From a virus: a stretch of DNA of 36,226 nucleotides. Shown here piece after piece: positions 1 to 36,226 of the stretch. Location of the stretch: positions 1-36,226 of the IMG/VR virus record IMGVR_UViG_3300045911_000532. One strand, 5' to 3'. Position 1 is the first letter of the stretch, and every line of letters starts with the position of its first letter. The position numbers were made by a program, and so were the translations under genes. Below the pieces are notes generated by a model. The model saw only the letters and a list, made by a program, of their open reading frames with translations, did no database searches and had not been told where the DNA came from.

Positions 1-5
1 AAAAA

Positions 6-121
6 CCTTCACATCCTTCACATCTTAAGAATGTACAAGGAAACCCAGCAATATTTGAACCTACGGATACCCCCCTTGTAATGTGAAGCAAAACCTTCAC
101 AAACCTTCACCAAACCTTCAC
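6..121. repeat. Left-end iterons (CCTTCACAT and AAACCTTCAC)
   Basis: Two tandem 9-bp units CCTTCACAT lie at 6-14 and 15-23. Three tandem units of about 10 bp, AAACCTTCAC, lie at 91-121, preceded at 81-88 by ATGTGAAG in the opposite orientation. Bases 6-24 are the exact reverse complement of GATGTGAAGGATGTGAAGG at 36064-36082, and 88-100 is the reverse complement of 36076-36088. The two ends of the window therefore carry mutually inverted iteron arrays. They are probably binding sites of a replication initiator or of terminase; the first fits better with a primase-helicase gene beside the right array. Confidence 0.75.
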
Positions 122-211
122 ACCAGGTTCAAACGCCAAAAAAAACAGCCCCAAAAACAGGCAAAAAATCCCGAAATCCCAAAAAACGAAATATACCCCC
201 GGGGGGTATCC
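65..211. repeat. 11-bp inverted repeat and C/G palindrome
   Basis: GGATACCCCCC at 65-75 is repeated in inverse as GGGGGGTATCC at 201-211. The right copy also forms a local palindrome, ATACCCCC-G-GGGGGTAT, at 193-209. Both could be protein-binding sites or hairpins upstream of the late operon. The function is unknown. Confidence 0.6.
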
Positions 212-334
212 AGATAGAACCGACCAACTCAAACACAACGTCTATTCGAACAGATCTCTGCGAACGAAGCCTGTTCGCCTGTTTGCGCGACCAAAAAGCG
301 CCCCCAAAACCCCAAAAACAGGCAGCAGAGATAG

Positions 335-895
335 ATGCACCACCGAAAATACGCAACAACCCGGCAGGCCAGCGACTCAACACTAACCGAGGAGCAAAAG
401 CTGGAACTGTTCGAGAACCTGAAAGTTTGCGCCGCCAGCGTCGCCAAGACCTGGCCGGTGATCGATTCCGACGAGCAACGTGATCTCGCCGGGATCGGAT
501 TCCTGCAAGCCATGCGCGGCATGAAAGCGTATCGCGGCAAGAACGGGCTATCGCTCATGGCCTGGTGCCAGATGATTGGGAGAAGGGCGATGGTCGCCCA
601 TGCGTTCAGGCTGAACCGGCAACGGGCGCGGCTGTACGGCATCGAGGGCGGACCAGAACCGATGGCGGAGGAAGAGCCGGAAGCCGACCTGATGAGCGTG
701 CCGACCTGGCTCGCGTTCGCCGCGTGCAAGCAGGAGATCGATAACCAGATTGTGACCTTCATCCGGCAGGGCTATGGTCCGACCGAGATTGCGCAGATGC
801 TGAAGCTGAGCCGGACGGCGGTCTGGCGCAGGCGTCGCTCGATCGCCCGCCGGGCCCAAAAGATTGCCGAGGAGAAACAGATTCAAACAAAATGA
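335..895 (+). CDS. Phage sigma-factor-like transcription regulator
   Basis: This 186-residue protein looks like a short sigma-70 family factor. Residues about 48-95 (DLAGIGFLQAMRGMKAYRG, then a Trp-containing helix LMAWCQMIGRRAM) resemble sigma region 2, where such factors bind core RNA polymerase and the -10 element. Residues about 135-180 hold a region-4-like helix-turn-helix (GPTEIAQMLKLSRTAVWRRR). An acidic linker joins the two. It is the first gene of the rightward late operon and overlaps the endolysin gene by ATGA, so a role as a late-gene sigma or activator is the natural inference. The start ATG has only a weak upstream GA-rich site, and an internal start is possible. A terminase small subunit is the main alternative, but a better candidate for that lies beside the large terminase. 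Confidence 0.6.
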   Translation: MHHRKYATTRQASDSTLTEEQKLELFENLKVCAASVAKTWPVIDSDEQRDLAGIGFLQAMRGMKAYRGKNGLSLMAWCQMIGRRAMVAHAFRLNRQRARLYGIEGGPEPMAEEEPEADLMSVPTWLAFAACKQEIDNQIVTFIRQGYGPTEIAQMLKLSRTAVWRRRRSIARRAQKIAEEKQIQTK

Positions 896-1461
896 AAAAG
901 CCAAGCCGCGTCAAAACACTAACCGAGCAGCAGTGGAATTCGAATCCCAACTGGGAGAACGCCGTTCATCTGGCTCGCAGCTACGTCGGGGTGCGTGAGC
1001 AGGGCCATAACCGCGGGCCGGAGGTCGAGCGGTTCCTGCGGAACGTGCAGCTGGGGCCGGGTCATCCCTGGTGCGCTGCGTTCATGTACACCGTCCTGAT
1101 CGAGACGGGGATTCCTGCTGCCTCGCTCCCTCAGGCCCGCTCTGCTGCGGCTGTGGTGATGTGGCGGAACTGGGCGAGAGCGCAGAACCGGATCCGGACG
1201 GCGCCCAAGCGGGGCGATCTGTTCTACTGGCTGAACAAGCGGACCGTCAAGGGGGTCACCTCGTTCCCGGGCCATATCGGGATTATCGCGCAGGTTGAGC
1301 CGGGAGGTACGGGCGGGTTTTTCGCACGCATTCGGACATTCGAGGGCAACACGAATTCGCAGGGCTCGCGCGAGGGGGATGGCGTTTACGAGCGCTGGCG
1401 AACCAGAACGCTCCTGAACTCAAACTGGGAGTCCGGTTTCATCTCTCTGGAGGGTCTGTAG
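892..1461 (+). CDS. Endolysin, CHAP-like peptidase/amidase
   Basis: The 189-residue protein has the layout of a CHAP (NlpC/P60-related) cell-wall hydrolase: an N-terminal helix with YVGVREQGHN, a catalytic Cys in HPWCAAF (C61), a His in PGHIGII (H128) and a polar residue in TFEGNTN (E151/N153). Such enzymes cut peptidoglycan peptide or amide bonds to release virions. There is no signal peptide or membrane segment, so export would need a holin; the holin candidate is 20 kb away at 21291-21611. The ATG overlaps the upstream stop as ATGA. Its place directly before the portal is unusual, and a virion-associated lysin is an alternative. Confidence 0.8.
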   Translation: MKKPSRVKTLTEQQWNSNPNWENAVHLARSYVGVREQGHNRGPEVERFLRNVQLGPGHPWCAAFMYTVLIETGIPAASLPQARSAAAVVMWRNWARAQNRIRTAPKRGDLFYWLNKRTVKGVTSFPGHIGIIAQVEPGGTGGFFARIRTFEGNTNSQGSREGDGVYERWRTRTLLNSNWESGFISLEGL

Positions 1462-1464
1462 GGC

Positions 1465-3894
1465 GTGCCGGCTTGGGTTGACCAGATCCGGCGGTTGCTC
1501 CGGATCCAAGAGGCTCCGGTTCAGCGACCGCGGGTCGTCCAGATCGGTCGAGCAGGGGAAACCAAGTACAGCGGTTCTTCTGTTTCGCGATCGGGGAACC
1601 GGCGCGGGGGACTGCTCCGTCGTTTCGACACTTATTCGCTAGCGCAGTATCAGGAAGTGCGCAACTATCCGGTCGTGGTGGACGCGATCAAGATGCTGGC
1701 GATGCCGATTGTCCGCGCCAAGTTCCACTGGGCTTGTGCTGATCCGCGGGGGGTTGCGCTGGCTCAGCGGTACATCGAGCCTCTGTTGCCGCGCCTCATG
1801 GAGGATTTGGTTATGGGGGGCTTCCAGTTCGGGTTTCAGGTGTGCGAGGTGGTTTGGGCGCCTGCGCTGAATGTGGAGATCTATCCGGAGGACGGGGAGC
1901 CGTTCTGGATGCCTGCTGTGTGGGCTCCTTCGACGATGATCCCGTACGCGCCGGAAGAGGTTCAGCTGATGGCAGACCAGCGAAGCGGCAAGTTGACCGG
2001 AGCGCGGCTGCTCATTCCGTCGGTCGGAAAATGGGGGGAACAGTTTTTGCCGATCGACAAGATGCTCATCTGGACTCACGATCCGGAGTTCGGGAGCTAC
2101 TACGGGGTTCCGCGCACCCGTCCGATCGTTCCGTTCGTTGAGCGGGCGAACGAGATTTGGGATGATCTCGGGCGCTATTACCGGCGGATCGGGATTCCGT
2201 GGACGATCGGCTGGTTCAAGAGCGGTTTCACCGACTACGGGCCGGATGGCGAATTTCCTCCGACCGACAACGCCAACGAGATGATCAATTTGATCGAGGG
2301 TTTGCAGAGCGGCCATTCGCTGGTGTTGCCGAGCGACCAGCACCGCGACGGGGGCGGCCGGCAGTGGGACATCGAGACCCGCGGGGAGCCTGCGTTCGCC
2401 ACGAACTTCACCGAGCAAATCGCGTTCGTTCACGACGTGATTCGCACGGGTCTATGCGTTCCGAAGCTGGCGAGCTCCAGCGAGGCGGAGGGCGGAACCT
2501 ACAATCTCGGTCAAGCACAGATCGCGCAGCATAACGAGAACATCATGGCGACGCTTTCGGCGATCGAGGCGGCGATCAACCAGCAGCTGATGAAGCCGTT
2601 TTCGCGTTACAATCTCGGGCCGAAGGCTCCTTCTATCCGGCTGGTGTTCGAGCCGGTTTCGACGGACGTTCAGCTGGTGCTCCTTCAGGGTCTGATCTCG
2701 ATGCTTTCTCAGGGTGTCGAGATCACCGACCGCGAGGGCAACGCGATGGTTGCTGACTGGGCGAAGATCGCCGAGGACAACGGTTTGCCGGTATTGAAGA
2801 AGGATCAACGGGCTGAGCTGCTCGATCTGTTCCGGCGTCAGGTGGCAGAGCGGGAGACGATGAACGAGGTCGAAAGCCCTCCTGCTGTTGAGCTTGCCGA
2901 GTGGCGGGAAGAGGATCATCCTCGGGACCAGGGCGGCAAGTTCGCAAAGAAGGATGAAGAGTCTGAGGGAGGAGGAGCGGATTCTGATCAACCCGTGGTG
3001 CCCAAGAACAAAAACCTAAAGACTCCGGACAAAACCGCTTCAGATCCCAACGACGCATTCGAGTCCAGCACCGCGGATGAGGTCAAGGACAGGTTCGGGG
3101 TCAGGATTCCGGTTGCTGAGCCTTATGACGTGCAGATCAACACCAACCCCAACGCCAAGATGGTCGCGCGCTACAAATACAACGTTGGGGGCAAGGAAAA
3201 GTCAGGAATCGTTTATGACGCCAAGTGGCTGAGCGAGCAACAGGTCGCTAAATTCGAGCGAGTGCAGTACCAGAACGAATATTCCTACGAAATCAAGAGT
3301 GCGCTGGAGGCATATGCGCATGACAACGACGAGGCAAAGTGCTGCCTGCTCATGCACACGACCGGCATCCGGATCGGTTCCGACGCGAATGCGGGCGAGA
3401 AGCACACCGGCAAGACCGCAACCTTCGGAGCCAGCTCGTTGCGAACCGAGCATATTCACGTCGAGGAGAACGGCGACGTGCGGCTGAAATTCACGGGTAA
3501 GAAAGGCGTCGAGCAGGACGTTTTGGTAAATCATCCGACGCTGGCTAAATGGTTAGCTGAGAGGTCAACCGAGGGTCCGGGCAAAATTTTTGACACCAAC
3601 GAAGTGGCGGTCCGAAAATTTGCACAAGATAAAATCGGACTTGGGAAAGCGCATGATTTCCGGACCATGCTGGCCCATCGGCTGGCGCAAGATACGATCG
3701 ATTCTATGGGGCCTCCACAAACGGCAAAAGAGTTCACGCAAATGCGAAAGCAAATTGGCGAGGCAGTAGCCGCTCAGCTGGGGAACAATCCGTCTGAATC
3801 GTTGAAGAGTTATATCCCGCCTGTAGTGTTCGCAGATTGGGCAGAAAAGGTAAACTTGAACGATGAGCAACGACAAAAAATCAACCTCATTTAA
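1465..3894 (+). CDS. Portal protein fused to a type IB DNA topoisomerase domain
   Basis: This 809-residue protein starts with GTG after GGAGGG at 1449-1454. Residues about 1-470 match the Mu gp29-like portal family (RRFDTYSLAQYQEVRNYPVV, then HDPEFGSYYGVPRTRP), which forms the dodecameric ring through which DNA enters the head. Residues about 480-492 hold the EEDHPRDQGGKF linker common where phage structural proteins carry extra C-terminal domains. Residues about 540-800 are a topoisomerase IB catalytic domain: R636 in TTGIRIG, K679 in LKFTGKKG, R733 in HDFRT, N774 in LGNNP and nucleophile Y783 in LKSYIPP. The N-to-Y spacing is 9, as in bacterial and poxviral enzymes. The domain should therefore nick and reseal DNA. 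Base composition is visibly less GC-rich in the last few hundred bases than in the portal part, suggesting acquisition by transfer. Confidence is high for both domains; their joint role is unknown. Confidence 0.88.
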   Translation: MPAWVDQIRRLLRIQEAPVQRPRVVQIGRAGETKYSGSSVSRSGNRRGGLLRRFDTYSLAQYQEVRNYPVVVDAIKMLAMPIVRAKFHWACADPRGVALAQRYIEPLLPRLMEDLVMGGFQFGFQVCEVVWAPALNVEIYPEDGEPFWMPAVWAPSTMIPYAPEEVQLMADQRSGKLTGARLLIPSVGKWGEQFLPIDKMLIWTHDPEFGSYYGVPRTRPIVPFVERANEIWDDLGRYYRRIGIPWTIGWFKSGFTDYGPDGEFPPTDNANEMINLIEGLQSGHSLVLPSDQHRDGGGRQWDIETRGEPAFATNFTEQIAFVHDVIRTGLCVPKLASSSEAEGGTYNLGQAQIAQHNENIMATLSAIEAAINQQLMKPFSRYNLGPKAPSIRLVFEPVSTDVQLVLLQGLISMLSQGVEITDREGNAMVADWAKIAEDNGLPVLKKDQRAELLDLFRRQVAERETMNEVESPPAVELAEWREEDHPRDQGGKFAKKDEESEGGGADSDQPVVPKNKNLKTPDKTASDPNDAFESSTADEVKDRFGVRIPVAEPYDVQINTNPNAKMVARYKYNVGGKEKSGIVYDAKWLSEQQVAKFERVQYQNEYSYEIKSALEAYAHDNDEAKCCLLMHTTGIRIGSDANAGEKHTGKTATFGASSLRTEHIHVEENGDVRLKFTGKKGVEQDVLVNHPTLAKWLAERSTEGPGKIFDTNEVAVRKFAQDKIGLGKAHDFRTMLAHRLAQDTIDSMGPPQTAKEFTQMRKQIGEAVAAQLGNNPSESLKSYIPPVVFADWAEKVNLNDEQRQKINLI

Positions 3895-4111
3895 GTTCGA
3901 AGACACGGTTCTTGGAGGCGCGGGTGTGCCGCGGGTCGAACGGCGCGATCCGCGCTGGGATGTTGATGCGCCTGGAATGGACGAGTACAACGCGAAAATG
4001 TTGGCGCAGGCCCGTCGCGCCGTTGAGGCAGTGCAACTCGCTGGGAGTCAAAAATTTGATCCCTCTACTATGGCCGAGTGGGACGAATCCGAAGAAGACG
4101 ACGACGAATAA
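3863..4111 (+). CDS. Small acidic protein overlapping the portal-topoisomerase gene
   Basis: I do not recognise this 82-residue protein. It begins 32 bases before the end of the fusion gene in another frame and ends in a strongly acidic tail (EWDESEEDDDE). The middle holds a possible amphipathic helix (MDEYNAKMLAQARRAVEAVQ). An A/G-rich AAAAGG lies about 12 bases upstream of the ATG. Its base composition resembles that of the topoisomerase end rather than of the head genes, so the two may have arrived together. The acidic tail and tight coupling suggest a partner, inhibitor or DNA-mimic regulator of the topoisomerase domain, but that is inference only. Confidence 0.6.
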   Translation: MSNDKKSTSFKFEDTVLGGAGVPRVERRDPRWDVDAPGMDEYNAKMLAQARRAVEAVQLAGSQKFDPSTMAEWDESEEDDDE

Positions 4112-4127
4112 TCGTCTGTTATCCTGA

Positions 4128-4586
4128 ATGAAGCAGCCGAAGCAAAAACTGGTCATTGAGGCGTGTGAGGCAGGGGGGCCGCTCCTGGTCTTGACCACGC
4201 CCCGAGAACGGCACCTGATAAGCGAGATGGCGGACGGGCCCGCCAAAGATCTCCAGCTGAAGCTCCTGGAGCGCGAAGACGAGCTCCGCGAGAAGATCAA
4301 GCTGAAGCGCTACGAGTTCGAGATGCGATGCGCGACCTATTCGGAGGACTGCGCAGCCAAGAACGCCGCCATGTACAACGACGAGCGGGGCGACTACAGC
4401 CGGATTTACAACCCCGTCCTGTACGCGCAGCACCTAGCCGCGGTGTGCACCGGCAAGAGCGTCGAGGAGATCGGTGAGTTGCCTCCGATGGTTGCGCAGA
4501 AGCTCATGGACGAGGTGATGGCGATTAACTACCCGAGCCACTACGACTACGACCATTTTTTTACGCAGCTCACTCGCTCGGGGTAG
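4128..4586 (+). CDS. Hypothetical head-region protein
   Basis: This 152-residue protein is unrecognised. It has a central charged helix (residues about 38-65, KDLQLKLLEREDELREKIKL), and its C-terminal part contains aromatic clusters (YPSHYDYDHFF). It lies between the portal and MuF-like genes in the same operon, so a role in head assembly or in protecting the portal is possible. The start ATG has no strong ribosome binding site. Confidence 0.65.
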   Translation: MKQPKQKLVIEACEAGGPLLVLTTPRERHLISEMADGPAKDLQLKLLEREDELREKIKLKRYEFEMRCATYSEDCAAKNAAMYNDERGDYSRIYNPVLYAQHLAAVCTGKSVEEIGELPPMVAQKLMDEVMAINYPSHYDYDHFFTQLTRSG

Positions 4587-4594
4587 GGGACGAG

Positions 4595-4759
4595 GTGAAC
4601 AACACGCACCCGATCATCGAGCGGTTCTGGCTGCGGATCGAGGGGCTCCTGACGACGAACATCGACGATCTGCCAAGCTATGAGGCACGGGCGGTAATCG
4701 GCATGTGGCGGGAATACCTCGGCGGCTTGAAGCAACGCCCCGAGCGAGAGACAGAATGA
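4595..4759 (+). CDS. Small hypothetical protein, GTG start
   Basis: This short gene of 54 residues starts with GTG after AGGGGA at 4585-4590 and overlaps the next start as ATGA. The product is mostly helical and polar (IIERFWLRIEGLLTT, then YEARAVIGMWREYLGGLK). It fills what would otherwise be a gap of about 170 bases between two tightly packed genes, which is the main support for it. The function is unknown. Confidence 0.6.
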   Translation: MNNTHPIIERFWLRIEGLLTTNIDDLPSYEARAVIGMWREYLGGLKQRPERETE

Positions 4760-5724
4760 ACCAGTTTCAGCGCGTAAACGCAGGGCTCCAGACGTACGGC
4801 CAGATCGAGCGGACAACCGCGAAGGATTTGCAGCAGATTGCGCGCCAGTACGCGGAGCGACCGGACCCCAAGCTGGAGCAGCAGTTTCTAAACCGGCTCA
4901 AGACCGCGCAGGTTCAGACGTACCAGAACGCGAACGAGATCGCGAGGCGGAAGACGCCGCTCACCGATCGCGAGCTGACGATGCTGGAGGCGCGGTTCGA
5001 CCACCAACGCGAATTTGCGACGAAGTTCTTTGACGACATGCGCAACGGGCGCGGAACGATGAACTACGAGACGAGGGCCGGCATGTATGCCGAGTCGCTC
5101 TGGGGTTTGCATAACCGCGGGCTCCTGGGCGATTTCCACGAGCCGAAGCACGAGCGCTACGACTGGATTCTCGACCCGTTCGTCGAGCATTGTGACGATT
5201 GCATCGAGCGCGCCCGACAGTCCAGGCGCGAGGGCGGAATATCGTATGACGAGCTGGTGGTTATCGGCTTTCCCGGGGACGGCATGACGCGTTGCGGGAG
5301 CCGGTGCCGGTGCCGGATTCAGGGCCGGAAGCGGCGGCGCAACCCGGACGGCAGTTTGCCGAAGTCGGCTCCTGCTCCAGAGTCATTCGAGGTTGGCGGG
5401 GTCAGGATCCACAGGGAGATGCCGGCTGCGGGGTTGCCGTTCGTGGAGGTCGAGCCTTCCGCGATCGGGAGGAGTCTGGAGCTACTGCCAGCTGACGATG
5501 CGGGGTTGTTGCTGGAGCATTTGCCTGCTCTCCCCCAGATTCTGGCAAAACCGGCTGCGGTGTTCGACGATCCTCAGGTATGGGGGCGTCAGTACTACGT
5601 TGATCCGCGGGCGGTCGCTGTTCTGGATCGCGACTCCGAGAGCGGGATCTGGAAGCTCGCGCACTTCCTGCTGGCGAAGTACCTGAACCTGCCTGAATTT
5701 GCGGTAAACGCATTGACGCCCTAG
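4756..5724 (+). CDS. MuF-like minor head (head morphogenesis) protein
   Basis: The 322-residue product carries the MuF-type C-terminal signature: HCDDC (C146, C149) followed by GMTRCGSRCRCR (C180, C184, C186), a probable metal-binding cluster. Members sit at the portal vertex, are needed for head assembly and may be injected with the DNA. Residues 1-100 are helical. After about residue 195 comes an extra domain of about 125 residues, starting with an SPPS-type linker and including VGGVRIHREMP; I do not recognise it. The ATG at 4756 overlaps the preceding stop (ATGA) and is preferred over an in-frame ATG 51 bases upstream that lies inside the preceding gene. Portal then MuF then protease is the Mu-like order. 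Confidence 0.75.
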   Translation: MNQFQRVNAGLQTYGQIERTTAKDLQQIARQYAERPDPKLEQQFLNRLKTAQVQTYQNANEIARRKTPLTDRELTMLEARFDHQREFATKFFDDMRNGRGTMNYETRAGMYAESLWGLHNRGLLGDFHEPKHERYDWILDPFVEHCDDCIERARQSRREGGISYDELVVIGFPGDGMTRCGSRCRCRIQGRKRRRNPDGSLPKSAPAPESFEVGGVRIHREMPAAGLPFVEVEPSAIGRSLELLPADDAGLLLEHLPALPQILAKPAAVFDDPQVWGRQYYVDPRAVAVLDRDSESGIWKLAHFLLAKYLNLPEFAVNALTP

Positions 5725-5740
5725 AAACTAAACAGTCTGC

Positions 5741-6772
5741 GTGAGCAGATTTCATGTGATCTCGTTGGCGGAGGACAGCGGCGGCGGGAGTGCGCCGTTT
5801 CGGGCGCAGGCGCTCAGGGTAGGGAAATGGGACTACCCCGGGCTCGACGGCGGCCTGGTCGTTACTCCCGAGCTTCTCACCGAATTCAAGACCAGCTTCG
5901 ACTTGCACGCGAAGGGGCCGGAAGTTCCTCTCAATCTGGAGCACGACGACGCGAAGCCGTGCGGCTGGGTGCGGGGGCTTGAGCTATCGGACGACGGTCA
6001 GACGCTGTACGCGCTGTTCGACGTGACCGAGCCGGATGTTCGGGAGAAAGTCAAAAACGGCACTTACCGCTACGTTTCCTCCGAGCTGGATCTAAGCTGG
6101 AACGACCCTGAGGGCCATTTCCGCGGGCGTCCGGTTTTTGACGGTCTCGCGCTGACCACGCGGCCTTACATCAAGCGGATGGAGCCGGTTCAGACGATCG
6201 ATTTAACGGAGGGCGTTACGTTTGAGGCTTCCGCAGAAAAAGAAGAGGATGTGGAACGCACAGCGACCCTATCAGAAATGGAGGTCAGGCTCAGCGAGAT
6301 GCAGGCGAAGCTTGCGGCTAAAGACCGTGAGCTAGCCAAGTATCGATCTCGCTCGCGCCTGACAGAAGTGAAGGCAAGGCTGAGCGAGCTTGCTACGAAA
6401 CGCAGGGGCGCAGTGCCTCTTCGGGTTTCGACGCACGTTACCCGACTGGCGGAGATTCTGCTGAGTCAAGGTAAGGAGCGAATCAAGCTCGAAGAGCCCA
6501 TGATCATCGAGGAGGGCACGGATACTCCGGTCGCCGAGCTCGATGTCATTGACGAAATGTTGGAGCTGATCGAATCGGTCGTCGAGGCCGTCGGCGGTGG
6601 TGGAGACGGAGCCCCGGAGAGCGTGCAGCTCGACGGTCATCCTTCTGAGGCACCGACTGGCGATCTCGAAGACGACCTGCTGCGAGAGGCTCAGGTGATC
6701 ATGTCCGAGAAGCGGGCCGGCTCTCTCAAAGAGGCTTTGCTCGTTGCGGTAGGAGGTCGAAATGGCCGGTAA
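5741..6772 (+). CDS. Mu gpI-like prohead protease and scaffold
   Basis: This 343-residue protein resembles the phage I-like family. An N-terminal protease part (about residues 1-160) contains VPLNLEHDDAKPCGWVRGLE, TYRYVSSEL and FDGLALTTRPYIKRM. A coiled-coil segment follows (about 175-210, LSEMEVRLSEMQAKLAAKDREL), then an acidic helical C-terminus typical of scaffolds. The enzyme is expected to process itself, the scaffold and possibly the portal inside the prohead. It starts with GTG at 5741 without a clear Shine-Dalgarno site. The stop lies 11 bases inside the next gene. Confidence 0.8.
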   Translation: MSRFHVISLAEDSGGGSAPFRAQALRVGKWDYPGLDGGLVVTPELLTEFKTSFDLHAKGPEVPLNLEHDDAKPCGWVRGLELSDDGQTLYALFDVTEPDVREKVKNGTYRYVSSELDLSWNDPEGHFRGRPVFDGLALTTRPYIKRMEPVQTIDLTEGVTFEASAEKEEDVERTATLSEMEVRLSEMQAKLAAKDRELAKYRSRSRLTEVKARLSELATKRRGAVPLRVSTHVTRLAEILLSQGKERIKLEEPMIIEEGTDTPVAELDVIDEMLELIESVVEAVGGGGDGAPESVQLDGHPSEAPTGDLEDDLLREAQVIMSEKRAGSLKEALLVAVGGRNGR

Positions 6773-7325
6773 GAGAACCCAACAGACAAACTCAGGAATT
6801 TTCTGGGACGCGACCGGAAACGGCAATGCGATCGCTGGTTACCAGTGCGTGAGCCTCGCGACCTCTGCGGAAGTCACCGCTGCTTTGGCAGCTGGGGTTC
6901 GGAACGCGAAGGAGGGCGAGCTTTACGTGGCGACTCCGGTCTCTGCCGGGTTTGCCACTCGCCGAGTTGCTGGTGTGACGCTTCATTCGGCTCGCAACGG
7001 GACGGACATCACGTTCGTTACCGACGGCGTTGCGGATGTGATGGTCAACGCCGCTGTGGCTCAGGACTCGATTGTGGTTCCTGCTGCGGCTGCGACCCGG
7101 ACCAACAAGCAGACGCCGCTTACGGTTCTGGAGGAGCTTCTGATTCCGGTTGATCCGGCTTTTACTGTCACCTACAACCTCTGCATGGCTGACGATACGG
7201 CTATTCCGCTGTCCACGGACGCGGCGAACGTGATTCGATTCATCCTCGGCTACGCGCTGAAGGCCGCTGTCAACCAGTACGAGGTCATCCCCGTCGAGCT
7301 CGACCGCTCAGTGAGGGCATTCTAA
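6762..7325 (+). CDS. Capsid decoration/stabilising protein
   Basis: This 187-residue protein lies directly before the major capsid gene, the usual place for head decoration proteins. It is rich in small and beta-forming residues (AAVAQDSIVVPAAAATRTNK, then TYNLCMADDTAIPLST). The sequence GTVADVMVNAAVAQ-like in the middle and the bacterial-phage motif of alternating Val/Ala suit a trimeric beta-rich capsomer cap. The AGGAGG at 6752-6757 is well spaced from the ATG. The family assignment rests on position and composition, not on a signature motif. Confidence 0.6.
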   Translation: MAGKRTQQTNSGIFWDATGNGNAIAGYQCVSLATSAEVTAALAAGVRNAKEGELYVATPVSAGFATRRVAGVTLHSARNGTDITFVTDGVADVMVNAAVAQDSIVVPAAAATRTNKQTPLTVLEELLIPVDPAFTVTYNLCMADDTAIPLSTDAANVIRFILGYALKAAVNQYEVIPVELDRSVRAF

Positions 7326-7326
7326 A

Positions 7327-8250
7327 ATGACTCAAGCAACCCAAAGAACGTTCTTCTCGAAGCCGCTGACCAATGTGGCGATCGAGTACACGCCGCCTGA
7401 TCTGGTGGCAACCAGGATTCTTCCGCGGTTCCCCGTCGAGCAGGATGTTGGCATGTACAACAAGTTCGACAAGAAGCTGTTCGACGTTCGAGACGATGCT
7501 CGGGCGCCGGGGGACGAGGCGAACGAGATTCAGCGCGGCTGGATTCAGGAGCCGTACCAGACTCATGGTCACGCGCTGGTGGAGAAGATCCCGGTCGAGG
7601 TCAAGAAGGCTGCCGATCCGATGTGGCGCGACCGCATGGACGCGACCGAGTATGTGAAGCAGCTGGTCTGGAACCAGTACGAGCTCGCGGTTCTCGGAAC
7701 CGGCGGTATTTTGAGGACTGCTGCGAACAACATCTACGCCAACGACGAGAACTGGAGCAATCTGGCGACTGCCGACGTTCGGGCGTCGTTCAACCTCGCG
7801 ATCGAGGCGATCGAGGTTGCCTCGGGTGTGAGCCCGAACACTGTGGTGATGACTCCGCGCGTTGCCCGGCACATCATGAGCACCGCGCAGTACCGCGAGG
7901 AGTTCAAGTACGTGGTTGACATCCGCAACGAGGGCGCCGCTGGCGATCTGCCGAGCGAGTTCTACGGACTCAAGGCGATCTACGCCCGTTCGCTGTTCAA
8001 CTCTGCCCGGCGCGGTTCGGCGACATCGCTGTCCCGCATCATGGGCGACGACGTTTGGATCGGCTATGTCAATCCGAGCGGAGTCGGATATAAGAACCTG
8101 ACCTACGGTGCGACGTTCGAGTTCTTCGAAGAGGCTGCGTCCTGGTACGAAGATCGCCGGAAGAGCTGGATGGTCCAGTACGACTGGAATTACACTCCGG
8201 TTGTCGTGGCCAAAGAGTGCGGGGCATTGCTCCAGAGCGTTCTTTCCTAA
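7327..8250 (+). CDS. Major capsid protein
   Basis: The 307-residue product is the best candidate for the HK97-fold shell protein. It follows the protease and decoration genes and has the usual length. It contains N-arm and P-domain patterns of this class (IEYTPPDLVATRILPRFPVE near the start; SGVSPNTVVMTPRVARHIM near residue 175) and a capsid-like C-terminal segment (RRKSWMVQYDWNYTPVVV). Its codon use is strongly biased to GC-ending codons, as expected for a highly expressed structural gene. A GC-rich hairpin follows directly. Confidence 0.85.
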   Translation: MTQATQRTFFSKPLTNVAIEYTPPDLVATRILPRFPVEQDVGMYNKFDKKLFDVRDDARAPGDEANEIQRGWIQEPYQTHGHALVEKIPVEVKKAADPMWRDRMDATEYVKQLVWNQYELAVLGTGGILRTAANNIYANDENWSNLATADVRASFNLAIEAIEVASGVSPNTVVMTPRVARHIMSTAQYREEFKYVVDIRNEGAAGDLPSEFYGLKAIYARSLFNSARRGSATSLSRIMGDDVWIGYVNPSGVGYKNLTYGATFEFFEEAASWYEDRRKSWMVQYDWNYTPVVVAKECGALLQSVLS

Positions 8251-8257
8251 TCCCTTC

Positions 8258-8285
8258 CTCTCCCCCTGCTCCGGTGGGGGGAGAG
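8258..8285 (+). terminator. GC-rich hairpin after the major capsid gene
   Basis: CTCTCCCCC (8258-8266) pairs exactly with GGGGGAGAG (8277-8285) around a 10-base loop, starting 8 bases after the capsid stop codon. No T-run follows, so it may be a leaky terminator, an mRNA end protecting the capsid message, or a processing site. Confidence 0.6.
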
Positions 8286-8298
8286 ACCCAAAACCAAA

Positions 8299-8694
8299 AT
8301 GAAAAATTCAGCATTGATTCAGTGGTCAACCGAGAGCGGGAGTGGCGAGGCTACGATCTGGTGCGCTCTGGGTCACGTGAAGGTTCTGTGTCCCGCGGCT
8401 TTGCGCACCGAGGTCGAGGATATTGCTTGCAGCGCCGGGGAGCCACGCGAGTTCACCGGTTTGCGGGCGGATCTTGAGGCGATCGGTTTTGATCTGGGGG
8501 CGATGTACAACCCGTTCACGCTGTTCGTGCATTCTCAGTACGGTCAGTCGCCCAAACTCGACGAGGCTCCGGCTGTTGCCGACGAAGCCCCCACCAATTC
8601 AGGCGAGGAACCAGAGCCCGAACCGGGTGAGGAATCCGAACCGGCTCCCGAGGCTCCTCGGCGTCGGGGTCGTCCTGCGAAGGGCGGGGGCTAG
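8299..8694 (+). CDS. Hypothetical protein with acidic Pro-Glu linker and AT-hook-like tail
   Basis: This 131-residue protein has a compact N-terminal half (residues 1-80, with WCALGHVKVLCPA) and a low-complexity Pro/Glu stretch (EPEPEPGEESEPAPEAP). It ends in RRRGRPAKGGG, which contains the GRP core of an AT-hook DNA-binding motif. It sits between the capsid and connector genes. A head-tail joining or capsid-associated role is plausible. The basic tail could touch DNA or simply be a charged tether. Confidence 0.6.
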   Translation: MKNSALIQWSTESGSGEATIWCALGHVKVLCPAALRTEVEDIACSAGEPREFTGLRADLEAIGFDLGAMYNPFTLFVHSQYGQSPKLDEAPAVADEAPTNSGEEPEPEPGEESEPAPEAPRRRGRPAKGGG

Positions 8695-8697
8695 TCT

Positions 8698-9096
8698 ATG
8701 CAGACCGGTTGCCCGACCAGAGCCGAGTACCGCGCTCCGCTTCGGCTGCTGACTCTGGAGGCTGCGTCCGAGGCATTCATTAACCTGATGGTTAACGATG
8801 CTGAGGGCAGAACGATTTACGCGGCTCTCGCGCGGAGCTTTCCGGTTGGCAAGCGAACGTTCACCGAATGGTTCGCAACGCTCTCGGGTGTGACGCCGGC
8901 TATGGTCGAGCGAGCCGCCGGTGTGATATTGAACCGGACTTCCGGGGGCGGCGCCATCGGGTTCGATTTTTCGGGGGGTGCAGGCACGCCGGCAACCCAC
9001 GGGATTGGGATTCGGACGGGCGCAACCCTTTCGGTGACGTTCAACCGGTTCGGCTACGTGCCGTACGACATTTCCACAACGGGATACCAATTCTAA
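8698..9096 (+). CDS. Structural-region protein, tandem paralogue A
   Basis: I do not recognise this 132-residue, beta-rich protein. It aligns with the next gene product over about 75 residues: EGRTIY matches DGKTIH, and FPVGKRTFTEWFATLSGV matches FALGERSFFSWLGDAGV. The two genes therefore look like a tandem duplication. A GGGCGGGGG stretch lies upstream of the ATG. Its place between capsid and connector genes suggests a virion component such as a fibre, decoration or neck protein. Confidence 0.65.
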   Translation: MQTGCPTRAEYRAPLRLLTLEAASEAFINLMVNDAEGRTIYAALARSFPVGKRTFTEWFATLSGVTPAMVERAAGVILNRTSGGGAIGFDFSGGAGTPATHGIGIRTGATLSVTFNRFGYVPYDISTTGYQF

Positions 9097-9432
9097 ATGC
9101 GCACTCATCTGGACTTCTATTTTTTGCGGGCTGAGGCGAATTCCTCGCTCCATGTGATGCTGTTTGACATGGACGGCAAAACCATCCATTCAGGTACCCA
9201 TGCGTTTGCTTTGGGGGAGCGGTCGTTCTTCAGCTGGCTCGGTGATGCGGGTGTTTCTTCGGGAATTGTTGGGCAGACTGCAACGGCTTTTGTTGCAGTT
9301 GCTACCGGCTCTCCGGCTGTGAAGTACAACACGAGCATGGGCGGGATTTCACCGGAGTCTTTGCCTGCGCTCCCCATTCCTGAGTCTGGGGCCTCGCTGG
9401 GTTCGTTCGCGGTTTTTGGTAATGAGGGATAG
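9097..9432 (+). CDS. Structural-region protein, tandem paralogue B
   Basis: This 111-residue protein starts immediately after the stop of its paralogue. It shares the pattern of a short beta strand, a DG-K-TIH turn, and an F-LG-RSFFSWL segment, then ends in a Pro/Ser-rich tail (ESLPALPIPESGASLG). The function is unknown. The pair could form hetero-oligomers in the neck or on the capsid surface. Confidence 0.65.
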   Translation: MRTHLDFYFLRAEANSSLHVMLFDMDGKTIHSGTHAFALGERSFFSWLGDAGVSSGIVGQTATAFVAVATGSPAVKYNTSMGGISPESLPALPIPESGASLGSFAVFGNEG

Positions 9433-9444
9433 GAGGAACGGCTG

Positions 9445-9879
9445 GTGTATGGAGACAAGGACGCCATTCGCCTTCTCGCCTCGAACATCCGTTCGGGTCT
9501 GACCGACGACGAGATCGAGGCCGCCGCAGCCGTTGAGGACGCTGAGCTGGACATGCGGCTCGGCGAAATTTACTATTGGCCGCTCAAGAGCGACGGGAGC
9601 GCATACGACACCGTTCCTCCGGCGATCATCCAGATCGCAAATCTTATGACCGCCGCTTTCTTCGAGGAGGTCCGGTTCGCGCAGAACGAGGCGATCGGTT
9701 CTGGCGAGAACCCGTACGGCTCTTCGTTGCGCAAACGGGCAAACCGGCTTCTGGAGCAGGTTCTTCGCGGATGGGCGCGGGTTCCTGGCCTGGAGCATTG
9801 CGCCCGAATCCGCGCGCGCGCAGCCCAGCAGGTTCATCATCCCGTTCCTCCGCGCGGTCCGAGGAGTGGCAGGTTTTGA
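9445..9879 (+). CDS. Head-tail connector, Mu gp36-like
   Basis: The 144-residue product begins MYGDKDAIRLLA and continues with a helical region (LTDDEIEAAAAVEDAELDMRLG, shown in part; PPAIIQIANLMTAAFFEEV) typical of gp36/DUF1320-type connectors, which bind the portal to complete the head. It starts with GTG at 9445, 8 bases after AGGAGG at 9431-9436; an ATG at 9449 is out of frame. The last 30 residues are Arg/Pro-rich and lie where the ribosome binding site of the tape measure gene sits, so they may be poorly constrained. The stop overlaps the next start as TTGA. Confidence 0.65.
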   Translation: MYGDKDAIRLLASNIRSGLTDDEIEAAAAVEDAELDMRLGEIYYWPLKSDGSAYDTVPPAIIQIANLMTAAFFEEVRFAQNEAIGSGENPYGSSLRKRANRLLEQVLRGWARVPGLEHCARIRARAAQQVHHPVPPRGPRSGRF

Positions 9880-12737
9880 GCAAAGAAGCGCGCATTGGCG
9901 TAAACATCGACGGGCTGAAGGAGGCCCGTTCGGATGTCGAGGCTCTTCGGCGCGAGATTGGAGAGCTAACCGAGCAGCTCCGCCAGCTGGAGCGGGCAGG
10001 CGGTTCCTCCGCCGTTGGTTCCCCGCGAATGCCCGTTGGCGGCGCGATGACCTCGGGCGGCGTCGATACGAGCGGGCCGGCTCGGGGGTCTCTGGTATCG
10101 CGGGATCAGCCGGTTCCCTCGACGACTCCGGGCGTGGTTGCCAATCAGGGGTTCGACTATGCGCAATTCCGGAGCCAGTTAGGGCAGGAGAGCTTTGCGA
10201 GCTGGCAACAGCAGTTTATGGCGGATCGGGCGGCCGAGAACGCCCAGATCGCGCAGCAGATGCAAGCGCAGAACGCCGGGGTAGCTGGCGCGGCTGCCAG
10301 CCTGCTCGGTATTGGCGTTGCGGCTGTGGTGAGCCAAGCCCAAGCGATTCAGGCCAGTGTCTACGGCCAGAGGGTTGACCCGTCTCAGCAGATGCTGAAC
10401 CTGCTCCCGATTGGACTGGGTGCAGTTGGCGCGGGGGTCGGCATGCTCGCCGGGCCCTGGGGAGGTGTACTTGGCGCGGGGGTAGGTGGTGCTGTAGGCA
10501 GCGCTCTTGACGCAACGATTCGCCCACACATGGAGTTGGCGCACCGCCGGGCGGTGGTCGGCCAGATTTATGGGCAGTCTGCGGGCGCGATGTCGATGGG
10601 CGCTTTGCAGTACCTCGAAGGGGCGGCCGCCAACCCGATGGGACTGAGCCCCGCTTTGGCTTCCGCGGTCGATCCCTATTTTGCGTCCGGTCGGCAGAAA
10701 GACGGGATAGAGGCTCTGGAAAAGCTGCTTTCGGGGCCGGCCGCGGTGCGGTTGTTCGGTGATCGGGGGCCGGAGGGAACGGCGGCGCAGGATTTGATCC
10801 GCGCAGCGATTCGGGCGGGCCAGACGGACGACCCCCAGAGCGCGATGGCAGTTGCCCGGAACGCTCAGGAAAAGTTGGGCGAGCTGGAAGCCCGGAGGGA
10901 GTGGCTCAAGGGAGTTCCCAGGTTGTTTCCGAGCGAACCTGTTTGGGATTTTGGTCAAGGGAGAATCATCAACCCCATCGAAGAGCTGGCGGAGGTTGAG
11001 CGGCAAATCAAGGGTCAAGAATTTGTCTTACAGGGTATCGACATCCCCGGCATCCGGCGCAACTATGCGCGGGGGGTACTGTTCGGCTCTGAGATGACGC
11101 GGCTAGGCGCCCGGCAGGGAGTCGAAAATGAGCGGGCTGGCTATTCGCGCACGTACGGAAATCTGGACGAAACGATGGCATCGATGCGGCGGTCGGTCAA
11201 CCTATCGAGGGCGCAGCTAGGCGAGATCAACGAGCGAATTGCGGACATGATGCTGATGGGCGGGGACAGCGAGCAGCTGGCCGCTCTGATGGCCTCCGAA
11301 GAGTCTCTGCTGCTCAAGATCAGGCAAGAGGAGACCGACATCATGGAAACGGGGCTGGAGCTGAGGACCGACGGCTTCCGGTTCGGGTTCGAATCGCGGC
11401 GGATGAGGGGCCACCGGATGGACGGCAGCGAATTGCGGGCGATGGCCCAGGACCAGCGCCGGGTTGCCGCCCATTTTGGAACCGATACCGCCAGGGGGCG
11501 GCAGGCGGAGATGGAAGCTCTCCGGCTGGACCGCGAGGAATACGACCTCCAGATGAGCCAGCGCCGTGCGGATCTCGGGCTCGGTCTTGCGGGGGTGAGT
11601 TCCGATTCGGCTTTCGGGAGCGTCGTTGGCACAGCTGAGGAGCGTGTTGGTTCGCGGTTTGGCGGCCAGCTCACGCAAATGGGGATGCAGCGGGATTTCG
11701 CATCGATGCAGCTCCGGCAGATGCAGCAGCGGGGGCTGGGAACCTACGAAGAGCGGGCTGGGCTTCAGGCCCAGATTGTGCAGCTGGAAGGCCAGATCCG
11801 GGCTATCGCAGAGGCGATGAGCGTCCAGATGGCGCAGGCGCGGATCGGAGAGGTTTCGATGGAGGCCGGAATTTTTGGCGCGATGTTCCAGCGAATGGCG
11901 ATCTCGGGGATGACGCCGGGCCAGTTCCGGGACGGTGCTCTGGGCGCTGCCGGAATGCAGGGGCAGGTCGTTCGCCAGATCGAGCAGGAGATTCAGGCGC
12001 TGCGGGCGCGGGGCAGAACAGACAACGATTCTGATATGCAGGCTTTGCGGATGCAACTGGAATCCGCGCAAATGAACGAGCTCCAAGCTCAAATCCGTTC
12101 GGCTCAGCTGTACCGGTCGCCGATGACTCAGGTCGCCTCCGAGCGCAGGGCGTTCACGATGCGGGCGGGCCGCGCCGGATATCTGGGTCAGCACGATTCT
12201 CGGCAGGCAGCGCTTGCGGAGATGGAGCAGATTTCGAGGGAGCGGCAGGAACACGCGCAGACGAGGGAGCGGCTTAAATCGGACGGTCGCTGGGATGAGG
12301 CCACCGCGGCGGCTTGGGAGCGCTCTCAGCTGGAGCTCGACCAGCGGGAGCTCGCTGCCCGAACCGAATATGACGAGGGCTGGATGGACCGCCTGATTTC
12401 GCAGTCGTTCAATTCAGGGGCGCGTGGTCGTCAGGTGATAGGCGCGATGTTTACGCGTCTGGAGGCCGCTGGAGCTTCCCCGGCCGAGATCCGGTCGTTC
12501 GGAACGTTGGGGCCGGCGCGGAACCCGATGGGGCCTGCGCGGTTCCTCAGTCAGCCGGGTGGATCCAGCCCGCAGGGTTTTCTGGAGGGCGGCTTGCGCC
12601 AGCATGAGCTGGTGGTGGTGATCAAAGACACGCAGGGCAATGTGCTGGGCCGAGGGACGAAAGCCCTCGATGGGCAGAGCTCGACGATGCAGCTGAGCCG
12701 GCCGAGCGAGTTCGGGACTCAGGGGAGGCAGGGCTAG
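9876..12737 (+). CDS. Tail tape measure protein
   Basis: This 953-residue protein is the longest late product apart from the tail tip protein at 13240. It has an N-terminal coiled coil (LKEARSDVEALRREIGELT), a hydrophobic Gly/Ala segment at about residues 135-210 (LLGIGVAAVVSQ; LPIGLGAVGAGVGMLAGPWG) and long charged helices to about residue 830, all typical of tape measures. Family members set tail length and are ejected ahead of the DNA. I chose TTG at 9876 because GAGGAG (9861-9866) lies 9 bases upstream and TTGA overlaps the previous stop. The longer reading frame upstream is out-of-frame shadow of the connector gene. At about 1.5 angstrom per residue a tail of roughly 140 nm would be expected. 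Confidence 0.82.
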   Translation: MSKEARIGVNIDGLKEARSDVEALRREIGELTEQLRQLERAGGSSAVGSPRMPVGGAMTSGGVDTSGPARGSLVSRDQPVPSTTPGVVANQGFDYAQFRSQLGQESFASWQQQFMADRAAENAQIAQQMQAQNAGVAGAAASLLGIGVAAVVSQAQAIQASVYGQRVDPSQQMLNLLPIGLGAVGAGVGMLAGPWGGVLGAGVGGAVGSALDATIRPHMELAHRRAVVGQIYGQSAGAMSMGALQYLEGAAANPMGLSPALASAVDPYFASGRQKDGIEALEKLLSGPAAVRLFGDRGPEGTAAQDLIRAAIRAGQTDDPQSAMAVARNAQEKLGELEARREWLKGVPRLFPSEPVWDFGQGRIINPIEELAEVERQIKGQEFVLQGIDIPGIRRNYARGVLFGSEMTRLGARQGVENERAGYSRTYGNLDETMASMRRSVNLSRAQLGEINERIADMMLMGGDSEQLAALMASEESLLLKIRQEETDIMETGLELRTDGFRFGFESRRMRGHRMDGSELRAMAQDQRRVAAHFGTDTARGRQAEMEALRLDREEYDLQMSQRRADLGLGLAGVSSDSAFGSVVGTAEERVGSRFGGQLTQMGMQRDFASMQLRQMQQRGLGTYEERAGLQAQIVQLEGQIRAIAEAMSVQMAQARIGEVSMEAGIFGAMFQRMAISGMTPGQFRDGALGAAGMQGQVVRQIEQEIQALRARGRTDNDSDMQALRMQLESAQMNELQAQIRSAQLYRSPMTQVASERRAFTMRAGRAGYLGQHDSRQAALAEMEQISRERQEHAQTRERLKSDGRWDEATAAAWERSQLELDQRELAARTEYDEGWMDRLISQSFNSGARGRQVIGAMFTRLEAAGASPAEIRSFGTLGPARNPMGPARFLSQPGGSSPQGFLEGGLRQHELVVVIKDTQGNVLGRGTKALDGQSSTMQLSRPSEFGTQGRQG

Positions 12738-12740
12738 AGC

Positions 12741-13247
12741 ATGCCGGCGAGCATCCAGGACGTTATTGACGCGCTCGCGCTCTTTTTCGAGAGCGAGACC
12801 GAGACGATCGAAGAACCGGTTCGCGTGATCTGGGATGATTTCCGGCTGGCGCGGGTTTCTCCGTACTACGATCTGAATCTCGACGTGAAGAGTTTGCCGG
12901 CTCTCTTGATGCAGGCCCAATCAGAGAACTGGGGGGCGGAGGCTTTGAACCAGCTCTCCGAGGTGGCGTACGGCATTGAACTGACCGGGCTGGTGCATCT
13001 GGAGCGGCCCGAGCTGGCTCACCGGGTGGCGATCGAGTATGCGCGGTCGGTTCGGGACGTTCTGGGCGGGCTATGGGCCCCGGGCTTCACCGCGGCCGGT
13101 TCGAACATCTTTTGCCGGGACTTCCCTGTTTCGGAAATTACGTATGGCGCGAGCCTGACTGTCGGCAAGGTGGTTCGAGGCTGGTCGATGCAGGTTCGGT
13201 TCTATTCCCAGAACAGCTGGGAGTATCAACTGATCCAAGATGAGTAG
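12741..13247 (+). CDS. Hypothetical tail-associated protein
   Basis: This 168-residue protein has an alpha/beta composition with segments such as ALALFFESETETI, LERPELAHRVAIEYARSVRD and VVRGWSMQVRFYSQNSWEY. The length and the pattern of a helix followed by beta strands resemble tail terminator proteins, but the position after rather than before the tape measure is atypical. It overlaps the next gene by 8 bases. The assignment is tentative. Confidence 0.6.
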   Translation: MPASIQDVIDALALFFESETETIEEPVRVIWDDFRLARVSPYYDLNLDVKSLPALLMQAQSENWGAEALNQLSEVAYGIELTGLVHLERPELAHRVAIEYARSVRDVLGGLWAPGFTAAGSNIFCRDFPVSEITYGASLTVGKVVRGWSMQVRFYSQNSWEYQLIQDE

Positions 13248-16200
13248 TTACCGGACGGGCCGCTCCCGAACGCTGACGTGGGAGATCGAGGGCACGTTCA
13301 ATTGGCAGTATCAGCACGTCCCAACTGTTCCAACCGAACCTCCTCCCAGTGGCGGGGTGCGGGTTGCGCGGTTCTGGGTCGGCTCGCCGATGTCGCCCTG
13401 GGCGCTTATCGAATTCGGCGCGAGCGGATGGCAGGCGAACCCATACAGTGGAGGGGTGATCCCCCCGCCCGCGCCCGGGCCGGCATATCTGAATTTCGGA
13501 TGCGGGGCTCTGATCGACACGGTGACCACCTACGCGGACGATACAGATTTCGAAGACCAGTTCTTTGTTCTCCCGCCTGTCCCAACGCCGCTACTCAGGA
13601 ACGGGTCTTGCAGCTACTCCGGATCGATGAGCATCGAGGTCGAGGAATGGTTCGAGGTGATCGCGCATGTTCCGCGGAACTCCGACGGGTTCCCCTTATA
13701 CGGAGGATCGCCCGGGAGTCCGTGGGCTGGGTTCGCGGTTCCGGACGGTCCAAAAAGCTACAAAATCCGGTACTTCGAGTGCACAAAGGAGGGCGGAGCG
13801 ATTGAAGCGCAGATTTCGTTCCCGGGCGCGGCGGCTTCGGTCGCTGGCACAATCGCGGACGTTTATCCGCTGGACACTTACCGCGTGCACGTGGTGATCG
13901 ACCAAACGGTCGAGGGTATGTACAGCGTGACGCATTCGGGCACGATCACCATGAACGGAGTCCCCTGCGGGTCTCCCAACTCGGAGTTTATCGATTCTGA
14001 TACGTGGAACTTCGACGGTGGATTTCTGCTCATATCAAGCCCGGAACCCGGGGGCCTTAAGCAACTCGGATGCGAGGTCGGGCTGGGTCCACCGCGTGAA
14101 TATTGGGTGAGTGCCCAGCTCCGGCAGTTTGAAGAGCCCTACGACTCGGAGCAGGAAATCCGGATCAAGACCGGTTTCGATCAGGTCGATGCGTTTTTCG
14201 ACGTGATCCGAACAGCTGACCCCAATGTGACCGAACAGGTCACGCAGCGCGACGCTGCTGGATTCTATGTCCGGAACTTCAGTCGGTTCCACTCGTTTTT
14301 CGATATCCAGATCGGCGGCTGCTCGATGTATCTGGAGAACCCGAACGCGGAGCCCGGCAGAGAGGATTATCAGGACTGGCGGATTCTGGTTTCAGGGGTT
14401 CCGTTCGATATCTGCGATTTGCGCCAGAAGAACCCGTTTGAGCTCGCGCAGATTAATGATGCGAGCTGGGACTTGAACGGTGGCACCGCGTCGAATACCA
14501 GCCCGTACGCTGGAGTGAGGCAGGACGACGTTTCCGCGCCGATTGTGCTGACCTATACCGGCGATCCGGTTTCGTTTCTCGGTTACCGCTACGTGCGGGT
14601 TCCGGTGGTCATCTCTGGCGGTTCAGTTGCGGGGCTTGCCCGGTTGCGGACGGCGGGCAAGGTCTTTGAAGCCGAGTTTACGCATGTCTCGACCTTCATC
14701 GAGTTTGATTTGCTTGCGCCCCTAGACAGGGAGCCAGCGGTTCAGACTCAGGAAACGACCTGGCCGCTGGGGAGTGACGCGGACTGGCAATCGACGTTCG
14801 GGGTTGGGGACTACGGAGCGGAGCTGGTTCTGGAAGTCGATCTGGGCTCGACAGCGCCCGAGATCAGCTTCTCGGCGCTGAATCTGGTGATCAAGGACCG
14901 CTGCGAATGGAATGCACTCTCGGCATTCTCGCACTGGCAGCAGTTTTCTGACACGCACCACGCCAAGCGGTTCATCTGGACGGACGTGGACGGCAAGTTG
15001 GGGCTAGAATTGCAGGACATGATGCGCACGAGTGGCGGGACTCCGGCCTATACGTGGCTAACGGTTTACGACATGCTGCCGGTCGAAGACTGGTACGAAA
15101 TCACGGCTGTGAACGAGGACTTCCCCGACGACTACCACGATCCGACGGGGGACGCGATCTGGCTGGGCGGGAACGGCGCTGTAGCCACTGGCACCGGGTC
15201 GGAGCTTCAGTGGGAGGAGTTTCTCGCGCGGGATCTGGAAGAGGGCTTTCGGCTGCGGGCGCAGTCGCTCTGGGATGAGGTCGAGGGGTATCCGCTGATC
15301 GGCAACTGCTGGGACGGCGCTGACTACCCGGGCGCTGGGGATTCGTTTGCAACGAAAGCGATGCCGGTGCGGGTGCGCAAGTACCTTCGCTGGCGGGCTT
15401 GGGGTCAGGCGCAGGACGAGATGACCGGCGAGACGATCCGCATCATAGACCCGGACGACGAGAGCGAGGCGGCCAGTGGTCCGGTTGCGGCAGATGGATC
15501 CTTCTACGTGGGGGACGTTCGGACCCCGAAGGACTACCGGATCCTGCTCGATATCGATGAGCCGGTTCACCGGTTAGTTCCGGTGAGCAAGGCCCGGTAC
15601 TGGCACCGCGCGGGGTTTGCTGGAAGCGGGGAGACGGGCTTGATGGCGGCGGCATCAGCGTACGACGCCAGCCGCTCTCACGTCTATAGTGCCTGGGGGG
15701 TGCCGGGCGGAATCGAAATCCACCGGCGCAAACGCCGTCTCAACAACTCCCTGAGTTATCCATATGAGCCCATTCTTGACCTTAGTTTTTCGTGGAGTTA
15801 CGCTTCGAAGGCCCTTTGGCTCGCCATTGTTCGAGGCAATGGAGATTGCGTTTTGTGGGCAGCTCCTGCTGGGGAGGCGACGTTTGGGAGCAGGGGGGAG
15901 CCGGTCTTGATTGCCTCGGGCGCCCAGCGTTGCACTCATGCGATTTGCCCGCGGACGGGAATGATTGTTGTTGGAGTGTGGCATCCAGACTGGGGGGAGT
16001 GGCGCTTCTTCGCCCGATTCGAGAGGACAGGCGAGCCGTTTGAGGCGATGGGCACGTTGCCGGTCAGTGGGAATTCGTCGGACGGGAGTCTGGTGTTCGG
16101 TGGCGGTTCGAACTGGCACCTGTCGTTCACGTATTTCGACGGGACCGGGCAGAAGTTGAAGAGGAGCCAGGACTGCGGGGCGACCTGGCTCGACTACTAA
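13240..16200 (+). CDS. Large tail tip/receptor-binding protein with Asp-box end
   Basis: This 986-residue beta-rich protein is the last gene of the left plus-strand late block. Most of the chain is unrecognised. The C-terminal 180 residues alternate short strands and Trp/Gly turns (SHVYSAWGVPGG, WLAIVRGNGDCVLWAAPAGE), like a propeller, and end in SQDCGATW (976-983), an exact match to the S-x-D-x-G-x-T-W Asp-box found in sialidase-like and tail-spike folds. This suggests host-surface recognition, perhaps of glycans; catalytic residues of a sialidase are not evident. Its stop overlaps the stop of the convergent minus-strand gene by 4 bases. Confidence 0.65.
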   Translation: MSSYRTGRSRTLTWEIEGTFNWQYQHVPTVPTEPPPSGGVRVARFWVGSPMSPWALIEFGASGWQANPYSGGVIPPPAPGPAYLNFGCGALIDTVTTYADDTDFEDQFFVLPPVPTPLLRNGSCSYSGSMSIEVEEWFEVIAHVPRNSDGFPLYGGSPGSPWAGFAVPDGPKSYKIRYFECTKEGGAIEAQISFPGAAASVAGTIADVYPLDTYRVHVVIDQTVEGMYSVTHSGTITMNGVPCGSPNSEFIDSDTWNFDGGFLLISSPEPGGLKQLGCEVGLGPPREYWVSAQLRQFEEPYDSEQEIRIKTGFDQVDAFFDVIRTADPNVTEQVTQRDAAGFYVRNFSRFHSFFDIQIGGCSMYLENPNAEPGREDYQDWRILVSGVPFDICDLRQKNPFELAQINDASWDLNGGTASNTSPYAGVRQDDVSAPIVLTYTGDPVSFLGYRYVRVPVVISGGSVAGLARLRTAGKVFEAEFTHVSTFIEFDLLAPLDREPAVQTQETTWPLGSDADWQSTFGVGDYGAELVLEVDLGSTAPEISFSALNLVIKDRCEWNALSAFSHWQQFSDTHHAKRFIWTDVDGKLGLELQDMMRTSGGTPAYTWLTVYDMLPVEDWYEITAVNEDFPDDYHDPTGDAIWLGGNGAVATGTGSELQWEEFLARDLEEGFRLRAQSLWDEVEGYPLIGNCWDGADYPGAGDSFATKAMPVRVRKYLRWRAWGQAQDEMTGETIRIIDPDDESEAASGPVAADGSFYVGDVRTPKDYRILLDIDEPVHRLVPVSKARYWHRAGFAGSGETGLMAAASAYDASRSHVYSAWGVPGGIEIHRRKRRLNNSLSYPYEPILDLSFSWSYASKALWLAIVRGNGDCVLWAAPAGEATFGSRGEPVLIASGAQRCTHAICPRTGMIVVGVWHPDWGEWRFFARFERTGEPFEAMGTLPVSGNSSDGSLVFGGGSNWHLSFTYFDGTGQKLKRSQDCGATWLDY

Positions 16201-16706
16201 AGGACCGGCTGGACGAACAGGGCGATGAGCTCTCGCTCTTCGGGGGTCAGGTCCGGGCTTCGGATGGCGTTCGAAGCAGCGATGTTGTACATTTTCTGCG
16301 CATGGGCAGGGTTGGACGCAGTTTTGGCGTTCAGTGCCGCTACGGCTTGCGGACCTTCGAGGACTCTGGCGCAGATGTCGCAGGCGCGGAAGAACTCTTC
16401 CTGAACAAGCTCGTCATCGTCGTCGTCCTCTTCTGGGATTTCGTCCATTTGGGCGAAAACCTCTTCTGCGAACGCGTCCCAGACCTGCTGGTCGAGCCCC
16501 TGAATTTTGCCGAGTCTGACGATCCCGATTTTATCGTTTGTTGCGGCGGCTGTCGGCTCAGCAATTCGGACAGCCTTTGCGGCTGGCAGTTCGTCGGTTC
16601 CTAGCAGGAGACAGACGAAGAATGGGTCTGTTGAGACCGCGTAAAGCCGCTGGCCGTGTTCGGCGATCAGGATGGGCGGGACGGTGAGGTCGATTTTTCC
16701 GGTCAT
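16197..16706 (-). CDS. Hypothetical protein with acidic patch
   Basis: I do not recognise this 169-residue protein. The N-terminal half is beta-rich (KIDLTVPPILIAEHGQRLYA), followed by a very acidic run (DEIPEEDDDDDE) and a helical C-terminus. It is the last gene of the leftward tail block, converging with the tail tip gene. A tail assembly chaperone is possible from size and acidity, but no frameshift signal or partner frame is seen. Confidence 0.65.
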   Translation of the reverse strand: MTGKIDLTVPPILIAEHGQRLYAVSTDPFFVCLLLGTDELPAAKAVRIAEPTAAATNDKIGIVRLGKIQGLDQQVWDAFAEEVFAQMDEIPEEDDDDDELVQEEFFRACDICARVLEGPQAVAALNAKTASNPAHAQKMYNIAASNAIRSPDLTPEERELIALFVQPVL

Positions 16707-16750
16707 TTTTGTTTCTTACTGGCGACAATAAATCGGTTCTTGGGGCCGGC

Positions 16751-17116
16751 TTATTTCCATAAACCTCTGTTTTCGATAATAGCCGCCAGTCTGGAATCCC
16801 ATGCGACGACCAGATCGCCGCAGGACACGTCGGCGTGCAGCTGGTCGGGGTACATGGTGTCGCGCGTCGCTTGCGAGGGATCGTTCTGCCCCTCGAGTTC
16901 GGCGAGTCGCTCGTAGGCGATCGCCCGTGGGTCGTCTGCCGCATACTCGTGGGTGTGCGGGTTGTATTTCCACGTGTATGAGCCGTCGTCGTTGATGGTG
17001 ACGATGACCGCGCCTGAGCCTCTGTATTTGCCAGTTTCGCGCGCGTCGTTTGCTACGAACTGAACTTCCGGGTGGAATTGCCCGACGTTTTTTATGAATG
17101 GTTTTGTTTGTGTCAT
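16751..17116 (-). CDS. Hypothetical small protein of the leftward cassette
   Basis: This 121-residue protein has an NDDGSYTWKYNP strand-turn and a helical, charged middle (ARAIAYERLAELEGQ-like, residues about 65-80). No family is recognised. It starts after GAGAG, 4 bases upstream of ATG. Its leader matches that of the next upstream gene (hairpin with TTCGG arms), so it looks like part of a modular small-gene cassette. Confidence 0.6.
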   Translation of the reverse strand: MTQTKPFIKNVGQFHPEVQFVANDARETGKYRGSGAVIVTINDDGSYTWKYNPHTHEYAADDPRAIAYERLAELEGQNDPSQATRDTMYPDQLHADVSCGDLVVAWDSRLAAIIENRGLWK

Positions 17117-17123
17117 TTGTCTC

Positions 17124-17472
17124 TCAGTTATTCGGGTTTTCCGAATATGTGGGGAGCCCCGCCCGGCTGTGATTCAGCCATTGTAATTTTCTTCGTCCTG
17201 CTTCACACCGTTGATCCAGTACTCTTTGCAGCCATCCGGCCACTCTATAGCGGGGCCGTCATCTCGATGCCGCTTGCCGTTTTGGTACCACTCTTTGTCG
17301 CCACTCGCACCCTCAAAAGCTGGGCCGTCGTCCCTGTGCCGCTTGCCATTCTTGTACCAGCGTTTGTTGCCCCAGTCGTCGATAATCGGGTTCGTTGTTT
17401 CAGTCGTGTTGGTCATTGTTGTTTTCAGTTGTTCGGAAAATTCGAATAGGCGGGGCGGAGCCGGAGCCCTGC
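17124..17472 (-). repeat. Duplicated leader (TCAGTT-TTCGG hairpin plus GC-rich stem) before two small genes
   Basis: Upstream of the genes at 17116 and 17416 (minus strand) lie two related spacers, at about 17124-17162 and 17425-17472. On the plus strand both read TCAGTTRTTCGG, then a short A/T loop, then (T/C)CGAAT, then a GGGG...CCCC stem. The first forms ATTCGG-GTTTT-CCGAAT at 17130-17146. The second forms TTCG-GAAAATT-CGAA at 17432-17446. They may be terminator plus regulatory leader units, or traces of cassette exchange. Confidence 0.6.
17174..17416 (-). CDS. HRDDGPA-repeat protein (MORN/YwqK-like)
   Basis: This 80-residue protein contains two and a partial third copy of a repeat of about 22 residues with the core KRWYKNGKRHRDDGPA / KEWYQNGKRHRDDGPA, then KEYWINGVKQ. 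This is the MORN-variant repeat found in many phage and giant-virus proteins and in YwqK-type antitoxins. The role here is unknown; it may be a small beta-sheet binding protein. It lies in the leftward small-gene cassette. The repeats are also visible at DNA level near 17250-17360. Confidence 0.7.
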   Translation of the reverse strand: MTNTTETTNPIIDDWGNKRWYKNGKRHRDDGPAFEGASGDKEWYQNGKRHRDDGPAIEWPDGCKEYWINGVKQDEENYNG

Positions 17473-17482
17473 CCCGTGGTCG

Positions 17483-17779
17483 CTAGGCTGGGCGCAACTC
17501 CTCATTGCGCCACTCAATCGCGCCTACATCCTCCAGGTCGCGGTCATGCTCACCGTACCAAGTGTTGCCGTTGGTGGTCATTGCCCAGCGGATTTGAGCG
17601 TCGTCGCCGGTGATCTTGAAAAGGTTGTCCTGCTGCTCGCCAACGTAGCCGGCAAGCGTGGCAATGCAGGATGAGCCCGCGAAGTCTCTGGCGAAGTCGA
17701 TTGGGCAGCCCATGTCTTTGAGGGTTGCGCTGTCAAATTTTGAGAAGTCGATGATGTCGAGATCGTTGAAGCTGATCAT
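17483..17779 (-). CDS. Hypothetical small protein
   Basis: This 98-residue protein begins MISFNDLDIIDFSKFD and ends with an acidic DRDLEDVGAIEW stretch. No family is recognised. I chose ATG at 17779 because GGAGAC lies 9-14 bases upstream. A longer frame to 17857 would start within a probable promoter. It is the first gene of the small leftward cassette after a promoter-like palindrome at 17816-17833. Confidence 0.65.
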   Translation of the reverse strand: MISFNDLDIIDFSKFDSATLKDMGCPIDFARDFAGSSCIATLAGYVGEQQDNLFKITGDDAQIRWAMTTNGNTWYGEHDRDLEDVGAIEWRNEELRPA

Positions 17780-17815
17780 TTGTCTTGTCTCCGTTTCGGG
17801 GTCGTCTCCCGAATT

Positions 17816-17833
17816 GGTACATATATTGTACCA
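17816..17833 (-). promoter_or_regulatory. Candidate extended -10 promoter inside an operator-like palindrome
   Basis: GGTACA (17816-17821) and TGTACC (17827-17832) form a perfect inverted repeat with a 5-base AT centre. On the minus strand it contains TGG-TACAAT, an extended -10 box (17825-17833). Transcription would start near 17818, about 40 bases upstream of the gene at 17779. No good -35 is seen, which fits an extended -10 promoter. A repressor bound here would block it. Confidence 0.5.
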
Positions 17834-17879
17834 CAGTTTTTCAGCGGTTTGTTTCAAAACGCGAGAAAATCAGACTTTT

Positions 17880-20363
17880 TTATTCTTCTTCGGGGGGATC
17901 AGCCAGCGCAAATTCGAACGTCAGCTCAGCTGAGATTTCGGTGTACGAAAGGTTCGGATCCATCACGTGCCGAACGCCCATGACCAGCAAGCGGGTGCCC
18001 GCGGTCGCGAAACGCTCGCTCTCCACCTGAATCACGTCGAGCGGATAGATGTCAGGACTCAGCCAAGTCGTCAGGTTGATCCGCGCCGGAGGAACCCGCT
18101 CGACCGCGTGGATCGCGTCAGCCGCTTCAGATGCGAATTCCTCGGTGATAAACAGAGTGTCCACATAGACGCTGGGGTTGCGGAAGCCCAGATAGTTGAA
18201 GGCGTTCGGGTCATCGACCGAGTTCTGGTCGCGCCGGCTTTCTACCAGCGGATCGACCTTGTAGGCCCCAACCTGAGGGCCGATCAGAATGGTTTCGTTG
18301 CGCATCTGGCGCATGTCCCGGCTGACGCTCAAACTCCAACAAGCGTCCAGACTCTGCGCCTGAACCTCGTCCTCGTAGAAAAAACGTTTGACGCCCTCGG
18401 GTTCGCGGTATTTTTCGAACGCGAGCTTGCCGTACGCATCGAAAAACAGGGTGTAGCCGACCATCTTGGCAATGCGCATCATGATCAGCCAGAGCGGTTG
18501 ACCCGAGAATCTGGTCAGGTCACCAGAAGCGGGCCCGATGGGCAGGAAGAACGCAGGGTTGCCGTCAGCGTCGCCGAGGTCTTCAAAGGGATTGCCGGGC
18601 ACATGCGGTTCGAACCGGAGGTCTTCGCGGGCGATCCCTCCCAGAGCCGCCAGAAACGACATCGCGTAAAAAATGTTCCAGCCGTCCATCCAGGGCAGAT
18701 CCCAGCGCGGGCTCATGAGCGATACCGCGCGACCTTCGCAATCGACGGATACAGTCGGCACCGCTCCGCCATGAGCGCTAACGAACGAGCTGAGGTTCGC
18801 GAGCCCCGAAAATACCCGCCAGCTTCCTATGTCTGGTTGGCGGTCGAGGTCGATGGTCACTCCGGAGAGCCCCCGGAACAGCCATCTCTGCGCCGCGCTG
18901 ATGCCCGTTCCCTGCCAGTTCTGGCGGGTGGTGTTGAATACGAGGGTCGCGCGGCTATCGACGGTGAGGGCGTCGCGATCGAACACGTGAGAGACCTCGA
19001 TCTTGAGCGGCTTGACCTCCTCGACTACCGCATCGTCCACGGTGGTCTCTGGATACCACTCGACGAGCATCATCTTGAGCGGCCTCACGTAGCGGGTGAG
19101 ATCCTTTGGCGCAAGAGGGATGTACGGCACATAACTTATGTCTCCGTCAATCGTCTCGTTCATCTCTTTGGAGAGCGACAGCGAGTAATCGACTGTTGGA
19201 CCTGCCCAGTTGCCGGGCGCGTTGACTTTCCAGCGCTTGACGTGCTGGGGAGTTATGTCGGGATCGGGTTCAGCGAGCCAGAAGCCGCGGGGTTCGGAAA
19301 AGTTCTCGTTGTGGAAGCCGAGGCTGGCGGTTCGGCTTCCGATCGTGGCAGAGAGCGGGAACCATCTGGGCCAAGCGCGAAACGAGGCTGATTCAACGGC
19401 GTCCAGCCGGACCGAAAGCCCAGTGATTACCACGTAGCCCGGCGGGGAGAACCCGACTGAGGAAATCGGCAGTTTGATCACCTCGAACGGGAAATGCAGC
19501 TCAAGGACAGATCCGATCGTTCTGAGCTCAACGTTCAGGGGCTGATCGATGCTGGAAGCCTCTGCGGAGTCCTCGCCATCGGGTTTGACCTTCTGGATGG
19601 TCACGGTCATGATGACATCGGAAGAGTCGCCTCGCTTGATTTCGATCCGGTCGCGCCGCTGGATCACAATCAGATCGGCCTGCATGATCGGCGTTGGAAC
19701 TGGTGGTTCTTCGAGCGCTTCCTCTTCCTCGTCGGTCAGAGCCTCGTCGATTTTGTAGTAGGTGAGATTGAATCTGACCGAAACGCTAGGCTCGAACGTT
19801 GAGGTTGGCGGATCGCCGGGGAGCAGCGAAACCGGCGGCGCAGCCCGGAAATTGATGTTCGCCGCTGCGCACATGCACGGGAAAAGCTTCGGAGGGGTTT
19901 CCTCTTCCTCGCCGGGACTGACGCTCGTGGAATCGATCTCAAACTCGTACATTGCGGAGGTCGGCATCCGCACGATCTCGATGTACATCGGGCTTCCCTG
20001 ATCGGGGGCTCTTCGCGGCCAGGCGGCATATTGGTCGAGGGCAGTTGAGGCGTCGCTGAGCTTCCAGACGATGTTCGGGCTAGCCGGATTGTAGTCACCT
20101 GCGCCTTCCGCGAGCGCCAACTCGGTATCGTAATTTTCGCTCAGGCCATTTTTAAGGATGTTGTTCGCCTCGATGTTGACCGGCGTTGGGTAGCAGCACC
20201 CTTGCTCGGCATCGATGATGACCTGATCGGCGTCCTCCAGCCCCCATCTCCCCGAACGCCAGACGGCATCGGTGAGCGCATACTGAGGCTTGACCGCGTA
20301 CGGCCAGATGCTGCGGACCGGTTGGACGACGGTGTAGTGACCGTTGGTGACCAGGATCGCCAA
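17880..20363 (-). CDS. Large tail hub/baseplate-like protein
   Basis: This 827-residue protein looks like a tail hub. The C-terminal third contains patterns seen in hub domains of long-tailed phages: RIAKMVGYTLFFDAYGKLAF, then a strand with LDVIQVESERF and a domain ending GTRLLVMGVRHVMDPNLS. The middle is beta-rich with acidic insertions (EALTDEEEEALEEPP). Such proteins form the ring below the tail tube and hold tip proteins. It starts with TTG at 20363, 6 bases after GGGGGAG. It is on the strand opposite to the tape measure gene, which is unusual. Confidence 0.6.
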   Translation of the reverse strand: MAILVTNGHYTVVQPVRSIWPYAVKPQYALTDAVWRSGRWGLEDADQVIIDAEQGCCYPTPVNIEANNILKNGLSENYDTELALAEGAGDYNPASPNIVWKLSDASTALDQYAAWPRRAPDQGSPMYIEIVRMPTSAMYEFEIDSTSVSPGEEEETPPKLFPCMCAAANINFRAAPPVSLLPGDPPTSTFEPSVSVRFNLTYYKIDEALTDEEEEALEEPPVPTPIMQADLIVIQRRDRIEIKRGDSSDVIMTVTIQKVKPDGEDSAEASSIDQPLNVELRTIGSVLELHFPFEVIKLPISSVGFSPPGYVVITGLSVRLDAVESASFRAWPRWFPLSATIGSRTASLGFHNENFSEPRGFWLAEPDPDITPQHVKRWKVNAPGNWAGPTVDYSLSLSKEMNETIDGDISYVPYIPLAPKDLTRYVRPLKMMLVEWYPETTVDDAVVEEVKPLKIEVSHVFDRDALTVDSRATLVFNTTRQNWQGTGISAAQRWLFRGLSGVTIDLDRQPDIGSWRVFSGLANLSSFVSAHGGAVPTVSVDCEGRAVSLMSPRWDLPWMDGWNIFYAMSFLAALGGIAREDLRFEPHVPGNPFEDLGDADGNPAFFLPIGPASGDLTRFSGQPLWLIMMRIAKMVGYTLFFDAYGKLAFEKYREPEGVKRFFYEDEVQAQSLDACWSLSVSRDMRQMRNETILIGPQVGAYKVDPLVESRRDQNSVDDPNAFNYLGFRNPSVYVDTLFITEEFASEAADAIHAVERVPPARINLTTWLSPDIYPLDVIQVESERFATAGTRLLVMGVRHVMDPNLSYTEISAELTFEFALADPPEEE

Positions 20364-20376
20364 ATGCGGCTCCCCC

Positions 20377-21231
20377 TTAGGTCACAGCCACAGTTACAGG
20401 CGGGGTGCTGGCGGAGCCGAGCACCTCGAAGGTTCGGCTATGGAAATTCTGGCCCTTGTTTGCGTCCTGGTTGTTGGGGTCTTCGCCTACGAGCGATTGA
20501 AGCGAAAATGTTGTGTTTTGGGTGCCATTCGAAAGCGCGATTGTCAGCGGACCTTCGGTCGTTGCCAGAGGATTGCTGCCGACGATGCGGCCGTCAAATG
20601 TGATTTTGCATTTCGCGGTCGGGCTTCCGGGATCAAACCCTTCGGGCCGGTTAGTGGTGTTGATCGGAGCGTCCATCAGCAGATTATTGCTGAACGAGAG
20701 CTCGACGCGGTAGATTTTGACGCCGGCCGCCAAACCGGTGAAACTGGCGTGGTAGTCCATCAGCGGGACCGCGTTCGAAAAATTGTCGTAAGCGCTCGGC
20801 GTGTGCGCCGAAAGCGAAAGCGCTCCCGCGTGGGCGAACTGGGCGGAGAGCCCGATTTGCGAGGCTTTGGCAATCACCAAGCGGTAGCTCGCCGCCTTGC
20901 AGGTCGGCATCGCGATGATTCTGGAGCCGTGGGACAGATCGATCGCCACCGTTGCGAGATCGTCGAACCCGGAGGCAAACGTGCGCTGATGGAAGAGATT
21001 CCAGAACGCGCTCGAAAACAGTTCTGCGGACGCAACCCGGGCTGGCGCGAATGTCAGGTTGACCATCGCAGAGCGAAGCCCTTCAGCGTAGGCGGTGTTC
21101 CAATTGTGGCCGATCATCTGGGGGATGACCAGCGGCCGGCGGTCGTCAACCGACCATTCCGTAGCCCGATAATTTACAGTCGCCAGCTTGACATAGCCCA
21201 AGCGTCCCTGTGTGATTGCCATAGGAGACAT
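20377..21231 (-). CDS. Tail tube-like (major tail) protein
   Basis: This 284-residue protein has the beta-rich, helix-poor pattern of tail tube proteins, with SYRLVIAKASQIGLSAQF and a later strand pair KIYRVELSFSNNLLMDAP. It contains a conserved-looking loop NRPEGFDPGSP and ends in short strands. It is the first gene of the leftward tail block and is followed after 13 bases by the hub gene, a common order. Two in-frame ATGs (21231 and 21222) are both weakly supported by upstream sequence; MAITQGRLGY at 21222 may be the true start. No second candidate for a major tail protein is seen in the window, which supports the call. Confidence 0.55.
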   Translation of the reverse strand: MSPMAITQGRLGYVKLATVNYRATEWSVDDRRPLVIPQMIGHNWNTAYAEGLRSAMVNLTFAPARVASAELFSSAFWNLFHQRTFASGFDDLATVAIDLSHGSRIIAMPTCKAASYRLVIAKASQIGLSAQFAHAGALSLSAHTPSAYDNFSNAVPLMDYHASFTGLAAGVKIYRVELSFSNNLLMDAPINTTNRPEGFDPGSPTAKCKITFDGRIVGSNPLATTEGPLTIALSNGTQNTTFSLQSLVGEDPNNQDANKGQNFHSRTFEVLGSASTPPVTVAVT

Positions 21232-21290
21232 TTAGTTGCTGGCCAGGCGAAACGTAACGCCTCGCGCCCGGCGCGAATAAAGAGCTTTTC

Positions 21291-21611
21291 GTGGACAGCT
21301 CGCTCTTTCGCTTTCTCGTTGATAACGGGGTAGCCATTGCCGCGTTCGGCGTTCTGCTCGGCTATTTCATCCAGACCCAAAAACAACTGGTCAAAAACAT
21401 GCTCGATGAGCTGAAATCAGATCGGGAAGAAGGCCGATACGACCGGCGCGCCCTCATGGAGACGCTTAGCAACAACACCGTGGCTTGGCGCGAAAACGCC
21501 AAAGCTCTCGACGAGCTGAAGACCGCTGTCCACCAAATGAACAATGAACATCAAAACCCCACCTCCGTCCCCACCCCTAAGGTTCCGGCTCGGCGCGCTC
21601 GGCGAAGTTAA
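21291..21611 (+). CDS. Holin-like membrane protein with coiled coil
   Basis: This 106-residue protein has one N-terminal membrane segment (residues about 11-28, NGVAIAAFGVLLGYFI), then a charged coiled coil and a basic end (PARRARRS). The layout resembles single-span BhlA/XhlA-type holins, which would let the endolysin at 892 reach the wall; a spanin subunit is an alternative. It starts with GTG at 21291. It is the first gene of the plus-strand block, divergent from the tail tube gene across about 60 bases. Confidence 0.55.
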   Translation: MDSSLFRFLVDNGVAIAAFGVLLGYFIQTQKQLVKNMLDELKSDREEGRYDRRALMETLSNNTVAWRENAKALDELKTAVHQMNNEHQNPTSVPTPKVPARRARRS

Positions 21612-21837
21612 TGCGTTCGGGTTTATCCGGGTCCCGATTCAGGCGACATTCATTGCTCGCAACGCCGATCAGGCGATCATGATTCCGCCGGGCATGAGCG
21701 TCTCGCTGGGCACCATTGCAGGAGCTCTCATCCGCGCTCTTGGGGGCGTGAATAATCGCTGGACTTCCGATCCCGTCCGGTATTCCGCGTTCGGAGTGAC
21801 CGTTACGATCGCTGGATTTCTGGAGGTTGCGCCATAA
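21544..21837 (+). CDS. Hypothetical protein overlapping the holin-like gene
   Basis: This 97-residue protein begins inside the preceding gene, overlapping it by 68 bases. After a Pro-rich start it is beta-rich (FGFIRVPIQATFIARNADQA, then GMSVSLGTIAGALIRALGG). No family is recognised. It may be a minor structural protein, since terminase and completion genes follow. The stop TAA overlaps the ATA start proposed for the next gene. Confidence 0.55.
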   Translation: MNIKTPPPSPPLRFRLGALGEVNAFGFIRVPIQATFIARNADQAIMIPPGMSVSLGTIAGALIRALGGVNNRWTSDPVRYSAFGVTVTIAGFLEVAP

Positions 21838-22622
21838 CAGTTTCCGAGCTGGTCCGGTTCATCGACGCGGCGGCGCTGTATGCCGAGGGGCTTAAAGCTG
21901 CCATCGACAATACCGGCCCCGCGGTGGACGAACTCCGCCAGATCATTCTCGATTCTGTAGACCTCGTGATGATCGAGCGGATGGTCGGGCGGTTCATCCA
22001 GCTGGAGTCGCGCAGCAACTGGGAGCAGCTCGCAGCGGAGCGGCTGGGCTCGCTGATGAGCCAGCTCCAGCAGACCGCGATTTCATCGTTTTCCGGTTCC
22101 AACATGGACGCCGTTCTCCGGGGTCTGAATCAAGGGGGCAGCCCCCCGTGGCAGGCGCTCGTTCCCTCCGCGTTCAAGCCGGTGGCTGGCCGCGTATTTT
22201 CGGGGCAGCCGGTTGCGTCCATCAACTTCTATCAGGAGATTTCGCCCGAGGCGGGGAATTCCGAGGGGCTAGGTTCGTACACCGATTTGGATAGGTTCGA
22301 ATCTGGGGATGTGGTCGATACCAATCAGTATGCAGGCGGGTTTCCCGTCCTCAGAGCGATCGATTACGGAGGTAGCGCGGTGGTTACGGTAACCGGCGGA
22401 GCGAGGCTCCCGGACGGCACCCTGCAAACGGACCGCACTTGGCAGGCCAGTCTTTCGGCTGAATCTGGATGCGTGAACTACACGTTAGCCCCAGCGGGAT
22501 CAGCCCCCGCGCCTGCAAATTCCTTGATCGTGAGCTGCGTGAATATTGTGCCCGACGATAACCAAGAAGGCACGCTCATCGCGATCGCTGCCCGTCCAGC
22601 AGGGCGACCCATGATTGCATGA
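21834..22622 (+). CDS. Hypothetical structural-type protein, apparent ATA start
   Basis: The frame is open from well upstream. The first conventional start is GTG at 21924, but the 30 codons before it encode a plausible helix (ITVSELVRFIDAAALYAEGL), and GGAGG at 21822-21826 lies 7 bases before an in-frame ATA at 21834. The ATA overlaps the previous stop as ATAA, mirroring the ATGA overlaps elsewhere in this genome. The product would be 262 residues: helical N-terminal third, beta-rich remainder (GGSAVVTVTGGARLPDGTLQ). The function is unknown. If ATA is not used, the gene begins at 21924 with 232 residues. Confidence 0.6.
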   Translation: MTVSELVRFIDAAALYAEGLKAAIDNTGPAVDELRQIILDSVDLVMIERMVGRFIQLESRSNWEQLAAERLGSLMSQLQQTAISSFSGSNMDAVLRGLNQGGSPPWQALVPSAFKPVAGRVFSGQPVASINFYQEISPEAGNSEGLGSYTDLDRFESGDVVDTNQYAGGFPVLRAIDYGGSAVVTVTGGARLPDGTLQTDRTWQASLSAESGCVNYTLAPAGSAPAPANSLIVSCVNIVPDDNQEGTLIAIAARPAGRPMIA

Positions 22623-23167
22623 GAATCGAGGCAGGCGCCCGGGTAGATGTCGATCTTTCTCCGCTGGAAGAAGCGCTGGCAAAGATCGCGGGCAGCGGGC
22701 GCAAATCCAAAAGTCTCGAAAAAAAGGTTATGGCGATTATCCGGACGGATATTTTGCGCCAGTTTTCCGCGCGGGGCATCCCGGCATGGGAGCCGCTTTC
22801 GCAGAACACCGTTCGCCGGAAGCAGGGCGGGGGAAAGCCAGAAGAGACAGCCGGCGGGATCGGCCGGCTAACCGCGAATCGCGCCTACAGCCTCGAACGA
22901 GAGCGAATGCTCAGCCCGGATCAGCCGCTCGTGAAGTCGGGCTCGCTCCTCAGCTCATGGATCAACCCTCGCGATCCCGACCACGAAGAGGGGATCGACG
23001 GAACGTACATCTGGGTCGGCTCGACGCTGGAATACGCAGCCACGCACCAGTATGGCGGGCGCGGGTTCCGGGACTCGACTATTCCGGCGCGTCCGCTGAC
23101 CATCACATCAACTGCCATACAGGAGATCATCGAGCTTGTCGAAAAGACTGCCGCAGGGAGTAGCTGA
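22619..23167 (+). CDS. gpG-like virion morphogenesis / tail completion protein
   Basis: This 182-residue protein matches the phage virion morphogenesis (Mu gpG-like) pattern: basic helical N-terminus (IIRTDILRQFSARGIPAWEPL), LVKSGSLLSSW near residue 105, a STLEYAATHQYGGRG motif and the closing IPARPLTIT. Members help complete or join head and tail. The ATG overlaps the previous stop (ATGA). Another frame of equal length in the same place is a shadow. Confidence 0.75.
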   Translation: MRIEAGARVDVDLSPLEEALAKIAGSGRKSKSLEKKVMAIIRTDILRQFSARGIPAWEPLSQNTVRRKQGGGKPEETAGGIGRLTANRAYSLERERMLSPDQPLVKSGSLLSSWINPRDPDHEEGIDGTYIWVGSTLEYAATHQYGGRGFRDSTIPARPLTITSTAIQEIIELVEKTAAGSS

Positions 23168-23630
23168 TCCGCAAGAAGCCACGGCGATAAGCCGCAAGGC
23201 GCGGCAGCGCACTCAGGTGCAGATCGCCGAACTGGATTCTCAGGTTGCTGCGCTCCACATCGAAGAGGGGTTGACCCAAACGCAGGTCGCCTCCCGGCTG
23301 GGCGTCTCCGTCGATGCAGTCAAACAATCGGTGGGCCGAATCCGCGCTCAAGTGCTGGAGCCCGTCCGGCAGTCGGTCGCGGTGACCATTGAGTCCACTG
23401 TTGCCGATTTGCAGAGCCTGCTCGAAGTCGCGCGCGAACCCGCGATGGAGGGGGTGCCGGTCTACATGAAGCTGATGCTCGAAATTATCCAGGAGCGCAG
23501 CAAACTGCTGGGTCTCTACCCCAAAGAGAGCGTGGATCAGGGCGCGATCGTGCAGCTGATCGTTGCGCTCAAAGACGGATGCACCCTCCCCAACCCGGGG
23601 GCGGAAGACGATGATCAGGATTCCGCCTGA
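23136..23630 (+). CDS. terS: Terminase small subunit-like protein
   Basis: This 164-residue protein has a helix-turn-helix (EEGLTQTQVASRLGVSVDAVKQSVGRIR, residues about 43-70, shown in two parts: EEGLTQTQVASRLGVSV and DAVKQSVGRIR), then a helical oligomerisation-like region and an acidic end. It directly precedes the large subunit, so it should recognise the packaging site and load the motor. It starts with TTG at 23136, 10 bases after AGGAG at 23121-23125, and overlaps the gpG-like gene by 32 bases. The symbol reflects the usual role, not a specific homologue. Confidence 0.65.
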   Translation: MSKRLPQGVADPQEATAISRKARQRTQVQIAELDSQVAALHIEEGLTQTQVASRLGVSVDAVKQSVGRIRAQVLEPVRQSVAVTIESTVADLQSLLEVAREPAMEGVPVYMKLMLEIIQERSKLLGLYPKESVDQGAIVQLIVALKDGCTLPNPGAEDDDQDSA

Positions 23631-24903
23631 AAAACAAAGAGCCCTGTTTAACGCGGTCGGGTACCAGCCCCACCCGCGCCAGCAGATCATCCACGATTCA
23701 GACGCACGCTGGCGCGTCGTGTGCAACGGCCGGCGATTCGGGAAAACGTATCTCGCCGCCGCCGAAGCGCTGTCGGTCGCGCTAGTTGGAGGCCGGGCGA
23801 TGATTGTCGGCCCGACGCACCTCACCTCAACGATCGCATTCAATCAGGTTTCCGACTTCGTCTTTGCCTCCGATGCGATCCGCTCTTTGGTGACCAAACA
23901 AAATCACGGTCAAGGGGCGAAGCTGCTCCGGTTCGCGACCGGCGGCGAGATTTTGACCCGATCGTCCGAAAGTCCCGATTCCATGCTCGGGCTGGGCTAC
24001 GACCTGATTGTGTTCGATGAGTGCGCAGAAGAGCCGGACGGCGGCACGATTTACCAGAAATTCATCCGCCCCGCGCTCTCAGACCGGCATGGCCGGGGGC
24101 TATTCATCAGCACGCCCGGCTACGATGACTGGTTCCGCGATTTCTGGGAGCGCGAGAACCTCGGGTTTTCGGGCTGGAAATCGTTCCAGATGCCGAGCGG
24201 GCCGCCGACGGTCTCGACCGAGGAGATCGAGGACGCCCGGCTCGAATTGCCTGAATCTATTTTTCGGCAGCAGTACCTCGCTGAATTCCTCGAATCCTCG
24301 GGCGCGGTCTTTTCTGGCATTGCCGATGCGGCGGTGCTTGAGCCCAAAGCCGGGCCGGAGGAAGGCGCCTACTACGTCATGGGGGTCGATATCGCTCAGG
24401 TGGACGACTGGACGGTGGCGGTGGTCATGGACGCTCGCAGCTGGCAGGTGGTCGCGATGGACCGGTTCCAGGGGATCCCATACCCCGAGCAGGAGGAGCG
24501 GCTGGCGCGAATGGCCAGGCACTGGAGGTGCCAGCACGTGCAGATCGACGCCACCAACAATCAGGCGATGGCCGAGCACCTGGACATGCGGCTCGGATTC
24601 TCAAACGTGATCGCCTTCAAATTCTCCAGCCAGTCGAAGTACCGCGTCGTCAACCAACTGGTGATGGCGTTTGAGCAGAAGAGCATCAAACTGCTGGCGC
24701 CTACCTCTTCCGCCATTGCCCAACAGACAATCGGCGAGCTCAGAGCCTATGCCCGCGAGAAGCTCCCGTCCGGCATGATTCGAACTTCCGCGCCGCCGGG
24801 CAAGCACGACGACTGCGTGATGGCGCTCTGTATGGCGCTCGATGCGACGATGACCTACGGGGCCGGTTCGCGCCCTCGAATCGGTCCGAGGATGGTGCGA
24901 TGA
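23611..24903 (+). CDS. terL: Terminase large subunit
   Basis: The 430-residue product is the packaging motor. The N-terminal ATPase has a Walker A variant GRRFGKT (40-46) and Walker B LIVFDE (132-137). The C-terminal RNase H-like nuclease has acidic residues in MGVDIAQVDDW (D260), HVQIDATNN (D313) and GKHDDCVMAL (D400/D401). It cuts and translocates concatemer DNA into the prohead. ATG at 23611 follows GGAAG and gives the natural N-terminus MIRIPPEKQR; an earlier in-frame start at 23563 lies inside the preceding gene. The next gene starts in an ATGA overlap. Confidence 0.92.
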   Translation: MIRIPPEKQRALFNAVGYQPHPRQQIIHDSDARWRVVCNGRRFGKTYLAAAEALSVALVGGRAMIVGPTHLTSTIAFNQVSDFVFASDAIRSLVTKQNHGQGAKLLRFATGGEILTRSSESPDSMLGLGYDLIVFDECAEEPDGGTIYQKFIRPALSDRHGRGLFISTPGYDDWFRDFWERENLGFSGWKSFQMPSGPPTVSTEEIEDARLELPESIFRQQYLAEFLESSGAVFSGIADAAVLEPKAGPEEGAYYVMGVDIAQVDDWTVAVVMDARSWQVVAMDRFQGIPYPEQEERLARMARHWRCQHVQIDATNNQAMAEHLDMRLGFSNVIAFKFSSQSKYRVVNQLVMAFEQKSIKLLAPTSSAIAQQTIGELRAYAREKLPSGMIRTSAPPGKHDDCVMALCMALDATMTYGAGSRPRIGPRMVR

Positions 24904-25859
24904 CGCTGAAACAGCTAGCCGAGCAGCTGATCGACGAGATGCCGAACGCCTCCTCTAGAGGGCTGGCGCGGGAACTGGTTGAACGCTATCCCCAGCATTT
25001 TGCCACTGTTGAGCGCGCCCGCAGCATGGTCAGACTGATTCGCGGGGCGACTGGCGACAAGGTCCGGCAGTTTGCCTCTCGACCTAACAATTCGCAGTCC
25101 GCGCCCCGGATGCCTCGCTCTATTGCCAAACCGCGCGCGCCATTCAAAGCCGAGCCCGTCGATACGCTCATAATTTCAGACCTGCATGTGCCGTTCCACG
25201 CGCCCGAAGCGATCGAGCTCGCGCTTGGCTACGCAGAGCCAAAGCAAATCATCATCAACGGCGATCTGATCGATTTCGTGCGGCTGTCGAGGTTCGTGCA
25301 CCCTGCAAATGCGCCGAGTGTGGAACAGGAAATCAGCGCGACCCGTCAGTTCCTCGAATTCCTGCGCGGCAGTTATCCGGAAATTCCGGTTATCTACAAA
25401 ACTGGCAACCACGAAGAGCGGTTGCAGGACTACATGTACACCAAAGCGCCGGACGTGAGCCAGGTCGCGCGCTGGCGGCTCGCCGATCTGCTCGGTCTGG
25501 ACGATCTCGGAATTACAATCGTCGAGGACAAACGCATCGTCCAGCTAGCGGGTCTGAACATCCTGCACGGGCACGAACTGAGTAGGGGCTTCGTTGCGCC
25601 GGTCAACCCTGCGAGGGGTGCGTTTTTGAAGGCGGCTGTGAACGTGCTGATCGGGCATCACCACCGGAGCTCTCAGCACGACGAGCGGGACGCGCTCGGT
25701 AAAATCACTTCTTGCTGGTCTACTGGCTGTTTGTGCGACCTCTCGCCCGACTACAACCCCTACGGGAAATCCAACCACGGTTTTGCGTTTGTGCGCGTCG
25801 AGAGTCCGAAACGCTGGCGCGTCGAGAATCTGCGGATCATCGAGGGCGTGATCTGCTAG
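24900..25859 (+). CDS. Calcineurin-like metallophosphoesterase
   Basis: The 319-residue protein has the full set of metallophosphoesterase motifs: SDLHVPFH (D94, H96), NGDLID (D122), TGNHEE (N170, H171), HGHE (H223, H225) and GHHHRS (252-254). An N-terminal extension of about 80 residues is helical and basic, perhaps a DNA- or protein-binding part. Such enzymes use two metal ions to cleave phosphodiester or phosphomonoester bonds; some phage members process nucleotides or DNA ends. Adjacent to terminase, it may act in packaging or end repair. It is the last gene of the plus-strand late block, ending in a strong hairpin. Confidence 0.82.
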   Translation: MTLKQLAEQLIDEMPNASSRGLARELVERYPQHFATVERARSMVRLIRGATGDKVRQFASRPNNSQSAPRMPRSIAKPRAPFKAEPVDTLIISDLHVPFHAPEAIELALGYAEPKQIIINGDLIDFVRLSRFVHPANAPSVEQEISATRQFLEFLRGSYPEIPVIYKTGNHEERLQDYMYTKAPDVSQVARWRLADLLGLDDLGITIVEDKRIVQLAGLNILHGHELSRGFVAPVNPARGAFLKAAVNVLIGHHHRSSQHDERDALGKITSCWSTGCLCDLSPDYNPYGKSNHGFAFVRVESPKRWRVENLRIIEGVIC

Positions 25860-25889
25860 ACCATTTTCCTGACGTCGGGAAAATGGTCT
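25858..25889. terminator. Strong hairpin after the metallophosphoesterase gene
   Basis: AGACCATTTTCC (25858-25869) pairs perfectly with GGAAAATGGTCT (25878-25889), a 12-bp stem with an 8-base loop that overlaps the stop codon. No T-run follows on the plus strand, so the stem may act as an end for converging late and int transcripts, or be part of the attachment region. Confidence 0.6.
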
Positions 25890-26056
25890 GTAGTCAGAAT
25901 TGTTGTCAGTAGAAATCTGTACGCTTCAAACCAGACCTTTCGGGTGCATATGCTGCGATTCTAATGAACCCCCAAAATCAAATCCAGTCATCCCGACCAT
26001 TGAGTTCAAATTTTCAGATTGACTACAATTCCGACTACAAAAGTCCGGTTTGTCTA
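25889..26056. other. Probable attP region with arm-type repeats
   Basis: This intergenic stretch follows the 3' end of int, a usual place for attP. It contains direct repeats GACTACAA at 26021-26028 and 26033-26040, spaced by 12 bases, and the inverse TGTAGTC at 25889-25895; these resemble arm-type integrase sites. A crossover core cannot be identified without the host sequence. No gene is seen here. Confidence 0.5.
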
Positions 26057-27103
26057 CTATTTTTCGGAGAGCATTTTGGACAACCGTTCCATGCCTGAAC
26101 GTCTGAGCTCTTCGGAGCTGGACGCGTAGATCAAACTCATATCCGGATTTGCATGACCGAGAATTGCGGCAACGGTGAGGAGGTCGCATCCGGCTGCAAC
26201 GAGGAGACCGGCTGCGGCATGACGCAAGTCGTGGAAAGCCCATTCCTGCATGCCAAGCTCTTTCGCCATCGTTCTCCATGCGTCGGTCAAGCGATTCGGA
26301 TGCCAGCGGTTTCCGACGTGGTTCGTACAAATGTAGACGCTATCGAGGTTGCCGCGCTGATCGATGCCGTCTACGATCTCCTGAGTCAGCGGGATGACTC
26401 TGGCAGAGCTTGCTGTTTTGAGTCGCTCTTCCCTGCGCGAATAGTCCGACACCTGCCGCTCGATTCGAAGAGTTTTTGCCCTCCGGTTCAAATCAATCCA
26501 CTTGAGACCGATGATTTCTCCGCGCCTAAGCCCGAGCATGACCGCCAGATAGACCGGCGCGGCCAGCGGAGTCTGGTCTGCAAATTCGATGAGGTCTAAA
26601 GCTTCCGACGGGCTCAGTACGCGGATACGCCTTCCCGGACCCTTTGCTCTCTGGGTGCTCAGAACAGGGTTCGAACTGATCAGCCCATCTTGTACCGCCA
26701 GAGCCAGGACAGAGCCCAGAAGGGAGCGCGAAAAGTTGACGGTATTGGCTGCCGGAGTTTTGCCGGCGATTTTCACTGACAGCAACCAGTTAAGCCAGGT
26801 CTGACATTTCGCGCGGGTGATCTGATCGAGAGGCAGAGCGCCGAGGGTCGGGCGGATGTGCAGGTTAAACGAGCCCTTGTAGCGGTGGATGGTGGACGGT
26901 TTGCACGAAATCTTGGTGGGCAGATAGACCTCATCAAAAAATCGTCCGAGGGTCAATTGAGTAGATTGAATAGTCAACCGTGGCGTCATCGCCAGCTTCA
27001 GGTCTTCGTCGGCTTCTTCGGGCGTGCGTCCGTATCCCCAGAACCGTTTCCCCCGCACCATTTTGGTGCTCATCCATCTGCCATCTTTCCTCAATGTTGC
27101 CAT
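26057..27103 (-). CDS. int: Tyrosine site-specific integrase
   Basis: The 348-residue product has an N-terminal arm-binding region (MATLRKDGRWMS, then RGKRFWGYGRTPEEADEDL), a SAM-like core-binding domain (TLGRFFDEVYLPTK) and a tyrosine-recombinase catalytic domain with R193 (LGLRRGE), K229 (LKTASSAR), HDLRH (H291, R294), LGH (H317) and nucleophile Y326. It integrates and excises the phage. I start at ATG 27103 because GGAG lies 9 bases upstream; a TTG six bases earlier lacks room for a binding site. It is the last gene of the leftward lysogeny operon, and its start lies inside the excisionase-like gene. Confidence 0.93.
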   Translation of the reverse strand: MATLRKDGRWMSTKMVRGKRFWGYGRTPEEADEDLKLAMTPRLTIQSTQLTLGRFFDEVYLPTKISCKPSTIHRYKGSFNLHIRPTLGALPLDQITRAKCQTWLNWLLSVKIAGKTPAANTVNFSRSLLGSVLALAVQDGLISSNPVLSTQRAKGPGRRIRVLSPSEALDLIEFADQTPLAAPVYLAVMLGLRRGEIIGLKWIDLNRRAKTLRIERQVSDYSRREERLKTASSARVIPLTQEIVDGIDQRGNLDSVYICTNHVGNRWHPNRLTDAWRTMAKELGMQEWAFHDLRHAAAGLLVAAGCDLLTVAAILGHANPDMSLIYASSSEELRRSGMERLSKMLSEK

Positions 27104-27278
27104 CTGCAATCACTCCAGTTTGCACCAATCGGTCCAGGTCGCTCACGCGGAAAACTCTTCCGAGTCCGGGCACCGGCTCGATGGTGCGGGATCTGACCAG
27201 CCGTCGCCAAATCCGTGCGGTCACGCCGATATAGGCGCGGGCTTGAGATTCGGGCAAGGCGACGGGCTGGATCTGCAT
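26934..27278 (-). CDS. Excisionase-like DNA-binding protein
   Basis: This 114-residue product has a winged-helix/MerR-like N-terminus (LPESQARAYIGVTARIWRRL, then VFRVSDLDRLVQTG) as in phage excisionases, which bend attP DNA and steer the integrase to excision. It starts 2 bases after the upstream stop. Its C-terminal about 55 residues overlap the start of int in another frame (170 bases), an unusually long overlap; that part is basic (RTHARRSRRRPEAGDD) and may be dispensable. Confidence 0.62.
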   Translation of the reverse strand: MQIQPVALPESQARAYIGVTARIWRRLVRSRTIEPVPGLGRVFRVSDLDRLVQTGVIADGNIEERWQMDEHQNGAGETVLGIRTHARRSRRRPEAGDDATVDYSIYSIDPRTIF

Positions 27279-27280
27279 CT

Positions 27281-27655
27281 CTACGATTCGAGGAGCTTCC
27301 GCATGGTCGCCCGAATTTTGAGGAGAACGGTCAAAGCGTCCCGGAAGTCGTTGGTCGCTTGCAAAGACTCCTCGACAGGCAGAGAAAAGTCCAGCCGGAT
27401 GCCGTGCTGCTCAGCCCTCGACCTCAGATCCGAAAGAGACAACTGACGCAGCTCCTTCAGTAATGCGTTGTGGTAGTTCCAAGCGCACAGCTCGCCCGCC
27501 AATGCGCTCATCAGAGCCGCCTCGGTATCGGTCAGACCGTAGCGGTTTCGCGCCGTCCGAAGATCATCTAGCAACATTCGAGCCCCCGCCGCGTCCGAAC
27601 AGGTCTCGATCCGGAGCACCGCGCCAAAAATCTGGAGCCGCTCAGAGAACCTCAA
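27281..27655 (-). CDS. Hypothetical protein of the leftward operon
   Basis: This 124-residue helical protein is not recognised. It starts with TTG at 27655, 6 bases after the strong site AAGGAGG, and overlaps the end of the upstream gene by 14 bases. An ATG further upstream would lie before this binding site and is rejected. The product is rich in Leu and Arg with segments such as TEAALMSALAGELCAWNYH and RDALTVLLKIRATMRKLL. It lies between the operon's early part and the excisionase gene. Confidence 0.65.
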   Translation of the reverse strand: MRFSERLQIFGAVLRIETCSDAAGARMLLDDLRTARNRYGLTDTEAALMSALAGELCAWNYHNALLKELRQLSLSDLRSRAEQHGIRLDFSLPVEESLQATNDFRDALTVLLKIRATMRKLLES

Positions 27656-28157
27656 CGCTCGCCTCCTTAGCCGCAATCTCTTCCAGCCAGAGCCTGAACC
27701 TGAACTCGCTTTCCAGCTCGGGCTCGATCGCGTAGATCAGGATGTTGGGGTCTTGGAAGTCAACCTCGGAGCTGTGCCAGAACTCGTAGCCAGCGTTCAT
27801 CTTTTTGAGCACCGACTCGATAATCTCCGGTCTGTCATCGGCGCGGGTGTTCTTGCCCCGGTGCCATGCCCTATGATAGAGCTCGACGAACTCAGGTTTA
27901 GTCTCTGCACCTACAATCAGGTGCTCCTCAGGACTGATCTCATTGGCGGGCAACCACTGCTCCCAGTGAATTTCAAATGGGCATTCGTCGTCGTCGTACC
28001 TTTCGATCATTGCAGCACTCCCGTTCGTTGTTCGCACCGCCCGCATCAGCTGCACCGAGCCGCCAGCCGCTATCAGGATTCGGGCTTTCAGGAAATCGCG
28101 CCTTTGTTTCGGTTCGGTCAGCGACACGAGCAGTTTTTTCAATTGGTCGCGCGTCAT
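27642..28157 (-). CDS. Hypothetical protein of the leftward operon
   Basis: This 171-residue protein begins MTRDQLKKLLVSLTEPKQRR and has a beta-strand/acidic middle (ERYDDDECPFEIHWEQW) and an acidic C-terminus (EPELESEFRF). The ATG at 28157 overlaps the preceding stop (ATGA); a longer frame is open upstream but reads as shadow. No family is recognised. The lysogeny-side position suggests an accessory or immunity role. Confidence 0.62.
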   Translation of the reverse strand: MTRDQLKKLLVSLTEPKQRRDFLKARILIAAGGSVQLMRAVRTTNGSAAMIERYDDDECPFEIHWEQWLPANEISPEEHLIVGAETKPEFVELYHRAWHRGKNTRADDRPEIIESVLKKMNAGYEFWHSSEVDFQDPNILIYAIEPELESEFRFRLWLEEIAAKEASVEVL

Positions 28158-28555
28158 AGTCGTGGGAGAGCCGAAACCGGCGTCGGGGCAACCTGAAGCA
28201 CGTGGTTGGAGGTCAGGACCGCCTGCTCGAACTCGCGGATCCCAGCCGCGTCCGCGGTCACCTTGACCATGCCGCCGAGGTCCCGCGCGGACATGATGAC
28301 CTGCGCCTCGTCGTGGATCAGGATTCCGAATTCTGCGAACAAGACCTTCCACCGGTCGCCGACCGAATAGAGCGCCTCGGGTGCCGGCAGGGACTCGTCG
28401 TAGAGGTTGGTCTCTTTCACCGGCCTGTAGTTGTTGATGCGGCAGGCAAGGAAGAACTCCCACGCCCTTGTTTTGGGATCCTTGCGGCGTTGCTCAAGAC
28501 GGCTATGAGCCTTAGCCACATGGCAGACGAATGAATCGAGGGGAGCCCACTTCAT
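28154..28555 (-). CDS. Hypothetical protein of the leftward operon
   Basis: This 133-residue protein contains VAKAHSRLEQRRKDPKTRAW and YSVGDRWKVLFAEFGILIHD. It is chained by ATGA overlaps to the genes on both sides, which shows co-translation. No domain is recognised. There is no signal peptide or membrane segment. Confidence 0.62.
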   Translation of the reverse strand: MKWAPLDSFVCHVAKAHSRLEQRRKDPKTRAWEFFLACRINNYRPVKETNLYDESLPAPEALYSVGDRWKVLFAEFGILIHDEAQVIMSARDLGGMVKVTADAAGIREFEQAVLTSNHVLQVAPTPVSALPRL

Positions 28556-28764
28556 CTTCGCGCCTCCCAGTAAGCCTTTTCGCTGAGGGTCTGGTTGTGG
28601 CCGGTCTGGACCTGCTCGACAAAGAGCCAGAGCAAAAGCGCGAGGATGAAGGACGCGAACAGCGCCGCGCTGGTTGCAGCCAGCTTGTGGAACCGTCGCC
28701 GCCCGTTCAGGCGGTTGATCTCGATGTCCAGTGGGATTCGGGATGCGTGGTAGGTGCGCTTCAT
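28552..28764 (-). CDS. Small single-span membrane protein
   Basis: This 70-residue protein has one strong membrane segment (AATSAALFASFILALLLWLF, residues about 31-50) after a basic N-terminus, so the N-terminus is likely cytoplasmic. ATG at 28764 overlaps the preceding stop (ATGA) and is preferred to an earlier in-frame ATG at 28797. In a lysogeny-side operon it could be a superinfection-exclusion factor or other prophage-expressed membrane protein. Confidence 0.62.
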   Translation of the reverse strand: MKRTYHASRIPLDIEINRLNGRRRFHKLAATSAALFASFILALLLWLFVEQVQTGHNQTLSEKAYWEARR

Positions 28765-28973
28765 GGTCGGGGTCCGCTCCTGAGCCAGTCCGCCCACTCA
28801 GCTGCGAATTCGGGGTCTGTGCCTGCGTACAGGCGCTCGAACAACCGAGCGTACTGTTCGCGGATGCCGCGTTTCTGCTCGTCGGTCAAACGGGAGACCG
28901 CGTCGGCGAGAATCTCATTTTCGGTCCGCCCGGCCTGCCCGAGCGGTGTCTGTGGCGTCGTTTGTTGTGCCAT
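28761..28973 (-). CDS. Small hypothetical protein, first gene of the leftward operon
   Basis: This 70-residue protein is helical and acidic (NEILADAVSRLTDEQKRGIR, then ERLYAGTDPEFAAEWADWL). It is the first gene of the int operon; its ATG lies only about 7 bases downstream of an extended -10 box, so its message may be leaderless. No family is recognised. Confidence 0.62.
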   Translation of the reverse strand: MAQQTTPQTPLGQAGRTENEILADAVSRLTDEQKRGIREQYARLFERLYAGTDPEFAAEWADWLRSGPRP

Positions 28974-28977
28974 ACAT

Positions 28978-28998
28978 ATATATTACCAGAATCGGTAA
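28978..28998 (-). promoter_or_regulatory. Leftward operon promoter with operator-like palindrome
   Basis: TTACC-AGAATC-GGTAA (28983-28998) is a perfect inverted repeat. On the minus strand it overlaps TGG-TAATAT, an extended -10 box (28980-28988). The transcript would start at about 28973, the A of the first ATG. The palindrome has the same 5-6-5 layout as ATACC-GAATAC-GGCAA at 30159-30174, so the repressor at 29435 probably binds both. Confidence 0.6.
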
Positions 28999-29051
28999 AC
29001 AAAAGTTGCGGCTTTCCGTACTTTAATGAAGAACGGTATGATTCAAGGTGT

Positions 29052-29438
29052 ATGGCTGCAACCTTTGAAGCGTACATTGAAATCCTCCGCGAACTAGGGG
29101 CGCAGGATGGGAAAGACATCGATGTCTCTCAGGTGCTTTCCGAGGCAATGGTTTGGTGGAGTCAGGGCGAAAGCCCTGTAATGTTTTATCGAGCCTACAA
29201 GAACCGTATGATCAAGAAACCTGCCCCGGCGCTTGTGCCAACAGCCCCTGCCCCACGCTCAGAAGAGGAGCTAAGGCACAAGGAAATTCTCAAAGGACTG
29301 GAGGGAATCAGATCCGCTGTGCTCGCACTGCTGTGGTTTTTCGTCATCCTGACGATCATAAACATTGCAGCCGGAATGGGGATGGGGTGCAATGCGGCCG
29401 CCTCACAGAGTAGCCGGCCAATTCCATACGGTCGCTAG
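29052..29438 (+). CDS. C-terminal membrane-anchored protein, possible lysogenic-conversion gene
   Basis: This 128-residue protein has a helical soluble N-terminus (MAATFEAYIEILRELGAQDG), a Pro-rich linker (PAPALVPTAPAPR) and a C-terminal membrane span (residues about 95-115, VLALLWFFVILTIINIAAG). It lies alone on the plus strand between the leftward operon promoter and the repressor gene, converging with the latter with a 4-base overlap. The ATG follows AGGTGT weakly. A longer in-frame extension upstream crosses the promoter region and is rejected. The function is unknown; such solitary genes near repressors often act in superinfection exclusion or in the lysogen. Confidence 0.62.
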   Translation: MAATFEAYIEILRELGAQDGKDIDVSQVLSEAMVWWSQGESPVMFYRAYKNRMIKKPAPALVPTAPAPRSEEELRHKEILKGLEGIRSAVLALLWFFVILTIINIAAGMGMGCNAAASQSSRPIPYGR

Positions 29439-30103
29439 GGGCGAAGGCCTGCGCCGTCGGCTTCCTCGATGTAGCGCTTCGGGCCCAGCTGCCTACGGTA
29501 AGCCACGACCATGCCGATAACCTCCCATTGGAGGCCGACTTCAACCGGAGGGTAGTCCTCGTTCAGGCAGTGCAGGGTGGCTTTAGTGCCCTCCTGTTTG
29601 AAGAGCTTGCAGGCAAACTCTCCTTCGGGAGTCTTCACCACAACCAAGACACCGGACGGCGGCTTCGAGGTCGGCTGGATCAGCAGGTAATCGCCGTGCT
29701 GGAGCCTCGGGCTCATCGAATCTCCGGCGATCTGGATCGCAAACCGCTCTGGCCGGTACAGCATGTCGCTGAACTCGACCCAATCCTCATAGAAGCTCTC
29801 TGAGCTGGCAACCGGCGCAACGGCTCCACCTGCCGAGCCCTTTACCGGAAACAGGTGCCTGGCTTGATTGTCAATCATGGAGCGACCCTGAAGCCGGTCT
29901 GTGGTTGTTTTGTCTTCAAATGGCCAACCATGAGGCTTTCGCAATGCAACTCGCGCCCGCTCAAGAAAGTCCTGCGTTGGTCTTGTACGACCATTGAACA
30001 TGTTGAGCACGACGTCATAGCTGTATCCAGTTATAGCGGCGAGTTCACGCTTCTTCATGCCACGCTCGATCATTGCTACCTGTACTGTTTTCATTAGGTC
30101 CAT
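29435..30103 (-). CDS. LexA/CI-type phage repressor with autocleavage domain
   Basis: The product has an N-terminal Xre helix-turn-helix (KKRELAAITGYSYDVVLNMF) and a C-terminal S24/LexA-type peptidase domain. Counting from the start used here, the cleavage bond is A91-G92 (GSAGGAVAP), the nucleophile is S129 (AGDSMSP) and the general base is K166 (FACKLFK); the S-K spacing of 37 matches LexA. It should hold the prophage silent and self-cleave after RecA activation by DNA damage. Several in-frame ATGs (30109, 30103, 30094) are possible and none has a strong binding site; a longer frame to 30295 runs across the operators and is rejected. A TATAAT -10 lies at 30156-30161 on the minus strand. Confidence 0.85.
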   Translation of the reverse strand: MDLMKTVQVAMIERGMKKRELAAITGYSYDVVLNMFNGRTRPTQDFLERARVALRKPHGWPFEDKTTTDRLQGRSMIDNQARHLFPVKGSAGGAVAPVASSESFYEDWVEFSDMLYRPERFAIQIAGDSMSPRLQHGDYLLIQPTSKPPSGVLVVVKTPEGEFACKLFKQEGTKATLHCLNEDYPPVEVGLQWEVIGMVVAYRRQLGPKRYIEEADGAGLRP

Positions 30104-30149
30104 AAGCATCCATTTTCGGGATGGATGCCACAAAAAAACTACTGTTTCA

Positions 30150-30174
30150 GGTATCATTATACCGAATACGGCAA
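30150..30174. promoter_or_regulatory. Repressor operators and repressor-gene -10 box
   Basis: ATACC-GAATAC-GGCAA (30159-30174) is an imperfect 5-6-5 inverted repeat like that at 28983-28998. It abuts GGTAT-CATT-ATACC (30150-30163). A perfect TATAAT lies on the minus strand at 30156-30161, giving a start about 40 bases before the repressor gene. CGGTA-GGGTT-TGCCG at 30180-30194 may be a further site. The layout fits a genetic switch between the repressor and the divergent Cro-like gene. Confidence 0.6.
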
Positions 30175-30209
30175 CTTTTCGGTAGGGTTTGCCGTCTCTT
30201 ACCAAACGC

Positions 30210-30425
30210 ATGAAGGAATTACGCAGAGGCCCGGTACCAAGTCCCGGCAGAAACAAGGCAGTCCAGATATGGCTCGCCGACGAAACCGTGACCATCTCGC
30301 AAGCCGCAAAGCTTGCCGGAGTCAGCTACAAGACCGCGTGGACGGCGATCAACCAGCACGTCCGCGCCCAGAAATCTTCATGCCCCAACAAAAACAACGA
30401 AAACGAAAATGGCAACGACAATTGA
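30210..30425 (+). CDS. Cro-like small helix-turn-helix protein
   Basis: The 71-residue product holds one clear helix-turn-helix (VTISQAAKLAGVSYKTAWTA) between a basic N-terminus and an Asn-rich end (NKNNENENGNDN). It is the first gene of the early operon, divergent from the repressor with operators in between, the classic place for Cro or an early activator. Start choice is uncertain: ATG at 30210 or TTG at 30189, neither with a strong binding site. It overlaps the next gene by 17 bases. Confidence 0.62.
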   Translation: MKELRRGPVPSPGRNKAVQIWLADETVTISQAAKLAGVSYKTAWTAINQHVRAQKSSCPNKNNENENGNDN

Positions 30426-30981
30426 AGCCCCGTCTGCCGCTGAATCCAGCGGCCAAACCGAACCCGTCATCCACGACGGATTCATCATCGACCCAGAGAC
30501 CGGAGAAGTCCTCGGACACATTGAAAAGTCCGGAGAGTTCCACGTCCGCGACCAGGAGAGCGCCGATTGGGTGCTCAGAAAAATGCTGCAAGCCAAGACC
30601 GCAATCGAAACGGTCAAGGCCAACGCAGAAAAGCTCATCCGCAGGCACCAGCGCGAGCTGGACTGGCTGAACCTGCGGTTCGAGTCCGAACTGGAGGAGT
30701 TGGCCAGCCGCGAACTCAAGTCCCAAAAGACCAAAACGCTCCAGCTCAGCTACGGAGCCCTCGCATTCCGCAGAGTCGCCCCGCAGGTTCAGGCGACCGA
30801 AGACGCGATCGGCTGGCTTGAGCAGCTCGCCCCGGATGCGGTCAAGACCACGAAATCGGTGCTGGTCTCGCAAATTCCGGAGGATGTCGTAACCGCGGCA
30901 ATCGCCGAAGAGAGGCCAGGAATCTTCATCCGGCCCGAGCGCGAGTCCTTCTCCATCAAGCTCGGAGGCAAATCCTCATGA
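30409..30981 (+). CDS. Gam/Gp157-like protein
   Basis: This 190-residue protein has an N-terminal disordered part, a coiled coil (residues about 60-110, KTAIETVKANAEKLIRRHQR) and a C-terminal domain with KTKTLQLSYGALAFRRVAP, a pattern shared by Mu Gam and Siphovirus Gp157 proteins. Gam binds double-strand ends and blocks host exonuclease. Gp157 proteins commonly sit, as here, beside a Sak4-like ATPase and SSB in phage recombination operons. I cannot decide between the two families by eye. ATG at 30409 is chosen over an earlier in-frame start inside the Cro-like gene. Confidence 0.65.
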   Translation: MATTIEAPSAAESSGQTEPVIHDGFIIDPETGEVLGHIEKSGEFHVRDQESADWVLRKMLQAKTAIETVKANAEKLIRRHQRELDWLNLRFESELEELASRELKSQKTKTLQLSYGALAFRRVAPQVQATEDAIGWLEQLAPDAVKTTKSVLVSQIPEDVVTAAIAEERPGIFIRPERESFSIKLGGKSS

Positions 30982-32156
30982 GCGGCTCATTCAGACAAGC
31001 GCAGCGCAAAGTCGTCCCGCTCAAGGTCGCGCTTCAAGGCGTATCTTTCAGCGGCAAGACCATGAGCGCGATCAAGCTCGCGCACGGGCTCGCTGGAGAC
31101 AAGCCGGTTTGCGTTATCGACACCGAAAACGAGAGCGCGGCCCTCTACTCCGAGCTCGACTTCCTCCACGCGGTCATCGCGCCGCCGTTCAAGCCGGACA
31201 AGTTCATCGGCCTGATCCGGGAGGCGGTCAAGGCCGGAGCGGGCGCGATCGTCATCGACACCCTCTCCCACGGCTGGCAGTACATCCTCGAATACAAGGA
31301 GGAGCTTGACAAACGCGGCGGCAACTCATACCAGAACTGGGCGAAGGCCAAGCCGCTTTGGGGAACGCTCAAAGACGCAATCCTCCAGTCGCCGGTCCAC
31401 GTCGTCGTCACGATGCGCGAAAAAGCCGAATACGTGGTCGAGACTGCCGACGACGGCAAGAACAAAAAGGGCTCAATCAAGAAGCTTGGCACGAAGGCCA
31501 TCGCCGAGGAGGGGACCGAATACGACTTCACCGTCGTGTGGAAGCTCGACAAAGACACCCATCTGGCGCGGGTCGAAAAAGACCGGACCAACCTGTTCGA
31601 CGGCCGGTCGTTCCTCATCGACGAATCAATCGGTCAGGAGCTGCTCAAATGGCTCGGAGACGGGGATCTGGAGGTCGCGCCAGAGTGGAAGCTGCTCGCA
31701 GAGTCCAATCCGGACGAGTTCGAATCGGCTGCTGAGCAGAGTGAGGCTGCCATGCGCGACAAGGCCAAGTCTGTTCTGCGCCGCCTGGCGGTTCCGGATG
31801 CAGTCAGCAAGCAGCTCGCCCAGCTCGCCCGGGAAGCAGATCAGGACGCGGTTCATCTGGTTATCGACGCAGACCGGTATGGGGCAACCACACCAGGGGC
31901 CCTTGTCTCCTATGTTTGCGCGAAGCTGGGCGCAGAACCCGGCCAGTTGCTTGCTGTATGCGAGGCGAAGGCTGCCAATCCTTCGGTCGCGGTTCAGGCG
32001 CCGCCGGAGCCGGAGCTTGAAATCATCGATCTGACGAAGTTCAAGCGGCACTACAAGGCGGAGAGCCTGGACGATCTCGATCTGGCGCAGAAGGTCGCCG
32101 CCTCGAAGTTGGAGCAGATCGATCTCAGCAACCGCGGATTGCAGGTGATCCGGTGA
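30978..32156 (+). CDS. Sak4-like RecA-fold ATPase (recombination)
   Basis: The 392-residue protein has Walker A GVSFSGKT (21-28) and Walker B AIVIDTLSH (D94) in a RecA-like fold, followed by a Glu/Asp- and Lys-rich middle (KNKKGSIKKLGTKAIAEEG) and a C-terminal extension of about 150 residues. Sak4-type proteins help anneal or exchange single strands together with phage SSB, which is two genes downstream. The ATG overlaps the upstream stop (ATGA). The C-terminal extension is longer than in minimal Sak4 proteins and may bind partners. Confidence 0.75.
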   Translation: MSGSFRQAQRKVVPLKVALQGVSFSGKTMSAIKLAHGLAGDKPVCVIDTENESAALYSELDFLHAVIAPPFKPDKFIGLIREAVKAGAGAIVIDTLSHGWQYILEYKEELDKRGGNSYQNWAKAKPLWGTLKDAILQSPVHVVVTMREKAEYVVETADDGKNKKGSIKKLGTKAIAEEGTEYDFTVVWKLDKDTHLARVEKDRTNLFDGRSFLIDESIGQELLKWLGDGDLEVAPEWKLLAESNPDEFESAAEQSEAAMRDKAKSVLRRLAVPDAVSKQLAQLAREADQDAVHLVIDADRYGATTPGALVSYVCAKLGAEPGQLLAVCEAKAANPSVAVQAPPEPELEIIDLTKFKRHYKAESLDDLDLAQKVAASKLEQIDLSNRGLQVIR

Positions 32157-32470
32157 TGTGCGTGTCAAAAGACGTTGGGCGGCTCGATGCCGCTCAGCGC
32201 AACCTGCTCAAGGCGTTCGAGGGGCTGGAGGTCGCCACCAAGCGCACCCCCAGCCAGCTCACGCTCTACGTAACTCTGGAGCCCGAGCGCAAGTTCGAGC
32301 TCATCCGGATCCGGGTCACTGATACCGAGGTCGAGGTCACCCAGTGCAACTGGTGCTGGGAAATCAACGACTATCGCTGGGCTTCGATCGCCGAACGAAT
32401 CCGGAAATCCCTTGCCCCGATTGGCTACACCGTCGGGACCCTCTCCAAACCACTACCCAAAAAACAATGA
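32153..32470 (+). CDS. Hypothetical protein between ATPase and SSB genes
   Basis: This 105-residue protein starts with GTG at 32153 (or ATG 3 bases later), overlapping the preceding stop. It contains TLYVTLEPERKFELIRIRVT and a Trp/Cys motif QCNWCWEINDYRW. No family is recognised. Its place in a tight ATPase-SSB-nuclease chain suggests a replication or recombination accessory role. Confidence 0.65.
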   Translation: MMCVSKDVGRLDAAQRNLLKAFEGLEVATKRTPSQLTLYVTLEPERKFELIRIRVTDTEVEVTQCNWCWEINDYRWASIAERIRKSLAPIGYTVGTLSKPLPKKQ

Positions 32471-32817
32471 ACAAGATCATCATCTCCGGATATCTCGGGA
32501 AAACCCCCGAGCTCATTTCGTCTGCGGAAACCAGCCGGACCAATTTCTCGGTCGCTGTCAGGCGGCGCGGCAAGAAGGACGTCACCGACTGGTTCCAGTG
32601 CACCGCCTTCGGAAAGACCGCCGAATTCGTCACCAGCTACGCCACCAAAGGCCGCGAGGTCATCGTCGAGGGCCGGATGGAGAGCTACAAAGCTGGTGAC
32701 GATAACACCCGGTGGAGCGTGACGGCCGAGAACGTCGAGCTAGTCGGTCCGCGGGATCAGCCGCAAAAACAGGCAGGGGCCAGTGAAGAAAACGAGTTCG
32801 ACCCGTTCGCCGACTGA
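32467..32817 (+). CDS. ssb: Single-stranded DNA-binding protein
   Basis: The 116-residue product is a short OB-fold SSB: MNKIIISGYLGKTPE, then DWFQCTAFGKTAEFV and GREVIVEGRMESY match the family. It coats single strands during replication and recombination. Its C-terminus is EENEFDPFAD; the usual acidic tip ends in PF, so here two residues follow the PF, which may alter partner binding. The ATG overlaps the preceding stop (ATGA), and the nuclease gene begins 35 bases before its end. Confidence 0.92.
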   Translation: MNKIIISGYLGKTPELISSAETSRTNFSVAVRRRGKKDVTDWFQCTAFGKTAEFVTSYATKGREVIVEGRMESYKAGDDNTRWSVTAENVELVGPRDQPQKQAGASEENEFDPFAD

Positions 32818-33304
32818 TGACGATCTCGTTGTAGCTGTTGATCCTGGAGCCCGCTGTGGCTACGCGTTATGCCGGTTTGGCTCGCCCGACGAGATAACTC
32901 TCTGGGCGGGCCCTTCCTGGCAGATGTTCGGTGAGCAACGGCTCAGGGACGCGATAGCTGCCGCTTCGCACGTCTGGGCGTTTGTCGAGCGCAGCTCCTC
33001 GCTGAAGCGGGAGTTCGTCGCGCACCGCTCAAGCGCCACGCAGGCGATGGCGGGGCTCAAGGGGCTCGCAGGGCCCCGGCGGCTGACTGGATCGTTCATC
33101 GACCCGATCTCCTGGCAGTGCGGGCTGGGCTTGCACCAGCTGCCAGCTGGAACGAGCAAGGGACGAGCCCGAATGTATGCGGCCGCAACGCTCGGGCTCT
33201 CGCACCCAGATATTGATGACCAGGAGATCGTTGACAGCAGGTGCCTACTCGCGTTTGCGCTCCGGACTCCGTTACTGCTCCAGGCGAGGTTCAGGGGCTT
33301 TTGA
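32783..33304 (+). CDS. RuvC-like Holliday junction/structure-specific nuclease
   Basis: The 173-residue protein has a RuvC/RNase H-like layout: D20 in VVAVDPGARCGYAL, E69 in VWAFVERSSS and an acidic cluster DIDDQEIVDSR (D145-D151) near the end. Such enzymes cut four-way junctions during replication and packaging of phage DNA. It starts with GTG at 32783 after AGGGG and lies in the recombination operon between SSB and the primase-helicase. Host RuvC has different sequence spacing; this is a phage-type divergent member. Confidence 0.72.
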   Translation: MKKTSSTRSPTDDDLVVAVDPGARCGYALCRFGSPDEITLWAGPSWQMFGEQRLRDAIAAASHVWAFVERSSSLKREFVAHRSSATQAMAGLKGLAGPRRLTGSFIDPISWQCGLGLHQLPAGTSKGRARMYAAATLGLSHPDIDDQEIVDSRCLLAFALRTPLLLQARFRGF

Positions 33305-33309
33305 GGCCA

Positions 33310-35586
33310 ATGCAGATACTCAGACTCAAAAACAGATACGCCCGTTCGGGCGAGGTGCTTTCCTGCACCACAGACCAGCTTTACCAGATGCTATCCGAAC
33401 CGGAGGTCCGAGCGCAAAAAGACGGCCCGCTCTGGTCGCCCGTCCAGCTGATCGATCCGGAAGGGGCCCGCGGCAACGCCAACACCAAAGCGGTCGAGAT
33501 GCTGGTCATCGATATGGACGCCGGGTTCGACTGGCAGGATTTCGCGGGGAACTGGAAAGAATACGAATTCTTTATCCACTCGACCTACTCCTCGACGCCG
33601 GGTCTCCCGAAGTGGCGAGCGGTCTTTCCGCTGTCGGAGCCGATCCCGGCAGACCAGTGGGGGGCATGGTGGGAAGCCGCGACCGAGCATCTGGCCGCCG
33701 GGCTGGCTGATCCTTCGTGCAAAGACCCGGCCCGCATCTACTACCTGCCCGCGTGCCCAGATCCGTCATCGTTCTTCTCGCACTACAATTCAGGCCGCCC
33801 GATCTCGCCCTCAGAGTTCGAACCGAAGGCTAAGCGCGCCGCAGCGCCAAAAGAGTCAGGGCCGGCCGGATCCGATCGACCCGGCGATGTGTTCGAGCGG
33901 ACCGCCTCCTGGGAGCAGGTGCTTGAACCCCACGGCTGGACGTTCGTGCGCACCTACCGCGGAGGCCAGGCGCTCTGGCGAAAGCCCGGCGCAAGGGATT
34001 CCTACCACGCCAAAACCGGGCCCGGCCCATACGGAGACCGCCTATTCGTTTGGAGCGACAAGGCCCAGCCATTCAATCCGCACAAGGCGTACACCAAATT
34101 CGCAGCGTTCGCGCTTCTGGAGCATGGAGGCAACTTCGAGGCCGCCTCGAAGGCCCTGAAGGCCGCCCAGCCCGAGATGCCCAAAAAGGAGCAGGCCAAA
34201 AAGATCCTCCAGGAGCAGGTCGCTGGCGTGCGCCCCCTCCTCACCGAGCTCTACAACGCCCGTGAGCTCGTAGGCAGGATGAACGGCGACTTCCTGTTCT
34301 GCCGGCCGTTCGGATGCTGGATGGTCTGGGACGGGCGCAGGTGGGAACGCGACGAGACTGCATCGAGAGCAGCTGAGCTCGCCAAGCGGCTCGCCTCCAG
34401 TTACCGCGAGAACTCGAAAGAAGAGCCGGACGAGGCCTGGCGCTCGGAATTGGTCAAGTGGTCGAAAGCCTCCGAATCGGACCGAGGAATCCGCGCCATG
34501 CTGTCCCTCGCATCCACCGAACGCGCAGTCCAGGCGTTGCCCGCGCACTTCGACCAGAGCCCCCACATCATCAACCTCGCCAGCGGAATCTATGACCTCA
34601 AGACCGGCACCCACAGTTCGCACGATCCAGCCGCCCGATGCACCAAGATTTCGCCAGCTCGGTTCAACCCGGACGCCAAGTGCCCGATCTTCAAAGCGTT
34701 CATGGCTAGGGTCCTGCCAGACAAACAAGTCCGCAACTACGTGCTGCTCGCGCTCGGCTACTCGATGTTCGGGCTCACCAAAGAGCAGATCTGGTTCTAC
34801 GCCTACGGGCCGACCGCCCGCAACGGAAAATCGACCCTCATGACCGTCGTCCGGTCGGTGATGGGCGACTACGCCGCATCGACCAGCCCGGACATATTCA
34901 TGAGCGGAGGGCCCGGATCAGCCAGCGCAGGGCTCGCGCAGCTCGCGGGAATCCGGCTGGTCACCGCTCCCGAAGCCGATTCCAGCAAACGGTTCGACGA
35001 ACAAATCGTCAAAACCCTGACCGGCGAAGACGAAATCACAGCCCGGCGGCTGTACGAGAATCCGATCACATTCCGCCCCCAGTGCAAACTCTGGATGGCC
35101 GGCAACTCGCTCCCGCGCGTCAAAGCCTCGGACGAAGGATTCTGGCGCCGAATCCGGGTCATCGAGTTCCCCGTCCACATCCCCGCGAGCGAAGCAGACC
35201 CGGAACTACCGGACAAACTCGAAAGCGAACGCGACGGGATTCTGACCCTGCTCCTCTCAGCTGCGCGGCGCTGGTATCAAGCCGGGCTCGAAACGCCGGA
35301 GGCGGTCATCCAGAGCGTCCAGAGCTACCGAGACGATTCCGATTCAATCGGCCGCTGGATCCAGGAGCGAGCGGAGGTCGATTCCTACGCCGAATCGCTG
35401 CTCAAGGAGCTCTACGCCGACTACTCACAGTGGGCCGAGAGCGAGCACGAGCGGGTCATGAGCGTGAAAGCCTTCAGCGAGGCCTTAACCCAGAAAGGGT
35501 TCGAGCGCGAGCATTCGAGAAATGGCCGAAGGATTATAGGCTTGCGACTCGCAGAGCACAGCATCCGAGCCCTGCTCGACGATTGA
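33310..35586 (+). CDS. Primase-helicase, AEP primase plus SF3 (P4-type) helicase
   Basis: The 758-residue protein combines an N-terminal archaeo-eukaryotic primase-like domain (LVIDMDAGFDW, acidic pair D68/D70; then HSTYSSTPGLPKWRAVFPLS with H90 and R103) and a C-terminal superfamily 3 helicase with Walker A GPTARNGKST (500-509), Walker B-like RLVTAPEAD (E555) and the sensor KLWMAGNSLP. It should open the origin, prime and unwind. The best start is ATG at 33310, just after the upstream stop at 33302-33304; the frame is open further upstream but overlaps the nuclease gene. P4 alpha protein, a similar helicase, binds 9-bp iterons, like those at the nearby right end of this window. Confidence 0.88.
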   Translation: MQILRLKNRYARSGEVLSCTTDQLYQMLSEPEVRAQKDGPLWSPVQLIDPEGARGNANTKAVEMLVIDMDAGFDWQDFAGNWKEYEFFIHSTYSSTPGLPKWRAVFPLSEPIPADQWGAWWEAATEHLAAGLADPSCKDPARIYYLPACPDPSSFFSHYNSGRPISPSEFEPKAKRAAAPKESGPAGSDRPGDVFERTASWEQVLEPHGWTFVRTYRGGQALWRKPGARDSYHAKTGPGPYGDRLFVWSDKAQPFNPHKAYTKFAAFALLEHGGNFEAASKALKAAQPEMPKKEQAKKILQEQVAGVRPLLTELYNARELVGRMNGDFLFCRPFGCWMVWDGRRWERDETASRAAELAKRLASSYRENSKEEPDEAWRSELVKWSKASESDRGIRAMLSLASTERAVQALPAHFDQSPHIINLASGIYDLKTGTHSSHDPAARCTKISPARFNPDAKCPIFKAFMARVLPDKQVRNYVLLALGYSMFGLTKEQIWFYAYGPTARNGKSTLMTVVRSVMGDYAASTSPDIFMSGGPGSASAGLAQLAGIRLVTAPEADSSKRFDEQIVKTLTGEDEITARRLYENPITFRPQCKLWMAGNSLPRVKASDEGFWRRIRVIEFPVHIPASEADPELPDKLESERDGILTLLLSAARRWYQAGLETPEAVIQSVQSYRDDSDSIGRWIQERAEVDSYAESLLKELYADYSQWAESEHERVMSVKAFSEALTQKGFEREHSRNGRRIIGLRLAEHSIRALLDD

Positions 35587-35597
35587 AGGAAACAAAA

Positions 35598-35960
35598 ATG
35601 ACAGACAAAAACAGAAGATTCTCTCTTGAATCCATACTAAACGACCCGCAAGAGCTGGCTGAAATACACACGATCCTGACAGATCGCGCTATTCGCACTC
35701 TGATAGGATTTTTGAATTTCGACAGAGATTACGTTGAACGCCTCCTGCGCCACGTGATGAAGGGCACCATCAGCACCCGCCCGTTCGACGCGTACATCAA
35801 GTTCGAGGACGAAAGGGGGTCTATCTCGTTTCGGTGGACTACAACCACCGACGAGGATGCGACAATCAGAGTCGAGACACAGCTAAGCGAAATCGAGTTT
35901 ATGTGCGCGAAAGGTCAGTGGCACGTGGTCAGCTGCTCAATTCTCGGCAAAGGCGGGTGA
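35598..35960 (+). CDS. Hypothetical protein, last early gene
   Basis: This 120-residue protein begins MTDKNRRFSLESILNDPQEL and has a beta-rich C-terminal half (AYIKFEDERGSISFRWTTT). AAGGA lies 7 bases upstream of the ATG. No family is recognised. Codon use is less GC-rich than in the primase-helicase gene. It ends inside a hairpin that probably terminates the early operon. Confidence 0.65.
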   Translation: MTDKNRRFSLESILNDPQELAEIHTILTDRAIRTLIGFLNFDRDYVERLLRHVMKGTISTRPFDAYIKFEDERGSISFRWTTTTDEDATIRVETQLSEIEFMCAKGQWHVVSCSILGKGG

Positions 35961-35993
35961 GCAGGGGAAGCATTGTCAAAACTGCTCACCTTT
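35956..35993 (+). terminator. Hairpin terminator of the early operon
   Basis: GGTGAGCAG (35956-35964) pairs exactly with CTGCTCACC (35982-35990), a 9-bp stem with a 17-base loop, followed by TTT. It overlaps the stop codon of the last early gene. The T-run is short, so termination may be partial. Confidence 0.65.
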
Positions 35994-36022
35994 GATACTT
36001 GACCACCACCCCCTAAACAGCG

Positions 36023-36170
36023 TTCAGGTTCAAAGCCGAACCGTTATAAACGCGAATGTGAAGGATGTGAAGGATGTGAAGGTTTTGCCCGAAACCACCC
36101 GAAAACCCCGATTCAGGTTCAAAGCCGAACCGTTATAAACGCGAATGTGAAGGATGTGAAGGATGTGAAG
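36023..36170. repeat. 59-bp direct repeat with GATGTGAAG iterons, origin-like
   Basis: A 59-bp sequence occurs twice with no mismatch, at 36023-36081 and 36112-36170, with 30 bases between the copies. Each copy starts TTCAGGTTCAAAGCC, holds GTTATAAACGCG and ends in three tandem 9-bp units (A/G)ATGTGAAG. The iterons are inverted relative to those at bases 6-23. The repeat follows the primase-helicase operon. It could be a replication origin, a partition site or the terminase recognition site. Confidence 0.8.
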
Positions 36171-36226
36171 CATTTTTCCAACATATTTCCCTATAGCGTT
36201 TTTCTGACCCCCCCCCATTCATCTCT

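What the first reader, a model, noticed from the sequence alone, without database searches (positions are those of the whole stretch)
1465..3894. Portal protein fused to a complete type IB topoisomerase domain
The portal's C-terminus carries R636, K679, R733, N774 and Y783 in the order and local motifs of topoisomerase IB, with the 9-residue N-to-Y spacing of that family. The HPRD-x-GGKF linker before it is of the kind that joins extra domains to phage structural proteins. A DNA-swivelling enzyme at the portal could relieve torsion during packaging or ejection, seal or nick injected DNA, or attack host or rival DNA. I know of no described portal-TopIB fusion.
Basis: partly seen in the sequence, partly recalled or inferred. 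Interest (0 to 1): 0.92.

Follow-up and report, generated by a model that had tools for sequence, protein, structure and literature searches.

The report
Phage portal carrying a topoisomerase IB
This phage's DNA-entry gate protein (the portal) really does end in a complete DNA-unwinding enzyme, a type IB topoisomerase, and the same enzyme recurs as swappable cargo on the head proteins of dozens of other uncultivated phages, so it is probably something the virus particle carries along to act on DNA.

Summary
ORF 1465-3894 (809 aa) is one intact frame: a Mu-type portal (Portal_Mu, E 2e-20), a disordered linker with HPRDQGGKF (aa 485-493), and a whole topoisomerase IB (Topoisom_I, E 2e-12). The domain's predicted structure (pLDDT 90) matches bacterial, human and poxvirus TopIB at Z 16-20; recombinases score lower and cover only the catalytic half. 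R636, K679, R733, N774 and Y783 are all present. It is not an assembly artefact: viral contigs hold many independent fusions. Among 68 non-redundant ORFs, TopIB is fused to three portal families (24 ORFs) and to MuF head proteins (4). It also occurs beside ART, inorganic pyrophosphatase, NUDIX, Zeta-toxin and Acb1-like domains, often behind the same HPR...G-F linker. Portals about 70% identical carry TopIB, ART, pyrophosphatase or nothing at that end. So TopIB is a swappable cargo, not a swivel built into one portal. I found no such fusion in 50,697 annotated phage records and no description in the papers searched. Portal- and MuF-borne effectors are known; TopIB as that cargo appears new. Delivery into the cell and the DNA target are inferred.

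The parts
1465..3894 (+). Portal-TopIB fusion protein, 809 aa, GTG start
   Evidence: single open frame
1648..2733 (+). Mu-type portal domain, aa 62-423
   Evidence: Portal_Mu PF06074 E 2.1e-20; phrog_113 portal; about 22% identity to Gordonia/Rhodococcus phage portals
2872..3033 (+). Predicted disordered linker, aa 470-523
   Evidence: pLDDT under 50 in the full-length model
2917..2943 (+). Linker motif HPRDQGGKF, aa 485-493, shared with TopIB and other cargo fusions elsewhere
3058..3891 (+). Topoisomerase IB domain with N-terminal lobe and catalytic lobe, aa 532-809
   Evidence: PF01028 aa 591-779 E 2.1e-12; AlphaFold2 pLDDT 90.3; Foldseek/VIA matches to TopIB
3370..3372 (+). Catalytic R636 (TGIRIGS)
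   Evidence: R in 81 of 82 relatives, the other truncated
3499..3501 (+). Catalytic K679 (FTGKKGV)
   Evidence: K in 82 of 82
3661..3663 (+). Catalytic R733 (HDFRTM); H730 instead of the usual K is shared only with L117
   Evidence: R in 82 of 82; H730
3784..3786 (+). Catalytic N774
   Evidence: N in 82 of 82
3811..3813 (+). Nucleophile Y783 (KSYI)
   Evidence: Y in 82 of 82
4705..5724 (+). Minor head protein candidate (phrog_24776); a homologue lies just upstream of a TopIB protein in L076
5741..6772 (+). Mu I-like prohead protease/scaffold
   Evidence: PF10123 E 4.7e-7; phrog_976
7327..8250 (+). Major capsid protein
   Evidence: phrog_1005 E 1.2e-44
26057..27109 (-). The phage's own tyrosine integrase, separate from the TopIB domain
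   Evidence: PF00589 E 1.7e-21

Best explanation
The C-terminus of this portal is a slot for interchangeable enzymatic cargo, and here the cargo is a catalytically complete type IB topoisomerase joined by a flexible HPRDQGGKF linker. Shown: the fusion, the predicted fold, the conserved catalytic residues, the recurrence on unrelated head proteins, and swapping with other effector-type domains on portals about 70% identical. Inferred: the domain is built into the particle with the portal (about a dozen copies if every subunit keeps it), lies in the head lumen next to the genome, and acts on DNA by nicking, swivelling and resealing through Y783. I think its main work is in the newly infected cell, relaxing supercoiled host or incoming phage DNA as an early take-over or counter-defence step, perhaps after release by cleavage in the linker.
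For: Fusion and fold. Pentad R-K-R-N-Y kept in 81-82 of 82 relatives. R and K lie inside the search patterns, but R733, N774 and Y783 do not. In an independent set found through the portal rather than TopIB, 8 of 9 members keep all five and the ninth is cut by its contig end. Head partners among 68 non-redundant ORFs: Portal_Mu 5, Phage_portal_3 16, Phage_portal_2 3, MuF 4 (Pfam on representatives). Co-cargo in the same polypeptide: InPase (L091, L106, L160), Zeta toxin (L132), NUDIX (L096, L111, L146), ART (L087, L135, L138), Acb1/2H-like (L162). L075 encodes portal-ART, then MuF-TopIB, then ART-PolyVal. Cargo swap: portals about 70% identical carry TopIB, ART, InPase or nothing. Linker motif 27 of 66 against 0.03 by shuffling. 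Precedents: portal fused to PBECR, 2H and InPase domains proposed as injected effectors (PMC5512222); T4 with C-terminal portal fusions gp20-GFP makes active phage, and capsid-targeted fusion proteins are delivered into cells (PMC9026906).
Against: No proteomics, activity or injection data. How a portal-anchored domain would leave the particle is unknown and no cleavage site is shown. TopIB is not a known toxin, so the benefit of carrying it is speculative. The tree is short and many forks are weak. The full-length model is poor over the portal, so the lumenal position is inferred from known portals. The cargo swap was shown for another portal family, not for the window's own.
Confidence: 0.6

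Rival explanations
1. The domain acts as a swivel at the portal, relieving twist or compression of DNA during packaging or ejection.
For: It is tethered to the portal, next to DNA under load; torsional compression of packaged DNA has been proposed for T4 (PMC10893049).
Against: The same module sits on MuF and DUF2213 proteins and on separate ORFs, and can lie about 1,100 aa beyond the portal (L101) or behind InPase or Zeta toxin. Portals about 70% identical have other cargo or none. The T4 review states that the portal does not rotate.
Confidence: 0.15
2. The TopIB works in the infected cell late in infection, before assembly, on replicating phage DNA, and the portal fusion merely ensures co-expression in the head operon.
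For: Separate TopIB ORFs exist: 17 of 40 non-fused cases have a portal or MuF gene on the same strand nearby, and in L159 the portal and TopIB ORFs abut. Jumbo phages have stand-alone TopIBs (PMC7824862).
Against: It does not explain the recurrent choice of virion proteins, the shared linker, or the swapping with ART and InPase.
Confidence: 0.17
3. The domain serves end-joining or protection of the injected genome (nick sealing, circularisation, resolving recombination intermediates) rather than global relaxation.
For: TopIB chemistry can reseal strands; the domain would enter with the genome under the cargo reading (inference).
Against: No sign of site specificity, and the phage has its own integrase. 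Recombinases match almost only the catalytic half.
Confidence: 0.1
4. The fusion is an assembly or frameshift artefact.
For: The window is a single virus record.
Against: One open frame; independent contigs with the same architecture, of which L117 is the nearest tree neighbour and shares H730.
Confidence: 0.01

Closest known systems
Portal- and MuF-fused early effectors / polyvalent proteins (Iyer et al. 2017, PMC5512222): portal fused to PBECR, 2H or InPase
   Same: Head-module structural protein with a C-terminal enzyme, several disparate enzymes in one polypeptide, same gene neighbourhood; InPase is found beside TopIB in the relatives
   Different: A search of that paper's main text found no topoisomerase fusion; TopIB as cargo and the recurring HPR...G-F separator are not described there
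MuF polymorphic toxins of temperate phages (Jamet et al. 2017, PMC5576092)
   Same: Variable C-terminal enzyme on a head protein; some relatives here (L075, L083, L112, L149) are MuF-TopIB
   Different: The window's carrier is a portal, and TopIB is not an established toxin
Bacterial/poxvirus type IB topoisomerases (D. radiodurans 2f4q/3m4a, variola 2h7f)
   Same: Both lobes of the fold and the R-K-R-N-Y residues of the bacterial enzymes
   Different: Fused to a virion protein; head-linked phage TopIBs group apart from the four bacterial ones in the tree
Stand-alone phage TopIBs (jumbo phages such as PaBG; Bacteroides phage BS162P1 top1E)
   Same: Phage-encoded TopIB
   Different: Not fused to head proteins; separate branches in the tree

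Membership tests
Type IB topoisomerase | Sequence-profile match above the curated cut-off | tested here: met
   PF01028 47.4 bits against cut-off 23.7
Type IB topoisomerase | Catalytic pentad R, K, R, H/N, Y | tested here: met
   R636 K679 R733 N774 Y783
Type IB topoisomerase | Two-lobed TopIB fold, not only the shared recombinase catalytic domain | tested here: met
   Z 15.6-19.6 to TopIBs over model residues 30-317; Xer/Cre up to 13.9, mostly from residue 95 on
Type IB topoisomerase | Relaxes supercoiled DNA through a 3'-phosphotyrosine adduct | not testable with these tools
   needs biochemistry
Mu-type portal protein | Portal_Mu profile and head-gene neighbourhood | tested here: met
   E 2.1e-20; protease and major capsid genes downstream
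Polyvalent / head-borne early effector | Structural head protein fused to enzyme domains that vary between close relatives | tested here: met
   window and relatives; swap on portals about 70% identical, shown for the Phage_portal_3 family, not for Portal_Mu
Polyvalent / head-borne early effector | Packaged in the virion and injected into the host | not testable with these tools
   needs virion proteomics and a translocation assay
MuF polymorphic toxin | N-terminal MuF domain | tested here: not met
   The window protein has Portal_Mu and no MuF match; relatives L075, L083, L112, L149 do have MuF
MuF polymorphic toxin | Cognate immunity gene downstream | not tested
   Downstream ORFs 3863-4111 and 4128-4586 have no Pfam match, but immunity function was not examined
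Phage tyrosine integrase | Integrase profile and recombinase-type best fold match | tested here: not met
   P0001 matches only Portal_Mu and Topoisom_I in Pfam; best fold matches are TopIBs; a separate integrase lies at 26057-27109

The most novel reading that the evidence does not exclude
Many uncultivated phages build a topoisomerase IB into the particle, in a modular cargo slot marked by a portable HPR...G-F linker, and deliver it with the genome to reset DNA topology in the first minutes of infection: a virion-borne topology effector.
Probability: 0.42. Interest if true: 0.87.

Novelty: new variant of a known kind. Interest (0 to 1): 0.7.

Why it matters
If true, phages change DNA topology from the moment of entry with an enzyme carried in the particle, which would be a new kind of virion cargo. 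The set of swappable enzymes behind one linker gives a direct route to finding other virion-borne effectors by sequence alone, and a Y783F mutation is a clean test of what DNA relaxation does for an entering phage.

Tried and rejected
Close relatives of the whole protein, of the capsid protein and of the window's TopIB domain by single-protein scans: none confirmed in viral contigs, none in genome contigs. Terminase relatives share neither portal nor TopIB (the portal profile rang in no control genome, so that absence is weak). A seven-sequence alignment with bacterial enzymes was too diverse to scan; a two-sequence one opened the family. Considered and rejected: integrase misread as TopIB (fold and profile); assembly artefact (recurrence); a swivel specific to one portal (cargo swap). 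The full-length model gave no usable portal structure. Literature searches for portal-topoisomerase fusions found none, in open-access papers only. The genome-contig scan gave one fragment, but its patterns were strict, so prophage copies are not excluded. A possible internal start (ATG at 2860) that would give a free TopIB was seen but not tested.

Full report
What is there. ORF 1465-3894 is a single open frame of 809 aa. Residues 62-423 match Portal_Mu (E 2.1e-20) and residues 591-779 match Topoisom_I (E 2.1e-12), both above Pfam's cut-offs. Solved-structure search by sequence gives the Deinococcus TopIB at 4e-10, and bacterial plasmid TopIBs align over about 93% of the domain at 26-28% identity. 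The virus record is 36,226 bases and this is its only Topoisom_I match. It also has an integrase and an S24-type repressor, so it looks temperate.

Fold. A model of aa 493-809 built with 65 relatives has mean pLDDT 90.3. Foldseek puts D. radiodurans TopIB first (1.8e-12), then human and variola enzymes. In the VIA list ranks 1-20 are all TopIBs, Z 15.6 to 19.6; Xer and Cre recombinases follow, the best at 13.9, and nearly all cover only the catalytic half. So this is a TopIB, not a stray integrase domain. In the full-length model the portal is poorly predicted, but aa 470-523 is disordered and the TopIB is confident.

Relatives. The window has no close kin. Aligning its TopIB with a Bacteroides phage enzyme found L075 and L076, and aligning those three found 83 viral contigs. 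Of 68 ORFs under 85% identity, counting the window, 24 are portal fusions: Portal_Mu 5, Phage_portal_3 16, Phage_portal_2 3. Four are MuF fusions (local profiles seeded on Pfam-verified stretches; Pfam on representatives). Fifty of the viral records were checked for carriers with Pfam profiles. Tblastn of 50,697 annotated phage records with three different TopIB queries found no TopIB annotated on a portal or MuF protein (regions; one hit, LR745208, has no annotation).

Cargo behaviour. In these proteins TopIB stands beside enzymes that are known or proposed early effectors: inorganic pyrophosphatase, ADP-ribosyltransferase, Zeta toxin, NUDIX and an Acb1/2H-like domain. A linker of the form HPR...G-F lies within 130 aa before TopIB in 27 of 66 ORFs, against 0.03 expected after shuffling; a looser form is in 37, against 0.9. 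In multi-cargo proteins the motif can occur before successive domains (L101, L134, L138). A scan with one Phage_portal_3 portal gave 57 related portals. At the same C-terminal position they carry TopIB, InPase, ART, combinations, or nothing, with portals of 69-72% identity differing in TopIB. This is a swap of cargo on one chassis. It was shown for that portal family; for the window's own Portal_Mu family the evidence is the set of five fusions with different spacing and co-cargo.

Conservation. The five catalytic residues are kept in 81-82 of 82 domains, the exception being a truncated fragment. Two of the five lie inside the search patterns, so the fair test is the other three, and a set of nine found through the portal: eight have all five and the ninth is cut by its contig end. 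At about 30% overall identity this points to selection for activity. The window and L117 are the only two with H at position 730 and are tree neighbours (support 91), both on Mu-type portals. In that tree the head-linked TopIBs stand apart from four bacterial and seven stand-alone phage enzymes, and carrier types are interleaved; it is a quick tree with many weak forks.

Mechanism. C-terminal portal fusions are tolerated in T4, and head-packaged fusion proteins are delivered to cells (PMC9026906). Portal and MuF fusions with enzymes have been proposed as injected early effectors (PMC5512222). I therefore think the TopIB rides in the head and works on DNA at entry. A packaging swivel is less likely, because the module is not tied to the portal and may lie far from it. 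What the relaxation is for, and whether the domain is cut free, is open.

Novelty. Portal-fused effectors are a known kind and TopIBs in jumbo phages are known (PMC7824862). TopIB as a recurrent cargo of portals and MuF proteins was not found in the literature searched, which is open-access only. I rate it a new variant of a known kind.

Noticed in passing
L075:694-6760: One virus encodes, in a row, a portal-ADP-ribosyltransferase fusion, a MuF-TopIB fusion and an ART-PolyVal protein.
   Followed up: partly
L159:2489-6726: A Portal_Mu ORF ends exactly where a separate TopIB ORF begins, a split form of the window's fusion.
   Followed up: no
L149:3418-6519: A MuF-TopIB protein has an intein/HINT-like match between its two MuF pieces.
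   Followed up: no
L214: TopIB with about 165 extra residues between the catalytic R and K regions, all five catalytic residues kept; carried on an InPase-bearing portal of 1,596 aa.
   Followed up: partly
window 2860: In-frame ATG with GGGAG just upstream, 19 codons before the HPRD linker: a possible internal start that would make free TopIB.
   Followed up: no
window 3235-3870: phrog_23460, listed as unknown function, matches the TopIB regions of the window, L075 and L076, so that family is probably a TopIB.
   Followed up: partly
window 892-1461: A CHAP/endolysin-type gene lies directly upstream of the portal, while the large terminase lies 20 kb away at 23563-24903.
   Followed up: no
window 17174-17416 (-): Small ORF with repeated WY.NGKRHRDDGPA units, MORN-like by eye.
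   Followed up: no
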